NCBI RefSeq assembly: GCF_015500095.1
Contig: NZ_CP062983.1
Location: 744,001 to 808,000 of the forward strand
Length of the DNA stretch: 64,000 bases
Reading direction: 5' to 3'
Source of the DNA: Phototrophicus methaneseepsis
GTDB taxonomy: Bacteria; Chloroflexota; Anaerolineae; Aggregatilineales; Phototrophicaceae
The notes below the pieces were generated by a model that saw nothing but the letters and a program-made list of their open reading frames with translations, had not been told where the DNA came from and did not search any database. Made by a program: the position numbers and the translations under genes. This document shows positions 1 to 64,000 of this stretch, in pieces. Position 1 is the stretch's first letter. Each line of letters begins with the position of its first letter.

Positions 1-708
1 CTATTCTTCCGGCCACCAGGGCGTACGGATGAGCAGCAGCAAGAACAGCATCGTAAAGCCCGTGATGATACCCGGTGCTGCCAATGTGATCAGCACACCA
101 AGCCAGCCTACGAAGATGAAAACGGCACCGGACACGACCAGTGTATACAGCAACGTGAAGAAAACGACCGCGCTAACGATATGAGCCAACACCCATAACC
201 ATGCAGCACGTGTATACAGGCGCAGCACGAGCGTCTGTAGCAAGCTCATGCCAATAATGGGCAAGCTAAAAATGAGCGTGTTAGAAAGCGCCCAGGTTCG
301 TATATCAGGCGGGCGCACTTTAACCAGATGGGTGACTTCCGTAATGTACAAACTGGCGGAATCTTTAAGCTGCAAGCCGATGATCACAGAGCCAGCGACA
401 CCGAGCATAGCACCTAAGATGCTCACGATCACCCACCACCGGAACTCACCGCCAAACTTCATTTGCAACAGCCAGCGCTGCATGCCGCCGATAAGCATAC
501 CTAAAATAAAGCCGCTGCCAATCACAACCAGCGCCACATAAAACATCAGTTGGCCCTCAGTGCTCACAGGGACCCACGGCGTACTCACCAGGAACCGGGC
601 CAACAGCGGTAAAATGATCCCTGTTGAAACAACAGAAAGCACCGCGCTGATAACCAGGCCGATGATCCATAATATGATAAAGCGTAGACTCGTCAGGAAA
701 TAATACAT
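1..708 (-). CDS. Polytopic membrane protein of unknown function
   Basis: I do not recognise this protein. From the ATG at 706-708 it is 235 residues with about six hydrophobic segments, starting almost at once (roughly residues 7-31, then near 52-75, 90-110, 140-160, 165-190 and 195-225). It ends in a short charged tail with two tryptophans. A TTG-initiated frame reaches 780, but those extra 24 residues are hydrophilic and would sit in front of a normal membrane start, so the ATG is preferred. The stop codon is the first triplet of the window, so the gene is complete. No catalytic or binding motif is visible. The gene to its left lies outside the window. Confidence 0.6.
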   Translation of the reverse strand: MYYFLTSLRFIILWIIGLVISAVLSVVSTGIILPLLARFLVSTPWVPVSTEGQLMFYVALVVIGSGFILGMLIGGMQRWLLQMKFGGEFRWWVIVSILGAMLGVAGSVIIGLQLKDSASLYITEVTHLVKVRPPDIRTWALSNTLIFSLPIIGMSLLQTLVLRLYTRAAWLWVLAHIVSAVVFFTLLYTLVVSGAVFIFVGWLGVLITLAAPGIITGFTMLFLLLLIRTPWWPEE

Positions 709-1138
709 GGGGCTGCCTTTAACGCTAGCAACAACAAAGTCGCCGTGCAGGTCAGGACACAGGTGAGGATAAGCTGCCAAGCCGCAATATAATTTCTGAT
801 TACTTTTTGGGTGGCGTCAGATAAAGCCACTTACTCCCTTTACTATACCATAGTTAGGCCGCCAAAGATACTGCCTCATACGAAAACATGCGATTTTTGA
901 TTTCAGATGATCCGGCAAAAACGACGTTTGGCCTATTCGGTTCGCTTGGTGCTTTTGCAGTTTTTCCGTTCTGGATTATGATGTGTTTGAACAAGCCGTG
1001 TCACAAGGATACGAGAAGTAACAACGCTGACGAGTTTGGCAATTAGGCGCATAATAGAGATCATGATATAGATCGTGATATTGGCTCGCCATTCAGCGTC
1101 TATAACTACACATACCACAACCTGACGGAAACCCCCTG
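709..1138. other. Intergenic region, 430 bp, no gene seen
   Basis: This stretch separates the leftward membrane protein from the rightward acetyltransferase and probably holds both promoters. A leftward TATAGT-like -10 lies at 842-847, but no matching -35 is convincing. A leftward open frame covering 933-1442 has no recognisable motif and overlaps the better-supported acetyltransferase, so I do not call it. Confidence 0.4.
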
Positions 1139-1660
1139 ATGGATTACCAACTTGTGCCCTTTTATTTTGATTCACCCCTGTTAATCGCGGCGGTGAAGGT
1201 CTATACACACGTCTGGACGTATCGCCTGTTTGGCGAGAGTGTGGAGTTCTTCCAGAGTAATGCGCTGCGGCCAGATTTTTATGGGTATGTGATCCAGGCA
1301 GCAGGCCAGACCGTTGGCATGGGCTTCGGGACAAAATCCGAGCCGGGCCAATGGTGGCATAACAAAGTCGCGGAAAAAGTCGGCAGCCAACACCCGGCCC
1401 TACAAAACGCGTGGGTCCTGGTGGAGCTTGCCATCTTGCCAAAGTACCGTGACCGTGGGTTGGGGCTGCGCGTACAGAACGCCCTCCTAGACGCTCAGCC
1501 GTACCCTAACGCCTTACTTTCTACCCAGACGGATAACGAAGGTGCACGCCGCTTTTATGAGCGTCATGGCTGGACGTACCTGCACCCAGGGTTCGCCTTC
1601 TTCGACGGGCACCCCGCCTTCTGCATCATGCATAAGCACCTGCCTGAAAAAGTAACCTGA
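1139..1660 (+). CDS. GNAT-family N-acetyltransferase
   Basis: This is a 173-residue single-domain protein of GNAT size. The acetyl-CoA binding region is the segment around residues 95-120: a beta strand (VLVELAIL), then KYRDRGLGLRVQNALL, which matches the family R/Q-x-x-G-x-G/A loop. The following NEGARRFYERHGW stretch is the usual GNAT strand 5/helix 4 element. The N-terminal half has the helix-strand pattern of an acceptor-binding region, but the substrate cannot be told. The start is the ATG at 1139 with a weak upstream purine stretch (GACGGAAA). It stands alone on this strand. Confidence 0.8.
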   Translation: MDYQLVPFYFDSPLLIAAVKVYTHVWTYRLFGESVEFFQSNALRPDFYGYVIQAAGQTVGMGFGTKSEPGQWWHNKVAEKVGSQHPALQNAWVLVELAILPKYRDRGLGLRVQNALLDAQPYPNALLSTQTDNEGARRFYERHGWTYLHPGFAFFDGHPAFCIMHKHLPEKVT

Positions 1661-1758
1661 TTCAAAAACATGCGTCAAAAGCAGTGACAAGGGCATCCTG
1701 GCGTCGTTAAAAAAGCTATAATAAGCCTATCAACCCACCATCATGAGGACACTTGCCC

Positions 1759-2646
1759 ATGCCGAGAGAAAGCCGCTTCTGGCGTACGGATGCCAACGGC
1801 AACCTGCTCAATGACGCGAATATCGATTTCATCAAACCACCTTTCGATACCGTCGTTGAGGATGTCGTCGCCACGTATACACGGCATATCGCCGCTGATA
1901 TTCATAGCATCTATGTGATGGCCTCTGTCGCACGGGGGATTGCAGAGGTCGGCAGCAGCGATGTCGATACCTTCGCTGTGCTGGAAGAAATGCTGGATCC
2001 CGAACTCGTCATGCAGGATTGGCTGCCAGAAGCCCCCATCGCCTTGCAGCAAAAACACAGCGCTGTCGTCAGCGATGTTGAGATGGAACTGTGGCCCTAT
2101 GGGTACGTCCTGCGAGACCCAGAAGAATTTTCACCAGGGGCCTTCATCATCAAGACGCAAGCTGTGTGCGTCTGGGGCAGTGACCTGGCCCCTGAACTAC
2201 CCGACTATAACCTCAATGACTTTAAAACCCGCCTCGCCATTGCCAACGAAGACATTGTGCTGCTGGAACCCGATATAGAAGATGCCCTGGCCGCGATTGA
2301 AACAGATCCCTCGCCAGATGCTATACGCAGCCTGTGCAAACACATTTGTAAGCACATGGCTCGCGCTGGCTTCAGCCTGACGATGACAGACAACGCCCAT
2401 TACACGCGTGATGTGGCCCTGTGCATCCCGGCCTTTATTGCAGCCTATCCACAGCACAGCCAGGGCATGCAGCAGACCGGGCAATTCATCGCACAGCCTA
2501 CTGATGATGCCGACACACTGCGCGCCTTTTTAGAATCCTTCGGCGCGCAGATGGTGGCATTATGCGAAGCATGGCTTGATGAATATAACCCAGAGCGCTA
2601 TGACTTCTTCGTCTATGGCGATGACCCTGATTACGAAGCCGATTAG
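1759..2646 (+). CDS. Nucleotidyltransferase-like protein
   Basis: This 295-residue protein carries, near residues 56-72, a sequence resembling the minimal nucleotidyltransferase signature: ASVARGIAEVGSSDVDTF, that is a small/Gly-rich turn followed by SxDxD, in which D68 and D70 would bind metal. A second acidic position may lie in VEMELWPYG (near residues 108-116). The C-terminal half is helical, like partner domains of aminoglycoside or DNA-polymerase-beta-type transferases. The substrate is unknown. I chose the ATG at 1759 because GAGGA at 1745-1749 sits nine bases upstream, whereas the in-frame TTG at 1753 is too close to it. It converges with the amidase gene 36 bp away. Confidence 0.6.
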   Translation: MPRESRFWRTDANGNLLNDANIDFIKPPFDTVVEDVVATYTRHIAADIHSIYVMASVARGIAEVGSSDVDTFAVLEEMLDPELVMQDWLPEAPIALQQKHSAVVSDVEMELWPYGYVLRDPEEFSPGAFIIKTQAVCVWGSDLAPELPDYNLNDFKTRLAIANEDIVLLEPDIEDALAAIETDPSPDAIRSLCKHICKHMARAGFSLTMTDNAHYTRDVALCIPAFIAAYPQHSQGMQQTGQFIAQPTDDADTLRAFLESFGAQMVALCEAWLDEYNPERYDFFVYGDDPDYEAD

Positions 2647-2682
2647 TCAGCGCCTTTAGCGCTTAGTATGCCTTCAGTATGC

Positions 2683-4221
2683 CTAGCGCTCGGAGGGTAA
2701 GATAGGCGTCGGGGGCTGCCAAACCTTCGACGCCTGTTCAAAAGCATACGCCATGGCGATCAAATTGGCATCCTGTAGATAATCGCCCCAAAAAGTGATC
2801 CCCATCGGTTCGCCATCTGGCAGGTAGCCCGCTTGCACGCATACCGCAGGGAAGCCACTGGGGGCGTAACCATAGGTCCCCCAGGTATTGATGTCAACCA
2901 GAGCATCGAGGTTATCTTTACTGAGGGCGTTACGCGTGCCATTGGCGGCGTTATCGTAATTTTGCTGGTGAATCGCCTGATAAGCACCTTCTGTGGCAGG
3001 GTCCAGCGGGGTCTTGACGCACAGCTCTAACAGCCCCTGCTGGAAGGGTGCCCGATTCGGCAAATCTTCATCGTTGAAAGCCGCGATGCTCGCCAGTGTA
3101 AGGTCGCTCCCAATCGCTGCCAGATATTCGTTTACGCCCCGGTGCATCCCAAAGAAGAAGGTGAGGAAATTGAAGTCAATATGCAGCGGCTCAATTTCAA
3201 TCACTTCTGCGCCCGCTTCGCGCATTGTCTCGATGGCCTTCTCCAGAATTGCATCCATGCCTTCCGTGGGCAGGGCATCACGCTTTACAACGCCAATCCG
3301 CTTGCCTTGCAGGGCATCCGCCTGCAAATAATCCACAAAATCGACATTGCCGATGGCAGCGGCTTTGTGCGTCTGCGGGTCCTTATCATCCACACCACGG
3401 ATGACGTTCAGCAGATGCACGAGATCAGTCATGTTGCGCGTCATAGGGCCAGCGGTATCGTGCAGTTCCGTAATAGGAATGATGCGGTCACGGCTGATGA
3501 GGCCCAGGCTGGCTTTGATCGTACACAGGCTGTTCTGCGAAGCAGGCGAAACAAGGGAGCCGGATGTCTCTGTGCCGATTGTCACCGTGGCGAAGTTCAT
3601 CCCGGCAGCCGCGCCAGACCCTGAGCTGGACCCACCGACATCGAAGCGACCGTAGGCATTGTGCGTCTGGCCGCCCAACACGCTGAAGCCATTCGCACTG
3701 TCAAAGCTCATGAAGTTCGCCCATTGCGAGAGATTCGTCTTGCCCAGGATGATCGCACCGGCTTCACGCAGGCAGGCCGCAATATGGCTATCGCGGTCGC
3801 AATGGCTGGTTTCCATGGCTTTGCTGCCAGCGGTATTGTGCATCTTATCGCCAGTACCAATGTTATCCTTCAACAGGATGGGGATGCCGTGCATGGTGCT
3901 GTGTACCTGGCCGACGCTCCGTTCGCGGTCGCGGCTGTTGGCAATCTCGAACACATCCGGGTTGAGTTCCAGCACGCTGTTATAGCCGTCGATGTCATAA
4001 CGGCGAATACGGTCAATATAATAAGTAACGAGTTCCACGCTGGATAACGTGCCCTCAGCGAACATACGCTGAATATCCGGGATGGTGGCATAAGCAAGGA
4101 CCTCGTCCAGCTCGATACGACGTTCATCAAATAACGTCACATCTGCGAAAAGGCTGATGTTCAGCGGACGTTTACCGACATAAGCAGGCGTGTTGTACTG
4201 GCGCTCAATCTGCGTTGACAT
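2683..4221 (-). CDS. Amidase signature family hydrolase
   Basis: This 512-residue protein hydrolyses an amide bond with the Lys-cisSer-Ser triad of the amidase signature family. Visible elements are K118 in LLKDN, S198 in the glycine/serine-rich GGSSSGSGAA loop, and nucleophile S222 in GTETSGS. Spacing from cisSer to nucleophile is 24 residues, the usual value. Length fits stand-alone amidases rather than GatA, and no gatB or gatC is nearby, so a role in tRNA amidation is unlikely. No signal peptide is present, so it is cytoplasmic. It is monocistronic, convergent with the preceding gene. The natural substrate cannot be inferred. Confidence 0.88.
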   Translation of the reverse strand: MSTQIERQYNTPAYVGKRPLNISLFADVTLFDERRIELDEVLAYATIPDIQRMFAEGTLSSVELVTYYIDRIRRYDIDGYNSVLELNPDVFEIANSRDRERSVGQVHSTMHGIPILLKDNIGTGDKMHNTAGSKAMETSHCDRDSHIAACLREAGAIILGKTNLSQWANFMSFDSANGFSVLGGQTHNAYGRFDVGGSSSGSGAAAGMNFATVTIGTETSGSLVSPASQNSLCTIKASLGLISRDRIIPITELHDTAGPMTRNMTDLVHLLNVIRGVDDKDPQTHKAAAIGNVDFVDYLQADALQGKRIGVVKRDALPTEGMDAILEKAIETMREAGAEVIEIEPLHIDFNFLTFFFGMHRGVNEYLAAIGSDLTLASIAAFNDEDLPNRAPFQQGLLELCVKTPLDPATEGAYQAIHQQNYDNAANGTRNALSKDNLDALVDINTWGTYGYAPSGFPAVCVQAGYLPDGEPMGITFWGDYLQDANLIAMAYAFEQASKVWQPPTPILPSER

Positions 4222-4395
4222 GGATGATAGATCTCCTCATTGAGGGTGGCGGGCGTCTGCTCAATTGTGACGTGATTGGCTCAGTTTGCAACTGATTGGA
4301 CTGCGCTGGCTAAACCACCGGATAAATCACCCAGTCAAGGCAAAAAGAGGCCCGTAACTCACTGTATCACCCTATGGATTAGCACATTTATTCGA

Positions 4396-4434
4396 TATAA
4401 TAGGACGGTAAAGAAGATGCAGTCGCATCTTCTT
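4396..4434 (+). promoter_or_regulatory. -10 box followed at once by a perfect hairpin
   Basis: A perfect TATAAT lies at 4396-4401, with no good -35. It is followed at 4411-4434 by a 10-bp perfect stem (AAGAAGATGC / GCATCTTCTT) with a four-base loop AGTC and a T-rich run. If transcription starts near 4408, the transcript begins with this stem-loop. It could protect the 5' end or act as an early terminator or attenuator for the flavoprotein gene at 4488. A similar arrangement occurs at 19994-20041. Confidence 0.45.
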
Positions 4435-4487
4435 TTATGTTCTTTAAGTTTTGTGCTTTTATTTTGTCATGCTCGGAGGAGAACCGT

Positions 4488-4985
4488 ATGTCTACAATCG
4501 CTCCGCCAGGCGCAGCACGCAAGCGCCCCTCGACACCATATTATGGCATTGAAACACAAGAAGACGGCATGTTGGCCTGGGATTGGGTCGTTGAGCAGAT
4601 GACGACATCGCGCAATTATTGGGTGTGCACCACGCGGCCAGATGGTCGCCCGCATGCGTCGCCTGTGTGGGGTGTCTGGATAGAAGGCGTGCTCTACTTC
4701 AGCATGCATCGCAAATCCGTGAAGGCACGTAATATGACCACCAATGCAGACGCCCTGGTGCATCTAGAGAGCGGCGACGATACCGTCATCTTTGAAGGGG
4801 AACTTGTCGAAATCCCTGTTACGGAGATCCCTGGCTTCGCGGATGTTTATGAAGCCAAATATGACTTCCGCCCAGAGTTGGAAGAGGACCCCGATTCTAT
4901 TTGCGTGAAGTTGGTACCGAGTGTTGTCCTGGCCTGGCTAGAAGCCAACTATCCAAAATCAGCGACGCGCTGGGAATTCGATTAA
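4488..4985 (+). CDS. Pyridoxamine 5'-phosphate oxidase-like flavin-binding protein
   Basis: This 165-residue protein resembles the PNPOx-like split-barrel family, which binds FMN or F420. Family features are the WVCTTRPDGRPHASPVWGVW strand pair (residues about 45-65), the LYFSMHRKSVKARNM segment that contacts the cofactor phosphate, and the later VKLVPSVVLAW strand. Members include general stress proteins, F420-dependent reductases and biliverdin reductases, so the reaction is open. The start is the ATG at 4488 because GGAGGA at 4475-4480 lies seven bases upstream, while the longer open frame has no such site. A strong terminator follows, so it is a single-gene unit. Confidence 0.8.
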   Translation: MSTIAPPGAARKRPSTPYYGIETQEDGMLAWDWVVEQMTTSRNYWVCTTRPDGRPHASPVWGVWIEGVLYFSMHRKSVKARNMTTNADALVHLESGDDTVIFEGELVEIPVTEIPGFADVYEAKYDFRPELEEDPDSICVKLVPSVVLAWLEANYPKSATRWEFD

Positions 4986-5003
4986 ATAGCCTCTCTGCAA
5001 CAT

Positions 5004-5030
5004 AACCGCCGCGCCATGCGGCGGTTTTTA
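5004..5030 (+). terminator. Intrinsic terminator after the PNPOx-like gene
   Basis: Perfect nine-base arms AACCGCCGC and GCGGCGGTT around the loop GCCAT are followed by a run of T. The position is 18 bases past the stop codon at 4985. Confidence 0.9.
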
Positions 5031-5070
5031 TTTACCCAAACACTAAGATGAGCATCTGATAAATACCCTC

Positions 5071-5101
5071 TTGCCATAGAGTACACTCTAGCCTGTAGAG
5101 T
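5071..5101 (+). promoter_or_regulatory. MerR-type promoter with 19-bp spacer and internal operator
   Basis: A -35 TTGCCA (5071-5076) and a -10 TAGAGT (5096-5101) are separated by 19 bp, the overlong spacing typical of MerR-controlled promoters. The spacer contains an inverted repeat, TAGAGT-AC-ACTCTA (5077-5090). The established mechanism is that a MerR dimer bound to such a spacer distorts it to allow transcription. The merR gene starts 24 bases downstream, so autoregulation is the likely arrangement. Confidence 0.8.
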
Positions 5102-5124
5102 AACGGCATGAGGAGCACAAACCC

Positions 5125-5515
5125 ATGAGTGAAACCACATACAGTATCAAAGAAGTTTCCGAGCAGGTGGGCTGGAGCATTCACATGCTGCGTTACTACG
5201 AAAAAGAGGGCCTGCTGCCCCCTATTGCACGTGATGATAAAGGCTATCGCTGTTACTCCGAGGCCAATCTGGGGCTGATCTTGTTCCTGGAACGGCTGCG
5301 TATGACCGGCATGGGCATTAGCCAGATGCGCGTTTATGTTCAGCTTTACCAGGACCGCCATATAGATGAGAAGGCCCTGCTGCCGGAACGAATCAAACTA
5401 CTGCGCGATCACCGTGAGTCTGTACTTGCTCAGATCGACGTACTCCGCCACAACCTGGAGGCTATTGAGTACAAGATCGAGTTGTACGAAACCGAGTTAG
5501 AGGAGCTAGAAAATC

Positions 5516-5538
<23 letters not shown>
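5125..5538 (+). CDS. MerR-family transcriptional regulator
   Basis: This 137-residue activator-type regulator has the winged helix-turn-helix at residues 5-75: [26 protein letters not shown], then the wing GYRCYSE. A long coiled-coil dimerisation helix fills residues 80-130. It lacks the cysteines of metal-sensing members, so it probably senses a small electrophile or another effector. The downstream aldo/keto reductase overlaps its 3' end by 23 bases, which argues for co-transcription and a shared stress or carbonyl response, as in AdhR/YcnK-like pairs (inference). GAGGAG at 5111-5116 supports the start. Confidence 0.92.
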
Positions 5539-6493
<955 letters not shown>

Positions 6494-6520
6494 GCCACAT
6501 CCATACACCTGAATCAATAC

Positions 6521-6552
6521 AAGAGAGGGCACGTCTACGGCGTGCTCTCTTT
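6521..6552 (+). terminator. Terminator of the merR-aldo/keto reductase operon
   Basis: AAGAGA plus GCACG pair with CGTGC plus TCTCTT, with a two-base GG bulge on the left arm, followed by TTTATTT. Confidence 0.75.
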
Positions 6553-6613
6553 ATTTCACAGGGCCTTATTTCAAGGCGCACTACTTCACACTTCTAAGCC
6601 ATTTCATGCCCAT

Positions 6614-6642
6614 TTGATAAGATTTTGATAAAGTTTTGTAAT
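6614..6642 (+). promoter_or_regulatory. Candidate sigma-70 promoter
   Basis: TTGATA (6614-6619) and TGTAAT (6637-6642) are separated by 17 bp, each matching consensus at five of six positions. It would give a leader of about 200 bases for the gene at 6856. The leader holds an inverted repeat TTATAG-N5-CTATAA at 6692-6708. The region is AT-rich, so a chance match is possible. I see no gene in 6494-6855. Confidence 0.45.
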
Positions 6643-6855
6643 GTAAATAGAAATACGTGCCACTACTGATATAGCCGCATTACAAAGCGCATTATAGTAA
6701 ATCTATAAGCGTTACAACTTCTATTTCAGACAGGTTATCAGGATAACAAGCGTCTATAGCCTGCTGTAAATGAACACAAGCAAGATGATCTATAGAACGA
6801 TCTAACAGATAAAAATATAACGATGCATGAAGGCATGCTCACTGAGGTTAATAAA

Positions 6856-7245
6856 ATGGCTATTCAAGTGAATTGGTTATTGGAGAAGCAAATCATACAG
6901 GTTGAACTCAGCGGCGATGTCCAATTAGCTGAGCTCCAACAACTTGGCAACCATCTGATGGCGATGGTAGAGCGTACAACGGTCCCCCTCGTTCATATCG
7001 TCTGCGACGAAACCAAACTGGTCAGCCTGCCATCGAACGTTCTCCAACTCAGTGCAGCATTACAGTGGTTACAACATCCTAAATTTGGGTGGTTCCTATT
7101 TTACGGCTCCGAGGACCGTATGATTGGGTTCCTGATGCAGACGATCACCAGCATGTTTAAACTCCGTTATCGCCACTTCGAGGTACAAGACGATGCGCTG
7201 GATTTCCTGGCAAGCATCGATACCTCCTTTCGGGCGGTCGTCTAA
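6856..7245 (+). CDS. Hypothetical small protein, possibly STAS/SpoIIAA-like
   Basis: I do not firmly recognise this 129-residue protein. The alternation of strands and helices (VELSGDVQLAELQQLGNHL, VHIVCDETKLVSLP, a WFLFYG strand, then a final helix) resembles the SpoIIAA/STAS-like fold found in small single-domain proteins, including the NHLMAMVE-type helix, but no phosphorylatable serine can be assigned. The start at 6856 is chosen because GAGG at 6844-6847 lies eight bases upstream; the ATG at 6823 has no such site. It has its own promoter and terminator and no operon partners. Confidence 0.6.
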   Translation: MAIQVNWLLEKQIIQVELSGDVQLAELQQLGNHLMAMVERTTVPLVHIVCDETKLVSLPSNVLQLSAALQWLQHPKFGWFLFYGSEDRMIGFLMQTITSMFKLRYRHFEVQDDALDFLASIDTSFRAVV

Positions 7246-7307
7246 TCAAAACGCGTAGTTCATCCTAATGATCATCCCTAATTCCCTTTTCCCTAACACC
7301 CTGTAGC

Positions 7308-7339
7308 AAAAGGCACACCGAGATGGTGTGCCTTTTTTT
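7308..7339 (+). terminator. Strong intrinsic terminator
   Basis: Perfect nine-base arms AGGCACACC and GGTGTGCCT surround the loop GAGAT and are followed by seven T. The left arm is preceded by four A, so it may also stop transcription in the other direction. The downstream gene on the other strand ends at 7403. Confidence 0.92.
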
Positions 7340-7402
7340 GTCTATGCTGTTTTAGAGATGCTGTTTTAGAGATGCTCTACACGAGCGCCTATTTAGAGAG
7401 AA

Positions 7403-8368
7403 TTACCGCTCAAGCTCTTTGACTTCTGGCGCGGCTGGCTGATGATTGCCATTGTTGCCATTCATCTGGGCACCTGCCGCCAAACCGGCTGTGCTGATGA
7501 ACGACTGCACCATTGAGGTCAGTTCCATCGGCAAGACGAACTTGGTGGAGGAGCTGCGGCCCACTTCTTGCAGCATGTTCATATACTGGAGCGCCATCGT
7601 ACGCTCGTCGATACTCTTGGCTTCTGCATAGATCGCTTTCAGGGCAGCCGCATAACCCTGGGCACGCAGGAGCTGCGATTGGCGAGCACCTTCTGCCTTG
7701 GCAATATCGGCCTCACGCTGACCTTCTGCTTCCAGGACGGCGGCGCGCTTTTCACCTTCTGCACGGGCGATAGCCGCTTCGCGTTCACCTTCTGCACGTG
7801 TCACGTTCGCACGGCGATCACGTTCAGCGCTCATCTGGCGGTTCATCGCGTCCAGGATGTCGCGCGGCGGCTCAATCTCGCGGATTTCCACCGAGGTCAC
7901 TTTCAGGCCCCAGCGTTCAGTCGCTTCGTCCAGCTTAACGCGCAGCACATCGTTGATCTGTTCGCGCTTGCTGAGCACATCATCCAATTCGATGTCACCG
8001 ATGACAGCACGCAGCGTTGTTGTAGCGATGTTGGCAGACGCACGTTCGACGTCTTCAACCTTCAGCACGGCACGCGACGGATCTGTAATGCGATAGTAGA
8101 CCAGGAAATCGATGTTGATACTGGCGTTATCCTTGGTGATCGCGGTCTGTGCCGGGATATCCAGGAATTTTTCACGCAAGTCAACTTTGACGGCCTGTTC
8201 CAGGACCGGAAGCACAATAGTAAAACCAGGACCGCGCACACTCTTGAATTTACCGAGCTGCAAAACAACGATGCGCTCGTATTCTTTGATGACGCGGAAG
8301 ACGCTCAGGACCAAATAGGCCAGGACCAGAACTAGGGCAATACCAATAATCGGGCCAAACTCATCCAT
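7403..8368 (-). CDS. SPFH/Band 7 (stomatin-like, slipin) membrane protein
   Basis: This 321-residue protein has one N-terminal membrane anchor (about residues 6-24), an SPFH/Band 7 domain (about 25-190, with the GPGFTIVLPVLEQAVKVDLR and NASINIDFLVYYRITDP signatures) and a long Ala/Glu/Arg-rich coiled coil (about 200-260, repeated RAEGEREAA units) used for oligomerisation. A Gly/Asn-rich tail follows. The start is the ATG at 8366-8368, ten codons inside the longest frame, because AGGAGG lies a few bases upstream. NfeD is encoded just before it on the same strand, the classic stomatin partner arrangement. Members form ring assemblies that organise membranes or membrane proteases. Confidence 0.92.
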   Translation of the reverse strand: MDEFGPIIGIALVLVLAYLVLSVFRVIKEYERIVVLQLGKFKSVRGPGFTIVLPVLEQAVKVDLREKFLDIPAQTAITKDNASINIDFLVYYRITDPSRAVLKVEDVERASANIATTTLRAVIGDIELDDVLSKREQINDVLRVKLDEATERWGLKVTSVEIREIEPPRDILDAMNRQMSAERDRRANVTRAEGEREAAIARAEGEKRAAVLEAEGQREADIAKAEGARQSQLLRAQGYAAALKAIYAEAKSIDERTMALQYMNMLQEVGRSSSTKFVLPMELTSMVQSFISTAGLAAGAQMNGNNGNHQPAAPEVKELER

Positions 8369-8386
8369 GACGGACCTCCTACAATA

Positions 8387-8483
8387 GCATCGCCCCAAAG
8401 GCGATTTATTAATGAAAACGTACCTTCAATTCAAAGCGCACTTTCAATCGTGCGCAAGCGGTATTCGCCACCCAGGGCGATTT
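8387..8483 (-). promoter_or_regulatory. Two short stem-loops between nfeD-like and stomatin genes
   Basis: The 185-bp spacer between the pair holds two similar stems: ATCGCC/GGCGAT around 8387-8405 and TCGCC/GGCGA around 8462-8483. Neither is followed by a T run on the leftward strand, so they are more likely transcript structure than a terminator. Confidence 0.35.
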
Positions 8484-8553
8484 TTCTACAAGTTATTTGC
8501 AACGTTCACGCACAGCGTGTACCTACAACATCCGGCGACAAAAGCATGAGCCT

Positions 8554-9198
8554 TTACTTGTGCCAGCCGTTCCCCTCAGCAAGGGGGTCTTCGCGCTTGG
8601 CTTTTTCGACTTCTAGCTCAAGGCCGCGCTGCCCTGTGACGAGGATTGGCATCCCTGCCGGGATTGCATCCTGGCTGTGTGCCGTCCAGTGTTCGCCATT
8701 GACGTAAACCGTACCTACCGGGTCAATTGCTGTGACGACACGGCCCCGCGCCCCGATCACGCGATCTTCCTTCTGCAAGAAGGATTCTTCACGTTGGGTG
8801 CGCATGATGGGCAGCAGCAAGAAGCGATGATAACCCCAGGCAACCAGCAAGGTCGGCACAATCACCAATGGGGAAACGTTGAGCGCCCCATTGAAGAGCA
8901 GCAAGCTACCAACAGCCTGCAAACCCAGGCCGATTTCAGCAAATTGCCCAACACGTGGTGAGGTAAATGGTGCGATCAAAAATCCGCTGAAGCCCACAAC
9001 CATCAACACCACAGCCAGCCAGTTCGTCGGCATTTGCGTCAGCACATAGAGGCTGCCCGCAATCAAGACGAAGGACAAAATCTCCGGTATGCCTGTCCCT
9101 GTGATGTAAACCGCTGTCACACCAACCCAGAGGCCCACAATCAAACCCAGGTAGACCAAGTTGGGATCTATCATCATAGGTTCCAACACATTACCCAT
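8554..9198 (-). CDS. NfeD-like membrane protein with C-terminal OB-fold domain
   Basis: This 214-residue protein has about four to five membrane segments in residues 12-125 (for example LVYLGLIVGLWVGVTAVYITG and WLAVVLMVVGFSGFLIAPF). A soluble C-terminal domain follows (about 145-200), with the NfeD OB-fold pattern GARGRVVTAIDPVGTVYVNGEHWTA. This is the short NfeD class without the serine protease domain. Its position 185 bp upstream of a stomatin-like gene on the same strand fits the conserved NfeD-stomatin pairing in membrane microdomain organisation. The start at 9196-9198 is supported by GAGGTG immediately upstream. Confidence 0.9.
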   Translation of the reverse strand: MGNVLEPMMIDPNLVYLGLIVGLWVGVTAVYITGTGIPEILSFVLIAGSLYVLTQMPTNWLAVVLMVVGFSGFLIAPFTSPRVGQFAEIGLGLQAVGSLLLFNGALNVSPLVIVPTLLVAWGYHRFLLLPIMRTQREESFLQKEDRVIGARGRVVTAIDPVGTVYVNGEHWTAHSQDAIPAGMPILVTGQRGLELEVEKAKREDPLAEGNGWHK

Positions 9199-9494
9199 AC
9201 ATCACCTCACTACATGTATCATACGGTTAGATCAAAGCTGGCAATCATAAAGGTCATCTCACGATGTAATCTTGCTTTGATATCGCTTTATGGATGCCAT
9301 CACCTCTCGTCCCCGCATCATGATATATTCCAGAATATTCAGAGGATTGAAGCATACTGAACAATCTATCTTGACTTTATTATAAGTGAAGTTGTAAAGC
9401 CCCCGTCCCCTAATTGTTAGGGGTTGGGTAAAAGATGGCTTTAAAGTGCAAATTACAATACACACACGGCTACTTAGAAGCTCACAAGAGACAT
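9199..9494. other. Intergenic region between pyrH and nfeD-like gene
   Basis: This contains the promoter region of the nfeD-like gene. It holds a small inverted repeat CCCCTAA-N3-TTAGGGG near 9407-9423 and several A/T-rich -10-like motifs, but no promoter pair I would defend. An open frame at 9259-9465 is without codon or motif support. I see no RNA gene. Confidence 0.35.
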
Positions 9495-9522
9495 AAAAAA
9501 AGCCACCGCAGGGTGGCTTTTT
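9495..9522 (-). terminator. Terminator of pyrH
   Basis: The stem AGCCACC / GGTGGCT with loop GCAG (9501-9518) is preceded on the plus strand by a run of A, which reads as a T run on the minus strand. It lies about 80 bases past the pyrH stop. Confidence 0.9.
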
Positions 9523-9600
9523 GGGTATCGTTCAAAAGGCAATTTATAAAGGCAATTGAAGTGGCCCAGGCGCGGTGACCGCCTGAGCCAGCAAGGCATT

Positions 9601-10344
9601 TTATTTGGTAATGATGGTCCCGACGCTGTGGTCGCCTTGCAGCGCGCGCAGCAAGTCATCATCCTGCCAGAAGTTCACCACCAGGATGGGGATGTCGTTC
9701 TCTTCGCAGAGTGTGAAGGCTGTCATATCCATCACATTCAGGCGATCTTCCAGCACCTTTTTGTAGGTAAGCTGGGTATAACGCGTTGCAGTGGGGTCTT
9801 TCTTCGGGTCTGCGTTATAGACACCATCGACCTGGGTCGCCTTGATGACGATATCCGCTTCAATCTCGGTCGCGCGCAGGGCGGCTGCGCTATCTGTTGT
9901 GAAGAAGGGATTGCCCGTACCGCCGGCGAAGATCACAACGCGGCCTTTTTCCATATGTCGGATCGCCCGCAGGCGGATGTACGGCTCAGCAACCTGATTC
10001 ATCTGGATGGCCGTCTGGACGCGTGCAGGCACATCCTGGCGTTCCAGGGCATCGCGCAGGGTTAGGCCATTCATCACTGTCCCCAACATGCCGATGTGAT
10101 CCGCAGTGGTGCGGTCCATGCCCATCTTCTCGCCATTAGCACCGCGCCAGAGGTTGCCGCCACCCATCACAACCGCAACCTGTACCCCCAGCTGATAAAC
10201 GTCTTTGACCTTGCCAGCGATGAACGCGGCCTTATCAGGATCAATGCCACAGCCGCCCTCGCCGCCGAGTGCTTCGCCGCTCAGCTTCAATAGGACGCGC
10301 CCATACGGTGATTGTGATTTGTTCGCTGCGCCGTTCGTGTCCAT
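9601..10344 (-). CDS. pyrH: UMP kinase (uridylate kinase)
   Basis: This makes UDP from UMP and ATP in pyrimidine nucleotide synthesis. The hexameric bacterial UMP kinase features are plain: [13 protein letters not shown] at the N-terminus, [11 protein letters not shown], the [20 protein letters not shown] stretch, [18 protein letters not shown], and the [13 protein letters not shown] segment. I chose the ATG at 10344 because AGGAG sits six bases upstream; a longer frame to 10386 adds a polar, unconserved leader. Although pyrH usually follows tsf in one operon, here a terminator lies between them, so it likely has its own promoter in 10345-10580. Confidence 0.97.
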
Positions 10345-10677
10345 CATTTGCTCCTTTGTCACCCCATTGCCATTGATTGACGTCATATGCCCTCATCTTG
10401 TCTCTTATCTACGGAACCGCACGCCACATAGCTCACGGTTACAAGCTTTATATGCCAACTGCCCTTATAGCAACCTAACAGATTATTGCTAACAGACGAA
10501 CGCCCTTACAGCGACCGGGCCAGCATATCCTCTACGACATGGCAGCATCGACACTTGCTAGTACGCTTGCTGCCTTCCCAATAAAAAGGGGATTAACCAA
10601 TAGGCTAATCCCCTTCACAACACCAATTGTGAGTGGCAAATCAGTTCGTTCAGCAGGTCGATGCGTCATCGGCTTGC
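10345..10677. other. Intergenic region between tsf and pyrH
   Basis: Apart from the tsf terminator this holds the presumed pyrH promoter. I could not pick a -35/-10 pair with confidence. No gene or RNA motif is seen, and the ribosome recycling factor gene frr that often accompanies pyrH is absent here. Confidence 0.4.
10583..10615 (-). terminator. Terminator of the rpsB-tsf unit
   Basis: Ten-base arms AAGGGGATTA and TAATCCCCTT with an 11-base loop are preceded on the plus strand by AAAAA, a T run when read leftward. It lies about 60 bases past the tsf stop. Confidence 0.88.
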
Positions 10678-11307
10678 TTATTCTTCCTCGCCAGCGTCCT
10701 CATCATCTTCGCCCAGGGCGAAGACAGAAAAGCGGCTGATCTGGACACTTTCGCCGATGGCGGCCACTGTTTCTTCCAGCAGTTGCGCGATGGTCTTGCT
10801 ATCGTCCTTCAGGAACTCCTGTTCCATCAGCACAATGTCCTTGAACCATTTATCCAGGCGGCCTTCAACGATCTTTTCTTTGATGTTCTCCGGCTTGCCT
10901 TCCAGGTCTTCAGCGCGCAGTTGGAGGTTACGTTCGTATTCCAGCTTGTCCGCCGGGACGTCTTCACGCTTCACGTAGTGCGGGCGCATGCTGCTGATGT
11001 GCAGTGCAACGTCCTTGGCAAAGCTCTGGAACTGATCTGTATTGGCGACAAAGTCCGTTTCGCAGTTCACTTCTACGATAACGGCCAGGCGCTTGTTGAA
11101 GTGCTGGTACACTTCGACGACGCCTTCGTTCATGGTGCGGCCCTTGCCAAGCTTCTTCTGAGCTTTGGCGATGCCTTTTTCGCGCAGGTACTCAGCGGCC
11201 TTCTGCAGGTCGCCGTCATTTTCTTCCAGCGCCTTCTTGCAGTCCAGCGGACCAGCACCGGTCATCTCACGTAGTTCTTTCACCATTGCTGCTGTAATTC
11301 CAGCCAT
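10678..11307 (-). CDS. tsf: Translation elongation factor Ts
   Basis: This exchanges GDP for GTP on EF-Tu. At 209 residues it is the short form found outside the proteobacteria. The N-terminal UBA-like domain ([21 protein letters not shown]) is followed by the core with [11 protein letters not shown], the TDFV motif that contacts the EF-Tu magnesium site, and a C-terminal helical region (GQ-less [19 protein letters not shown]). The tail is acidic ([10 protein letters not shown]). It follows rpsB on the same strand with 205 bp between, the conserved order in bacteria. Confidence 0.97.
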
Positions 11308-11390
11308 GTGTCGCTATCCTATCCTTTTCTCAGGTGAGTTAACAAATACAGCTATGTCGACGGATGATTCCGTTTAATCGTCTTTGCTTA

Positions 11391-11488
11391 TCACTCTGGT
11401 GCAGCCGCGCCGCGCCAGAGTGAGCTGCGATGCCCCATAATTGCCTTTTGCAAGGGGGCTTCGCAAAAGACACGGCAATTGCCGTGTC
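11391..11488 (-). promoter_or_regulatory. Three stem-loops in the rpsB-tsf intergenic region
   Basis: Three inverted repeats lie in a row: TCACTCTGG / CCAGAGTGA (11391-11423), CTTTTGC / GCAAAAG (11445-11469), and a perfect 20-base palindrome with arms GACACGGCAA / TTGCCGTGTC (11469-11488). None has a T run on the leftward strand. They may be mRNA processing sites, or set the ratio of S2 to EF-Ts, or be a tsf leader. Confidence 0.55.
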
Positions 11489-11512
11489 CTCGATGTTTGT
11501 TCGTCTGCTTGC

Positions 11513-12409
11513 TTATTCTTCGTCTTCAGTGCTCGTCCGACGTCTGTTGCCACCACCGCGCTTGCCTTTTGCAGGCTGTTCTTCTTCTTCGTCATCATCA
11601 GTCATCTGCTGACGAAGTTTCTTCAAGGTGGAAGCCCCAAGCAGTTCTTCATCGCTGACATCGTCGTCGTAATCGACGATATCCTGTTCCAAACCTTCAT
11701 CTTCCTCTGTGTCGCCACCCTTGCGGATCGCACGGCCTTCGATCACAGCATCAGCGAAGGTTTTGACCAGCAAGCGGATGGAGCGCATGGCGTCATCGTT
11801 AGCTGGCACAATGTAATCAATCACATCCGGGTTGGCGTTGGTATCTACAATACCGAGCACCGGGATGTCGAGCGTGTTGGCTTCTTTAACAGCGGTGTCT
11901 TCACGCTCTGTATCTACCACGATCACCAGATCAGGCAGTTTCTTCATATCGCGCAGGCCACCCAGACGCAGCTCCAGCTTCTGGATTTTGCGCTCGCGCA
12001 GCAAGGATTCTTTCTTGGTCAGGCGGTCGAACTTGCCTGCTTCACGGTCTTTTTCCAGCTTCTTCATGGTATCCAGGCTGGCACGGACTGTGCGCCAGTT
12101 GGTCATGGTACCACCCAGCCAGCGAGTGTTGACGTAAGGCATGTTGCAGCGCTTGGCTTCTATGGCGACGATTTCCTGGGCCTGGCGCTTGGTGCCGACG
12201 AAAAGGACGGTACCGCCATCAGAAACAATATCGCGAACCATATCGTAATAGACATTGAGGTTACGCAGGGTCTGGGTGAGGTCAATGATATGAATACCAT
12301 TGCGAGCGGTGAAGATGAACTCGTCCATCTTCGGATTCCATTTGGTGGTGCGATGCCCGAAGTGTACGCCTGTTTCGAGCAAATCTCGCATTTTAACTGG
12401 TGAAGGCAT
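11513..12409 (-). CDS. rpsB: 30S ribosomal protein S2
   Basis: This binds the small subunit between head and body. Core S2 motifs are clear: MRDLLETGVHFGHRTTKWNP, FIFTARNGIHIIDL, the FVGTKRQAQEIV strand, MPYVNTRWLGGTMTNW and the PDLVIVVDTEREDTAVKEA stretch. At 298 residues it is longer than the usual 230-260. The extra C-terminal 60 residues are strongly acidic (EEDEGLEQDIVDYDDD, DDDEEEE) and end in a short basic patch and EDEE. Acidic S2 tails occur in several phyla. GGAG eight bases upstream supports the start. Confidence 0.97.
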   Translation of the reverse strand: MPSPVKMRDLLETGVHFGHRTTKWNPKMDEFIFTARNGIHIIDLTQTLRNLNVYYDMVRDIVSDGGTVLFVGTKRQAQEIVAIEAKRCNMPYVNTRWLGGTMTNWRTVRASLDTMKKLEKDREAGKFDRLTKKESLLRERKIQKLELRLGGLRDMKKLPDLVIVVDTEREDTAVKEANTLDIPVLGIVDTNANPDVIDYIVPANDDAMRSIRLLVKTFADAVIEGRAIRKGGDTEEDEGLEQDIVDYDDDVSDEELLGASTLKKLRQQMTDDDEEEEQPAKGKRGGGNRRRTSTEDEE

Positions 12410-12558
12410 GCGTTTTTCTCCCTATATGGTGTTTATGCCTCCCACACCGTTCTACCCCCGGCCAAGAACCACCTGCGTATTCGCGCTGGTAGCAACACCT
12501 GCCAGAGTCCCGATGTGTGATAGTTTGTCGATAGCGAGTCGATATGACCCGGCCAAGC

Positions 12559-12587
12559 ATGATACCAGAGCATGGGCATGGCTTCAA
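12559..12587 (-). promoter_or_regulatory. Promoter of rpsB-tsf
   Basis: Read leftward, TTGAAG (12582-12587) and TATCAT (12559-12564) are separated by 17 bp. Transcription would start near 12552, giving a leader of about 140 bases before rpsB, long enough for S2 autoregulatory structure. Confidence 0.6.
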
Positions 12588-12678
12588 TGATGAATAGCCC
12601 GTAGGAATAGCCCTTTAGAAGGCAATGTCTATGCCTTATCCTACGCGACTATAAGGAGGTGACGATCAGGAGGCGCGA

Positions 12679-12707
12679 TTTACACGCCTACCGCCATCTT
12701 GTATAAT
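12679..12707 (+). promoter_or_regulatory. Promoter of the MBL-fold hydrolase gene
   Basis: TTTACA (12679-12684), a 17-bp spacer and a perfect TATAAT (12702-12707) form a near-consensus sigma-70 promoter. Transcription would start near 12714, about 73 bases before the GTG start at 12787. It is divergent from the rpsB promoter about 90 bp away. Confidence 0.8.
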
Positions 12708-12786
12708 TGTTCTACTCATATTGACGCGGTGTGGTATGCTGCCATGCCTGTCATGTAACAACCTGCACGAGCATAAGGACAACGAC

Positions 12787-13428
12787 GTGGATATTACCTG
12801 GTACGGTCACAGCTGCTTCCGAATTACGGAGCGCGGCCAGACAACCGTTGTAACAGATCCCTATCACGCCGATATTGGCTTATCAGAGCTAAAAATCAAA
12901 GGTGACGTGGTAACGATCAGCCACGATGACCTGGGGCATAATGCCGTAGACCTCGTTAAAGGGCAGCAGTACAGCTTACGCGGCCCTGGTGAATATGAAA
13001 TTGGAGGGGTCTTCATCCGGGGTATCGCTATGCATACCGTCACCAACGACATTGTCTCACCCAATGTCGCTTATATGATCGAGTACGACAACAACCTGAC
13101 GGTGCTGCACCTGGGTGGTTTAAAACACGTGCCCGATCAATCGACAATTGAAGAATTGGGTGAGGTCACGGTGCTGCTGCTGCCTGTCGGCGGTGGGAGC
13201 GGCCTGCGCCCAACAGAGGCGGCTGATGTCATCGCCGTGATTGAGCCAAGTTATGTGGTGCCCATGCACTACGCCCAACCTGGGCTCAAATTTGACCTGG
13301 AACCGGTTGATAAGTTCCTCAAAGCCGTTGGTGTGAGCAAAGCTGTCGAAGAAGATATGCTGCGCGTCACGGCGGGGACCCTGCCAGAACAACCTCAGGT
13401 TGTCCTGCTGACGCCTGCACAAGAATGA
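12787..13428 (+). CDS. MBL-fold metal-dependent hydrolase (UPF0173-like)
   Basis: This 213-residue protein has a metallo-beta-lactamase fold in the short form seen in the UPF0173/YtkL group: MDITWYGHSCFRI, then VVTDPYH, VVTISHDDLGHN, LHLGGL and a final PMHY. The usual HxHxDH metal motif is degenerate here (SHDDLGHN), as in other members of this subgroup, so activity is uncertain. The start is the GTG at 12787 with AAGGA seven bases upstream; the longer open frame adds Cys-rich leader residues that lie close to the transcription start. A hairpin (GCTGACA/TGTCAGC, 13436-13460) separates it from the next gene without a T run. Confidence 0.8.
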   Translation: MDITWYGHSCFRITERGQTTVVTDPYHADIGLSELKIKGDVVTISHDDLGHNAVDLVKGQQYSLRGPGEYEIGGVFIRGIAMHTVTNDIVSPNVAYMIEYDNNLTVLHLGGLKHVPDQSTIEELGEVTVLLLPVGGGSGLRPTEAADVIAVIEPSYVVPMHYAQPGLKFDLEPVDKFLKAVGVSKAVEEDMLRVTAGTLPEQPQVVLLTPAQE

Positions 13429-13495
13429 TGATACCGCTGACACGAAACCAGTCTGTCAGCGTACAAGACGCAAAGAGTGGGTGGAGTAAAAAGTT

Positions 13496-13810
13496 ATGAG
13501 CGGTGTCATGCTCATCATGAATTGGGACGTTAAAGAAGGCAAAGACAGCGATTACTTCGAATTCATCGTTAGAGAATGGGCCACCCAGACGAACCGCCTG
13601 GGGCTCCGTATGATCGGCCTGTGGTTGAGCATCTACAGCCGCGATGATGAGGAACCCCGCATCCGGGCAGAGGCTCTGACAGATGATGTCGATACCATGC
13701 GCCGCATCTTACGCAGCCCGGAGTGGTCGCGGATGCAAGATCGCCTGATGGATTACGTCGAAAACTATACGCAAAAAGTGGTCTATACCGATGGCGACTG
13801 GAAGTTATAA
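13496..13810 (+). CDS. Hypothetical protein, possible dimeric alpha/beta barrel
   Basis: I do not recognise this 104-residue protein. It starts with a strand, MLIMNWDVKEGKDSDYFEFI, followed by a helix, a second strand pair (GLWLSIYSRDDEEPRIRAEAL) and a helix ending SPEWSRMQDRLMDYVENY. That order, with input like VKEGKDSDYFEF, is typical of stand-alone dimeric alpha/beta barrel (ABM/EthD/NIPSNAP-like) proteins. No catalytic residue can be named. GGAG nine bases upstream supports the start, and it is likely co-transcribed with the MBL-fold gene 67 bp upstream. Confidence 0.65.
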   Translation: MSGVMLIMNWDVKEGKDSDYFEFIVREWATQTNRLGLRMIGLWLSIYSRDDEEPRIRAEALTDDVDTMRRILRSPEWSRMQDRLMDYVENYTQKVVYTDGDWKL

Positions 13811-13944
13811 CGCAGGCGTCTTAACCTGTGGCGGCTGCGGCCCTGAAGTAAGCCATCCTGTCATTTAGGCCGCCTGTTAATCAGGACTCCTGTCGTCATT
13901 GACCGCTGCCCCGACGCGCGAAGCATCCTCAGTTTTGCTGGTCG

Positions 13945-14328
13945 TCACTCGCTGATAATCGCTTCAGCCTCAATCTCAACCAGATACTCTGACCCGATCA
14001 ACTGCGCAACAACCATGGTGTTGGCAGGGCGCACATCCGCAAAGAATTCATGATGTGCTCTGCCAACGTCTTCCCACAAACTGACATCCGTAATATAAAC
14101 GCGCGTGCGCACCACATCTTTGATGCTTGCACCAGCTTGCTGTAACGATTTTTCGATCTTCTGCAAAGCAAACTTCGCCTGTTCATAGGCATCATCCCCA
14201 CCAATGAGCGTCCCTTCGCCATCCGTGGCTGTCGTCCCGCTAACGTGAACGACATTCCCGATCCGCACAGCGCGGGAATACCCTACAAGCGGCTCCCACT
14301 TTGTGCCTGAAGAAAAATTCTGCCTCAT
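13945..14328 (-). CDS. RidA family protein (YjgF/YER057c/UK114)
   Basis: This 127-residue protein belongs to the trimeric Rid family, which hydrolyses reactive enamine/imine intermediates made by PLP enzymes. The family pattern is visible: [15 protein letters not shown], the [15 protein letters not shown] segment containing the conserved arginine that holds the carboxylate, and the C-terminal [23 protein letters not shown]. The wording RVYITD and VEIEAEA is typical of Rid subfamilies outside the canonical RidA, so 2-aminoacrylate deaminase activity is likely but not certain. GAGAGGA seven bases before the ATG at 14326-14328 supports this start over a longer frame. Confidence 0.9.
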
Positions 14329-14681
14329 AAAATCATCCTCTCTCTGAGTTGCGCATCGTACCGAAGTATTCATTTAACAAGGGCGTTATTGTAACGCGTC
14401 CCTATAGGCGCGCATATCACTCCAAGCGAATTTAAACATCTGAACAGAAACATATACGTATTGAGAATGCAATAGATCGAAATATTTACGTGTCAACACG
14501 TATTTGTAGTTCATAAAACCGGGTACACCCTGTTAAGAGCAACCTGTGATGATTAAAGCAGCATGAAAAACAAGTATATGCATTTCTGAATGCAAACCGG
14601 GTTACAAGGCTCATCAGGCGCTATCACCACAGACACATAGACTTTATCAGCTAAAAAAGACACGAGGAAACACGAGGAAAC
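14329..14681. promoter_or_regulatory. Regulatory region before the tandem secreted genes
   Basis: This 353-bp AT-rich stretch is divergent between ridA and the first secreted paralogue. It holds an inverted repeat TACGTGT-CA-ACACGTA at 14487-14502, operator-like in size, and a stem TGCATT-TCTG-AATGCA at 14579-14594. Just before the start codon the ten-base unit CACGAGGAAA is present twice in tandem (14661-14680), duplicating the ribosome-binding site. I could not define a -35/-10 pair. Confidence 0.45.
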
Positions 14682-15305
14682 ATGAAAAAACACGCCACTG
14701 TAATGGTTTTTGTTCTGTTGGCAGGCATCCTAGCATTGACCGCAGGCACCTTGTTTGTCCAGGCCCAGACAGATGGACGCATCAATGTGGTCGGGCACTT
14801 CGGCGGCGATACATTGTACTGCGATGAAACGGACGGCTGTACCCTGCTAAATGAACATGGCGAATTCCTCTGGAACGTCCCACAGGCCACCATCGAAGAA
14901 ACCTTCACGATGGCCTGTGAAGATGGCTTTTCCTATGACATCGAAGCCGGTTGGGGCACCTACGGGCCGAGTGTGCTGCACGTTAGCTGCTACGAAGGCT
15001 ACGAGCCAACTTTGACGCTGAAAGCCTTCGACGAGCACGGCAAGATCAACGAGATTCAATTCCCGCAGGATTACAGCCCAGCTATGCCGGCTGTCGCGCC
15101 AGCAACATCGACAGCGATGCCAACAGCAACATGGATGCCGACAACAACCGTCGTCCCGACGAACACACCTGCACCGACAAATACGCCTGCACCAACGAAC
15201 ACACCCGTGCCGACAAATACCCCGGTGCCAACGAACACACCGACACCGCCGCCCTCATCATGCTCTGTAGCGTCGTTCCCATTTGGTCTCGATACCCAGT
15301 GCTAG
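14682..15305 (+). CDS. Secreted four-Cys head / PTNTP stalk protein, paralogue 1
   Basis: This 207-residue protein of unknown family has three parts. Residues 1-28 form a signal peptide (KK, hydrophobic core, QAQ). Residues 31-135 are a head domain starting DGRINVVGHFGG with four cysteines (in LYCDE, DGCTLL, MACED and VSCYEG), able to make two disulfides. Then come five exact six-residue units of type VPTNTP/APTNTP, and a short tail with two cysteines (C-x12-C, the last residue). It is exported and probably displayed or released outside the cell. It heads an array of four paralogues on this strand. Two ribosome-binding repeats precede the ATG. Function is not inferable. Confidence 0.8.
   Translation: MKKHATVMVFVLLAGILALTAGTLFVQAQTDGRINVVGHFGGDTLYCDETDGCTLLNEHGEFLWNVPQATIEETFTMACEDGFSYDIEAGWGTYGPSVLHVSCYEGYEPTLTLKAFDEHGKINEIQFPQDYSPAMPAVAPATSTAMPTATWMPTTTVVPTNTPAPTNTPAPTNTPVPTNTPVPTNTPTPPPSSCSVASFPFGLDTQC
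15153..15242 (+). repeat. 18-bp tandem repeat, five copies (PTNTP stalk)
   Basis: Five 18-bp units encode VPTNTP or APTNTP in paralogue 1. Units differ by synonymous changes and by one Ala/Val codon change, so copy number could change by slippage while keeping frame. Confidence 0.85.
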
Positions 15306-15408
15306 CCAACGCAGCAAAGATAGTTAGGGCTGTTCCCTTGCAGCATCGTGGAAACAGCCCATCACAAAAACGTTATCAGTCACATAATCTATCGGAGAAC
15401 ACCATCTA

Positions 15409-15984
15409 ATGAAAAAAACATTCATTACAATTTTCTTCCTTGTAATCAGCATCATGGCCCTGAGCCTGAGCAGCCTGTTCGTCCAGGCCCAGACAGATGG
15501 TCGCATCAATGTGGTCGGGCACTTCGGCGGCGATACGTTGTACTGCGATGAAACGGACGGCTGTACCCTGCTGAATGAGCACGGTGAATTCCTCTGGAAC
15601 GTCCCACAGGCTACCATCGAAGAAACCTTCACGATGGCCTGTGAAGACGGCTTTTCCTATGACATCGAAGCTGGTTGGGGCACCTATGGGCCGAGCGTGC
15701 TGCACGTTAGCTGCTATGAAGGCTACGAGCCGACCCTGACGCTGAAAGCCTTCGACGAGCACGGCAAGATCAACGAGATTCAGTTCCCGCAGGATTACAG
15801 CCCAGCTATGCCGGCTGTCGCACCAGCAACATCGACTGCGGTACCAACAACAACGGTCGTCCCGACGAACACACCTGCACCAACCAATACGCCTGCACCA
15901 ACGAACACACCCGTGCCGACGAATACGCCAACACCGCCACCTTCAACATGCCCGACTAGCCTAACCATGATATGCATCCCATAA
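15409..15984 (+). CDS. Secreted four-Cys head / PTNTP stalk protein, paralogue 2
   Basis: This is 191 residues with the same plan as its upstream neighbour: a signal peptide (residues 1-27) of different sequence, a head domain identical in amino-acid sequence to paralogue 1 over 122 residues (from LFVQAQTDG to PATSTA), four PTNTP units instead of five, and a different end carrying C-x7-C. At the DNA level the head differs at about 18 positions, all silent. It is preceded by GGAG eleven bases before the ATG. The 103-bp gap to the upstream paralogue has no obvious terminator, so they are likely co-transcribed. Confidence 0.8.
   Translation: MKKTFITIFFLVISIMALSLSSLFVQAQTDGRINVVGHFGGDTLYCDETDGCTLLNEHGEFLWNVPQATIEETFTMACEDGFSYDIEAGWGTYGPSVLHVSCYEGYEPTLTLKAFDEHGKINEIQFPQDYSPAMPAVAPATSTAVPTTTVVPTNTPAPTNTPAPTNTPVPTNTPTPPPSTCPTSLTMICIP
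15859..15930 (+). repeat. 18-bp tandem repeat, four copies (PTNTP stalk)
   Basis: Four 18-bp units encode VPTNTP/APTNTP in paralogue 2, one fewer than in paralogue 1. Confidence 0.85.
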
Positions 15985-16112
15985 CGAACTGAGGCAAAGC
16001 AATATTTCGTTTGATCACATCCATACGTTGATCACGAAAACAAACTGTCAATGAAGCCCAACATCGGCAAAACTTATCAACATAATCGAGTCAACCTATA
16101 GGAGAATAAGAC

Positions 16113-16622
16113 ATGAAAACACGTGTTACCCTCATCTTTGCTCTACTGGCAACCATGATCGCAATGACGAGTTTATTTGTCCAAGCTCAAGACGATGGCC
16201 GTATTAACATGGTGGGTCACTTCGGCGGGGATAACCTGTACTGTGATGCCACAGATGGCTGTACTCTGCTGAATGATCATGGCGAATTCCTGTGGAACGT
16301 GCCTCAGGCCACCATTGATGAAACGTTCGCGATGGCCTGTGAAGATGGCTTTTCCTATGACATCGAAGCCGGTTGGGGCACCTATGGGCCGAGCGTGCTG
16401 CATATTAGCTGCTACGAAGGCTATGAACCCACCCTGACCCTGAAAGCTTTCGACGAGCACGGCAAAATCAACGAGATTCAGTTCCCGCAGAACTACGTTC
16501 CAGTTATGCCGATGCAGGCACATTCAACAGCCGTGCCCACTATGTCACCCACATCAACACCGATACCGACCTGCTACGCATCCGTCTCTGCTTTATCCAT
16601 TTGCCCCGCAAACAAAGACTAG
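16113..16622 (+). CDS. Secreted four-Cys head protein, short stalk, paralogue 3
   Basis: This 169-residue third member of the array has a signal peptide (about residues 1-25) and then the head domain with the same four cysteines and a few substitutions relative to paralogues 1 and 2 (for example DDGRINMVGHFGGDN and IDETFAMACEDG). The stalk is nearly absent, reduced to a short PTMSPTSTPIPT, and it ends with a C-x9-C tail and PANKD. AGGAG at 16100-16104 gives a good ribosome-binding site. A strong terminator follows, so the first three genes probably form one transcript. Confidence 0.8.
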   Translation: MKTRVTLIFALLATMIAMTSLFVQAQDDGRINMVGHFGGDNLYCDATDGCTLLNDHGEFLWNVPQATIDETFAMACEDGFSYDIEAGWGTYGPSVLHISCYEGYEPTLTLKAFDEHGKINEIQFPQNYVPVMPMQAHSTAVPTMSPTSTPIPTCYASVSALSICPANKD

Positions 16623-16628
16623 TAAGTT

Positions 16629-16680
16629 ACGCTTCAAGGCCAGTTCTAAAGAACTGGCCTTTTTGCATTTCTTGAAGCGT
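16629..16680 (+). terminator. Nested-stem terminator after the third paralogue
   Basis: An inner perfect stem GGCCAGTTC-TAAA-GAACTGGCC is followed by five T. An outer pair, ACGCTTCAAG (16629-16638) and CTTGAAGCGT (16671-16680), encloses it, with ten matching bases. The outer arms could form an alternative structure with the terminator loop open. Confidence 0.9.
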
Positions 16681-16784
16681 GAACCCATGAACGTTTTGCG
16701 AGCTGCCCCAGAGTAATGGCTCCACAGCCAGGTTTAAGCGCCGAGCCACTATTTATTGATACAAATCAAAAACAGGTCAAATCA

Positions 16785-17591
16785 ATGAGAAAAAACACAA
16801 TTGCTGTATTCATGATGCTCGTTCTACTGCTCGCATTTGCTGGGCGCAGCATCAACAGCCAGGCCCAGGATGATGGGCGCATCAATGTCGTTGGTCACTT
16901 TGGGGGCGATACGCTGTACTGCGACGCCACAGATGGCTGTACATTGCTCAATGAGCATGGCACTTTTTTGTGGAATGTGCCGCAGATCACCATTGGTGAA
17001 ACATTTGAACTCGCCTGTGAAACAGGCGCTGCCTATGAAATTGAAGCAGGGTTCGGCACGTATGGGCCAAGTGTGCTGGTCATTAGCTGCTACGAAGGCT
17101 ATGGTCCATCCCTGACGCTAAGAGCTTTCGACGAATATGGGAAAGTAAACGAAATCGGCTTCCCACAGGATTACAAACCGGTTTTGCCAGCTGTCGCACA
17201 ATCTGTCACAGAGACCCCCACACCGACGCCTGTTCCCACATCAACGCCGAGCCCAACACCAAGCGCAACACCGAGTCCGACACCAAGTCCGACACCAAGT
17301 CCGACACCCAGCCCGACACCCAGCCCGACGGCGACATCCACACTTTGCCCAGATGGAGAGAGCCTTCCCTGTGGTACCACACCATCCCCAACAAGTACAG
17401 AAACACCAACGCCGACAGCGACCGCCACTGAAACAGCGACTGCTACTGAAACTCCGTGCGAAGGGGATGGCGGGCGTCCATGCGATGCGACACCCAGCCC
17501 AACGCCAACAGAGACGCCGACCGAGACACCCACAGAAACACCGACCGAAGAAGCAGTAAGCTGCTTGGACTTCTCCACTTACAAGTGCTAA
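16785..17591 (+). CDS. Secreted four-Cys head protein with three-segment stalk, paralogue 4
   Basis: This is the most divergent and longest member, 268 residues from the ATG at 16785. The signal peptide ends near NSQAQ and the head keeps all four cysteines and the DDGRINVVGHFGG start (changes such as LACETGAAYEIEAGFGTYG). The tail is three stalk-plus-loop segments: TPSP repeats then CPDGESLPC, Thr/Glu-rich repeats then CEGDGGRPC, and TETP repeats then CLDFSTYKC, each a C-x7-C loop. A longer frame to 16716 lacks a signal-peptide-like start. It follows the terminator of the first three genes, so it has its own promoter in the 160-bp gap. Stalk cysteine loops may be surface-exposed binding or crosslinking sites (inference). 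Confidence 0.78.
   Translation: MRKNTIAVFMMLVLLLAFAGRSINSQAQDDGRINVVGHFGGDTLYCDATDGCTLLNEHGTFLWNVPQITIGETFELACETGAAYEIEAGFGTYGPSVLVISCYEGYGPSLTLRAFDEYGKVNEIGFPQDYKPVLPAVAQSVTETPTPTPVPTSTPSPTPSATPSPTPSPTPSPTPSPTPSPTATSTLCPDGESLPCGTTPSPTSTETPTPTATATETATATETPCEGDGGRPCDATPSPTPTETPTETPTETPTEEAVSCLDFSTYKC
17268..17327 (+). repeat. 12-bp tandem repeat, five copies (TPSP stalk)
   Basis: Five 12-bp units encoding TPSP lie in the first stalk segment of paralogue 4, in two sequence variants (ACACCRAGTCCG and ACACCCAGCCCG), as expected from local duplication. Confidence 0.85.
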
Positions 17592-17622
17592 GCAAGTCAT
17601 CAATGAAAGCGACAGCAACAAA

Positions 17623-17652
17623 AAGAGAGCATCCTGTATGAGACGCTCTCTT
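17623..17652. terminator. Weak terminator-like stem between convergent genes
   Basis: Arms AAGAGAGC and GCTCTCTT surround a 14-base loop, with an A run on the left and no clear T run on the right. It lies between paralogue 4 and the convergent YqjD-like gene and may serve both. Confidence 0.5.
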
Positions 17653-17694
17653 GCTTCTATATTTAAGCTTTGATGATTTTGCTATCTGCTAGCG

Positions 17695-18072
17695 TCAGTC
17701 TTTGAGCAGCCAACCGACGATCAAACCCAGGACGAAAGCGATCACAATAGCCCGCCAGGGATTTTCCACAACAGCCGCACGAGCGTCATCTTCAATCGCA
17801 TCGAGCGAGTTGCTCTCAAGGTACTTCGCGGCGTTATCCAGCCCATCGACGACTTTCTTCGCGCGGGTACGGGTTTCATCATCTAACTCATCATGCTCGT
17901 CAATTTCACCACGAATTGTCGTGGCCGCTTCTGAAATCCGCTTGGCGATTGTGCTACGGGCCACTTCCGCGCCTTCGCTCAACCGCTTACCGATCTCTTT
18001 ACCCATATCTTCCAGGCGCTCTTGCGCTTCTTGCGCACTGGCCCCATTTGCGACACCGTTATCGTCACTCAT
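17695..18072 (-). CDS. YqjD/ElaB-like (DUF883) tail-anchored protein
   Basis: This 125-residue protein has an amphipathic helical region (about residues 15-90, rich in Ala, Glu and Arg) and a C-terminal membrane segment, RAIVIAFVLGLIVGWLL, ending in KD. The VENPWRA motif just before the anchor is the hallmark of the DUF883 family, whose E. coli members YqjD and ElaB are inner-membrane proteins that bind ribosomes in stationary phase. Whether this protein does so is unknown. GGAGAG upstream supports the start. Confidence 0.85.
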   Translation of the reverse strand: MSDDNGVANGASAQEAQERLEDMGKEIGKRLSEGAEVARSTIAKRISEAATTIRGEIDEHDELDDETRTRAKKVVDGLDNAAKYLESNSLDAIEDDARAAVVENPWRAIVIAFVLGLIVGWLLKD

Positions 18073-18175
18073 GATGCTCTCCCCTAAATCATCCTATGTT
18101 GTGTCGAATCTAACTATATTCATTATATGATGATTTTGTTTTATAACGATTTGTATGTCGTTAATGTCGAGTGCC

Positions 18176-19150
18176 TCATGAACTACCGTCATAAAAATCC
18201 AGGATCGACCGGGCCAGGGAACGCAATGCAGCGCGCATCGCAGCGGGAGCGATAATTTCCGCCTGGGTGCCCATAGCCAGAATGTGCGATAGGGCTTCGT
18301 CCTGGGCGCTAAACTGCAAATCAACGCACAGCCACTCTGCCTCATGAAAAGGCGCTACCTGTTCAAAGTGACCATCCAGCACATGTTCCAGGTACCACAG
18401 CATCTTCGGATGAATGCGCAGCCTCGCAGTACAGGGCTGATTGGCCTGATTCATGTATTGTTGGAACTGCTGAAAAGTCTTCGCCCAATAATCGGCCAAG
18501 TCAAAGGCTTCGTCACGCTCAAAATGGGTATTCAGCACAGTAAGTCCATGAATACGCGTGAGCTTATATGTGCGATATTCGCCATCTTGCCTGCGCCCAA
18601 CCAGATACCACTTATCCGATTTTGAGACCAACGCAATAGCATCAAGCCGGATGTTGACGATATCGTGCCCAACAGGCTGGTATTGCAGTTCGATCTGGTG
18701 ATCTCCCCACACAGCCGCCTGCAACTGGTGCAGATGCGCGGATAAATCCTCCGTATGAAACCATCCCGCTGCATCAAACAGGAAGCGCTGACGCATGCGG
18801 TTCACTTCATGCTGATGGCCGACCGGGAGCATGTTGAACAACTTCATCAAGCTATGTTTAGCTGCGTGACCCAGGCCAAGCTCCGCCAGTGGGTCCGCAT
18901 CAGAGGTGGCAAACAGAGATAGGACCTGTTCCCTGGTTAGCCCGGTCAACGTGAGCCGATAATCTTCATCTAGGAAGACGCCGCCATTCGTCCCAGGTTG
19001 TGTATAAATGGGAATGCCCGCCATCGAGAGCGCCTCCACATCCCGGTATATCGTCCGCTCGGAAACTTCGAGCGCGCTGGCAAGGTCCCGCGCCGTTTGA
19101 TGGCTACCTTGCAATAACAGCAGCAGCGATAAAAGTCGATCTGCACGCAT
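18176..19150 (-). CDS. WYL-domain transcriptional regulator with DeoR-like HTH
   Basis: This 324-residue repressor or activator has an N-terminal winged HTH (MRADRLLSLLLLLQGSHQTARDLASALEVSERTIYRDVEAL), a helical linker, and a WYL domain around residues 145-225 where the sequence KWYLVGRR gives the WYL-type core, followed by a C-terminal extension (about 235-320). It is transcribed away from a GyrI-like gene, with a perfect 11-bp inverted repeat in the 146-bp divergent region. Pairs of WYL/YafY-type regulators and a GyrI-like or DUF-type neighbour are common, and the ligand is usually unknown. Confidence 0.9.
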   Translation of the reverse strand: MRADRLLSLLLLLQGSHQTARDLASALEVSERTIYRDVEALSMAGIPIYTQPGTNGGVFLDEDYRLTLTGLTREQVLSLFATSDADPLAELGLGHAAKHSLMKLFNMLPVGHQHEVNRMRQRFLFDAAGWFHTEDLSAHLHQLQAAVWGDHQIELQYQPVGHDIVNIRLDAIALVSKSDKWYLVGRRQDGEYRTYKLTRIHGLTVLNTHFERDEAFDLADYWAKTFQQFQQYMNQANQPCTARLRIHPKMLWYLEHVLDGHFEQVAPFHEAEWLCVDLQFSAQDEALSHILAMGTQAEIIAPAAMRAALRSLARSILDFYDGSS

Positions 19151-19196
19151 GACACGCCCTCTCTCACGTTGAACAACCTACGATCAGTCTATCAAA

Positions 19197-19223
19197 CATT
19201 CCTGACAAAGGGTGTCAGGAATG
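19197..19223. promoter_or_regulatory. Perfect palindromic operator between WYL regulator and GyrI-like gene
   Basis: Arms CATTCCTGACA and TGTCAGGAATG surround the five-base centre AAGGG. The inner TGACA-N5-TGTCA matches the core I associate with YafY-type regulators. It is 47 bp from the regulator start and 74 bp from the GyrI-like start, so one dimer could control both genes. Confidence 0.75.
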
Positions 19224-19296
19224 TACTGCTATGGTACGGATATGAATCATTTTCATGAACTAAATTTGTGAATCACTTTCAAGAGAGGCACACGAC

Positions 19297-19935
19297 ATGA
19301 CAAAGCAAGAAACGCCCAACCTCGATATGAAGAAGCAGCTCAAAGACCTGTATCAGCCCTCATCAAAGCACGTCAGCGTGGTCAACGTACCACCCCTTTC
19401 TTACCTGATGATTGATGGGGAAGGCAACCCAAACACTACACCCCGCTACTATGAAGCTATACAGGCCCTATACCAGCTCGCTTATCACATCCGCGCCATC
19501 TGCAAAGCGGGTGGCAACCCCTTTACCGTGATGCCGCTGGAAGGCTTATGGTGGTTCAATGGCGAAGCCAATACCACGTTTGATCTCACTACAGAAGATA
19601 AAGATCGCTTTGGGTGGACGATGATGATCGTCATGCCAGATAGGGCCACACAGGAGATCGTCTCGCAAGCCAGGGATAACCTGCGCAAGAAGGACCCCGC
19701 CCCATTACACGAAGATATACGCTTTGAAACCTACCATGAGGAGGAAGCCGTACAAATAATGCATATCGGCCCTTATGCTACAGAAGGCCCAACAGTGCGC
19801 CGTTTACATGACTGTATCGATGAAAATGGCTGGCATCTGAGCAAAAAACATCACGAAATTTATATCAGCGATGCACGCCGGGTCACACCCGAAAAGATGA
19901 AGACGATTATTCGACAGCCGTTTGCACGACATTAA
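19297..19935 (+). CDS. GyrI-like small-molecule-binding protein
   Basis: This 212-residue stand-alone GyrI-like/SOUL-type domain protein belongs to the COG4832 type. The typical opening VSVVNVPPLSYLMIDGEGNPNTTPRYYEAIQALYQLAYHI, the GLWWF stretch and the IMHIGPYATEGPTVRRLHDCI element are all present, as is the end EIYISDARRV. Such domains bind cationic or hydrophobic small molecules or hydrolyse related compounds. The gene is divergent from a WYL regulator and followed by a terminator-like stem, so it is a single-gene unit probably controlled by its neighbour. Confidence 0.88.
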   Translation: MTKQETPNLDMKKQLKDLYQPSSKHVSVVNVPPLSYLMIDGEGNPNTTPRYYEAIQALYQLAYHIRAICKAGGNPFTVMPLEGLWWFNGEANTTFDLTTEDKDRFGWTMMIVMPDRATQEIVSQARDNLRKKDPAPLHEDIRFETYHEEEAVQIMHIGPYATEGPTVRRLHDCIDENGWHLSKKHHEIYISDARRVTPEKMKTIIRQPFARH

Positions 19936-19993
19936 CCACTCAAAGCGCTGCCTAATCGCAGGGTGAGTTTGTCGTCAGGGATCGAAAATTGCG

Positions 19994-20041
19994 TATAATT
20001 ATGCTGGCTAGGGGTTTCTGCTTATGAGATACCCCTTTTTG
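19994..20041 (+). promoter_or_regulatory. -10 box followed at once by a terminator-like hairpin
   Basis: TATAAT (19994-19999) precedes a stem starting at 20010 (AGGGGT with ACCCCT plus three further pairs after a T-T mismatch) with a T run to 20041. The stem may simply end the GyrI-like transcript. If the TATAAT is used, a new transcript toward the glycosidase at 20109 would begin with this stem. No good -35 is present (TTGTCG at 19969 would leave a 19-bp spacer). Confidence 0.5.
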
Positions 20042-20108
20042 ATTTTTATGTTATTTGTTTTTAATTCTGAAAGTCTCAGTCTTTATCATAATCAGATTGC
20101 TTGAATCT

Positions 20109-21938
20109 ATGAACAATCCCCAAACACCGGGAAGAACAACTCAATGGCGGCGCATCATCATCGGCATTGTGGCGGTTATCATCATCCTGGCGGCTTTACT
20201 GGCGCTAGATCTCGCGAACCATGGGTTAATCTGGCGTATCCTGTGGTCCCAAACGGGGGAAGAACAGCCCGTCGGGCAGATCCAGGGGGCCATTGAGCTA
20301 GGGGCTAATTTGTTGCGCGTCCCGCCGCAGACAGCGCCCCAGACGCCCATCCAGCACACCGATGACATCCCCTACGGCATCAATACCTTCTTCCAGAATG
20401 AAGTGGAAACGGACAAGATGCGCGTCATGATGGCGATGATCCGGGAGGCGGGGTTTGTATGGCTGCGCCAGGAATTCCCGTGGGAAGACCTCGAAGTCGA
20501 TGGCCGGGGGCAGTTCACCGATACGCGCAACGATACCAACGGTGATGGCGAGATCAACGCTGACGATACCGTTGATGCATGGGCCAAATACGACCAGATT
20601 GTCGATCTCGCGGAAGAATACGGCTTACGCCTAAAGGTCCGCTTGAGCAACCCGCCCGCCTGGGCCCATGCAGATAGCGAAAACACGACGCCACAGGCTC
20701 CGCCGGATGATGTGCAGGACTTCGTCAATTATGCCGTCGCCGTCGCAGAGCGCTATCAGGGCCGCATCCAGCACTATCAAATCTGGAATGAGCCGAATAT
20801 CTACCCGGAATGGGGCGAAGCCTTCGCGGACCCGGTCGCCTATACCGATATGCTCTGCCGGACGTACGAAGCGCTCAAAGCCGTTGACCCGGAAATCGTC
20901 GTCATTACGGCAGCCATTGCCCCGACAATTTCGCTAGATGGCTATTATGGCTACCAGGATGTAATCTACCTGGAAAATATGTATAGCGCTGGCGCAGGAA
21001 CGTGCTTTGATGTCCTGGCCGCACAGGGCTATGGGCTGCGCAGCGGCCCCACAGATCGACGCCTGGGCCTGACACAGGTCAATTATCAGCGGCACCTGTA
21101 TTATCGCGATATCATGGTTGCACATGGCGACGCCGATAAGCCCATCTGGTTGAGCGAAGTCGGCTGGAATGCCATTCTGGATGCAGACTTACCGCCGGAA
21201 CAAATCATTCAATATGGGCAGTTCGGCCTGAATACACAGGATGAAGTCGCCCGGTGGTCGCCCTTGGCTTATCAGCGCGCCGCAGAAGAATGGCCCTGGA
21301 TTGGACAGATCAGTTTCTGGTTCTTCACGCTGCAAGACCCGTTCACAGCCAATCAGGCATCGTATTACTTCCGCATGGTGGAGCCAGATTATAGCCCGGA
21401 AGACCCAACCTTTACGCCGCTGCCCGTCTACGAAACGATGAAAGCGTATATCACAGAGCGCATGGCGGCACCTGTGCTGTATCAGGGTGTTCATCAAGCG
21501 GAAAGTTGGGAGATTGAGACCCATACAGATATAGAAGCAAGTTCGGAAGATACAGCAGGCACCCTGCTAGAAGTGGCCGATGCCCAATTCGGCACAGCCA
21601 TAGAAGCCTATGAAGTAGCGTTCAGCGCCTATGGCACGCAAGTTCAAATGCGCATCCAGGTGCCGCTGGAAGATGTCCTGGTCTATGTAGACGGCGCACA
21701 GGTCCGTAGTGTTGAATCACAAGATAACTGGCGGACGGTGATCCTCTCGCAGAATGTCCTCCCCCGTGAGCATCATTACCGTCTGGTCGCCATGCGGGAA
21801 GACTTCTTGCTGGATAGCATCCTGGTGGAAAATAACGCCTTTTGGAATATCCTGCCCTTTGTCATTACGGCCTTTGGCATATTGCTCACGATCGGGGCTT
21901 TTATCTACTGGTGGTGGCAGCTCCATCGTCGCCGCTAG
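20109..21938 (+). CDS. Membrane-anchored GH-A clan glycoside hydrolase (GH39/GH5-like)
   Basis: This 609-residue protein has a membrane anchor at each end: residues about 15-35 and a C-terminal hydrophobic stretch followed by WWWQLHRRR. The middle is a TIM-barrel glycosidase. HYQIWNEPNIYPEW gives the NEP motif of clan GH-A with the acid/base Glu, and PIWLSEVGWNA gives the expected nucleophile Glu. The region LRVPPQTAPQTPIQHTDDIPYGINTFFQNEVE precedes the barrel. A beta-rich domain (about residues 455-570) follows it. The start is the ATG at 20109, since the longer TTG-started frame adds a hydrophobic run without a ribosome-binding site. Substrate is unclear; a cell-envelope or exopolysaccharide role is plausible. 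Confidence 0.85.
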   Translation: MNNPQTPGRTTQWRRIIIGIVAVIIILAALLALDLANHGLIWRILWSQTGEEQPVGQIQGAIELGANLLRVPPQTAPQTPIQHTDDIPYGINTFFQNEVETDKMRVMMAMIREAGFVWLRQEFPWEDLEVDGRGQFTDTRNDTNGDGEINADDTVDAWAKYDQIVDLAEEYGLRLKVRLSNPPAWAHADSENTTPQAPPDDVQDFVNYAVAVAERYQGRIQHYQIWNEPNIYPEWGEAFADPVAYTDMLCRTYEALKAVDPEIVVITAAIAPTISLDGYYGYQDVIYLENMYSAGAGTCFDVLAAQGYGLRSGPTDRRLGLTQVNYQRHLYYRDIMVAHGDADKPIWLSEVGWNAILDADLPPEQIIQYGQFGLNTQDEVARWSPLAYQRAAEEWPWIGQISFWFFTLQDPFTANQASYYFRMVEPDYSPEDPTFTPLPVYETMKAYITERMAAPVLYQGVHQAESWEIETHTDIEASSEDTAGTLLEVADAQFGTAIEAYEVAFSAYGTQVQMRIQVPLEDVLVYVDGAQVRSVESQDNWRTVILSQNVLPREHHYRLVAMREDFLLDSILVENNAFWNILPFVITAFGILLTIGAFIYWWWQLHRRR

Positions 21939-21962
21939 CGCTCTATATCCCATGTAAAACCA

Positions 21963-21987
21963 AAAACCCCGCGCAATGCGGGGTTTT
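21963..21987. terminator. Bidirectional terminator
   Basis: Ten-base arms AAAACCCCGC and GCGGGGTTTT surround the loop GCAAT, with A and T runs on the two sides. It lies between the glycosidase gene and the convergent ferredoxin gene, and can serve both. Confidence 0.92.
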
Positions 21988-22040
21988 ATTGTTGTTTTGT
22001 TGATTGTTCACGCTAGCAAATGCGCGAATGTCAACGCGAA

Positions 22041-22394
22041 TTACATATTGAGGGCTTCGTAGCCGGGGCCCTTGCTGTAGAAGTCGTAGTTCGGCTGGAT
22101 GTCGGGCGTCAGGTCAACGACATCGCCTTCGGTGTGGGTGATCAGCGTCTTCGTATCAAATGGAACGCGCTCCTGGCCTTCCATCATTTCGTATTCGCTG
22201 GGGACTTCTTCTTCAATGAAGATCGCTTCGAACGGGCATTCCGGGATGCAAGCGCCGCAGTCGATGCAGGTATCCGGGTCAATGAAGTACCACGGCCATT
22301 CATCTTCTGGCTTACCACCGACGATGCATTCTACCGGGCAAACTTCCACACAAGCGCCATCACGCAGGCACAGGCTAGTAATAATGTGGGTCAT
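22041..22394 (-). CDS. 7Fe/8Fe bacterial ferredoxin
   Basis: This 117-residue soluble electron carrier has a cysteine pattern C9, C15, C19, C23 and C43, C46, C49, C53 (CIDCGACIPECP). The first motif is C-x5-C-x3-C-x3-C rather than C-x2-C-x2-C, as in Azotobacter FdI-type seven-iron proteins. That suggests a [3Fe-4S] cluster on C9/C15/C53 and a [4Fe-4S] on C19/C43/C46/C49. A C-terminal extension of about 60 residues (acidic, then aromatic) is longer than in small 2[4Fe-4S] ferredoxins. The gene is monocistronic, with a Fur-box-like sequence about 150 bases upstream. Confidence 0.9.
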   Translation of the reverse strand: MTHIITSLCLRDGACVEVCPVECIVGGKPEDEWPWYFIDPDTCIDCGACIPECPFEAIFIEEEVPSEYEMMEGQERVPFDTKTLITHTEGDVVDLTPDIQPNYDFYSKGPGYEALNM

Positions 22395-22846
22395 AGCAAT
22401 ACTCCTAAAATAACGGCCTATGGCGCATGGCTTCCATGAAGTACTGCGCCGTATACTATAAAACTATCAGTTAAACCCGGCGTTATCTGTGACTTTTGTT
22501 GGATTTGTAACCGATTTGAAGATGAATTTTCGGTAAAAAGCAATTATCATTATCATCATGCGTATGAAATCTTAACATCGGTTAAATTTTAGGGCATTTT
22601 GGGGCCTTTTGACGCTTATTTAGCTGTCCATATCACACCAAATGGCCTTAGGCGCATCCTTCACACGGTATAATAGATTGAGAGGTACCTGAACAATCAG
22701 CCGGATAAACAGCCGCGTAAAATGGGCCACCTTATGTGAAAGAACCCGCGCCCGTTGAGCAACATCCGATCGCAGCCGGCATGCTAAACAGGCTGTACAC
22801 ACAACATAAGCATCCGTACTTATCAGATCATACTTAGGAGAAACAC
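22395..22846. other. 452-bp divergent intergenic region, no gene seen
   Basis: This region lies between the leftward ferredoxin and the rightward aldo/keto reductase. It is AT-rich and holds the Fur-box-like site at 22543-22554 and a TATAAT at 22669-22674 facing the reductase, with no good -35. An AGGTACCT palindrome is at 22683-22690. I see no RNA gene. Confidence 0.4.
22543..22554 (-). promoter_or_regulatory. Fur-box-like GATAATGATAAT
   Basis: The leftward strand reads GATAATGATAAT, two exact copies of the GATAAT hexamer of the Fur consensus. The third hexamer is not matched. It lies about 150 bases before the ferredoxin start. Iron control of an iron-sulfur protein would be sensible, but this is inference. 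Confidence 0.3.
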
Positions 22847-23830
22847 ATGGAATATCGACCTTTAGGCAGCACAGGTTACACTGTTTCGACAATTAGTTTT
22901 GGGGCCTGGGCCATTGGGGGGAGTTGGGGCAGCGTCGATGATGACGAATCTATCAAAGCCCTGCACACTGCAATCGACAATGGCGTTAACTTCATCGATA
23001 CAGCCGATGTTTACGGCGATGGGCGCAGCGAAAAACTCATCGCTCAGGTCCTCAAAGAGCGCTCAGAAGATATTATCGTCGCCACCAAGGCGGGCCGCCG
23101 CCTGGATGAGCAAACGCCCCAGGGCTATAACCGTGACAACATCACCAAGTTTATCGAGCGCAGCCTGAAAAACCTGGATACAGAGGCTCTTGATATTGTG
23201 CAGCTCCACTGCCCACCAACAGAGGTTTATTATATGCCGGAGGTCTTCGGCATATTGGACGACCTCAAGCAGCAGGGCAAGATCAAGCACTATGGCGTGA
23301 GCGTCGAAAAAGCAGAAGAAGCCATCAAGGCCATTGCTTACCCTGGTGTCGAAACCGTACAGATCATCTTTAACATGTTCCGATTGCGCCCATCTGAGCT
23401 TTTCTTCGAGCTGGCTAAAAAGCGCAACGTCGGTATCCTGGCACGTGTGCCGCTTGCAAGCGGTATGCTCACAGGCAAGATGAACAAAAATACGCAATTC
23501 GAGCAAGACGATCATCGCAATTACAATCGCAATGGCGAAGCCTTCGACGTAGGCGAGACGTTCTCCGGGGTGGATTACGACACAGGCTTGCATGCTGTTA
23601 GCGAAATTGAGAAGCTCAAGCCAGAAAATGCCACCATGGCCCAGTTCGCCTTACGCTGGATTTTGATGTTCGATGCGGTGACGTGTGCTATCCCTGGGGC
23701 GAAGAATCCCAAGCAGGCTATCGATAATGCCGCCGCTGCCGATCTGCCACCGCTGCCAGAAAGCACGATGACGCGCATCCAGGAAATTTACGACGAGATG
23801 ATCCGCGAAGAAGTCCATCACCGCTGGTAA
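22847..23830 (+). CDS. Aldo/keto reductase
   Basis: This 327-residue NAD(P)H-dependent oxidoreductase has the catalytic tetrad D51/Y56 (FIDTADVYGDG), K81 (VATKAG) and H121 (VQLHCPP). The C-terminal IPGAKNPKQ segment binds the cofactor phosphate. It is only distantly similar to the reductase at 5516 and looks like the general YdjG/AKR11-12 type; substrate unknown. AGGAG at 22835-22839 gives the start. It stands alone and is followed by a terminator-like stem. Confidence 0.92.
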   Translation: MEYRPLGSTGYTVSTISFGAWAIGGSWGSVDDDESIKALHTAIDNGVNFIDTADVYGDGRSEKLIAQVLKERSEDIIVATKAGRRLDEQTPQGYNRDNITKFIERSLKNLDTEALDIVQLHCPPTEVYYMPEVFGILDDLKQQGKIKHYGVSVEKAEEAIKAIAYPGVETVQIIFNMFRLRPSELFFELAKKRNVGILARVPLASGMLTGKMNKNTQFEQDDHRNYNRNGEAFDVGETFSGVDYDTGLHAVSEIEKLKPENATMAQFALRWILMFDAVTCAIPGAKNPKQAIDNAAAADLPPLPESTMTRIQEIYDEMIREEVHHRW

Positions 23831-23872
23831 ACGGGCTGCGTACCACGCGCATACCCCAACCCCATAACGACA

Positions 23873-23917
23873 AAAGAGGCCGCTATCCCGCAGTATCCTC
23901 AGCACAGCGGCCTCTTT
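23873..23917 (+). terminator. Terminator-like stem
   Basis: Twelve-base arms AAAGAGGCCGCT and AGCGGCCTCTTT are separated by a 21-base loop, with a short T run. It lies 43 bases past the aldo/keto reductase stop. Confidence 0.75.
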
Positions 23918-24028
23918 GCATCTACACAGCCACGTCTAAGCTAGGCGGCATATGATCCCTTTTGAAGCTCACAAACCGCAGCTACCTCTGTAGCTACAAA
24001 GCATACATATGCAGCAAGGAGAGAACCC

Positions 24029-24220
24029 ATGTGGACGCCCAAAGATAAGCACACGGATGGTGATCTGTATGACGCTGATGCGGATGAGCCAGAAGTCATT
24101 TATAAAGACGGCTCATTCCGAGAAGTTGATGAACTACCCAGCCAGGCCGAAGGCGACCTTGAAACTATCGAAGAAGATTTAGAGCAAAAGGGCCTGGATA
24201 CACCAGACGATGAGGAATAA
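24029..24220 (+). CDS. Small acidic hypothetical protein
   Basis: This 63-residue hydrophilic protein has a strong negative charge (about a third Asp plus Glu), no membrane segment and no cysteine. A central strand-like piece, EPEVIYKDGSFREVDELP, is the only ordered-looking part. AAGGAGAG nine bases before the ATG makes it a likely real gene despite its size. Its partners are unknown. It is followed by an inverted repeat that may act as its terminator or be a dispersed repeat. Confidence 0.6.
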   Translation: MWTPKDKHTDGDLYDADADEPEVIYKDGSFREVDELPSQAEGDLETIEEDLEQKGLDTPDDEE

Positions 24221-24231
24221 GCGGGGACAGC

Positions 24232-24276
24232 GTAGGGACATGGCGTGCCTGGAGGCTTGGCACACCGTGTCCCTAC
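24232..24276. repeat. REP/MITE-like inverted repeat GTAGGGACA...TGTCCCTAC
   Basis: An imperfect palindrome of 18-base arms (two mismatches that still pair as G-U) starts GTAGGGACA and ends TGTCCCTAC, with a nine-base loop. Such GTAGGG(A/G)CAC-type hairpins are familiar dispersed repeats in Chloroflexota and cyanobacteria. I see no second copy in this window. Confidence 0.6.
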
Positions 24277-24312
24277 ATCCGCTCAGAGATGCATTTTTAA
24301 GAAACGATTTGA

Positions 24313-26358
24313 CTATAGCGCCACTTCAGGCACAACAACATTCGCCAGGGAAGGCGGGCACTGTGCCGTGCGCACCCACAGCGGCAGGCCAAAGTAGTCG
24401 TAATGCTCTGTACGCCAGCTACCCCCCGTTGCCAACTCACCCGTCAATAAGTGACGCCATTCGCCCGCTGGCAGGTAATACGTGACATCGCCTTGTGGGT
24501 TAAAGATAGGGGCCACCAAAAGCGATGCCCCCAGCATATACTGTGTATCCAGGTAACGGCAGGTGGGGTCCTCTGGATATTCCAGGATCATAGCACGCAG
24601 CATGGGCCAGCCGTGTTGTTGGCTTTCCTGGGCGGTTTCCATCAGATAGGGCATAAGCTGCTGTTTGAGCCGATTGTAGAAGCGCAGCACATCGACGGCT
24701 TCTTCATCAAAGAGCCAGGGCATACGAGCGCTGCTAGCCCCATGCAGGCGGCTGTGGGAGGACAACAGGCCAAACGCCACCCATCTCTTATAGAGATCCG
24801 GGCTGGCGGTGTCGTTAAAGCCGCTGATGTCATGGCTCCAATAGCCAAAGCCGCTTAGGCCCAGCGACAACCCACCGCGCAAAGTCTCCGCCATAGAGGG
24901 GTAAGTCGAGCTGTTATCGCCGCCCCAATGTACCGGGAACTGCTGCCCACCCGCTGTGGCAGAACGCGCAAACAACACCGCTTCACCTTCGCCGCGCTCG
25001 CGGACCAGCAGATCAAAGACTGCTTGATTGTAGAGATAGGTATAGTAATTGTGCATACGTACCGGGTCCGCGCCGTTATGGTAAACGGCGTCGTCAGGGA
25101 TGCGCTCACCAAAATCTGTCTTGAAGCAATCCACGCCCATATCGAGCAAATCTTTGAGCTTGCCACAATACCAGTCTGTCGCATCGGGATTGGTGAAATC
25201 CACAAAGGCCATACCCGGCTGCCAGTGATCGACCTGGTAGACGTCGCCTGTTTGGGTCTGTAAGAAGTAGCCCTGTGCCTGGCCTTCTTCAAACATTTCT
25301 GAGTCTTCCGCGACATAGGGGTTAATCCACACACAGACCTTAATGCCCTTTTCTTTGATGCGCCTGAGCATACCCTCTGGATCCGGGAAGTTGCGCTCAT
25401 CCCAGATAAAATTGACCCAGGCCAATTCGCGCATCCAGAAGCAGTCGAAGTGGAAGACGCTAATCGGAATACCGGACGCTTCCATGCGTTCGATATTTGC
25501 CATGATGTCCACTTCGTTGTAATTGGTCGTGAATGATGTCGTCAGCCACAAGCCATAAGACCACTCTGGCAGTACCGGCGGGCGACCGCTCAGGGCAGTG
25601 TACTGATCGAGAGCATCCTTCATGGTGGGGCCGCCGAAGATATAATAATCTAGTTCATGGCCCTCTGTGCTGAATTGAACGCGGCTCACATGATGAGAGG
25701 CGACTTCAAAGGATACACGGCCCGGATTATTTACCAGCACGCCATACCCCTGGCTGCTGAGATAGAAAGGCACATTTTTATAGGCATACTCGGACATCGT
25801 GCCGCCGTCTTCATTCCAGATATCGACGGACTGCCCGTTTTTTACGAATGAGGCGAAGCGCTCGCCCAGGCCATAAACCATCTCGCCAACCTGCAAAGAA
25901 AGCTGGTCGCGCATATATGTATGGCCCTGCTTCTGGAACAACCCAAGCGCCTTCATCTCACTTTGCGTCAGCAAAGCCCCATCCCGATAAAAGCTGTAAT
26001 GCCAATTGCCCTCATTAGGGACGCGCAACGTCAGCCCGCCGGATTTCAGCCAGCTCTCGTTTTCGTCGCTGCCCACTTCAACATCGGTGTTGTTCTGCTC
26101 ATAATCGAGGTCAAATTCCGGCAGGCGGGGCTTGCGACCTTTAAAATGCTTGATCTGCACGCGGATGACATCGGGCATAGGTGCCGTAAAGCGAACCGTG
26201 ATTAACGTACCATGCAGATAGCTGGCCCGTGACCAAATTTCGTGATCGTAGCCGCTGACGGTCAGGGCATCGCCTTCTGTGGAAACATGGGTGATTGTCC
26301 TGGGGTAGATGGCCTCTACATCGGGCAGCAAGCGCCAAAGGCCTTCTTCAAATTTCAT
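24313..26358 (-). CDS. yicI: GH31 alpha-xylosidase (YicI-like)
   Basis: This 681-residue intracellular glycosidase most resembles E. coli YicI, which removes alpha-1,6-linked xylose from isoprimeverose-type ends. Visible family elements are the N-terminal beta-sandwich, MVYGLGERF near residue 160, HFDCFWM, the nucleophile D415 in CFKTDFGERIP and the acid/base D481 in HWGGDN. Both aspartates are one residue off the E. coli positions (416 and 482). The KTDFGERIP form of the nucleophile motif marks alpha-xylosidases rather than alpha-glucosidases. It is the last gene of the transporter operon, 73 bp after the second ATPase gene, and has no signal peptide, so substrates would be taken up first. 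Confidence 0.92.
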   Translation of the reverse strand: MKFEEGLWRLLPDVEAIYPRTITHVSTEGDALTVSGYDHEIWSRASYLHGTLITVRFTAPMPDVIRVQIKHFKGRKPRLPEFDLDYEQNNTDVEVGSDENESWLKSGGLTLRVPNEGNWHYSFYRDGALLTQSEMKALGLFQKQGHTYMRDQLSLQVGEMVYGLGERFASFVKNGQSVDIWNEDGGTMSEYAYKNVPFYLSSQGYGVLVNNPGRVSFEVASHHVSRVQFSTEGHELDYYIFGGPTMKDALDQYTALSGRPPVLPEWSYGLWLTTSFTTNYNEVDIMANIERMEASGIPISVFHFDCFWMRELAWVNFIWDERNFPDPEGMLRRIKEKGIKVCVWINPYVAEDSEMFEEGQAQGYFLQTQTGDVYQVDHWQPGMAFVDFTNPDATDWYCGKLKDLLDMGVDCFKTDFGERIPDDAVYHNGADPVRMHNYYTYLYNQAVFDLLVRERGEGEAVLFARSATAGGQQFPVHWGGDNSSTYPSMAETLRGGLSLGLSGFGYWSHDISGFNDTASPDLYKRWVAFGLLSSHSRLHGASSARMPWLFDEEAVDVLRFYNRLKQQLMPYLMETAQESQQHGWPMLRAMILEYPEDPTCRYLDTQYMLGASLLVAPIFNPQGDVTYYLPAGEWRHLLTGELATGGSWRTEHYDYFGLPLWVRTAQCPPSLANVVVPEVAL

Positions 26359-26431
26359 AATCTTTTCTCTTCAAGCGTTTTCTGTAAATAAAAAGAGCGC
26401 ATCAAAAGGTTTCTCATCAGACTGAGGGCTA

Positions 26432-27523
26432 TTATACCTCTAGCGGGATTTCTTCATCGTCGACCACGCCGCGCAAATCCAGCGTTTCTGAAAAATGACA
26501 GGCAGCGCTGTGTGCGCCTTTGATGGGCCTGAGCGGCGGTGACACAGAAGCGCATTTGCTCTCCGCATAACGGCAGCGCGGATGGAAGTAACAGCCATCC
26601 GGTGGGTTGGCAGGGTCAGCCACATCACCTGTGAGGTGAATCCGCTGTTTTTTGTCGCGCAGCAAAGGGTTATGGATCGGCACCGCAGAGAGCAGCGCTT
26701 CCGTATAGGGATGCTGCGGCTCTGTATACAGGTCATTGGCCGGGGCGGATTCCACCAGCTTACCGACGTACATGACGTTTACACGGTCACAAATATGCCG
26801 GATCACGCTCAGATCATGGGCGATAAACAGGTACGTCAGACCAAATTCGTCCTGCAATTCCTGCATCAGATTGAGAATTTGGGCACGTACGGAAACATCC
26901 AGCGCAGAAATCGCTTCATCCGCGACGATGAGCTGTGGGTTTGTCGCCAGGGCGCGAGCAATCACAATCCGTTGGCGTTCGCCACCGCTGAAGGCATGAG
27001 GATAACGTCGCATATACTCCGGACGCAGGCCGACGCGCCGCAATAAGTGCGCCACCCGGTCTTCCAGTTCACCAGAGGGCAGCAGGTGATTGACGCGCAG
27101 CACTTCGCTGACAATCTCAAAGACGGACATACGCGGGTTCAATGATGAATGCGGGTCCTGGAAGATCATGCGGATTTTCTGGCGGTAGGGCCGTAATTCG
27201 GCGCGGCTGAGCTTTGCCAGATCAAACACCTGATCACCGTCATGATAGAGGATTTCGCCCGCTGTTGGTTCATAGACGCGGGCCACACAGCGGCCAACAG
27301 TGGTCTTGCCACAGCCGCTTTCGCCCACCAGGCCGAGCGTCTCGCCCTTGCGAATCTGGAAGCTGACGTCATCAACAGCACGAACATAATGCACATTACG
27401 CCCAAACCACCCACTGTGATACTCAAACCACATCTTGAGGTTGCGCACTTGCAAGAGCGTATCATCATCGGCAGTCATTCGGGCGGCGTCTATATCGGTA
27501 TCTATAACGGGTTGTTCAGGCAT
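26432..27523 (-). CDS. ABC transporter ATPase, OppF/DppF type
   Basis: This 363-residue nucleotide-binding subunit has Walker [10 protein letters not shown], the Q-loop region [14 protein letters not shown], the signature SGGERQR, Walker [13 protein letters not shown] and the switch His in [11 protein letters not shown]. The C-terminal oligopeptide-transporter extension has [17 protein letters not shown], the cysteines of which may hold an iron-sulfur cluster in this family. I chose the ATG at 27521-27523, which has GAGGA nine bases upstream and overlaps the preceding gene by eight bases. A longer frame has no such site. It works with the DppD-like subunit as a heterodimer to drive import. 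Confidence 0.9.
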
Positions 27524-28667
27524 GATGCTGCTCCTCTGTGGGGGGATTGTCGGGCGTTTTTTCTGAGAAAGCATCGGCATAATCTGCATGGTAGATCAGG
27601 CAGCGGGCCTCTTGATGATCGTTGACCGGGATCATCGGCGGCACCACCTCGTTGCAGATGCCCATGACAGCGCGGGTGCAGCGCGGATGGAACAAACAGC
27701 CAGTCGGGCGTTCAAAGGGTGAAGGCACCATGCCCTCGATAGGGTCCAGGCGCGTGCGACGGGCCGCGACCTTAGGGATGGAGCGCAGCAAGGCACGGGT
27801 ATAAGGGTGCTTGGGCTGATTGAAAACAGTCACCACGTCGGAGTATTCAACGATCTTGCCAAGGTACATCACCGCCACATCATCGGCAATTTCCGCGACG
27901 ACGCCGAGGTCATGGGTGATGAACAGAATCGCCATATTATAAATTTCCTGCAATTCGCGCATCAGATCCAGGATTTGCGCCTGTGTGGTGACGTCCAGGG
28001 CTGTGGTGGGTTCATCGGCGATGAGCAACTTGGGATTGCACGAGAGCGCCATGGCGATCATACAGCGCTGCAACATGCCACCGCTCAGACGGAACGGATA
28101 AGCATCGACGCGCGTTTCTGGCTTAGGGATGCCGACACGCCGCAGCAGTTCAATCGCGCGATTCCGGGCTTCTGCCTTTGAGACGTTATCGTGTAAGCGG
28201 ATATTCTCGATAATCTGGTTGCCAACGGTATAACTGGGACTGAAAGAGCGCATCGGCTCCTGGAAGATCATCGAAATTTCATTGCCGCGTATTGTGCGCA
28301 CTTCCCGGCTTTTAGGCGAGAGCGCCGCAATATCAACAGGCTTGGATTTACCGCCCTCCTCTGGCTCCGGGTAGTAGAAAATACGGCCATTAACAATCTT
28401 GCCAGGGCGGCCTATGAGTTGCAGCAGTGCCCTCGCAGAAACGCTCTTGCCGCTGCCGCTTTCCCCCACCAGGCAGAGCGTCTTACCGCGCTCCAGGTCG
28501 TAGCTCAGGCCATCAACAGCCTTGACGACCCCTTCATCCGTGAAGAAATGAACCTTCAAATCCTCAACGCGGAGCAGCATATCCCTTTTCGTGATGTTAT
28601 GAGCGTCTCTGTGTGTCTCTGTGTGAGTGTTTGTGTCTGTATCTGTCGTCTCTGTGCGTGTGTTCAT
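27516..28667 (-). CDS. ABC transporter ATPase, OppD/DppD type
   Basis: This 383-residue ATP-binding subunit has Walker [10 protein letters not shown]-loop MIFQEP, signature LSGGMLQR, Walker [13 protein letters not shown], switch His in FITHDLG and the C-terminal HPRC segment. The conserved domain begins at residue 30 ([13 protein letters not shown]). The 29 residues before it are low complexity, mostly Thr alternating with polar residues, encoded by an ACAGAC-like repeat, so the functional start may be the ATG at 28578-28580. Stop and start of the next gene overlap by eight bases. It partners with the OppF-like ATPase. Confidence 0.88.
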
Positions 28668-28681
28668 CAGGTGACATCTCT

Positions 28682-29869
28682 CTATGTATGATAGGGGTCG
28701 GCAGCGTCGCGCAGGCCATCACCCAGGAAGTTAAAGGCCAGTACCGTGATGACCACCGCAGCACCCGGCAGCAGCAGCCAGGGCATATTGGCAATTGCGG
28801 AAATATTAATCGCATCTTGCAGCATCACACCCCAACTGACCACCGGCGCACGCAGGCCCAACCCCAAAAAGCTCAGGGCTGTTTCGCCAAGGATCATGCC
28901 AGGGATAGCTAGGGTCGCTGATGCGATGATATGGCTCATAAACGAAGGGATCATATGCTTGAAGATAATGCGATTACGTGGCACAGCGTCCAGTTCCGCC
29001 GCGATGATGAAATCTTCTTCTCGCAATGAGAGGAACTTCCCTCGGACCACACGCGCCATGCCCGTCCAGCCAAGCAGGGATAAGATCAATGTGATGCAAA
29101 AATAGACGTAAACTGGGTCCCAACGGGCAGGGACAGCCGTCGCCAGCGCCATCCATAAGGGAATATCCGGTATTGAGCGCAACACCTCAATCAAGCGTTG
29201 GATGAAGTTATCTAACCAGCCGCCCACCAAACCAGAGATCCCCCCCAGGAAGATACCCAGCACCAGGCTGAGGAAGACGCCCACCAAGCCAATTGATAGC
29301 GACACTTGAGAACCATAAATCAGGCGGCTGAACATATCGCGGCCCACATCATCCGCCCCGAAGAGATAAAAAGGATCTTCCGGGTTCATGGGGCCAAAGA
29401 GATGAATATCCATCGTGATAGCCAGCTTGTTAATCGGGCTGACCGGGATGCCATTCAGCCCAATCTGATATTCATCGCCATGGACGAAGAAGCCCAGGGG
29501 TATCTTCACTTCTTCATCAACCGTATAGACGCGCGCCAGTGTACGCGGATCTGTCTCCTGGCTATACCCATAGACATAGGGCGCAAAACGGCCCTCATCG
29601 AACCAGTAAATAGGCTGCGGCGGCGCAGATGTATACCGCCGGAAATAAGTGGCCGTCGCCTTCGGCGCGAAGAACCCGGCAAAGATCGCGATAATATACA
29701 GCGCGATAATCACAAACAAGCTGATCATCGCCAGACGATGCTTGCGGAACTTCCACCACATCAACTGCCACTGCGAAGCCATCAGGATTTGGGGCGTGTC
29801 GTCTGCTGGCGTATTCATGGCCTGTGGCTGTAGGGGTGTTTCCGGGATGCGTAAAATATCGTCAACCAT
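28682..29869 (-). CDS. ABC transporter permease, DppC type
   Basis: This 395-residue inner-membrane subunit has a cytoplasmic N-terminus, a first membrane segment (about residues 50-70), a long periplasmic insert of about 110 residues, and then the five-helix permease core. The EAA loop for ATPase coupling is present (LDAVPRNRIIFKHMIPSF), and the DDVGRDMFSRLIYGSQVSL motif is typical of the DppC subfamily. The insert is longer than in E. coli DppC. It pairs with the DppB-like permease whose gene lies 11 bp away. Confidence 0.9.
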   Translation of the reverse strand: MVDDILRIPETPLQPQAMNTPADDTPQILMASQWQLMWWKFRKHRLAMISLFVIIALYIIAIFAGFFAPKATATYFRRYTSAPPQPIYWFDEGRFAPYVYGYSQETDPRTLARVYTVDEEVKIPLGFFVHGDEYQIGLNGIPVSPINKLAITMDIHLFGPMNPEDPFYLFGADDVGRDMFSRLIYGSQVSLSIGLVGVFLSLVLGIFLGGISGLVGGWLDNFIQRLIEVLRSIPDIPLWMALATAVPARWDPVYVYFCITLILSLLGWTGMARVVRGKFLSLREEDFIIAAELDAVPRNRIIFKHMIPSFMSHIIASATLAIPGMILGETALSFLGLGLRAPVVSWGVMLQDAINISAIANMPWLLLPGAAVVITVLAFNFLGDGLRDAADPYHT

Positions 29870-29880
29870 CGGCTAAATCC

Positions 29881-30879
29881 TTAAACATCATCATAGCGAA
29901 TACGCGGATCAAGCCATGCCAGCAAAATATCGGATAGCAGCGAGCCGATAATCGTCAACAGACTCAACAACATCAGGAAACCAGCCGCCAGGAACATATC
30001 CTGCTGCAAAAGCGCATTGAGCAAGACCGGGCCTGTGGTGGGCAAGTTCAACACAATGGAGACAATCGCTTCGCCAGCGATCAAGCTCGGCAGCACCCAG
30101 CCAATCGTGCTGACGAATGGGTTCATGGCCTGCCGCAGAGGGTACTTAATCAGGACACGCCACTCAGGTAGGCCCTTGGCGCGGGCGGCTTCGACATAAG
30201 GTTTATGCAGTTCATCCAGCAAATTCGCGCGCATCACACGGATTAACCCGGCAGTGCCTGCGGTGCCGATGATAATCATGGGGATCCACAGATGCTTGAG
30301 CAGATCCAGCACCTTTTCAAGGCTCCAGGGGGCTGTCTCAAACCCTGGGGAAAACAACCCGCTCAGGCTGACGTTGCCGTACTTAAAAGCCAGGAACATC
30401 AGCACCAATGCGATGAGGAAGCCAGGGGTCGCCAACCCGATGAAGCCAATAAAGCTGAAGATATAATCCGCTAAGCTGTACTGCTTGACGGCGGATAAAA
30501 CCCCGATAGGCAGTGCCACCAACCACGTAAAGACAAATGCGGAAAAAGACACCACCATTGTCATGCCGATGCGGTCCATAATCATCTTTTCGGCAGGCTC
30601 TGCATTCTGGAATGAATAGCCGAAGTCCCCATGCAGCACAATATTGCTGATCCATTTGACGTACTGCACAGGCATGGATTCATTAAGGCCATAACGTGTG
30701 CGCATGGCCGCTTCAAATTCCGGGGACCAGGAAGCACCGCCCGATTGATTCCGCATGTTTTCAATCATCTGCGTGACATAATCACCAGGGGGCAGTTGGA
30801 TGGTGACGAAGACCACAATCGAAATAATAAACATGGTGGGGACGGCATATAAAGCTCTTTTTAAAATGTAAGTCAGCAT
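29881..30879 (-). CDS. ABC transporter permease, DppB type
   Basis: This 332-residue inner-membrane subunit starts with the usual DppB opening MLTYILKRALYAVPTMFIISIVVFVTIQLPPGDYV. It has six membrane segments and the coupling loop EAARAKGLPEWRVLIKYPLRQAM. It forms the pore with the DppC-like subunit. A 221-bp gap with two hairpins separates it from the binding-protein gene, which probably makes the binding protein more abundant than the permease. Confidence 0.9.
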   Translation of the reverse strand: MLTYILKRALYAVPTMFIISIVVFVTIQLPPGDYVTQMIENMRNQSGGASWSPEFEAAMRTRYGLNESMPVQYVKWISNIVLHGDFGYSFQNAEPAEKMIMDRIGMTMVVSFSAFVFTWLVALPIGVLSAVKQYSLADYIFSFIGFIGLATPGFLIALVLMFLAFKYGNVSLSGLFSPGFETAPWSLEKVLDLLKHLWIPMIIIGTAGTAGLIRVMRANLLDELHKPYVEAARAKGLPEWRVLIKYPLRQAMNPFVSTIGWVLPSLIAGEAIVSIVLNLPTTGPVLLNALLQQDMFLAAGFLMLLSLLTIIGSLLSDILLAWLDPRIRYDDV

Positions 30880-31018
30880 ATCTATGAACGCCTATCATTG
30901 AAGAACGACTGTTTACGACTGATCATAGTTCATTGGGTATTGTCATCTGGCGATACGAGGCTGTTGTGACTGCTGCATCTCCAGTGCACTCTAGGCAGCT
31001 CACCCTAGGCGGTTGACA

Positions 31019-31088
31019 GGGCACCTGGGCCACGCCATATAAGCAGTGCCCAGGTGCCCACAATCAGGCATCCACCAGTCAGGCTGGT
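31019..31088 (-). promoter_or_regulatory. Two hairpins between binding protein and permease genes
   Basis: The large stem has perfect 12-base arms GGGCACCTGGGC (31019-31030) and GCCCAGGTGCCC (31048-31059). A smaller one, CACCAG-TCAGG-CTGGTG, lies at 31072-31088. Both follow the binding-protein stop. In many importer operons such stems stabilise the upstream transcript or cause partial termination. There is no long T run. Confidence 0.7.
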
Positions 31089-31100
31089 GAATCGTGTCGC

Positions 31101-33053
31101 TTAGCCTTCGCCACCTTCAAAGTACCATTGTTCGGGGATGGCAATGGCGATACCGCCAGGGTTCCAGCCATTCACCCATGTTTCAGGCACGTTATGCAAG
31201 TTGGCGCTCAGCGGGCGATAGCTGGGTGTTGCGCTGGAAATACCCATCACCCAGAAGTTATCCGCAGCCGTCTGCAAAACCTGGCCCATCAGTTCATAAC
31301 GTTCTTCGCTGGTGGGGGCTTGCAGCACACTTTGATACAGATCAATCAAATCCTTGATTTCCTGCGGCGGCTCAACGAGATCAGGATTATTCGGCTCCAG
31401 GTACCAGAGCTGCCAGCCATCCGCCCAAACGCTCTGCCCATGGACAGGCACGAAGTTACGCGGATCCGTGATCGCCGTGATGCCATAACCACCTTCTGCC
31501 GTGAAGATCGTTGCTTCCATGCTGTTATCGTTGCGGCGCTCAGTCCAGACTTCGTTATCAACCACGTTAACGATAATCTCTACGCCAACATCGGCGAATT
31601 GTTCTTTCAACAATTCCGCCACATCGGTGAAGCGCAGGCCATAATCTCCCGTCTGCACGGTAAAGACGATGGAGAGGCGCTCGCCTGTCTCCGGATTGAT
31701 GCGCCAGCCTTCAGCGTCTTTTTCTGGCAGGACACCATCGAGGATCTGGTTTGCCAGGTCCACATCATATTCAAGGTATTGCGTCGTGAGTTGCTCGTTA
31801 TAAAGCGGCGAATCTTCATTGGGGGAAATCTGCCGTGGGAAGCCCTGTCCAAAGTAGACGATGTCGATAATTTCTTCACGGTCTATGGCATGGGACATCC
31901 CAATGCGGAAGTCTTTCTGGCTAAATATACTGCCCAGTTCAGGGTGCGTGATGTTGAACTGAACCGTCACCGTACCGCCACCTTCGCTCTGGATCAGATA
32001 GACGGATAGGCCGGAAGTCGCTTCATTTTCGAAGAAAAGAGGCCGCTGTTCGTCTGTTGTGTTCGCCATTGTGTCGTATTGGCCTGCCAGGACATCCACA
32101 AGCATGGTCTGGTCATCCTGATAAAGCGTCCCCACAATGCGGTCAATATAAGGGAGCTGGTTGCCTTCTGCATCAACCCAATAGTAATAAGGGTTGCGTT
32201 CCGCGACGAACTGCGTCCCCGTACCCAGCGGCTCTGTATAAATCCAGGGCATCATCGTCGGGTAATCTGCATCTCGGCTGATCACTGCCGGGTCCGTGCC
32301 AGGGCCAACCGCTGAATGTGCCTGGAAGAGGGTCACCCAATCTTCCGCGCCTTCTGTCTCAGCAATCAGAGCATCAATACCGTCTGGGTTGTAGTCGATA
32401 TGGAACTGCTGCAAATAATGCTTCGGCGCTGTGACGAGTTCCCAACCCGGCCAGCCCGCCATATTGATCAGGAACATGCCATAAGGCACGTCAAATGTGA
32501 TGCTGAAGGTATAGTCATCTATTTTTTCAGCAACTGGGGCTTCCTCACCGGGCTTGAGCCAGCCAGAGGGGAACGTGCCGCTGTTGAGTTCTTCATTGCC
32601 CATGATGTCGTTGATCGCAAACAGCACATCATCAGCCGTAAAAGGCTCCCCGTCGGACCACTTGACGCCCTCGCGCAGGTGGAAGGTGTAGGTTGTGGCA
32701 TCATCACTGACATCGACACTTTCTGCAATATTAGGCACCCAATCGCTGTAATCATAATTCCAGCTCACAAGGCCCTTCCAGAATGACCAGAAGACCATCT
32801 GGCTCGCCCAAAAAGCATCGCCGACGAAGGGGTCATTCAGGTCACCCCCATAGACGCCAATATCGGCCCATGGCATCTCGATAACGCGTGGATTACTGGG
32901 CAAGCGTTCTTCAACAGGGGGGAGTTCACCCGCTTCGACGCGCTCCGTCAACATCGGGGCTTCACCATAAGTCATATCCTGGGCGGTAACGATCCCCAAC
33001 GAGGACAGCACAAAAGAAAACAGAAGCAAAAAGATCGTAAGACGTTGTTTCAT
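31101..33053 (-). CDS. Family 5 extracellular solute-binding protein
   Basis: This 650-residue secreted substrate-binding protein has a signal peptide at residues 1-24 ([24 protein letters not shown]). I see no lipobox cysteine, so anchoring is unclear. Family 5 signatures include [29 protein letters not shown], and later [23 protein letters not shown]. Members bind peptides, oligosaccharides or metals. The adjacent alpha-xylosidase and LacI regulator suggest an oligosaccharide ligand, as for the dpp-like sugar transporters of Thermotoga. Transcription comes from the operator-containing promoter 380 bp upstream. Confidence 0.9.
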
Positions 33054-33432
33054 GTTAAGAACTCCAAATCTTGATAATAAATAATCCTTATTGAGAGCAG
33101 AAATCAGGCGAAGTACCGTCCTTTCGCTGAATGGGCAAGGTATACGGCCATGACAAATTTGTGGCTTCCTCAGGTTGTGCCCAATAGCAAAATCCGAGGG
33201 GAGCGGGCAATTTAGCGAAGCAGCATCTGTTAGCGAAGAAGCGCCTGATGAGGCGGCTTAAATTCGATGTCATGCGTCGGCTGTAAGAGGGGGTAACCCA
33301 CAAAGCGAGCTCGTGCCCGCTAAGAGGCGGCAAAAGATAAGAGCCAAAAGAGCGCGCGACTAACAAAAGAGAATCCTTCAAAATGAAATCTATAGGACTA
33401 TTTTTTGAACAGCACCGCGAAAATGTGATAAA
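33054..33432 (-). promoter_or_regulatory. Long untranslated leader of the binding-protein gene
   Basis: About 370 bases separate the mapped promoter from the start codon. The stretch contains a hairpin around GCCGCCTCATCAGGCGC near 33240-33257. An open frame at 33088-33381 has no ribosome-binding site or motif support. I recognise no riboswitch class. Confidence 0.4.
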
Positions 33433-33480
33433 TTGTGACTGTTCACAATTATTGTACTGCTAAGTTCTACAAAAACACAA
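33433..33480 (-). promoter_or_regulatory. Leftward promoter of the transporter operon with LacI-type operator
   Basis: Read leftward, -35 TTGTGT (33475-33480), an 18-bp spacer and -10 TACAAT (33451-33456) are followed at once by the palindrome TTGTGACTGTTCACAA (33433-33448; eight-base arms when the flanking A and T are counted). An operator covering the start of transcription is the classic repression position. It matches a second copy at 33562. Confidence 0.7.
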
Positions 33481-33499
33481 GTGATCCACGAAAATCAGC

Positions 33500-33577
33500 T
33501 TGGTAAAGCAGACTTTTTCGTTATATACTGTAAAAATACCGTCATTTATATCCTCATTACGTTGTGACTGTTCACAA
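33500..33577 (+). promoter_or_regulatory. lacI-type gene promoter and second operator
   Basis: TTGGTA (33500-33505), an 18-bp spacer and TATACT (33524-33529) face the regulator gene. An identical 16-base operator TTGTGACTGTTCACAA lies at 33562-33577, about 25 bases past the likely start, consistent with autoregulation. The two operators are 129 bp apart and could support a loop. Confidence 0.65.
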
Positions 33578-33620
33578 AATAAGCGCTTGCTAGCAACGAA
33601 ACTTGCTGAAGTAGGAATTC

Positions 33621-34622
33621 ATGAAAGAAAAACGTGCCACCCTGAGAGATGTTGCTAAAGAAGCCGGCGTCTCTTATCAGACTGTCTCGCGCGTCATCAA
33701 CAGCCACGAGAACGTCTCAGAAAAAACGCGCAGTCGTGTTATGAAAGCCATAGACAAGCTAGATTTCCGCGTCAACCGCGTAGCTCAGATCATGCAGACC
33801 AAGCGCTCCCAGACAATTGAAACGATCCTTTTTTATGCTGGCTTCAATCTCTTCTTGTATGAGATGGCACATATCACCCAGCAGCATGGGTATCACTTCA
33901 TGATCTCCGCCATTTATGAGGAAGAAATCGCCAATGCGATTGACAGCGCCGCATCGCGTTTCGTGGATGGCCTTATCCTGAACTCCATGTCGACGATCTC
34001 CGAGGATTACGAGACACTCAACAAGCTTTGTAATGGCATCCCGTTTGTGATGATTGGGGCCCGTTTAGGGTCGCAGGTGCCTTCTGTGTCATACGACCAG
34101 AGGCGCGGCGCACAACTCGCTGTGCAGCATCTGATGGGCCTGGGGCATACGCAAATTGCGGAAATCAGCGGCATTCTGGCTAGTAACGATGGCTATGATC
34201 GGCATGCGGGTTGGAAGACGACGCTCTTAGAAAACGATCTCCCACTTGGTCCCAGTGTAGAAGGTGATTTTTCGATAGATGGGGGATATGCCGCGATGAA
34301 TCAATTACTGGAAGGCGGGGCACCGTTCAGCGCTGTTTTTATCGGCAATGACTCCATGACATTTGGTGCCCATACAGCCCTGCGAGAACATGGCTTGCGC
34401 GTCCCGGAAGATATTTCGATTGTCAGCTTCGACGACATCCCGGAAGCGGCACACTTCACCCCCGGCCTGACGACAGTCCGGCAAGATTTCCATCTATTGG
34501 GGCGCATGGCCGTAGAATATTTATTGAGCCGGATTAATAACCCGGATACGCCCATTCATCAGCGCATCCTACAGCCAGAACTGATTGTACGAGATAGTAC
34601 CCAAGCCTATCAGCCGCGCTGA
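33621..34622 (+). CDS. LacI-family transcriptional regulator
   Basis: This 333-residue repressor has an N-terminal HTH (TLRDVAKEAGVSYQTVSRVIN) with a hinge helix (RVNRVAQIMQ), then a periplasmic-binding-protein-like sugar-binding domain (about residues 65-330) with PFVMIGAR, SVSYDQRRGAQLAVQHLMGLGH and ISIVSFDDIPEAAHFTPGLTTVRQ. It is divergent from the transporter operon, with two identical operators between them. It likely senses a sugar released by the pathway, such as xylose or isoprimeverose (inference from the alpha-xylosidase). AGGA just upstream supports the start. Confidence 0.93.
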   Translation: MKEKRATLRDVAKEAGVSYQTVSRVINSHENVSEKTRSRVMKAIDKLDFRVNRVAQIMQTKRSQTIETILFYAGFNLFLYEMAHITQQHGYHFMISAIYEEEIANAIDSAASRFVDGLILNSMSTISEDYETLNKLCNGIPFVMIGARLGSQVPSVSYDQRRGAQLAVQHLMGLGHTQIAEISGILASNDGYDRHAGWKTTLLENDLPLGPSVEGDFSIDGGYAAMNQLLEGGAPFSAVFIGNDSMTFGAHTALREHGLRVPEDISIVSFDDIPEAAHFTPGLTTVRQDFHLLGRMAVEYLLSRINNPDTPIHQRILQPELIVRDSTQAYQPR

Positions 34623-34641
34623 TGCCCCTATGGCCGATACC

Positions 34642-35094
34642 CTATGCCAGCGTGACCTGCTGTAACACATCCGCCAACTGAACGGGCAGATTGACGACGA
34701 CATCAGCATACATCTCTAATTGCTCGCGCAGATGTGGGAAGCAATCACAGGTGCGTGTATTGATCAGAGCGAGGGTTTGCACTTGGACAATGGGCCGGTT
34801 CGCTTGCAGCGCATCCAGTTGAGCAAAGAGCACATCCGGCGGGGTTGTTTCACTCACGAGCAAGAAAACGCGATCCGCGTCAATCGCATCCAGCAAGGGC
34901 AACAACTGGTCGTCTAATTCGCCTTCAAGTCGATGGTAAGCCACGTGCGGTAACGCTTCTTCTGGGAAGCGCCGATAGGCCATATGATCAATGATGGCGA
35001 CCCGCTGGCCCTGTTCAAGGGCATGTTGGGCTAGATCGAGTGCAAGCTGCTGTTTTTCCACAACGACAAGGCCTGTAAATACGATCATGTGCAT
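34642..35094 (-). CDS. Hypothetical protein with degenerate P-loop-like start
   Basis: I do not recognise this 150-residue protein. It begins MHMIVFTGLVVVEKQQLALDLAQHALEQGQRVAIIDH, which has the strand-loop-helix layout of P-loop NTPases of the CobW/MinD kind, but the GxxxxGK[ST] motif is gone (GLVVVEKQQ). Alternating strands and helices continue (RVFLLVSETTPP, PIVQVQTLALINTRT). It may be an inactivated NTPase domain. It converges with the lacI-type gene, which ends 20 bp away. Confidence 0.55.
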   Translation of the reverse strand: MHMIVFTGLVVVEKQQLALDLAQHALEQGQRVAIIDHMAYRRFPEEALPHVAYHRLEGELDDQLLPLLDAIDADRVFLLVSETTPPDVLFAQLDALQANRPIVQVQTLALINTRTCDCFPHLREQLEMYADVVVNLPVQLADVLQQVTLA

Positions 35095-35254
35095 GTGCTT
35101 CTACCTATCGATTACCAACATGTTGTTTTAACACCCTATCCCTTATAGACGACTTCCTCAGCGCATATTTTACAAACCTCTTAAGGTTATTTTTAGACAC
35201 ATATCCATATACTGAACTTGCAGTATCTCTCCAAGTCATAACCAGGGGCATCCT

Positions 35255-36061
35255 ATGTTTCAAAATACCCGTTACATCCTTCGCTTAACATTGCTTATTT
35301 TATTGACGGCACTATTCTCTACGGCTGTCATCGTCGCACAAGATGATTCAGAGGAAGAAGAAGAAGGCGATCACGCCATTCATTGGAGTTACGCTGGTGA
35401 AGAGGGCCCTGATCATTGGGGTGCCATGACCCCCGACTTCACACAATGTCTAGAAGGCACCGCTCAGTCACCAATTGATGTGACAGGAGCCGTTGCACTG
35501 AACCTCACCGATATTGGCTTTGATTATATGGATACCGCACTGCATATCTTTAACAATGGGCACACGATTCAAGTTAATGCGGATGAAGGCAGCGCCATCA
35601 CCTATAATGAAATCACTTATAATTTGCTGCAATTCCACTTTCATCACCCCAGCGAGCATACCGTCAACGGGGAAGCCGCGCCGATGGAGATTCACTTCGT
35701 CCATCAAGACCCCAACTCAGGCAATCTTGCCGTAGTTGGCGTGATGCTAACTGAAAGTGACGCTGATAACGAAGCCTATGCAGCTATCTTCGACCATCTC
35801 CCTGCGGAAATTTCCGAAGCTACAGCCAGCGACCTTGTCATCAGCCTGGATGCACTTTTACCAGAAGACCGTACCTATTTCACGTATCAAGGCTCACTGA
35901 CAACACCGCCATGCAGCGAAATCGTGCGATGGTTATTATTGGAAAACCCGGTCGAGCTTTCCGCTGAACAGATCGCAGCTTTTGGCGAAATCTTCGAGGC
36001 AAATGCGCGTCCTGTGCAGCCTCTCAACAATCGTGATCTCTTCATCGATAGTAACGAATAA
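35255..36061 (+). CDS. Secreted alpha-class carbonic anhydrase
   Basis: This interconverts CO2 and bicarbonate outside the cytoplasm. Its 268 residues start with a signal peptide ending near residue 28, followed by an acidic stretch and the alpha-carbonic anhydrase fold. Zinc ligands are H128 and H130 (LQFHFHHPSEH) and H147 (MEIHFV). H103 in NNGHTI is the proton-shuttle histidine equivalent. The YQGSLTTPPCSE stretch near residue 209 is the conserved substrate-pocket loop. It has its own terminator and no operon partners. Confidence 0.95.
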   Translation: MFQNTRYILRLTLLILLTALFSTAVIVAQDDSEEEEEGDHAIHWSYAGEEGPDHWGAMTPDFTQCLEGTAQSPIDVTGAVALNLTDIGFDYMDTALHIFNNGHTIQVNADEGSAITYNEITYNLLQFHFHHPSEHTVNGEAAPMEIHFVHQDPNSGNLAVVGVMLTESDADNEAYAAIFDHLPAEISEATASDLVISLDALLPEDRTYFTYQGSLTTPPCSEIVRWLLLENPVELSAEQIAAFGEIFEANARPVQPLNNRDLFIDSNE

Positions 36062-36092
36062 GCACCATTAGCAGCTAGCAGCGCTTTAATGA

Positions 36093-36118
36093 AAAATCCC
36101 TCTCATAAGAGGGATTTT
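36093..36118. terminator. Bidirectional terminator after carbonic anhydrase
   Basis: Eleven-base arms AAAATCCCTCT and AGAGGGATTTT surround the loop CATA, with A and T runs on both sides. It serves the rightward carbonic anhydrase gene and the convergent gene ending at 36145. Confidence 0.92.
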
Positions 36119-36144
36119 GTTTATTTTGCCATCTCAGCAAGCAT

Positions 36145-36759
36145 TTAAGCGCGTTGTAGAGCCGCTTCAATTTGCTCAGCAATCGTGAGCCATGCCGTCT
36201 GGTCGCGCTTGGTGGTATCTTCATCAATCCAAAAATGATAAGCGATTTGTGTTGCTTGTGGGTCCGTATACTGGCCTGTGGCAGGATCAAAGCTGTTTTG
36301 GCGTACACGTGCCCAGGCTTCTTGGCGCTCCCCGTACCAGGCATCCGCCAGGCCAGCCATGACCACATTCACCAGCGCGCTGGTCATAAAGCCGATGCGC
36401 GCTTCGCCAGTATGCTTCTCCTGCATGGATTCAATCAGGTCATATACGGCTTTGAGGTAATTCATCATGCCAGGTGCCTCAAACGATTGCTGCATCGCCA
36501 TCTCCGCGATGGTGTCATCCGGGGCGGTGCCGTAGGCATTAATCACCAGCAGATGCTGCCGAACCCATTTTTCGTCCGGGTAAACGGCTTCGAAGCGTGG
36601 GAGGAAGGCCACCAAACGATCAACGACAATCGCCAGCGCATAATAATAAGGCAGGGCCATCAGCAGGCGCTTGGCATAAAACTGCACCTGCTCCTGATTG
36701 CGCTCCTGGGCCGCTTCTCGCAGCATGAGCAAATCACGTTGTTGGACGGGAGCAATCAT
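36145..36759 (-). CDS. Hypothetical soluble helical protein
   Basis: I do not recognise this 204-residue protein. It is almost all helical, with no signal peptide or membrane segment. Residues such as RDLLMLREAAQERNQEQVQFYAKRLLMALPYYYALAIVVDRLVAFLPRFEAVYPDE resemble a helical repeat. A short Gly/Tyr-containing region (SFDPATGQYTDPQATQ) precedes the last helix. It lies 49 bp downstream of the Gln-rich membrane protein and may be the last gene of the exporter operon. Confidence 0.55.
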   Translation of the reverse strand: MIAPVQQRDLLMLREAAQERNQEQVQFYAKRLLMALPYYYALAIVVDRLVAFLPRFEAVYPDEKWVRQHLLVINAYGTAPDDTIAEMAMQQSFEAPGMMNYLKAVYDLIESMQEKHTGEARIGFMTSALVNVVMAGLADAWYGERQEAWARVRQNSFDPATGQYTDPQATQIAYHFWIDEDTTKRDQTAWLTIAEQIEAALQRA

Positions 36760-36808
36760 TATCCGCGCTGTATGGCTATGGTCAGATCACAGTCGCAAAA
36801 CATAAAAC

Positions 36809-38653
36809 TCAATTTTCCGGCTCTAAGGAGCTGAAGTACTGCCGGATCACACCACGCAGGCCCAGCGGCACATAATCGCTTTCAATGGCGCGGTTGGCCG
36901 CATCGGCGTAATCCTGGAAGACCTGATTATACGGCACAGTTGACTCGCCAAATGGATTATCCTGGAAGTCACCTTCGACCACGGGCTGTTCATCCGGGTC
37001 TGTTTCCAGTTGAATATCCGTGCTGCCTTCTGCATCCAGCCGCTGCGGCGCGTAAATAGGCTGATAGTTACTCTCGCCTTCGCCATCAGGGTTATTGCCG
37101 CCTTCGGCCTCCTGGCCGCTGCCGCTTTGCTGCGAACTCGGGTTGCCTTCGCTATCCCCGGCGCTACCGGCTTCGCCGCTCTGGCTGGCTTGGCCGGGCT
37201 GGCTAGCCTGCTCACTACTCTGCTGACCAGCCTGTTCAGAGGGTTGATTGCTGGCCTGGTTGCCTTCTGACGGGCCTTGCTGGTCGCTGTTGCTAGGCTG
37301 GTTACCCTGTTCGCCTTCGCCCTGTTCGCCGCCTTGCTGCTGTTGCTGCTCCGATGACGGCGCACCGCCTTCCTGCTGGCTGTTTTGCTGCTGTTGTTCT
37401 TGCTGGCTCTGGTTCTGCTGCTGCTCTCCCTGCTGCTGGCTCTGCTCTGATTGAGCAATTTGCTCAGCGGATTGGCTGGCACGGTCGGCCATTTGCTCGA
37501 TATTCTGGGCAAGCTCTTCCTGATTTTGCTGCTGCTCCGCCGCCTGCTGGGCCTGTTCCATGGCCTGTTCAAGCTGTTCCTGCGCCGCAGATAAATCATT
37601 CTCTTGCAAGCTCTCCGCCGCCTGACGCAGTGCCTCTTGCAGGGCCGGGTCATTGGCGAGCTGCTCCGCGGCCTGCTGCATTGCCGCTGCAAAAGCCTGT
37701 TGCTCGCTTGGGGACATCTCCTGAATGGCTTGCTGCGCCTGAGCCATAGCTTCTTCTAACGATGCGCTCTCCAGCGATTGAATATCCTCGCCAGCATCTT
37801 CATCCTGGCCCTGGTTCGCCTGACTGTTATTCATCATCTCACTGAGCGACTGCGCAGCGCTATCGAACTGGGTTTGCTGAACGTCATTTTCATTGCGCAG
37901 GCTGTTCGCCTCTGAGCGCAGGCTCTCTTCCAATTCGCTCATGGCCGCGAAGGCTTCTTCTGTAGATGTATCCGGCTCCTGAAGGTCATCTAGCGCGGTT
38001 TCTAAGGATTCCAACAAGGATTCTCGCTCTTCGGAGGTCAGAGATATCTCATTGGCGACTTCTTCTGTGATGTCGCGCACTTCTTCCGCCGCATCCGTGA
38101 TAGCCGCCTGGGAAACCGGGTTACTGAGCGCCGATGCACCCGAATCCGGCAGGAGCAGTAAGAGCACCAGCACAATCGCCACCAGCAGCGCGCCTAACCA
38201 GTGCAGCCAGGGCGTTTCATATTGAATGAACTGGCGCGGATCAATATCCTGTGCGGAAAGCACGGCGCTCTCAAGCTGACGATCAGCCAATTCCGGCATG
38301 GTATGAATGCGCCCATCCCGCAGTTCCAGCGCGGTCGAAAGGCGTTCCTGAAGGCCAAATTGACGGTCGAAGTGCTGCGCAGACTGCATCAAAGGGCGAC
38401 GACGTAGCAAGAAAGCGCTCATAATGGTGCCAAGTGCCAAAATCATCAGCAGGCCCACAACCGGCAGCAGGACGGCCATTGAAAGCACACCCGTCAGCCG
38501 CACAGCCAGGACCAGCACAACCGCCACACCCAGTGCCAGCGCCAGCAGACGCGGCAGGTTCAACAGCAGGCGAGACGTCCGCCAGCGTGTCTCCCATTGG
38601 GCAATGAGGGTATCCAGTTCGCCTGTCTTTTTCTTCTTCGCCAGTTGCGCCAT
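36809..38653 (-). CDS. Gln-rich coiled-coil membrane protein, DUF4175-like
   Basis: This 614-residue protein has a short basic N-terminus, two closely spaced membrane segments (about residues 30-85), then a helix pair and a third membrane segment (about 148-168, ending LLLLLPDSG). A long extracytoplasmic or cytoplasmic region of about 440 residues follows: a coiled coil of Glu/Ala/Gln (about 185-400), a low-complexity stretch rich in Gln, Ser, Glu and Gly (about 400-535), and a folded tail (YNQVFQDYADAANRAIESDYVPLGLRGVIRQYF). The tail motif resembles the DUF4175 group. It overlaps no neighbour and lies 28 bp from the ABC-2 permease gene, so it likely functions with that exporter. Confidence 0.65.
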   Translation of the reverse strand: MAQLAKKKKTGELDTLIAQWETRWRTSRLLLNLPRLLALALGVAVVLVLAVRLTGVLSMAVLLPVVGLLMILALGTIMSAFLLRRRPLMQSAQHFDRQFGLQERLSTALELRDGRIHTMPELADRQLESAVLSAQDIDPRQFIQYETPWLHWLGALLVAIVLVLLLLLPDSGASALSNPVSQAAITDAAEEVRDITEEVANEISLTSEERESLLESLETALDDLQEPDTSTEEAFAAMSELEESLRSEANSLRNENDVQQTQFDSAAQSLSEMMNNSQANQGQDEDAGEDIQSLESASLEEAMAQAQQAIQEMSPSEQQAFAAAMQQAAEQLANDPALQEALRQAAESLQENDLSAAQEQLEQAMEQAQQAAEQQQNQEELAQNIEQMADRASQSAEQIAQSEQSQQQGEQQQNQSQQEQQQQNSQQEGGAPSSEQQQQQGGEQGEGEQGNQPSNSDQQGPSEGNQASNQPSEQAGQQSSEQASQPGQASQSGEAGSAGDSEGNPSSQQSGSGQEAEGGNNPDGEGESNYQPIYAPQRLDAEGSTDIQLETDPDEQPVVEGDFQDNPFGESTVPYNQVFQDYADAANRAIESDYVPLGLRGVIRQYFSSLEPEN

Positions 38654-38681
38654 ATGGACGTCACTTTCGATTCATTGTCAG

Positions 38682-40070
38682 TTAGCTGGCTGTGCGGCGC
38701 ATCCGGCGCACTGCCAATAAGATCAGGACAGCCGTTGTCGCCAGGTAGATGAGCGTCATCAGCAGCCAGGGGGAGATCACAGGGATCAAGTCGCCGCTGC
38801 TGGCAAGCTGCACTTGCAGCACGCCAAGCTGTTGATGATCAATGAGCATCTGCTGCGTATAGAAGGCCGCTGTAATGGGGTTGATGCTCGCCAGGAGCAT
38901 ATCGCCATAGATGAGGAGCGTCTCTGTGAGGGGGGAACGCGTCGCAGCAGCGGGTAAGCCGCTAATGGCATTGCCGAATGCGTTCTGGAACAGGAAGAGG
39001 GCCACCAGCGGCACACCAAAGCATAAGACGAGCGCGACCGTATAGACGCGCACCGTCGCCGTGAGCGTGCGCTCCGTCTGAGCGGAAAAATACAGCCCTA
39101 ATGCCCCCAACACCAGCCCCGTCACCATCAGGATGACGAAAGCGACGATCACTTCTGTTTCGCCAACGCCGCCAAATAAGAAGGCGATACTCTGCAAAGG
39201 AATGGCCGAAGCCAACAGCAGGACGATATACCCCAGCGCAGATTCCATCTTACCGACCAGGAACATCGGTGCACTCAGCAGCGTCGTCTGCAACAAATCA
39301 TAAGTCTTGCGTTCACGCTCGCCACTGACAGCCCCGGCAGTCAGTGCAGGGACGATAAAGACGACAAGCACCAGTTCAATGCCCACCACACCGATGAACA
39401 GCAAGCGGCCTAGTTCACCGGTGACAATCGTGCGCCCCCCCGTTACAGCGGGCAGTTGCAGCAGATACAGCAGCACCGTGAAAGCGCTCATCAACAGCAG
39501 GAAGATCGTAATAATGGCAAAAGCGCGCACGCCGCGCATACGTCCCCGCAGCTCCTTGACCGAAACAGGGTTCGCATGCCACGCGCGCACATCACGCACC
39601 ATATAGACCAGGGCCACAGCCAGTGCAATCAGTGCCAACACAGCGGGTAAAAAACCAAGCTGTATCAATGCCAGCACATTCAACACCACCATGACCACGA
39701 AGAAAGGCCATGTCCATGTTTCCTGGGCCATCGCAGCCACGGCCAACAGCAAAAAGGCGGTCATATTCACCAACACGCCAATCATCGTCAACAGCATGGC
39801 ATCCCCGGCGCGTGCACTGGCCCCGCTGAAGAGCGTCTGGCCCAGGTTTTGCGCCGTATCCGGCACAGCGAACAACAGCACGCCCAGGACGACCGCCACC
39901 AGCGCATGGATAATCGCCGCCCATTGCAAAATACGCGCCACCCGTGCGACCAGCGACTCCCTGGGTGTAAGTGCTTCTGTTGCGGTATCAATCCAGGCAT
40001 CGCCGCTGGTATTGCCACCACCAAAGATTGCGCGTATACCTGTAAATCCGGTTTTGAGTAGTTGGGACAT
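38682..40070 (-). CDS. ABC-2 type transporter permease
   Basis: This 462-residue protein has about twelve hydrophobic segments in two groups. The first (about residues 46-170) includes VALVLGVLLFAVP-like helices. The second (about 185-455) carries the ABC-2 membrane fold with the AGAVSGERERKTYDLLQTTLLSA motif, the typical cytoplasmic E-rich loop of ABC-2 permeases. The ATPase that would energise it is at 42074-43042, but three inserted elements now lie between. A second, truncated copy of its first 16 codons is at 41569. Confidence 0.82.
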   Translation of the reverse strand: MSQLLKTGFTGIRAIFGGGNTSGDAWIDTATEALTPRESLVARVARILQWAAIIHALVAVVLGVLLFAVPDTAQNLGQTLFSGASARAGDAMLLTMIGVLVNMTAFLLLAVAAMAQETWTWPFFVVMVVLNVLALIQLGFLPAVLALIALAVALVYMVRDVRAWHANPVSVKELRGRMRGVRAFAIITIFLLLMSAFTVLLYLLQLPAVTGGRTIVTGELGRLLFIGVVGIELVLVVFIVPALTAGAVSGERERKTYDLLQTTLLSAPMFLVGKMESALGYIVLLLASAIPLQSIAFLFGGVGETEVIVAFVILMVTGLVLGALGLYFSAQTERTLTATVRVYTVALVLCFGVPLVALFLFQNAFGNAISGLPAAATRSPLTETLLIYGDMLLASINPITAAFYTQQMLIDHQQLGVLQVQLASSGDLIPVISPWLLMTLIYLATTAVLILLAVRRMRRTAS

Positions 40071-40102
40071 AGGATAACTTCTCAGTTTTTGGTCATTGGT
40101 TT

Positions 40103-41563
40103 TTAGTTATTCGCTAGTTCGATTAGATCGTCCAGGGTTGGGAGTCCTTGATCATCAAACAGCACAGAGCTTACTCTTTCCGGTAACAAACTATAGTCCT
40201 CAGGAATCCAGCCAATTTGTCCGCCGTCTATTGTCACTTGCCACCAGACATATTCCTCCCCACATAGAGGACCATTGATAACAGTTAAATAAGGGGGCAA
40301 TTGTTCCTCAAAATCGAATACAGGAGGAATAATTTCTATATCCGTATCAATCCCTTGATAGACTGGACTGCCGAAGTTGCTACTTACGCTCAATTCATCG
40401 CCGATGCGTAACCAAGATATGGGCAATCCAGGACACGGACGGACAAATGCCGAACGCGGATCAGCTAAGGTGGACGACTCCAAAATATAGGAGCGAACTT
40501 CGACAGATTCGTAACCGATGTCATATTCATAAATTATGATCTGATCTTGTATAGATAACCAAATCAATTTTGTGTCTAGGGGATCAGGCGTTGGCTGAAA
40601 GGCAGAAATATACGAACTCCCACCCAAGATAATACCATAGTCAGCAGGCACTGATATGGTGTAACTTGATGTAAACTCTTCTGATTCGTTACGAGATAAA
40701 AATATCGGACGACTGAGGACAAAGGGATGATGTTCATCGGGCATATTGGTAATCAGTGCTGTTTCACCATCATCTAGGAATGCTATCTGAACATCTATTG
40801 CAGGGTCCAAACTTAGATCTTTGACGACTTCTCTGCCTGGCCCAAAGAAGTGATACACAACAGAATACAATCTCCATGCTGTCATATCTTCTGGCATCGA
40901 AAAGACCAGTTGTGGCGGCGGGATAAGATCCCATAGAGCAGGTGTAGCATAGATATTGTAGTTGTAAAAATCCCTAGATGCATGTTCAGTATCTCCCAGG
41001 GTCAGATATACTTGTCCTCGTAGGTAATATGCAAGGGGATTGTCGTAACGAGCTTCAATAACTGTGGAGTAGGCTTCTAGTGCTGCTTCTGGCTGGTCTA
41101 AAGCTGTGTAGAAAATACCCTCTGTCAGGAAGATAGGAAAGTCCCAGTGCCAAATTGAAGTTTCTAAAGCTGAAACTTCTTCTAATGCTGCTTCAATCTT
41201 TCCATCTTCATAGAGATTGAAAATTTCAGTATATGATGGGGTCTGTGGTGACATAGACGGGTTATTGCGAACCGTGACAAGCTCAATCATAGACATTGCC
41301 GTAACTTGTATACAGTCATCACGCTCAGATAACTGGCATTGGGCAAGCAAGTTTGTATATGTGTCGTAGTAGCACAATAGCTCATCTTTTTCGCCATATT
41401 GATCGTACAAACAGCCTATGTATTCGCGGCAAACGGAGTCTGTAAGCAACCATGTTTCTTCTAGCCGCTCGCAATCGGCCTGCCATTGCTCCTTTACTGA
41501 TTGTGCCAGCACAGACGATGTAGCAACCATGCAGATGAGTAAAACAAGCAAAAAGCGTTTCAT
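40103..41563 (-). CDS. Secreted TPR-like protein of unknown function, AT-rich insert
   Basis: This 486-residue protein has a signal peptide (residues 1-20, cleavage after VLAQ). A cysteine-rich N-terminal region follows (about 24-95, seven or more Cys), then one or two TPR-like repeats (EAALEAYSTVIEARYDNPLAYYLRGQVYLTLGDTEHA, about 165-200), a beta-rich middle and a C-terminal SH3-like piece (VWWQVTIDGGQIGWIPEDYSLL). No catalytic motif is seen. Its base composition is visibly more AT-rich than its neighbours, and it interrupts an ABC transporter operon, so it is probably recently acquired. Its last codons run into a TTTTTAG-type sequence also found at the end of the S23 gene. Confidence 0.7.
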   Translation of the reverse strand: MKRFLLVLLICMVATSSVLAQSVKEQWQADCERLEETWLLTDSVCREYIGCLYDQYGEKDELLCYYDTYTNLLAQCQLSERDDCIQVTAMSMIELVTVRNNPSMSPQTPSYTEIFNLYEDGKIEAALEEVSALETSIWHWDFPIFLTEGIFYTALDQPEAALEAYSTVIEARYDNPLAYYLRGQVYLTLGDTEHASRDFYNYNIYATPALWDLIPPPQLVFSMPEDMTAWRLYSVVYHFFGPGREVVKDLSLDPAIDVQIAFLDDGETALITNMPDEHHPFVLSRPIFLSRNESEEFTSSYTISVPADYGIILGGSSYISAFQPTPDPLDTKLIWLSIQDQIIIYEYDIGYESVEVRSYILESSTLADPRSAFVRPCPGLPISWLRIGDELSVSSNFGSPVYQGIDTDIEIIPPVFDFEEQLPPYLTVINGPLCGEEYVWWQVTIDGGQIGWIPEDYSLLPERVSSVLFDDQGLPTLDDLIELANN

Positions 41564-41568
41564 GGGGA

Positions 41569-41631
41569 CTAGATGCGCACCTTAAATATCGTTCGGATGC
41601 CTTCAAAATCGGTTTTTAGCATTTGGGACAT
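41569..41631 (-). pseudogene. Remnant of a second ABC-2 permease start (20 codons)
   Basis: This open frame starts MSQMLKTDFEGIRTIF, closely matching the start MSQLLKTGFTGIRAIF of the permease at 38682-40070, and then hits a stop after VRI. About 50 bases before the start codon also match. This shows that a diverged paralogue of the permease once stood here and has been deleted or replaced by the TPR-like gene. Confidence 0.85.
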
Positions 41632-41655
41632 AGGTCAAGTTCTCAGTTTTGAGTC

Positions 41656-42057
41656 GTTAGTTTTTAGTTTGACCGTATCTTGCGAGTGAAACCGGCCAAC
41701 AAGCGTTTGATCTTTTGCAATCCTGGTCAATTTTGTCGTAGCTGGCGGTTTGGACATAATTAAGGTCGCGTGCCAGAAGAAGTTGGTATTCTAGTTCACA
41801 AGCAGAGCCGGATGCGATATCCAGAAATCGGGCTAGTTCCGATGAAGTGCCACGACCAGAGCCTTCTGCAATATTGGTCGGGATGGAAGCGGCTGATCGT
41901 CGCATCTGACTTGTGAGTCCAAACAACTCCTGCTTAGGGAATTGATCAGTTAGTTGATCGATCGCCAGAGTTAGTTGGTGTGATTTTTGCCAAACTGTTA
42001 GCTTTTTGAAGTCCTGCAACTTTGACTCCTCACCCGCATAAATCCCTAAAAACTAAC
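41656..42057. repeat. 12-bp inverted repeats flanking the S23 gene
   Basis: GTTAGTTTTTAG at 41656-41667 and its exact reverse complement CTAAAAACTAAC at 42046-42057 bracket the four-helix-bundle gene. Related AGTTTTTGG/AGTTATT sequence occurs at 40086-40111 and again at 42065-42077. The unit may be a small mobile cassette. Confidence 0.6.
41657..42019 (-). pseudogene. Four-helix-bundle protein of the S23/IVP family, frameshifted
   Basis: This 120-codon frame starts as a normal S23 family member (TIGR02436): FKKLTVWQKSHQLTLAIDQLTDQFP, then GLTSQMRRSAASIPTNIAEGSGRGTSSELARFLDIASGSACELEYQLLLARDL. After SYDKIDQD the sequence turns to an unrelated Cys/Trp-containing end. One frame over, the DNA reads LQKIKRLLAGFTRKIRSN and then a stop at 41664-41666, which is what the family has, so one base was lost near 41719-41722. 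It may be non-functional. S23 proteins were first found in rRNA intervening sequences and resemble the Avd accessory protein of retroelements. Confidence 0.82.
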
Positions 42058-42073
42058 CACTAATAACTAAAAA

Positions 42074-43042
42074 CTACGTCACTAGCCCCTTGGTTACGCG
42101 CATGAACATATTCTCCAGGTCGCGTTCGGCTTCGCTGAAGCCTAATACAGGAATACCGCTGTCAATCAACGAGCGGTGCAGCGCAATGACCCCTTCATCA
42201 TCCCCTGTAAAATCAATCCGCACGCGGAAGCGCCCTGATTTTGGCGTGATGACTTCCGCTTGCACCACATCACGGACGCTCATCGCCAGCGTTTTGATGC
42301 TCTCGGCGGCTTCATGGTCGCGCGCACTGACGATGATCTCTCGCGTCTCCATCAATTCCTGCTTAAGCTCGTCAATACTGCCTTCCATGATGATTTGTCC
42401 AGCTTCGATGATGCCAATGTGGGAGCAAATATCTTCGACATCAGCCAGAATGTGCGACGAGAAAAAGATCGTCTTGCCCATATTTGCCAGTTCGCCCAGC
42501 AATTCGCGGATTTCCACACGGGCACGTGGGTCGAGGCCGCTGGCGGGTTCATCTAAGATGAGCACCTGCGGATCGTGGGCCAGCGTGCGCGCCAGCGAAA
42601 GGCGCTGCTTCATGCCTTTACTGAGCTTATCGACCATGTCTTCGCGCCGATGTGCCAGATCAACGAGTTCCAGCAAGTCGCCTACCAGTCGCTTACGATC
42701 ATTCTCCGGGATGTCATAGCAAGCCGCGAAGAAATCCAGATATTCCCAAACGCGCAAATCTTCATACACGCCAAATTCATCCGGCATATAGCCAATGGCC
42801 CGCCGCACCGCCCGCCGATCTTCCAGCACGCTGTGCCCTGCAACCCATGCTTCGCCCTTGGAAGGACGCGTCAGGGTGGTGAGAATGCGCATGGTCGTCG
42901 TCTTGCCAGCACCATTTGGCCCGACAAAGCCGTAGATCGACCCTGCTGGTACGGAGAGCGACACGCCACGCACAGCCTGGAAGTCGCCGAAGGTCTTCCA
43001 CAAATCCTGCGTCTGGATGATGAGTTCTGGTATTACTTCCAT
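42074..43042 (-). CDS. ABC-2 exporter ATP-binding protein
   Basis: This 322-residue nucleotide-binding protein has Walker A GPNGAGKTTT, signature LSKGMKQRLSLA, Walker B VLILDEPASGLD and the switch His in FFSSHI. The DEPASGLDPRAR block and the MPDEFGVYEDLRVWEYLDFFA segment place it in the drug/antibiotic/NatA-CcmA-like exporter group. A C-terminal domain of about 90 residues follows. It is transcribed just after the 870-residue membrane protein and would pair with the ABC-2 permease, from which it is now separated by inserted genes. Confidence 0.9.
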   Translation of the reverse strand: MEVIPELIIQTQDLWKTFGDFQAVRGVSLSVPAGSIYGFVGPNGAGKTTTMRILTTLTRPSKGEAWVAGHSVLEDRRAVRRAIGYMPDEFGVYEDLRVWEYLDFFAACYDIPENDRKRLVGDLLELVDLAHRREDMVDKLSKGMKQRLSLARTLAHDPQVLILDEPASGLDPRARVEIRELLGELANMGKTIFFSSHILADVEDICSHIGIIEAGQIIMEGSIDELKQELMETREIIVSARDHEAAESIKTLAMSVRDVVQAEVITPKSGRFRVRIDFTGDDEGVIALHRSLIDSGIPVLGFSEAERDLENMFMRVTKGLVT

Positions 43043-43173
43043 GCTCCACTGCTCCTGCTTCAGTTGGCCGTGCTGCGGCCTGATTCGGTTGCGCTCAGCG
43101 CATTGTTTTTCACTATGCCATCATGAGGGCCCACGTCACACAACGAGTATGCTACGCTTGTATGACGCTGATA

Positions 43174-45786
43174 TTAAAATGAGCCCGATTGCGTCACTGC
43201 TAACTCCTGAATGCGCGCGGAACCCAGTTCTTCGCCCAGGGAAACGCGCAACTGCACCATATTCTGGGGGCCAAGATAAGGCTCCGGCTCTGTAACGATG
43301 TAGGATTGCTCGCGGAAGTTGGTCATCTCTTCCCATTGGTCTGTTTGCCAGTTCCAGATATCGAGCGTGACGCTGATCCCCCGGCTGGCACTGCGGTCAA
43401 TGCGTATATCCAACTCGTCCACTTCTGATAAAACGGCTGTGCTCAGCGGCGTATAACGCAAGCTCATGCTGCTGTTAGGGATGAGCAGCAAATCATTGGG
43501 GCCGCTGGTCCCATCCACGCCCTGACGATCCAACGCTACCCATGTGAACTGATCCGGCGTCAGTTGGACACGTTCGGACGAAGGCGGCTCTTCTACGGTG
43601 ACGTCCAAGGCCACAATATAGAGCGCGGTTTCTACAGTGCTCCATGGAGCACTTCCTAATTCAATATCACGCGGCCAACTTTCGGCCCAGCCAATGAGGT
43701 AAACGTTATTGCCTCGTGCTGTTGAACCGAATTGATCCAGCATAAAGCTATTCAGCAAGGCCGCCCGCCGATTGTAAGATTGCGTTTCCAGGGCGCCCAG
43801 GCTGTTGATGTAATCGTTACGCTCGCGAGCACTAAACTGACTGAAACCAAGTACATCATAGGCGCTGGCGTTATTGGTGCTGCTGATCGTCCGTAAACGG
43901 GCGAGATTCGCACCAGCCAGGAGATTTTCATTGGCATATTCAATTGGCGCAGGCAGCGGATTTTCTTCATCGGTTGCCAGCGTGATCTGCCCAGGATTGA
44001 TGGATTCCACCGCACCCGGTTCTAGGGCATCCCCCAGGTGATAAGCAACACCACGTGCCAACAACACCGGGTCCATCAGGGTGATCTCGCTGTCGTTGCG
44101 GATCGCACCTTGCAGCGTCTGCGTGTTGTTTTCACCATAGGTCATCGTCAGGCTGCCACCGATCGCCGGACGCTCGACAGCGCCTTCTGCCAGGAAGTTA
44201 GCGAAGATACCCCCATCAACGGAGAAATCTTCCGCGCTGAAGGTCGTCCCCTGGACGACTTCCGCCGTTGACTGTGTGATGCTCTGCGCCAACAAATTAT
44301 CCGCATTAACAGTGACGACCCGCAAGAAGCGGTCGTCATCAACAGAAAGCGCGTATGTCTGGCGACGAGGCGAAAGTACGCCTAATAACTCCCGCACACG
44401 AGCTGTTTCGACATTCGGCCAGCTTTCGACCACATGCAGGCGGCTGATGATGACATCATTGCCACGCAGGTTAAAGCCGACTGTCCATGATAGCCCTGCG
44501 AAGATCGCAATCAGCAGGGGGATCGTCACCCAGGCCCAACCACGCCGGTTCAGGCGGCTGAGAATGATGTAATTCACCGGACCAATGAGCAAAATATACA
44601 GCCCCAAATAGAGCAGCATAGAGCTGGCCGGGGGCAATAGGTCGATACCGGGCATGATCGCCACTGAAACAGCGGCTTCGTCATAATCGAGGACGCCCTT
44701 ACTCCATGCCGGGTATGCATCGCGCGAGGTCGCCAGGTTAAACCACAGGGCAGGTAAAATGTCCCAATCGCCGAGCGGGTCCAGGGTCGGATCCGCCGCC
44801 AGATAATCCACAGTACCGCCGCCATACTGCCAGCGGACCAGCAGCGGCGTTTCATCTTCCGTCGCTGCCAATACCAGCGCATCCTCGCGCAGATCACCCG
44901 TCGCAACCACCACGCGACCACTCAAATCATCCGCGTCACCTGCTACGAAAGGCGCCAACCCCGGCAGCCCGTCGATCGTTTCCGTCTGGTGGGGCACCAA
45001 TGGCAGCAGATCGCTAATCGCCGCCGCCGTTGAAAGTGCCTCCGGGCCACCTGTGACGATGAGATGCCCATTACCAATCACCCACTGCGTCAGGGCTTCT
45101 CGTTGGGCACTGGTGAGCGACTCGCTATCGACGGCGTTGAGCATGATCGTATCGACGGCTTCCAACGCGGGGGCATGGTCCGGGATGTTGCTGATGTCCC
45201 ACCGGACCTGCCAATCATTGAAGCCGCCCGCACTCAATTGGCCGAACAACACCGTATCCGCATTCGGCCCGCCCACATAGATATGCAGCCCATCTTGTGG
45301 GCCAATCGCCTGAATTGAGGCCACCTGCTGGGCAGCGCGTGCGCCATCTTCATTGAGAAGCTCTACAGTGACCTGCGGCGGATACGTCCGAGCCTGTATA
45401 TACAAAAAGACAGTCTGAGATGCGCCATTGGGCAGGCTGATAGGCGTGCTGTAAGCATTGCTCACCACGCGGCCCGATGTTTCTGGGCGGACGATGAGCT
45501 TACCATCCATATCATCGCCACTATTGCGGACGTTGATACGCAGCGGCAGCCAATCATTCTCACGGAAGTAACCACCAAAGGCAGCGTCTACCTGCATCTC
45601 AATGACGTCTGTCACCTGGGCTTGCCCCGGCACAACGGATAGGCTTATGACAATGGCGAACAGGCTCAAGAACGTAACAAAGCGTGGCAAAGAAAAAGAT
45701 AACAAACCAAAAGATGAAGCAAAGCGTCGCTTATCAGGGTGGAACGAAGCGCGCATCAACATTAAAGAGCGCAAAAAGAGGCGCAT
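43174..45786 (-). CDS. Large secreted/membrane protein of the exporter operon
   Basis: This 870-residue protein has a basic N-terminus, a signal anchor (about residues 33-57, ending VVPGQAQ), a long extracytoplasmic region of beta-sandwich and alpha/beta type (about 58-390), and paired membrane segments near 390-455 (LLPPASSMLLYLGLYILLIGPVNYIIL, WVTIPLLIAIFAGLSWTVGF). A second extracytoplasmic part (about 460-870) closes it. GPVNYIILSRLNRRGWAW before the second helix is a motif seen in glutamine-amidotransferase-like (DUF4350-related) exporter partners. No catalytic triad can be assigned. It lies just upstream of the ATPase gene and is probably an auxiliary subunit. Confidence 0.65.
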   Translation of the reverse strand: MRLFLRSLMLMRASFHPDKRRFASSFGLLSFSLPRFVTFLSLFAIVISLSVVPGQAQVTDVIEMQVDAAFGGYFRENDWLPLRINVRNSGDDMDGKLIVRPETSGRVVSNAYSTPISLPNGASQTVFLYIQARTYPPQVTVELLNEDGARAAQQVASIQAIGPQDGLHIYVGGPNADTVLFGQLSAGGFNDWQVRWDISNIPDHAPALEAVDTIMLNAVDSESLTSAQREALTQWVIGNGHLIVTGGPEALSTAAAISDLLPLVPHQTETIDGLPGLAPFVAGDADDLSGRVVVATGDLREDALVLAATEDETPLLVRWQYGGGTVDYLAADPTLDPLGDWDILPALWFNLATSRDAYPAWSKGVLDYDEAAVSVAIMPGIDLLPPASSMLLYLGLYILLIGPVNYIILSRLNRRGWAWVTIPLLIAIFAGLSWTVGFNLRGNDVIISRLHVVESWPNVETARVRELLGVLSPRRQTYALSVDDDRFLRVVTVNADNLLAQSITQSTAEVVQGTTFSAEDFSVDGGIFANFLAEGAVERPAIGGSLTMTYGENNTQTLQGAIRNDSEITLMDPVLLARGVAYHLGDALEPGAVESINPGQITLATDEENPLPAPIEYANENLLAGANLARLRTISSTNNASAYDVLGFSQFSARERNDYINSLGALETQSYNRRAALLNSFMLDQFGSTARGNNVYLIGWAESWPRDIELGSAPWSTVETALYIVALDVTVEEPPSSERVQLTPDQFTWVALDRQGVDGTSGPNDLLLIPNSSMSLRYTPLSTAVLSEVDELDIRIDRSASRGISVTLDIWNWQTDQWEEMTNFREQSYIVTEPEPYLGPQNMVQLRVSLGEELGSARIQELAVTQSGSF

Positions 45787-46314
45787 AAAACGGTCCTATC
45801 ACAGTTGTTATGATATGGTGGTCGCTGAAATGCGGTCATCAGGCGATTTTGTAAACCTGTTTAGCAGTTCTATTTCATGAATAAGCGCGTCAACCCTATC
45901 ATACCCCGATATTTGACGCAGCTTCCATACCATCATACACGGGTAAGGGCAAACTGCCGCTATTGTAACATGCCCCTATGCAGATGTTGTATGCGACCTT
46001 GTGAAGTTTTTATGTGATTCCATCTTACGATATCCTTCATGATACGCCTCATACCATCCCCTGCTATTTTCTGTCACCATTTGCTTTGTCGTGATTTTCC
46101 CTAGCGTGTTGGCGGCTGTTTCGTTGAATAGGACTTCGCGCACACAGACCAGCACGCGAAAAAATGCTATACTTCTTGCTATGGATTTTGTTTCTGCTAT
46201 GCATGCTTTCTGCCGATTTTTTAGACCGTTAAAGACACATTGTTCTCGCACCTGACAATCAGACACACCGTTAGATACAACACTGTATCATTGAGATACA
46301 TCAGGAGCCAATCC
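45787..46314. other. 528-bp divergent intergenic region
   Basis: This separates the exporter operon from the isochorismatase-like gene. It includes an inverted repeat GCGTCAA/TTGACGC (45887-45919) and, near the right end, the GATACA-type half-sites listed separately. A leftward frame at 45976-46266 has no support. No promoter pair is convincing. Confidence 0.4.
46274..46300 (+). promoter_or_regulatory. Three GATACA/TGTATC half-sites before the hydrolase gene
   Basis: GATACA (46274-46279), TGTATC (46284-46289) and GATACA (46295-46300) are spaced by four and five bases, just upstream of the ribosome-binding site. This looks like a regulator-binding cluster; which regulator is unknown. Confidence 0.5.
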
Positions 46315-46881
46315 ATGACCCAGATTCATAACAATGCCGCGCTGATCATCATAGATGTGCAAACAGGGTTGGACGAATACGCTTATTATGGGGGCAATCG
46401 CAACAACCTGGATGCAGAAGCCCATATGGCGAGCCTGTTACAGGCATGGCGCGAGACGGATCGCCCGGTCTTCCACGTCAAGCATAACAGCACAGAACCA
46501 AAATCGCCCTTACGATCCGGCCAACCTGGTAATGCCATCAAGCCAGAAGTTGCCCCTCAGGGTAACGAGCCCATCATCGAAAAGAACGTCAACAGCGCGT
46601 TCATTGGCACGGACCTGGAACAGCGCTTACGGGATGCTGGAATTAGCCAGTTGGTGATCGTCGGCCTCACGACCAATCACTGTGTTAGCTCCACTACGCG
46701 GATGGCAGGCAACTATGGCTTTGAAACAGTGCTGGTTGGCGATGCCACCGCCGCATTTGACCGCGATGGGTTCGATGGGGCCCACTTCAGCGCCCAGATG
46801 ATTCACGATACCACGCTTGCCACGCTCAATGGCGAGTTTGCGACCGTCTTAAATACAAAAGACGTCCTGGAGAACCTTTAG
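46315..46881 (+). CDS. Isochorismatase-like cysteine hydrolase
   Basis: This 188-residue enzyme belongs to the isochorismatase/nicotinamidase superfamily. The catalytic triad is readable: Asp in ALIIIDVQTG, Lys in IIEKNVNSAFIGT, and Cys in VIVGLTTNHCVSSTTRMAGN, with the cis-peptide GLTTNHC. It probably hydrolyses an amide or ether bond in a small molecule; nicotinamide and isochorismate are both possible, neither being indicated by neighbours. The start is the ATG at 46315 with CAGGAG at about nine bases upstream. Confidence 0.9.
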   Translation: MTQIHNNAALIIIDVQTGLDEYAYYGGNRNNLDAEAHMASLLQAWRETDRPVFHVKHNSTEPKSPLRSGQPGNAIKPEVAPQGNEPIIEKNVNSAFIGTDLEQRLRDAGISQLVIVGLTTNHCVSSTTRMAGNYGFETVLVGDATAAFDRDGFDGAHFSAQMIHDTTLATLNGEFATVLNTKDVLENL

Positions 46882-46915
46882 CCGCAATCTTAGCCAGAAC
46901 CTTTACCGTAACCGT

Positions 46916-47995
46916 ATGCAGCCAAGAAGACAGCAGCTTATGCGTCGAAAATCCACAAACGATACTGGCAGCACGTCATACAGCCTCACTTATCGGACGA
47001 TATGGATCGCCCTGATGATGGCGTTGTTGATGGCTGCCTGCACCAGCGAACCAGAAGGCACGTTACCAACCCTGGCCCAACTGCCAACAGATGCCCCACA
47101 GGCCGTCACCCTGACGCCCACCTCAGCCCCGCCGGACCCAGAAGAAGCCCAGGTCAGTGTGGAACGTACCATTCCAGCGACCTTCACAGAAACAGCGACG
47201 GTCACTGTCACAGCCAGTCAGACCATTACCGATACGCCCTCGCCAACAGCGACAAACCTACCGACGCTCTCCGCAGAAGATCGCCCCTTGATGGGCCTGA
47301 TGGATTACGCAGCCCATGCGACCATCTTGCCGGATAACTTCTTCCCACCGGATCTCACGCCGCTCGGCCCACCCCCAACGACCATTCCCGTTACTGTGAC
47401 GGGCGTCTCCGTGATTTCGACACAGGTCGGGGGCAGCAGTGGCGGCGGTGCGGTCCTCGTCACGCCCATAACGTCCGTCATCGTCGGGACGAGCCCGGCC
47501 TCCACATGCCAGTATTCGCCATCGGGTGGCTTCGGCACCGTATTTAATAACAATGCCGATATTGCCCGCCAGCTTGGCTGTCCGCTCGGCAATCCTCCGG
47601 TCGTCACCCAGGTGAATGGGGCCTTACAGCTCTTCCAGCAGGGACAAATGCGCTGGCTGGAACCCGGTGATATCTATGTGTTCTACAACAGCGGGAGCTA
47701 TCAGTACTATACAGATACCTTCATCGAAGGGACGGACCCGCAGACCAGCAGCGAAGCACCACCACAGCCAGGGCTAGAGGCACCCGTACGCGGTTTCCTC
47801 AAAGTATGGTCGAGCAATCCATCTGTACGCGATGGCCTGGGCTGGGGGACCACCTCAGAAGAGAGTTGGCCCGCTGTCTATCAGGACTTCGCCCATGGCC
47901 GTATGATTGCGATGCCAGGGCGCGGCGAAATCCTGGTGTTGATCGGCGACGTGCGAGGCAGCGGTACCTGGCGTACTGTTGCCGGGCAATATTAA
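46916..47995 (+). CDS. Lipoprotein with Pro/Thr linker and LGFP-like repeats
   Basis: This 359-residue protein has a signal sequence with lipobox LMAAC (cysteine 42 from the first ATG). A Thr/Pro linker follows (about 45-140), then a Gly/Ser-rich stretch and a C-terminal region (about 200-359) with two repeats of LGFP type: FNNNADIARQLGCPLGNPP...LFQQGQMRW, and GLGWGTTSEES...FAHGRMIAM. LGFP repeats occur in cell-wall or surface proteins. The second ATG at 46940 may be the real start, as neither has a strong ribosome-binding site. Confidence 0.75.
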   Translation: MQPRRQQLMRRKSTNDTGSTSYSLTYRTIWIALMMALLMAACTSEPEGTLPTLAQLPTDAPQAVTLTPTSAPPDPEEAQVSVERTIPATFTETATVTVTASQTITDTPSPTATNLPTLSAEDRPLMGLMDYAAHATILPDNFFPPDLTPLGPPPTTIPVTVTGVSVISTQVGGSSGGGAVLVTPITSVIVGTSPASTCQYSPSGGFGTVFNNNADIARQLGCPLGNPPVVTQVNGALQLFQQGQMRWLEPGDIYVFYNSGSYQYYTDTFIEGTDPQTSSEAPPQPGLEAPVRGFLKVWSSNPSVRDGLGWGTTSEESWPAVYQDFAHGRMIAMPGRGEILVLIGDVRGSGTWRTVAGQY

Positions 47996-48115
47996 CGCGT
48001 ATCGCCGGATACCTCCGGTTTATCGGTGGGATGAGATGGGCCTTTTAGTTAAGGTGAGTTTTGATTTAAACTATTCGTAATACTCGGTTATATCTCTAGG
48101 CGTGAGAGATTCGCT

Positions 48116-48886
48116 ATGCTCGATAAAGCATTGGTCTTACAATTGGAGCATCTCGCTTTCCGCGCTATGCCTGCCTTAAAGACAGAAGATTATGACGGCT
48201 GGCTGCTGCGCTTTGCCGATGGGTACACAGGGCGCGCCAATTCAGTGAATCCGCTGGAGGGGGGCGATATGGACCTCCACACCAAGATTGACTACTGCGA
48301 AGCTCGTTATGATCAAGAAGGGATGGCGACGCTCTTCCGATTGACGGATATTTACCAGCCGGTGGAGTTAGAAGAAGAACTCATCAAACGCGGCTACCAA
48401 CGCCGCATAGACGCCCCGGTGGGCATCTACACAGCCCCTGTCACGGTGTCGCCCATCACCATCAACACTACAATAAAAACCTTCAGCCAGCCTGAAATGA
48501 ACTGGTTACAGCCCTATACCATGCTGGCCGGGACGCCTTCGCGCGCTGTGCCAACATTGCAAAATATGCTCAACCGTATCGAGGATGAGACGTGCTTTGC
48601 CATTATTCAACAGGGAGAAGAAACCCTCGCGGCAGGTATGGGGGTCTATAAAGATGGATGGGTTGGTGTGTTTAATATCGTGGTGGGGTCTCGCCATCGT
48701 CGGCAAGGCCTGGGGCGTGCGCTGGTGCAGTCGCTGTTGAATTGGGGCGCGCAGGGTGGTGCAGAAAACGCCTATTTACAGGTGGTTCTCTCCAATGAGC
48801 CTGCACTGGCGTTGTATAGTCAGCTAGGATTCTCGCCTTTATACCGCTACTGGTATAGGCTGAAAATCCATTCGGACCAGCTCTAG
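48116..48886 (+). CDS. GNAT-family N-acetyltransferase
   Basis: This 256-residue two-lobed member has an N-terminal region of about 130 residues (a degenerate acetyltransferase lobe with GWLLRFADGYTGRANSVNP) and a C-terminal canonical GNAT domain. In the latter, FNIVVGSRHRRQGLGRALVQSLL binds acetyl-CoA (RRQGLG loop) and YLQVVLSNEPALALYSQLGF is the closing element. The N-lobe opening RFADGYTGRANSV is typical of a group of tandem GNAT proteins whose substrates are unknown. It is separated by 120 bp from the lipoprotein gene. Confidence 0.88.
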   Translation: MLDKALVLQLEHLAFRAMPALKTEDYDGWLLRFADGYTGRANSVNPLEGGDMDLHTKIDYCEARYDQEGMATLFRLTDIYQPVELEEELIKRGYQRRIDAPVGIYTAPVTVSPITINTTIKTFSQPEMNWLQPYTMLAGTPSRAVPTLQNMLNRIEDETCFAIIQQGEETLAAGMGVYKDGWVGVFNIVVGSRHRRQGLGRALVQSLLNWGAQGGAENAYLQVVLSNEPALALYSQLGFSPLYRYWYRLKIHSDQL

Positions 48887-48907
48887 CGTTGTAACAACCG
48901 TCTCCGC

Positions 48908-49858
48908 TTAAGATTCTGCTTCAATCGCCGCCAGCAGTTCCGACGCTGTACCGCTGTCTTCGATCACGCCGCTTTCTTCCAGACGAGCGATCAGGTCTAA
49001 CCAGTGTTCGCGGCGGGGTTGATCGTTGAGCGCCTGGGCGATGATACGCCCTGCAATACTAATCGCCTGGGGGATTGCGCGGCTGTTCGCCAGGTAAACG
49101 CCCTGCCAGAAAGCAATTTCTTCCTGTTCCGGGGCCAATTCACGCGCATATTTCCATTTACCAAGCGCGCCCTGTGGGTCTGTCTTCAGCAGGTTATAGC
49201 CTTCTGTTGCAACCAGCCATGCATGGCGAATACGCACCAATCGCGCCAATTCAACAGATGGCTTCTCATGGTCATCTACACGCAAGTCATAAATCGTATC
49301 CCAGTTACGATCTCCTGGCTTGGTAGAAACAACTTTAATTGAGGCCGATTGTCTTTCCGTGATACGGCTGTCGTATGCATGGGCTGCGTTGAGCGCTTCT
49401 ACCATACGCTCCGCCAGGGTGCCATTGGCATTCTCGAAGGCATCTGTCATGGCAGTAATCGCTTTTGTATCGGCCATCATATTGGCCTGGATGCTGTATC
49501 CTTCGCCAATGTAATGTGCGGCTTCGCGGATGCAGCGTTCACCCGTCCATGCGGCAGCATTACCGGTCGCATCAACCACGCTGATCTGACGGTGATGGGC
49601 GCCATCGTCCATAGCGACGAGGCCATCAACCACACGGTTTGCTGGCATACCTTCTTGCAGCATACTCAGTCCAATGGGTCCAAAGCTGGCATTGACCAGC
49701 GATTGCGTCGCAATCACACCAATCCCAGGCTGCACCCAGGAAACGATATGACCAAACCCGATCTGGTGAGTTTGAATGGCGACCCCCATTTGGCTTGTTT
49801 CTGCGTCATGCGCCACAATACTGTAGGTCGAATGCCAATCGTACGGGGAAGCTCTCAT
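48908..49858 (-). CDS. DUF1028 family protein (Ntn-hydrolase-like)
   Basis: This 316-residue protein carries the DUF1028 signature at once: STYSIVAHDAETSQMGVAIQT, then GVIATQSLVNASFGPIGLSML and the HRQISVVDATGNAAAWTG segment. The family is thought to have the alpha-beta-beta-alpha Ntn-hydrolase fold and is often found with peptide or amide catabolism genes. The C-terminal 80 residues form a helical domain. No neighbour suggests a substrate. It converges with the acetyltransferase gene 21 bp away. Confidence 0.88.
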   Translation of the reverse strand: MRASPYDWHSTYSIVAHDAETSQMGVAIQTHQIGFGHIVSWVQPGIGVIATQSLVNASFGPIGLSMLQEGMPANRVVDGLVAMDDGAHHRQISVVDATGNAAAWTGERCIREAAHYIGEGYSIQANMMADTKAITAMTDAFENANGTLAERMVEALNAAHAYDSRITERQSASIKVVSTKPGDRNWDTIYDLRVDDHEKPSVELARLVRIRHAWLVATEGYNLLKTDPQGALGKWKYARELAPEQEEIAFWQGVYLANSRAIPQAISIAGRIIAQALNDQPRREHWLDLIARLEESGVIEDSGTASELLAAIEAES

Positions 49859-50327
49859 TTTATACTGACCTTTATGATGACGACAGCATCGTAATAACTA
49901 TAGATAATAATAAGATGCTGGATGAGTATGACAAGGTATTGAATCGAACATAACAGTTCGCAATCATACTCAAAACGTTACGTAATTGCCAACAATGGAC
50001 TTTATACATAACAAATTTGTTAAGTAATGTTATCAACAAACATGCACAAAACTACGTGCTATTACGCGATTTGAATAAATAAACAGTAATCAAAACATTT
50101 ATTTATGTAAATATTCCACTCTATAACCAATCGAAAGACAACTTAAAGGGCTATTTAAAGGGCTGTATACGGCCTGTATTTTGTAACAGCCGTTTAACCT
50201 GCGCTCATACACTGCCCCCTACATCTACAGACAAATACGCTACAATAAACGCCAGAGCGTTAGCGCTCAGCACGGATCGTTAAATGGATGGACTCTGGCG
50301 CAATCAGCAGAGATAGGGGCAAGAACT
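49859..50327. other. 469-bp AT-rich intergenic region, nothing defined
   Basis: The left two thirds are very AT-rich. A TACAAT lies at 50241-50246 with no acceptable -35, followed by a small stem GAGCG-TTAG-CGCTC near 50254-50267. I see no gene, RNA or repeat. Confidence 0.35.
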
Positions 50328-50702
50328 ATGGATGATAAAACCCGCCTGGATCATGAATTAGCCCGCCTGAGTTATGAAAAGGTCCGGGAGCAGCAAGCCC
50401 TGCAAAAGGCGAAGGAGCGCTTCGGAGGAGATAACCCCGCGCCCGCAGAGCCCCGTATGCCCCAGATCATTGCCCAGTTCGGAGAGTGGGCCGTGACGCC
50501 CTTCGGCGTAGAGTGCTTAACATACCCCTATGACATCCAATGGGATAGCATCACAGATGGCCGCGTGGCCGATACCTTCTGGCTTGAAAAGCTCAGCCAC
50601 AAAAGCTGGGTCAACCTGAGCGACTTCGCTGAAGCCCTGCGCCATGGGCGTACGATCCACCGCTACCTACAAGGCATCAGCGATAACAACACCATCGAAT
50701 AA
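50328..50702 (+). CDS. Small hypothetical protein
   Basis: I do not recognise this 124-residue protein. It has a charged N-terminal helix (TRLDHELARLSYEKVREQQALQKAKERFGG), a Pro-rich linker and a small beta-rich domain (IIAQFGEWAVTPFGVECLTYPYDIQWDSI...FWLEKLSHKSWVNLSDFAEALR). The pattern YPYDIQWDSIT is reminiscent of immunity-type or substrate-specificity proteins, but no named family fits. It lies 16 bp upstream of the glycosyltransferase gene and may be co-transcribed. Confidence 0.55.
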   Translation: MDDKTRLDHELARLSYEKVREQQALQKAKERFGGDNPAPAEPRMPQIIAQFGEWAVTPFGVECLTYPYDIQWDSITDGRVADTFWLEKLSHKSWVNLSDFAEALRHGRTIHRYLQGISDNNTIE

Positions 50703-50718
50703 TCGCCAACCTTTACGC

Positions 50719-52191
50719 ATGGATACGGTTTTAACATCCCGTAGAGGGTTCTGGTTGGCTGCGACCTTCATTCTGCTTTTGGCATGGGCATTGCATAGCG
50801 CTGCATTCGGTGCAGATACGCGCTTTCATCCAGACGAAGCCCTCTATATGACGGCTGCACGCTCAGCAGCCATACAGGGGGATTGGCTGCTCTTGAGCGT
50901 GCCACAGGATAAACCTCCCCTCACCATGTATCTGAACGCCCTATCCATCATCCTGTTTGGGGCCGATACAGACGCCGCAGGCGTGCTGCACCTCTCCGCA
51001 CAGCAAGGTGAATTCGCGGGTCGCTTGGTGAGTATGGGGGCCGCCCTGGTCCTGGTCGCGATTGTGATGGCGCTGGCCCGGAGCTTATTTCACAGCCGAC
51101 GCGCAGCATGGGTAGCCGGGTTGCTGATTGCGATGTCACCTTATGTGATCGCCTTTGGTCCAACAGCCTTCACGGATCTCCCTATGACGATGTTTGGTAT
51201 GGCGAGCGTGCTCTGCGCCGTGCAAGGCCGTGCCAACTGGGCCGGGTTATGGGGTTTTTTAGCGCTCGCCAGCAAGCCTCAGGGCCTCTTCTTCTTACCG
51301 CTTGTGCTGCTCATCTTATGGCGCATGGGGCCTTATAAGCCGTTCGTTGCGCTGATTCCCTGGTTGATTGGGGGTGCGCTCTTATTGAGCTGGGATGCCG
51401 TACGCGTCGCACAGGGAGCCATTGACGTTTGGACATTGGGGCAGGCCCATTATGCCAGCCCTGCGCTGGCGACCCTCTCCGATTGGGGACCGCGTTTTGG
51501 CCGCTGGTTGACTTATGGGCAGGAGCTGTTTGGCCCGGTGCTGACGCTGCCCCTCGTGGCGATGGCGACCTGGGGAAGCTGGCATCTGCTGAAACACAGG
51601 GCAAGCTATAACGCGGTATGGTGCTTTGTATGGGTACTCGGATACAGCGCTGTGCACATTCTCATGACAGTGCCGCTGTATGACCGTTATTTGCTGCCCA
51701 CGGCCCCCCTGCTTGCCATCCTCGCATCGTATACCCTTGTCGAACTCAGCCACGATACACGCTGGCGGCGCATCTATAAAGTCATGCTGGTGCTGTCTAT
51801 GGGCTTGCTGCTCGTCTACAGCGCACGAGCCGCACAGCATCTTTTGCCAATCGGTGGTGACCATGGTCAGAACCAGAGCATCGACGAATTGGCCGATTAT
51901 CTGAATGATAAAGCCATTGCAGCCGTTATTTATGATCCCTGGTTAGGTTGGGAACTGAATTATTACCTGGGGCCATGGACGAATAAACGCCGTGTGCATT
52001 ACCCGACGCCGCAAGCACTGGTCAAAGATGCGCTCCAACTGGATGAAAGCGGGGTGCGGTACTTTGTCGCGCCATCTCGGCTCAACATTGATGATTGGCT
52101 GACGGTGATTGAACATGCGGGCTTCAGATCAGAGCACGAAGCAATGATCGGGAATTTTGTGGTGGTGGCGCTTACGCCTCCGGATCATTAG
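50719..52191 (+). CDS. Polytopic glycosyltransferase, GT39/ArnT-PMT type
   Basis: This 490-residue integral membrane protein of the GT-C fold has about ten membrane helices. The first luminal/periplasmic loop has the catalytic acidic pair (RFHPDEALYMTAARSAAIQGDWLLLSVPQDKPPL), as in ArnT and PMT mannosyltransferases, and the KPPL element follows. It likely transfers a sugar from a polyprenyl-phosphate donor to a lipid or protein; the acceptor is unknown. The start is the ATG at 50719, since the longer frame overlaps the previous gene in another frame. Its 3' end overlaps the convergent PadR gene by 20 bases. Confidence 0.85.
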   Translation: MDTVLTSRRGFWLAATFILLLAWALHSAAFGADTRFHPDEALYMTAARSAAIQGDWLLLSVPQDKPPLTMYLNALSIILFGADTDAAGVLHLSAQQGEFAGRLVSMGAALVLVAIVMALARSLFHSRRAAWVAGLLIAMSPYVIAFGPTAFTDLPMTMFGMASVLCAVQGRANWAGLWGFLALASKPQGLFFLPLVLLILWRMGPYKPFVALIPWLIGGALLLSWDAVRVAQGAIDVWTLGQAHYASPALATLSDWGPRFGRWLTYGQELFGPVLTLPLVAMATWGSWHLLKHRASYNAVWCFVWVLGYSAVHILMTVPLYDRYLLPTAPLLAILASYTLVELSHDTRWRRIYKVMLVLSMGLLLVYSARAAQHLLPIGGDHGQNQSIDELADYLNDKAIAAVIYDPWLGWELNYYLGPWTNKRRVHYPTPQALVKDALQLDESGVRYFVAPSRLNIDDWLTVIEHAGFRSEHEAMIGNFVVVALTPPDH

Positions 52192-52867
52192 GCGATTTGG
52201 GCCGTTTGAGGCGGCGGAGCATCTTAGCGGGGTCTGGCGTGGCAGGGCGATTGATGACAGTGGGCGCTTTATGAGCCGCATCAGCATCCTGTTGTAGCGG
52301 CGGCAGGGTTTGCATCGCATCCGGGTAACGTTGTAACCAGTTTTCTAAAAAGGATTCCAACCAGGCGACTTCGGCCTGCATACGGGCGATGCTATGTGTG
52401 TACAGGGCGTAGATATGGCTCTCCTGGGCGGCTTCATTTTCGGCCTGCATGGTTTCCCAGGCCCGCTCCACAGCGAGCAGTTGATATTTGAGCGTATCCC
52501 GATGGGCCGCCAACGCACGATAAGCCTGACCAGGGTGCAGCACATGCAGGTTTGCCAACCCCATCTCAAAGCCTGTCCCCAGGCCAACCGGCTGGCGAAT
52601 GAGATCCACAATGGCCGTTTGCAAGATGCCACGGCCCGCGTCGGATAACTGATAGAATTTACGTGCAGGGCCTCGTCCATCCGGTCGAAGTTCGACATTG
52701 ACCAACTGTTGGCGCTCTAGCTTGGCAAGGATGTAATAAACGGAGGAAAAACCAACGGCGATCCATGACCGTAAACCACGCTCATGGATGATTTGCTGGA
52801 CATCATGCCCGTAACGGGCACCTTCAGCCAATATACTCAGGATTGTGAGTTCCGCATCGGTCATCAT
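52172..52867 (-). CDS. PadR-family transcriptional regulator
   Basis: This 231-residue regulator has a winged helix at residues 4-85 (LTILSILAEGARYGHDVQQII...SSVYYILAKLERQQLVNVELRPDGRGPARKFYQLSDAGRGIL), typical of PadR. A helical C-terminal region follows (about 90-195), larger than in the shortest PadR type, with a low-complexity Pro/Asp/Lys tail. It overlaps the glycosyltransferase gene by 20 bases at the 3' ends. Ligand and target are unknown. Confidence 0.9.
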   Translation of the reverse strand: MMTDAELTILSILAEGARYGHDVQQIIHERGLRSWIAVGFSSVYYILAKLERQQLVNVELRPDGRGPARKFYQLSDAGRGILQTAIVDLIRQPVGLGTGFEMGLANLHVLHPGQAYRALAAHRDTLKYQLLAVERAWETMQAENEAAQESHIYALYTHSIARMQAEVAWLESFLENWLQRYPDAMQTLPPLQQDADAAHKAPTVINRPATPDPAKMLRRLKRPKSPNDPEA

Positions 52868-52941
52868 AACTTCTACATATCAAGCAGATAAAAGCATCGC
52901 CATATCGACGATGCAAATTCAATTTTAGCAACCTCCGGCGA

Positions 52942-53343
52942 TCAACCTTTGGCGCGCCCGCTGGCAAGCACTTCTTCTACCGTACGAATCAGGTTATTTG
53001 CCAGGTATGGCTTGGTCAGGTAGCGATCAGCACCTGCCTCCAGGCCTTCACGAATCTGGGCCGGATCCGCCAATGCGGAAAGGATAATGACTGGCAAGCT
53101 ATTAAACGTACTTTTGGCTCGCATCTGACGTAAAAAGTCGATACCACTAATTTCAGGCAGCATGAGATCGAGAACAACCAGATCAGGCAGAGGTTCTTCA
53201 CGCAGGATTTGAGCAGCTTCACCCGCATTCATTGCGGAAATAGGGTCCATATTTGCGCGCTTCAGCAGCAGCACAACGAGCTTCTGCAAGGCCGGATCAT
53301 CATCCACCACCAGGATGCGCGGTTTTTCTTCTGGGGACGACAC
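52942..53343 (-). CDS. Single-domain response regulator
   Basis: This 133-residue CheY-like receiver has acidic pocket D14-D16 (VVDDDP), phospho-acceptor D59 (LVVLDLMLPE), switch S89 (VIILSALAD) and K111 (YLTKPY). No output domain is present, so signalling is by protein contact. It is encoded 281 bp after the histidine kinase gene on the same strand and is the likely partner. Confidence 0.93.
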   Translation of the reverse strand: MSSPEEKPRILVVDDDPALQKLVVLLLKRANMDPISAMNAGEAAQILREEPLPDLVVLDLMLPEISGIDFLRQMRAKSTFNSLPVIILSALADPAQIREGLEAGADRYLTKPYLANNLIRTVEEVLASGRAKG

Positions 53344-53624
53344 GCGATTTGTACCTTTCTGTGCGGTGATGCATCTACGGTGTGAGTATACTGATTAGCT
53401 CAAAGAATAAGCAAGTCTCACATCTTTAACTTATGTACATCTTAGCCGCGTGCTGCTTGGGTGAATAAAATAAACATACTTGATAGACGTACTTGATTCA
53501 GTATCTCAAGGTGGTTATTTCAATTCTATTGTAAGCAGGGATTGACACTTAGAAGTATAAATATTTGTATATTTTAGTGGTATATGAGGTAGATGCAACA
53601 GCAATATCAGACATTCGTCAAATA
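53344..53624. other. 281-bp intergenic region between kinase and regulator
   Basis: AT-rich. It may hold a promoter for the response regulator, but I could not define it. No gene or repeat is seen. Confidence 0.35.
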
Positions 53625-55166
53625 TTAGCGCTGTAACGGCAGCCAGATATAGAAGGTCGTCCCCTTGTTTGCGACGGATGTAAAGTCGATACGCCCCCCG
53701 TGCAGCTCAACAATCTGCTTGGTGATGGGTAATCCCAGGCCCGTACCCGGCACGTTGAAGGCTTCTGCATTGCTGGCCCGATGGAACGGCTCAAACAAGC
53801 GCGGTTGGTCTTCTTCCGGGATGCCGATGCCGCTATCAGTCACAGCAATGAGCGCCTCATTGCCATCGACTTTCAGGCTAAAGACGATTTTACCGCCCTG
53901 GATTGAATATTTAATCGCGTTGGAGAGCAAATTCGTCAGAGCACGGCGCAGAAGTTTGCGATCAAGGAAAGCGCGGATAATGCGTTCGTCACACTCAAAT
54001 TCAATGCGGTGTGTCTTATGATAATTGAACTGGAATTCTTCAACGACATCACGGCAATAGGTAATCAGGTCCACATCATCAGGCTCAAGCTCAAGGCCTT
54101 CACTCTCTGAGCGGCTGAGCGTCATGACGTCGCTCACCATATCTGAGAGCAGTTCGACCTGTGTATTGATGTTATCCAACGCCTGATCGCGTTCTTCCTG
54201 GGTCGATACATGCTGATATTTCTTCAGCATATCGTGTGATAAGCGAATCGAAGCTAGTGGCGTGCGCAGTTCGTGCGACATAATAGACAAGAAGCGATTC
54301 TTGAGTTCGCGCAGTTCGCGTTCTTTTTCCAGCGCGACGGTGACACGTTCGCGCTCTAAACGCTCTTCTTCCACGCGTTTACGATCTGTAATGTCTTCAA
54401 TGATGCAGGTATACATACGGCCATTATCGAGGCGCAGCGGGCGCAGGGTCATCATGATGGGGAATTGCTCGCCATTGACGTCCACGCCTGTAAATTCATA
54501 GCCATTTTCGCCGCGCAGGGCTTTTCGCAGGGGCTCCCCTTCAAAAGGCTCCACAATGAGCGTGCCCACACACTTACCCAGCATGGTATCGTGCTGATAG
54601 CCAAAAATTTGCAGGGCTGCTTCATTGGCGCTGTGGATGCACCCATCGACATCAATGGTCAGGATGCCATTTTTAATATTGTTGACGATGGCTTCTAGCC
54701 GGTTGGTATTATCTTGTAGCTCAATCTGGACCTGTTTAAGCTCCGTCACATTTTGATGCGAGACGATAATGCGCACATCATGGTACCAGTCGAAGCGGCT
54801 GACGCGCACAACGAACCAGCGGCGCTCTACTGGGCTGTGGCAGGGATATTCCAGTTCAAACTGGCTGCGCTGGCCTGAGATAACTTCACGAATACCCTGC
54901 GACACACGCGGGCCAACATCAGCGAGAGACTCTGAAGAAGTATCACAGACAGCGAGGTAATTTGTGCCAATGCCATAAGAGCGATCAGCAAGGCTGTTTT
55001 CATCGGCGAAGGTCCGCCAGGCGCGGTTAACGCCAACGATCTGTCCGGTTTTATCCAGAATAGCTACATGTGCGGATAAAGCATCCAGAGCAGATTGGAT
55101 AAATTCTTCAGCCTCTGCATGGCCTTTTTTAGACCGTCCAGATGTGCCGGACGTTGCAAATACCAT
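53625..55166 (-). CDS. PAS-domain sensor histidine kinase
   Basis: This 513-residue soluble kinase has no membrane segment. Two PAS domains are present: about residues 27-140 (SALDALSAHVAILDKTGQIVGVNRAW) and about 155-265 (IVNNIKNGILTIDVDGCIHSANEAALQIFGY...). Then come a coiled coil, HisKA with phospho-acceptor H298 (SIMSHELRTPLASIR) and an HATPase domain with N box NLLSNAIKYS, G1 DSGIGIP and G2 GTGLGLPITKQIVELHGG. It likely senses a cytoplasmic signal, with the adjacent receiver protein as target. Confidence 0.93.
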   Translation of the reverse strand: MVFATSGTSGRSKKGHAEAEEFIQSALDALSAHVAILDKTGQIVGVNRAWRTFADENSLADRSYGIGTNYLAVCDTSSESLADVGPRVSQGIREVISGQRSQFELEYPCHSPVERRWFVVRVSRFDWYHDVRIIVSHQNVTELKQVQIELQDNTNRLEAIVNNIKNGILTIDVDGCIHSANEAALQIFGYQHDTMLGKCVGTLIVEPFEGEPLRKALRGENGYEFTGVDVNGEQFPIMMTLRPLRLDNGRMYTCIIEDITDRKRVEEERLERERVTVALEKERELRELKNRFLSIMSHELRTPLASIRLSHDMLKKYQHVSTQEERDQALDNINTQVELLSDMVSDVMTLSRSESEGLELEPDDVDLITYCRDVVEEFQFNYHKTHRIEFECDERIIRAFLDRKLLRRALTNLLSNAIKYSIQGGKIVFSLKVDGNEALIAVTDSGIGIPEEDQPRLFEPFHRASNAEAFNVPGTGLGLPITKQIVELHGGRIDFTSVANKGTTFYIWLPLQR

Positions 55167-55340
55167 TATTTTTGCCCTTTTATTCCCTCCTCATAATTAT
55201 ACCAAACTTTTTTTAGATTCAGTCCGGGTTAATACCTAAAACCCATCAAGAGTACTGGTAAAATAAGCCACATGACCTACTCTGTGAATCTTACATTAAC
55301 AGTTTGACGAGCAATCTCAGGAAAACCACTCAATCCCCTA

Positions 55341-56177
55341 TCAGGGCTTCCCGTAAGCAACTTCTCCCGTCAGGATTTGCTGCAACCGGAAAAAATCCGT
55401 ACGGGCGGTCATATCCAGGCTGATGGGCGTCACGGAGACTTTGCCCTCGTGCAGCAGCACATACACATCACTATTCGATTCAGCCTTGCTGGGGTCCGTA
55501 TTAAAGCGATAACCCAGCTTGCCTTCACTATCGCCGCTGACGCGTTCAGGGCGTGTGGGCCAATATACACGCCGACGAGAGAGGCGCGTCACGCACCATT
55601 CCGTCTCTGGCGTGGCTTGCCAGGGCACATCAATTTTGAGCACATCCACGTCATCCGGCAAGGTGCCGTTTTGGACGAGCCATTCGCCAAAGTAACGCGT
55701 GAAATAGCTCGCACCACTAAAATCGACATGATCAGAATAACTCAGGTGCAGGTCAAAGGGGGTCTGCTGGCTGACGGCAATAGCGCGGACATCCAGGCTG
55801 GCGGCTTCAATCGCAGCGCCCACCGTGCCGGAAATCGTCACGCCGTTGCCCGTATTATCGCCATAATTGATGCCAGAGACACACAGGGCCGGCTTACGAT
55901 CTGCCAGTTCCAGCACACCATGCTGCACAGCTTGGGCAGGGGTACCATCCACGCCATAAGCCACACAATCAGGAATATCCGTCGGCACTTCAAAGGGATG
56001 TAAAACGCCGGTGCTAAAACGAGGCATACTGCGCCCCATACCAGACTGCTGTTCCTGGGGGGCCACGACGAGTAAATCTCCCAGGCCCACAAAGGCCCGG
56101 ACCACAGCCCATAACCCAGGCGACAACACGCCATCGTCGTTTGTGAATAGAATCAATGGACGTTCGGAATCAGACAT
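55341..56177 (-). CDS. surE: SurE-like 5'/3'-nucleotidase
   Basis: This 278-residue metal-dependent phosphatase removes phosphate from nucleoside monophosphates. SurE metal ligands are D14-D15 in ILFTNDDG, S45 in QEQQSGMG and N104 in VSGINYGDN. The later GTVGAAIEAASLDVRAIAVS stretch is family-typical. At 278 residues it is slightly longer than average; the C-terminal region includes the VYVLLHEGKVSVTPISLDM strand set. It lies 174 bp upstream of the kinase gene on the same strand, without a strong ribosome-binding site. Confidence 0.92.
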   Translation of the reverse strand: MSDSERPLILFTNDDGVLSPGLWAVVRAFVGLGDLLVVAPQEQQSGMGRSMPRFSTGVLHPFEVPTDIPDCVAYGVDGTPAQAVQHGVLELADRKPALCVSGINYGDNTGNGVTISGTVGAAIEAASLDVRAIAVSQQTPFDLHLSYSDHVDFSGASYFTRYFGEWLVQNGTLPDDVDVLKIDVPWQATPETEWCVTRLSRRRVYWPTRPERVSGDSEGKLGYRFNTDPSKAESNSDVYVLLHEGKVSVTPISLDMTARTDFFRLQQILTGEVAYGKP

Positions 56178-56370
56178 GATGTATCCAAATCACTACGGTA
56201 AATCACTTTCAAGAAGGTTTTAAGTACACACAACCAGCATACAAAAATGAAAATGTTTAATTGAATCAACATACATCAGAAAAATTATTCTGACATTAAG
56301 AATCTCGTAACCTGTTGTTATGGTGGCACCAAAAGGGCTCTAAACGGTGACAGGGGAGATAGAAGCGGCC

Positions 56371-56808
56371 TCAAGTAGCCCGGAGAGGGTTTTTCTCTTG
56401 ATAAGCCTGAACGTTGAGTTGGGTGATGATAGAAAGAGGCTGCGGCAGTGCGTCAAAATCAAACCAGCCGATTGCTACGCATTTCCCGGCTTCGAGGATG
56501 GCGGGTTCACCGCTGATATGGCGCGCCAAATAGGTCGGGGCAACCCAATGCTGGCCTTCTTCCGGCAGGATATGGTCATCCAGGCCCAGTAACTGCCCGA
56601 CTTCAATCACCATACCGTATTCTTCCAGGAATTCACGCGCAACAGCATCTCGCAGCGTTTCGCCAAATTCCACGCGCCCACCAGGGAACTCCCATGTTCC
56701 CCGCTCATTACCGGAGTCTTCGCCTCGCTGCGCCAGAAATACCTGGCCTGCATCGTTGAAGACGACAGCCCCCACGCCAACGCCAATATAATCACGCCCA
56801 GGCTTCAT
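56371..56808 (-). CDS. NUDIX hydrolase
   Basis: This 145-residue enzyme hydrolyses a nucleoside diphosphate linked to another group. The Nudix box GGRVEFGETLRDAVAREFLEEYG is complete with the metal-binding REFLEE core. The opening VGVGAVVFNDAGQVFLAQRG and WEFPGG are typical of MutT/ADP-ribose-type members; substrate specificity cannot be read. I chose the ATG at 56806-56808 with AGGAA upstream; a start at 56835 lies two bases past the FHA gene's stop. The two genes are almost certainly co-transcribed. Confidence 0.92.
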   Translation of the reverse strand: MKPGRDYIGVGVGAVVFNDAGQVFLAQRGEDSGNERGTWEFPGGRVEFGETLRDAVAREFLEEYGMVIEVGQLLGLDDHILPEEGQHWVAPTYLARHISGEPAILEAGKCVAIGWFDFDALPQPLSIITQLNVQAYQEKNPLRAT

Positions 56809-56837
56809 GTGGTTCCTATGCTGGCTATACTGCATGC

Positions 56838-58664
56838 TTAATCTGACGCTGAAGAATCCGACGACACGTCATCCTGGTCTGCGGGGCTGCCCGTAGAAGG
56901 ACGAGAGGGGCTCTCTGTGCCGGGCCTGGAATTATTGGTCGCATCCAACGATTCCTCCGCATCGGCAGCAGCCACGGAGGCGCTATTCGTGGTATCCTCC
57001 GGCACAGCGACCTGTTCGCTGGTCTGGGTGGGTTGTTCGCCCTTCTTCAACTCCCCTGTGCCAAAGGGTCGGGAACCGCGTTCCTGCATCGCTGCTTCGA
57101 GCTGATCCAGCTCTTGCTGCAACGCTTTGAGGGCATCTTTAGCTTCGCGCGCCGGGGTTTTGACGCTGGGCGTCTCTTCTGTTTCGGCTTTTGTTTCGAC
57201 TTTTTCAGTCTCGGCCTTTTCCGCCTTTTCACCGTCGACAGCTTCCGCAGGGCTAAGCGGTTTGATATTCAAGCTCTTGCGCACCTCATCCACAGCAGAA
57301 CTCGGCTCTGTAGATACTTTTGATTCATTTTCAACAATTTCGGCGACGTCTTCTAGCTCTTCATCAGGCTTACTGGTCGGGGTATCCGTGCGCTCTGGCG
57401 CACGCGGTGCCGGACGAGCCGAAATCGGCGCGAGGCGATCAATGGTCGCAATCACCTGCTCGTAGCTGTTGGCAGGGTATTCTTCATCGAAATCAATCGT
57501 ATCCATGTGTGCAATGATAATGGGCTTCTGGGCCACGTCGCCGTATTGCAACAAGGCAATGGCCTTCTCCTTCGCCTGGAAGTAACGAATTGCCCGCTTG
57601 ACGTGCTCCTGCACAATGGACTGCTTACTCAGTACAACGAGCAGTGCACGACACTCAAACATCGCCTGATCAAAGGCAATTTGCCAATCCTGGCTGCTGG
57701 GCAGCAAATACTGGTCCGTCCAGACGCGCACATGCCGATCTTGCAAGTACGTAAAGACCTTACTGGCCCGCGACCGCCATTCTGTACGAGCATAGACCAC
57801 CATCACATGGTCTACAAGCTGGTCTGGCTCCAGGCCGTGCCCCACGCCGGAAAGATTGGCATCCGGGGCCAATACCCCAAGCGGGGATGTCGCGTTCACA
57901 AGGGAGGTTGTGCGCCGTTTATCCGGCTTGGCGGGTATATCCTCCGGGCCAAGCTGCTCTGTCTTGGCTTCTGTCACAATCGAAGGGCGCATGCTGGCAG
58001 GGGGTCGGCTGGCATGGGCGGGGTCTTCTGTGAAGATGATCGAGAGAGACTCGCCGATTTGCAGCGTATCACCGCCTTCCAGGGCGTGCTGCTCAGTGAG
58101 TTTAACGCCATTCAAGACGGTGCCATTGGTGCTGTTGAGGTCTTCCGCGATATAGACGCTGCCACGACGAACCAGCCGCAAATGATGGCGGCTCATCTCA
58201 GGCACGTTGATGCTGATGTCGTTATCTGTCGCACGCCCGACTGTGATCGAGGACTCTCGCAGGGGTAATATGCGTGCTTTTAAGGGGGGAGGCCGCTTAA
58301 TCACCAGGTAAAAAGACGCCTCGGCATCGAGCGCAACCATGCCACGCGTCGCAGAGACATCCTCCGAGGGGACATACTCCAGCGTGATGGAATCGCCCAA
58401 TTCGATAATCTGGCGGCTGCTCAGCAGCCACGCGCGCGAATCGATGCGTTGCCCGTTGACATAAGTCCCATTCGTGCTCCCCAGATCGTGCAGCTCATAA
58501 TCATCAAGGACACGCACAAGGCGGCAGTGTTCACGGCTTACTTCATTGTCATGGATGATAATTTCATTTTTACGACCACGTCCAATATGAATCGTATCTT
58601 CAGACAGGTCAAATTCCTCGCCTAACTGTGGGCCGCGCAACATCCTTAATTTGGGCATATCCAA
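56838..58664 (-). CDS. FHA-FHA-TIR-like scaffold protein
   Basis: This 608-residue cytoplasmic protein has two forkhead-associated domains (residues about 24-95, with GRG and SREHCRL and NGTYVNG; about 136-208, with GRATDNDISI and SRHHLRL and NGTVLNG), which bind phosphothreonine peptides. A linker follows, then a TIR-like domain (about 285-410): VMVVYARTEWRSRASKVFTYLQ, VWTDQYLLPSSQDWQIAFDQAMFECRALLVVLSKQSI. The Glu expected in TIR NADases at the S..S.WV..E position reads A358. The C-terminal 200 residues are acidic low complexity with one coiled coil. It heads a transcript with a NUDIX gene. Confidence 0.82.
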   Translation of the reverse strand: MDMPKLRMLRGPQLGEEFDLSEDTIHIGRGRKNEIIIHDNEVSREHCRLVRVLDDYELHDLGSTNGTYVNGQRIDSRAWLLSSRQIIELGDSITLEYVPSEDVSATRGMVALDAEASFYLVIKRPPPLKARILPLRESSITVGRATDNDISINVPEMSRHHLRLVRRGSVYIAEDLNSTNGTVLNGVKLTEQHALEGGDTLQIGESLSIIFTEDPAHASRPPASMRPSIVTEAKTEQLGPEDIPAKPDKRRTTSLVNATSPLGVLAPDANLSGVGHGLEPDQLVDHVMVVYARTEWRSRASKVFTYLQDRHVRVWTDQYLLPSSQDWQIAFDQAMFECRALLVVLSKQSIVQEHVKRAIRYFQAKEKAIALLQYGDVAQKPIIIAHMDTIDFDEEYPANSYEQVIATIDRLAPISARPAPRAPERTDTPTSKPDEELEDVAEIVENESKVSTEPSSAVDEVRKSLNIKPLSPAEAVDGEKAEKAETEKVETKAETEETPSVKTPAREAKDALKALQQELDQLEAAMQERGSRPFGTGELKKGEQPTQTSEQVAVPEDTTNSASVAAADAEESLDATNNSRPGTESPSRPSTGSPADQDDVSSDSSASD

Positions 58665-58990
58665 CAGGCCTAATGATCAATAATGGCTCTATTACAGTTC
58701 ATTGTAGCAAAAGTAGGCACGCCGTCCAGCAAACCAGGCTGCTTGTCGCCAGATCGTGACAAAACGCCCCCACTAACTTGAATCTGTCCAGAACCTTCCG
58801 ACTTATTCATCAGCATATCATGGCTTTGATATAGAGCCAACAAGTTCAGAAGCAGGTTCAGATGTAAATGGGGTATCCGTCAGATAGACAGAGGACAAAC
58901 GACTGTTTTAGAGCAGATACTTAGAGGCCGTTCAGTAACGGGTGTATTCAAAAAAATGAGCTGATTGCATTCATGGCTGCATTAAGAAAA
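58665..58990. other. Intergenic region before the FHA gene
   Basis: Holds the candidate promoter at 58701-58728. The rest shows no gene, RNA or repeat. Confidence 0.4.
58701..58728 (-). promoter_or_regulatory. Candidate promoter of the FHA-NUDIX operon
   Basis: Read leftward, an extended -10 TGCTACAAT (-10 at 58701-58706) follows a TGGACG -35 (58723-58728) at 16-bp spacing. Transcription would start about 35 bases before the gene. Confidence 0.4.
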
Positions 58991-59035
58991 CGCACCTCAT
59001 TGAATCACCATAATGCCGTGATCCAATGAGGTGCG
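58991..59035 (-). terminator. Terminator of the ABC-DUF4340 operon
   Basis: Perfect 12-base arms CGCACCTCATTG and CAATGAGGTGCG are followed, leftward, by TTTTCTT. A smaller inner stem (ATCAC/GTGAT) is in the loop. It is 26 bases past the DUF4340 gene stop. Confidence 0.92.
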
Positions 59036-59060
59036 CATCAAGCGATGAGAAAGCGCGTGT

Positions 59061-60179
59061 TTATGAATCCGCTTCTTCTGTCGCTTCTTCTGTCATTTCC
59101 TCGGTAGCAGCTTCCGTGACGTCAGCCGTTGGCTCTTCCGTCACTTCTTCAGATGCGCCGACTGTGGCCGTAGGCTCCGGTGCATAAGGTGGTTCTTCCA
59201 GCCAGCCAATGATTGTAGACAGTGCATCTGCCTCGATAACAGCCACCGTATCATAATCATCAACCAGGGCATACATGCGCGTACCGGATGCGTCTGTGTC
59301 GCCCAGTTGAATCTTGAAGGTACGCTCACTGCTATCCGTCGCCTGGATCGTATAGGCCGGTTCAGCAAGGCCAAGGGCTTCCAGATCAGCACCGTCGATA
59401 GCGTCGACCGCTTCCACAAAGCCGTAAACGCTCATCAGCACCTCAACGGTACTTTGATCGAGCGCCCGGTCATCATCCAGCACTGTCCAGAGGTTATCTT
59501 CGCCACGTACCAGCACCAGCGATTCGCCGCTGGCATGATCCGTGACCTGGAAACGCTGAATATCCTGGGCGCTAAAGCCAACAAAGACCACACCGGGAGC
59601 ATTCAGCATCGGGACAGGTGTTGGTGTGGGTGGGACGACAATCGGCTGATTACTAGCAAGCCCTAAGATCGTATCCAGTGTGGTGCTGTTCACCAGATAG
59701 ATGGTTTCGTCATCGCCAACACGCACATAATAACGGTTGCCACTGGGGTTCTGGCGGCCTACCGTCAGCGTGTATTCGGTGCCATCCGCCACAAAGGTGA
59801 TGACTGCCGGGGCCGCTTCTGTGCCGAATCCGTACTGGGTGGCATCTTCCGTCTGGTAGCTATCGGTATAGCTCAGGTTCGTCAGCGTACTAACGGCTGT
59901 ATCGACAGTAGCCGCATCAACTTCATCGTCATTGCCGGGGAACTGCCATAGGGCTTCGTCAGTATCGCCACGCTGCAAACTGACGTTTAAGCCCGTGCTA
60001 TCGGTCACATTCAGGCTGGTGACGGTCTCCGGTGCGGCCTCCGTAAAGAGCACACCGCCCGCATCATCAGCGACTGTTTCCGGCCCGGTATCTTCCGGCT
60101 GGTTGAGCATCACCAGGGCCACGACGATCACGAGCAGGGCTGCAACCAGCACAATGATGGTATTTCTGTTTAAACGCAT
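59061..60179 (-). CDS. DUF4340 domain membrane-anchored protein
   Basis: This 372-residue protein has an N-terminal membrane anchor (residues 8-26) and an extracytoplasmic beta-rich DUF4340 domain (about 55-310) with repeats such as YGFGTEAAPAVITFVADGTEYTLTVGRQNPSGNRYYVRVGDDETIYLV and a second similar block (GLAEPAYTIQATDSSERTFKIQLGDTDASGTRMYALVDDYDTVAVI). Its C-terminal tail is a run of Glu/Thr units (EEVTEEPTADVTEAATEE). In other genomes DUF4340 proteins follow GldG-type genes as here. AAGGAGG is about ten bases before the ATG. Function is unknown; it may be an accessory of the exporter. Confidence 0.88.
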   Translation of the reverse strand: MRLNRNTIIVLVAALLVIVVALVMLNQPEDTGPETVADDAGGVLFTEAAPETVTSLNVTDSTGLNVSLQRGDTDEALWQFPGNDDEVDAATVDTAVSTLTNLSYTDSYQTEDATQYGFGTEAAPAVITFVADGTEYTLTVGRQNPSGNRYYVRVGDDETIYLVNSTTLDTILGLASNQPIVVPPTPTPVPMLNAPGVVFVGFSAQDIQRFQVTDHASGESLVLVRGEDNLWTVLDDDRALDQSTVEVLMSVYGFVEAVDAIDGADLEALGLAEPAYTIQATDSSERTFKIQLGDTDASGTRMYALVDDYDTVAVIEADALSTIIGWLEEPPYAPEPTATVGASEEVTEEPTADVTEAATEEMTEEATEEADS

Positions 60180-60340
60180 GAAGGATCATCCTCCTTCGCT
60201 GAGAAATCAAATTGAATCACACAAATTGAATCAGGATTGAAGACAACTGAATCAGGCACTTGATAGGTACCTGAACAGAGATACAGATTGCCCCCATCGC
60301 GGCGGTCCGTTACGTATCCACCGCGACGAGAGCATCTCGC

Positions 60341-62047
60341 TTAAATCTGTTCAATTGGCCTATCCGCTTCGGGCCGATGTTCACGATTCGCCAGCCAGAC
60401 CATGATACCAGCAGCAAGCACGCCAAATGGAATCAGGATCAGGCTTACGAAGTTGACGAAGCCCAACTGCTGATTATCCGCAATCAAGGGCGTATCCTGC
60501 GGCAAAGCATCGAAGGAGAGCGTCGGCAGGTTCGCCAGGAAGTCGTCATAGCCAATGGCGTACAACATGCTCTGGATAGCGGCATCGAAGTTACGGAAGT
60601 AACCAGTCAACTGCCGCCACTGATTTTCCGCCAGGGTATCCGCGCCCCAGATGACGGCCATAGAGCCGGTCTGGCTGTTGGTGACAGCAGCACCCATAGG
60701 CAGAGCACCTGTTGCATCCGTATCAGCGGCTTCCAGGTCTTGCTGGCTAATCTCCTGGGAGAAGTCCAGGCCCGTCTTGGCATACGCATTCGGCCCCGTT
60801 GTCGCCAATACCGATACCGTCACGCCTTCCGGCAGTGTATCCGCAATGGTCAGACTGTGGGGGAAGTTCAGCCGCAGCGTATCGTTGCTGGTGTAGCTAT
60901 CCGTGATGCTATCCGCGCCGAAGTTAAAGACATCCAGCTCCACCGCAGAAGAAGACCCTTCTGGATCAATCACCAGGTCATTATTGACCGTGACGCCGTA
61001 GTATTCTTGCAGCAGAGCGGCCATATTCGGCGCTGTTGCTAACGAATCATCGCCTTCCAGGTTGGGGCCTGTCAGCACGACCAGATCGCCGCCATTGGCA
61101 ATGTAATCGCGCAGTGCATCTACCGCATTATCGGGTAGCGGGCTGCCACCACCCGGTATGACGATAATTTCGCCATCTTCAGCCGTGCCTAACTGCGGAC
61201 CGCTCTCCGGATTGGTCAGTTCTGCCACAGTCAGCGGTTCAACCGTCCAGTTGAGGTTATCACGCAGTAAGGTCGTGATAATCGTCCCGCCGCCGGCTTC
61301 TGCATTGTCGATGTCGATACCATTATCGACGACAAGCCAGTACACGCGGAAATCACCCAGCGCCGAGGCCGTAATCATCGCATCGACGATCACGCGCTGA
61401 TCCGCTACAGTAACAGGCGTGGCTTCTTCGATGTTATCCGTGCCATCTTCATTGAGCGGCACCACAAACAGCGTCCCAGGTGACGCGCCATAGGTTTCAG
61501 CGAGGCCCGGTTCACGGTCAGGGTCATAGATCGTATAACTGACTTTACTGCCGCCTGCATCTGCAAATTCTTGCAGCAGGACTTCCGTTTGTTCCTGCGA
61601 ATCGGCCATATCGCTGGTGAAGAAGCCAACAATCCGCAAGGATGGCGTGTTGGGGTCCGCTGCAATGATTTCGACTGTTTCACGGGTGGCATCCGTCAGC
61701 GTGAAGGCGTTGCTGCCGCTGTAATCGACGCGCCAGTTTTGCTCCCGGACGACGATGTATACCAGCACAGCCGCCACCACCAGGATGACAGTCACAAGCA
61801 CAGCCGTACCACCATAAGCAACAGCACGCCCGCGCAGTAGATCCGTGACCTGTTCCGGGGCTAATAGGCCCCACATCACAAGGGAGAGGGCACTCACGAC
61901 CAGCGCGCCAATACCAACGACCGACAAACTGCCGGAAGTCAGCCAGACGCCCAGGGCAACAACCAACCCAGCAACAGCAATCCATATCAGGTAAATCGGC
62001 GGAATCACCGGGCGCTCTGGCGTGTTGGAGACGTTATGTTCGCTCAT
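60341..62047 (-). CDS. GldG-like ABC transporter auxiliary membrane protein
   Basis: This 568-residue protein has three or four membrane segments in residues 17-105, a large extracytoplasmic region (about 110-520) of alpha/beta type with IIVIPGGGSPLPDNAVDALRDYIANGGDLVVLTGPN, and a C-terminal membrane segment (about 535-555). This is the PF09822 (ABC_transp_aux, GldG) layout. It partners the ABC-2 permease and ATPase encoded upstream. In Bacteroidota the homologues serve gliding motility; here no gliding genes are seen, so a general envelope role is safer. Confidence 0.88.
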   Translation of the reverse strand: MSEHNVSNTPERPVIPPIYLIWIAVAGLVVALGVWLTSGSLSVVGIGALVVSALSLVMWGLLAPEQVTDLLRGRAVAYGGTAVLVTVILVVAAVLVYIVVREQNWRVDYSGSNAFTLTDATRETVEIIAADPNTPSLRIVGFFTSDMADSQEQTEVLLQEFADAGGSKVSYTIYDPDREPGLAETYGASPGTLFVVPLNEDGTDNIEEATPVTVADQRVIVDAMITASALGDFRVYWLVVDNGIDIDNAEAGGGTIITTLLRDNLNWTVEPLTVAELTNPESGPQLGTAEDGEIIVIPGGGSPLPDNAVDALRDYIANGGDLVVLTGPNLEGDDSLATAPNMAALLQEYYGVTVNNDLVIDPEGSSSAVELDVFNFGADSITDSYTSNDTLRLNFPHSLTIADTLPEGVTVSVLATTGPNAYAKTGLDFSQEISQQDLEAADTDATGALPMGAAVTNSQTGSMAVIWGADTLAENQWRQLTGYFRNFDAAIQSMLYAIGYDDFLANLPTLSFDALPQDTPLIADNQQLGFVNFVSLILIPFGVLAAGIMVWLANREHRPEADRPIEQI

Positions 62048-62068
62048 AAATCAAAACTCCTCTGCCGG

Positions 62069-62842
62069 TTAGTTACTGCGCCAACGGCGCGACCCGACGA
62101 TTAAGGTGGTGATGAACAGCGAGATGCCCATGATAAGCACAAAATAGATCACATCATGAGCCTGCAACAAACCGCTGAGCATCCGAGCTTGGTAGTGCAC
62201 GACGAGGCCAACTTCACGCATGAAATCGGCGGCACCTGCGCCCAGGGTGTTGCCAATCAGGCCAGAAAATGAACTGGCAAGATATAGCACCAGGATCGTC
62301 GCCGCCCCCAGGAAAGCCGCTACAAGCTGGTCTTCGCTCACGGCTGACCACACCAGCGCCAATGCCAGCACAGCCCCACCATAGAGCCACGCGCCAAAAT
62401 ACGCGCTAAAGACCATGCCTGCCGTGGGCACACCCATCGCTGTTAGCAATACCACATAGATGAGCGTCAGTAATTCGATGAAGGTGAAAACAGCCCACAC
62501 CGCTAGGAACTTACCGATCACAAAGGCCCAGTCATTCATCGGTAGGGTCATCAGGACCTCTAGCGTCCCTTCACGCTGCTCCTCCGCTAGCAACCGCATG
62601 GTGAGCAAGGGTGCGAAGATGAACAGCAGGAAGGTGAACAGGCCCATATAATCGCCAACAGCATTATTCGCCGTCACCAATTGTTGTGCAAACTGCGATT
62701 GGTTATTGGCGGAATAGCTAGCCACAATCGTGCTGAAGACCAACCCCATCAACAGCATCAGCGCAAAAGCGATCACGTAGATGATCGGCGACCGGAAGAA
62801 GAGGGCGAGCTCACGTTTGAATACAGCCCATACAGCTCTCAT
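62069..62842 (-). CDS. ABC-2 type permease (GldF-like)
   Basis: This 257-residue six-helix permease has an N-terminal cytoplasmic part MRAVWAVFKRELALFFRSPIIYVIAFALMLLMGLVF, the loop EEQREGTLEVLMTLPMNDW (the ABC-2 coupling-type loop), and helices through residue 250. Length and pairing with a GldG-like protein fit GldF. The start codon overlaps the ATPase stop by four bases, so the two are translationally coupled. Confidence 0.92.
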   Translation of the reverse strand: MRAVWAVFKRELALFFRSPIIYVIAFALMLLMGLVFSTIVASYSANNQSQFAQQLVTANNAVGDYMGLFTFLLFIFAPLLTMRLLAEEQREGTLEVLMTLPMNDWAFVIGKFLAVWAVFTFIELLTLIYVVLLTAMGVPTAGMVFSAYFGAWLYGGAVLALALVWSAVSEDQLVAAFLGAATILVLYLASSFSGLIGNTLGAGAADFMREVGLVVHYQARMLSGLLQAHDVIYFVLIMGISLFITTLIVGSRRWRSN

Positions 62843-63861
62843 GCCTGTGCCTCCTCTTCGTGTGATTGGTTTTCTTTCGGTTGGTTCTCTCTGAGCGCGG
62901 CCTTGAGGGCTTCTTGCTGCTCAGCAGCATGGCGGGCTTCGCTCAGGCTGGCCTGACGCGTTAGTTCAATGAAGATGTCTTCCAGGTCGACCGCCAGCGG
63001 GCGCACTTCCAGCAAATTGACCCCAGCGGCGACAATCGCTTCGACAATGCCAGCACGCGGGTCCGGTGCGCCTGTGCGCGGCGTCACGATAAAGCCGCCC
63101 AACTCCCGCGAGACATTGCTCACACCATCGACAGCCCGGATTGTATCCAGCATCGCAGCGGAATCCCCTTCGACGCGGACCAGCACACGTGCGCCACGTT
63201 CAAGGCGGCTTCGCAGTTCGCTCGGCGAGCCCTGGGCGATGATCTGCCCCTGGTTGATAATCACAACCTTATCGCAGACGCGCTCAGCCTCGCTCAAAAT
63301 ATGCGTGCTGAACAAAACCGTATGATCCCGGCCCAGTTCCTGCACTAAGCCGCGTAATTCCAGCACCTGGAAAGGGTCCAGGCCAATGGTCGGTTCATCG
63401 AGTATAAGCACATCCGGGTTATGGATGAGGGCAGCAGCCAGGCCCACGCGCTGCTTCATGCCTTTGGATAATGTACGAATACGGCTGTTGGCCCGTTGGA
63501 GTAGGCCCACACGGTCCAGCACTTCATCCGCTCTCTGGCGACGCTTAGCCAAACCGCGAATTTCCGCAATATACATCAGGTAGCCACGGGCACTCATGTC
63601 CCGGTAAAGGGGCACATTCTCCGGCAAATAGCCAACGCGCTTGCGCACTTCCAGGCTTTCCTGGAAGACATCGTGCCCAGCGACGACAGCTTTACCCGCC
63701 GTTGGCGGCGAAAAGCCCGTCAGCATGCGCATGGTCGTGGTTTTCCCTGCGCCATTCGGGCCCAGAAAACCTGTGACCTGACCCGGTTCTGCTGTAAAGC
63801 TAATGTTATTGACGACAGTCACATCGCCGTATCGTTTGGTCAGATTTTCGACTTCGATCAA
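62839..63861 (-). CDS. ABC exporter ATP-binding protein (GldA-like)
   Basis: This 340-residue ATPase has Walker A GPNGAGKTTT, signature LSKGMKQRVGLA, Walker B VLILDEPTIGLD and the switch His in LFSTHI. It has a C-terminal extension (about 220-340) ending in a charged coiled coil. The start is a TTG (63859-63861, MIEVENLTKRYG), supported by AAGGAG at 63869-63874. The gene heads the operon of permease, GldG-like and DUF4340 genes. A TATAAT-like leftward -10 lies at 63943-63948, but its -35 is not clear. Confidence 0.9.
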   Translation of the reverse strand: MIEVENLTKRYGDVTVVNNISFTAEPGQVTGFLGPNGAGKTTTMRMLTGFSPPTAGKAVVAGHDVFQESLEVRKRVGYLPENVPLYRDMSARGYLMYIAEIRGLAKRRQRADEVLDRVGLLQRANSRIRTLSKGMKQRVGLAAALIHNPDVLILDEPTIGLDPFQVLELRGLVQELGRDHTVLFSTHILSEAERVCDKVVIINQGQIIAQGSPSELRSRLERGARVLVRVEGDSAAMLDTIRAVDGVSNVSRELGGFIVTPRTGAPDPRAGIVEAIVAAGVNLLEVRPLAVDLEDIFIELTRQASLSEARHAAEQQEALKAALRENQPKENQSHEEEAQA

Positions 63862-64000
63862 CTTGACGCTCCTTGTCTGCTGATCCCGTCACACTTAAGA
63901 TCATTCTATTAAGTCTCTATCCCTAAGATACGAGGCTGGCACATTATAGCTTAGGGCCAACAATGACCGTAGGGCGCCTGAGCACGATTCACAGAGTTTT

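Follow-up and report, generated by a model that had tools for sequence, protein, structure and literature searches.

FHA-FHA-TIR proteins of a Chloroflexota family mostly lack the TIR catalytic glutamate and probably act as signaling adaptors

What does a bacterial protein do that joins two FHA domains to a TIR domain, and does the NUDIX hydrolase gene that directly follows it belong to the same system? The question arises from a 64,000-nucleotide stretch of the Phototrophicus methaneseepsis genome (the window). TIR domains are NAD-cleaving enzymes or scaffolds, and FHA domains read phosphothreonine. A sequence-only reading of the window had favored a scaffold or receptor over an NADase and had suggested, from the pairing of the FHA-FHA-TIR (FFT) and NUDIX genes, phosphothreonine-controlled nucleotide signaling. 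Here, FFT is found to be probably a signaling adaptor rather than an enzyme, because the NAD-cutting glutamate is gone in nearly all observed members of its ortholog group, and the NUDIX gene is an incidental local neighbor. Coordinates of all features are collected in the table.

Features of the window around the FFT gene (residues are counted from the TTG start)
Feature	Coordinates	Strand	Remarks
PAS histidine kinase gene	53625..55166	(-)	no GAF match; differs from the GAF-PAS kinase that follows FFT elsewhere
NUDIX gene (P0002)	56371..56835	(-)	genus-specific neighbor of FFT
FFT gene	56838..58664	(-)	608 aa from TTG; orthologs found
Acidic tail, about residues 416–608	56841..57419	(-)	confined to this genus as seen
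TIR domain, residues 287–403	57456..57806	(-)	A358 at the catalytic-Glu column
Disordered linker, residues 225–274	57843..57992	(-)	pLDDT <50
FHA2 and flanks, about residues 120–212	58029..58307	(-)	second FHA stretch; model strands 118–212; R144, S158, H161, N180 present
FHA1 and flanks, about residues 3–93	58387..58658	(-)	best Pfam stretch 26–90; R29, S43, H46, N65 present
ABC ATPase, ABC-2 permease, GldG-like (ABC_transp_aux) and DUF4340 genes	59061..63861	(-)	Pfam; upstream of FFT

The domain layout proposed earlier, with two FHA domains, a TIR-like domain, and an acidic tail in one protein, was borne out by Pfam, which finds two stretches of FHA (124.8 bits against a cut-off of 20.7), followed by TIR_2 (48.6 bits against 28). 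The numbering used then, from the TTG, is kept here, but the ATG at 58658, two codons into that frame, is the likelier start because the majority of orthologs begin at the corresponding position. Beyond about residue 415, the window protein has the tail, and so does its congener; the other aligned TIR-bearing orthologs stop soon past the TIR domain. Each FHA domain of the window protein combines its profile match with the Arg/Ser/His/Asn signature, whose residues we take to have phosphopeptide-binding roles, and is thus a predicted phosphothreonine reader. FHA1 scored 124 bits against the NCBIfam model FhaB (cut-off 125).

An AlphaFold model of residues 1–420, built with 34 sequences, averages a pLDDT of 85, and its pTM of 0.43 leaves the relative placement of the domains uncertain. 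Its FHA part has structural matches to the FHA domains of DgcB, GarA, and OdhI; GarA/OdhI and FhaB, like FFT in FHA fold or profile, differ from it as single-FHA regulators without a TIR domain. Because Foldseek with the whole model showed only FHA matches among the 50 listed, the TIR region was predicted alone (mean pLDDT 93, pTM 0.87). Aligned with VIA-align, this model matches the TIR domains of SPARTA TIR-APAZ (Z 16.9), SARM1 (Z 15.8), MyD88 (Z 15.0, rmsd 2.9, 128 aligned), and AbTir (Z 14.2), so that the region at residues 285–410, previously called TIR-like, has a predicted TIR fold and no other. The window TIR sequence had no phmmer match in the PDB at E values up to 0.1, and a profile of the family TIRs did find matches there, the best being AbTir (E 1.1e-5), with MyD88 also among the best (E 1.7e-4).

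A first set of 40 FFT proteins comprises the window protein, 36 proteins from a contig pattern scan, and three from a genome search. The scan patterns lie in FHA1 and detect close relatives only; its 38 loci were the 36 FFT genes, one FHA fragment at a contig end, and one FHA-only match. A TIR profile searched against 154 genomes of the order added 12 more, for 52 in all. FFT with a TIR domain occurs in 25 of the 37 genomes searched in the GTDB family, our own included, and in none of 24 genomes from other families of the order. Strong profile hits in frames of FFT size all fell within this family, and the strongest from another family (L175 and L176) keep the glutamate and have no FHA domain in Pfam. 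The weakest family member scores below two hits from other families, in G055 (E 4e-32) and G221 (E 8e-32), which lie in frames of 135 and 141 aa. The counterpart of FFT in G031 (L062:4218-6103 (-)) consists of two FHA domains without a TIR, is followed by a 219-aa FHA gene, and was excluded from the FFT counts.

The decisive column of the TIR domain is that of the catalytic glutamate. Residue 358 is alanine, exactly as had been proposed, and lies opposite the glutamate of the AbTir DWTNYE stretch in the profile alignment; MyD88 has glutamine in the same column. This glutamate (E208 in AbTir) is treated as catalytically important in PMC11374754, where most bacterial TIR NADases are described as relying on it, and more than 70% of TIR domains are stated to have it (PMC7075850). 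Among the FFT orthologs it is missing in 48 of 52. Four proteins of the first set, L122 and L134 among them, keep it and 36 have other letters, and none of the 12 later ones has it. In its place stand alanine (25), serine (7), asparagine and glutamine (3 each), threonine, isoleucine, and methionine (2 each), and lysine, valine, leucine, and histidine once each, making 11 non-Glu letters. These counts include L156, which is cut at a contig start, and L061, where a gap beside the column leaves H or A, non-Glu either way; L052 (Gln) and L056 (Ala, N-terminus cut) stand outside the 52. Nor does the window protein have the WxxxE motif, with H354 and A358 at the two positions, and the Trp column holds Tyr in 21, His in nine, and Trp in none of 40 proteins. 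FFT shares the fold of the NADases AbTir and SARM1 and differs from them in lacking both the glutamate and the Trp four residues ahead of it.

We compared the 52 orthologs with 11 outgroup TIRs, of which eight are non-FHA proteins picked from the 13 next-best places of the TIR-profile search and three (L066, L069, and L080) are paralogs from this genome. The FFT proteins form one clade (support 100/99.6), and all 11 chosen outgroup rows keep the glutamate; the three paralogs were Glu-bearing ones only, and among 12 other TIRs of this genome that were aligned, 10 have the glutamate and two (L088 and L089) do not. A single group of the 36 Glu-less rows in the 40-row set, as expected from one loss, was rejected (p-AU 0.003), and so was a single clade of the four Glu-keeping rows (p-AU 1.6e-9, full-length tree). 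By parsimony, the column switched between Glu and non-Glu four times on the tree of 63 rows and three times on the full-length tree of 40, counts that do not tell loss from gain. Loss is favored because the outgroup bears glutamate, and a Glu-bearing ancestor followed by several losses would be the simplest account of these sequences, within which glutamate may also have been regained. From the four orthologs that keep it, the ancestral role of FFT was probably enzymatic.

The TIR domain is not decaying. Y291, W296, W315, Q318, W327, and F362 are invariant in all 40 proteins of the first set, so the domain has been maintained while the catalytic column varies freely. Conservation extends to the FHA domains. 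G143, R144, S158, H161, and N180 of FHA2 are invariant in 40 of 40, as are G28, S43, and H46 of FHA1. R29 and N65 of FHA1 are jointly replaced by Ser and Arg in 11 of the 40 (among L105–L125), all with FHA2 intact, and the loss of R29 maps to one change on the tree. A kinase-site motif was sought in the linker between FHA2 and TIR and rejected: a basic residue at most three positions before a Thr occurs in 37 of 40 linkers, compared with a mean of 34.1 (maximum 38) in shuffled ones.

These results support the scaffold or receptor role over an NADase, as the TIR fold, the missing glutamate, and the FHA signatures all point that way at the level of sequence and model. We read FFT as a phosphothreonine-reading TIR adaptor that would act by TIR-TIR contact with catalytic TIRs, and put the probability of this at about one half. 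Its anatomy is consistent with such a role, with two predicted phosphothreonine readers, a disordered linker, and a TIR domain unable to work by the known mechanism. The FHA domains would dock on threonine-phosphorylated partners made by the Ser/Thr kinases of the cell. The TIR domain would descend from Glu-bearing, NADase-type TIRs and, now without the catalytic glutamate, would presumably be inactive as an NADase; it may instead nucleate, recruit, or restrain catalytic TIRs of the same cell, probably through contact with some of the 31 other TIR places in the genome.

By analogy, MyD88 in animals and ThsB1, which serves ThsB2 in the Thoeris system of Staphylococcus, would be precedents for this way of working. 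MyD88 resembles FFT in fold and in a catalytic column without glutamate; its partner domain is a death domain, whereas Pfam finds only FHA and TIR in FFT, which thus falls outside the MyD88 type by domain content. The likeness is one of adaptor-like working and implies no shared descent of the adaptor role. ThsB1 is described as a TIR protein with a dispensable putative active site that recruits the catalytic ThsB2 (PMC11312562). In contrast to FFT, it keeps the glutamate, senses a phage capsid protein, and has no FHA domain. No ThsA-like effector of SIR2 or macro type was found in the 10 window genes scanned with Pfam, and PADLOC has no model for FFT (P0001) and matched neither it nor the NUDIX protein to a Thoeris model. 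Among the nearest TIRs found are proteins of the receiver-GAF-TIR and receiver-TIR types from the same order (L177–L179, L181, and L080), which have the same helix around the glutamate column and differ from FFT in keeping the glutamate and in having receiver or GAF input in place of FHA.

Candidate partners of the adaptor abound in the genome, a single contig of 5,631,885 bases from strain ZRK33, which is described as a filamentous Chloroflexota isolate from the deep sea (PMC8941918). Over the Pfam cut-offs, it contains 32 TIR_2, 30 FHA, and 19 Ser/Thr kinase places. As to a Ser/Thr kinase gene nearby, a check suggested by the sequence-only reading, the closest of these kinase places is 70 kb from FFT. 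By profile, the nearest to FFT among 30 TIRs of its own genome scored is a response-regulator-TIR protein with the glutamate (L080:2274-3179 (+)), a candidate partner. Other fusions of the two domains are also present: L064 is FHA-FHA-TIR with the glutamate and groups with another TIR, and L069 and L070 have the order TIR-FHA, likewise with the glutamate.

Several observations run against the adaptor reading. Four orthologs keep the glutamate, R29 and N65 of FHA1 are gone in 11 of 40, and the placement of the domains in the model is uncertain (pTM 0.43). Absence of the glutamate is not peculiar to FHA fusions, as L088 and L089 lack it in the same genome. The 28 unfused TIR places are not clustered with FHA or kinase places beyond chance at 3, 5, or 10 kb, and the linker motif did no better than shuffles.

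TIR domains are unusually numerous in this genome (G000:C1, loci L001–L009, L064, and L066–L095). A TIR_2 match was present in 71 of 150 genomes sampled from the class. Members of the order with TIR_2 among the matches listed (n = 8) have from 8 to at least 27 each, and six of the 63 other TIR_2-bearing genomes of the class have eight or more. Several TIR proteins of the genome have C-terminal parts that by eye resemble FGE-sulfatase, WD40, TPR, or pentapeptide sequences. The Glu-less L088 (L088:2472-3230 (-)) carries a zinc-ribbon-like DUF5679 domain, and its gene is convergent with that of a Ser/Thr kinase protein that has, by eye, a NACHT-like NTPase stretch.

The neighbors of FFT bear on a different account, in which it works in a two-component pathway with a downstream GAF-PAS histidine kinase and its FHA domains are docking modules. 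Such a kinase, defined by at least 45% identity over at least 70% to the GAF-PAS-HisKA-HATPase protein of L049, lies downstream, on the FFT strand and no more than two genes away, in 21 of 40 and three of 12 loci (24 of 52). The count for the 12 later loci may be low because they have only about 2–3 kb of downstream flank; among the 40, L119 and L123 end inside a kinase-like gene and were left uncounted. All four Glu-keeping genes are among these, with the kinase directly next or one gene on, and four of eight fetched relatives of the FFT TIR are receiver-GAF-TIR proteins. Set against this, the search of both Phototrophicus genomes yielded no ortholog of the kinase (the best matches reach 29% across most of the length and 41% across the kinase half), the association changes eight times on the tree, and the specificity of FHA domains is for phosphothreonine, not phospho-His or phospho-Asp. 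We consider a two-component role unlikely. Of the 40 loci, 15 have GldG-like and/or DUF4340 genes upstream in the orientation of FFT, and the window shares this cluster; papers listed for GldG and DUF4340 concern gliding motility. The neighbor counts for the 40 loci are lower bounds because contig ends cut several of them. A DNA methylase gene with a RAMA domain directly follows FFT in four of 40 loci; it is seen at L050:6869-7936 (-) and also behind FFT in L132, L134, L122, and L131.

Pocket-side residues typical of TIRs are retained (W315 in all 40 proteins, D317 in 35 of them), which would fit instead a nucleotide sensor, a pseudoenzyme TIR that would bind NAD or an ADP-ribose product and relay the signal through the FHA domains. 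AbTir is reported to depend on D167 (PMC11374754), an Asp located, by our alignment, in the equivalent strand. The absence of the WxxxE Trp from all 40 proteins speaks against a sensor, and conservation of core residues may equally serve folding; this account seems to us improbable.

Enzymatic activity through a different residue, as an NADase or a related hydrolase, is less probable again. It would fit the conserved TIR core and the four members with glutamate, but no consistent substitute appears among the 11 other letters in the column, and most bacterial TIR NADases reportedly depend on the glutamate (PMC11374754).

The NUDIX gene does lie directly after FFT, as first described, and the two are probably co-transcribed in the window. 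Its product is a NUDIX protein by PF00293 (75.1 bits, cut-off 21.1) with a full Nudix box (GRVEFGE...REFLEEYGM). The first ATG is 2 bases past the FFT stop, although the ATG at 56808 fits the orthologs better; in the congener, the two genes overlap by 4 bases. The proposal that the pair forms a functional unit is not supported by its distribution. The NUDIX gene adjoins FFT in two of 40 loci (the window and the congener) and in none of the 12 further loci, so two of 52 overall, and adjacency is restricted to the two genomes of the genus. Orthologs of at least 58% identity occur in nine of 36 other family genomes, all of which have FFT, with the two genes on different contigs in eight and adjacent in one; neighbors vary among the NUDIX loci fetched, and G042, from another family, has a 52% ortholog and no FFT gene. 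A Pro lies 16 residues past the box in 11 of 11 aligned orthologs, which we take to be a mark of ADP-ribose pyrophosphatases, and one of 14 PDB matches is named as such (4kyx). Among named families, the top scores go to MutT, which stays below its cut-off, and to MutT/Nudix hydrolase 1, with no NCBIfam model above its cut-off, and we read the PADLOC match of P0002 to the candidate PDC-S07 as a general NUDIX match. A phosphothreonine-controlled ADP-ribose system of FFT and NUDIX, for which adjacency within the genus, co-occurrence in the family, and the Pro can be cited, is thus highly improbable given two adjacencies in 52 loci, an ortholog without FFT, MutT-like best families, and a TIR domain without the glutamate needed to make the substrate.

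Each single part of FFT is of a known kind. No FHA-TIR fusion was found in the open-licence literature searched, whose consulted parts name FHA and TIR as separate components of conflict systems, not fused; the FHA-FHA-TIR combination with repeated loss of the glutamate within one bacterial family is new as far as that literature goes. One orthologous family thus holds both sequence states of the TIR domain, together with predicted phosphothreonine readers. If FFT does bind catalytic TIRs, kinase signaling would be tied to bacterial TIR immunity or cell-death circuits, and the change from enzyme to scaffold could be tested with natural sequence pairs, some FFT proteins still having the glutamate. 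The fuller claim, that FFT is a bacterial counterpart of MyD88, a phosphothreonine-gated TIR pseudoenzyme with repeated glutamate loss that couples kinases to the assembly of catalytic TIRs, is tentative and on balance doubtful.

Two other proteins, L180:676-2385 (+) and L182:559-2406 (+), are fusions of a phage tail sheath domain (PF04984; E 8e-17 and 5e-14) with a Glu-bearing TIR domain from the group nearest FFT. Their wider loci (L183 and L184) had no other tail genes in Pfam among the 10 and nine frames scanned. Genes for DnaK and for a secreted-repeat lipoprotein lie near both.
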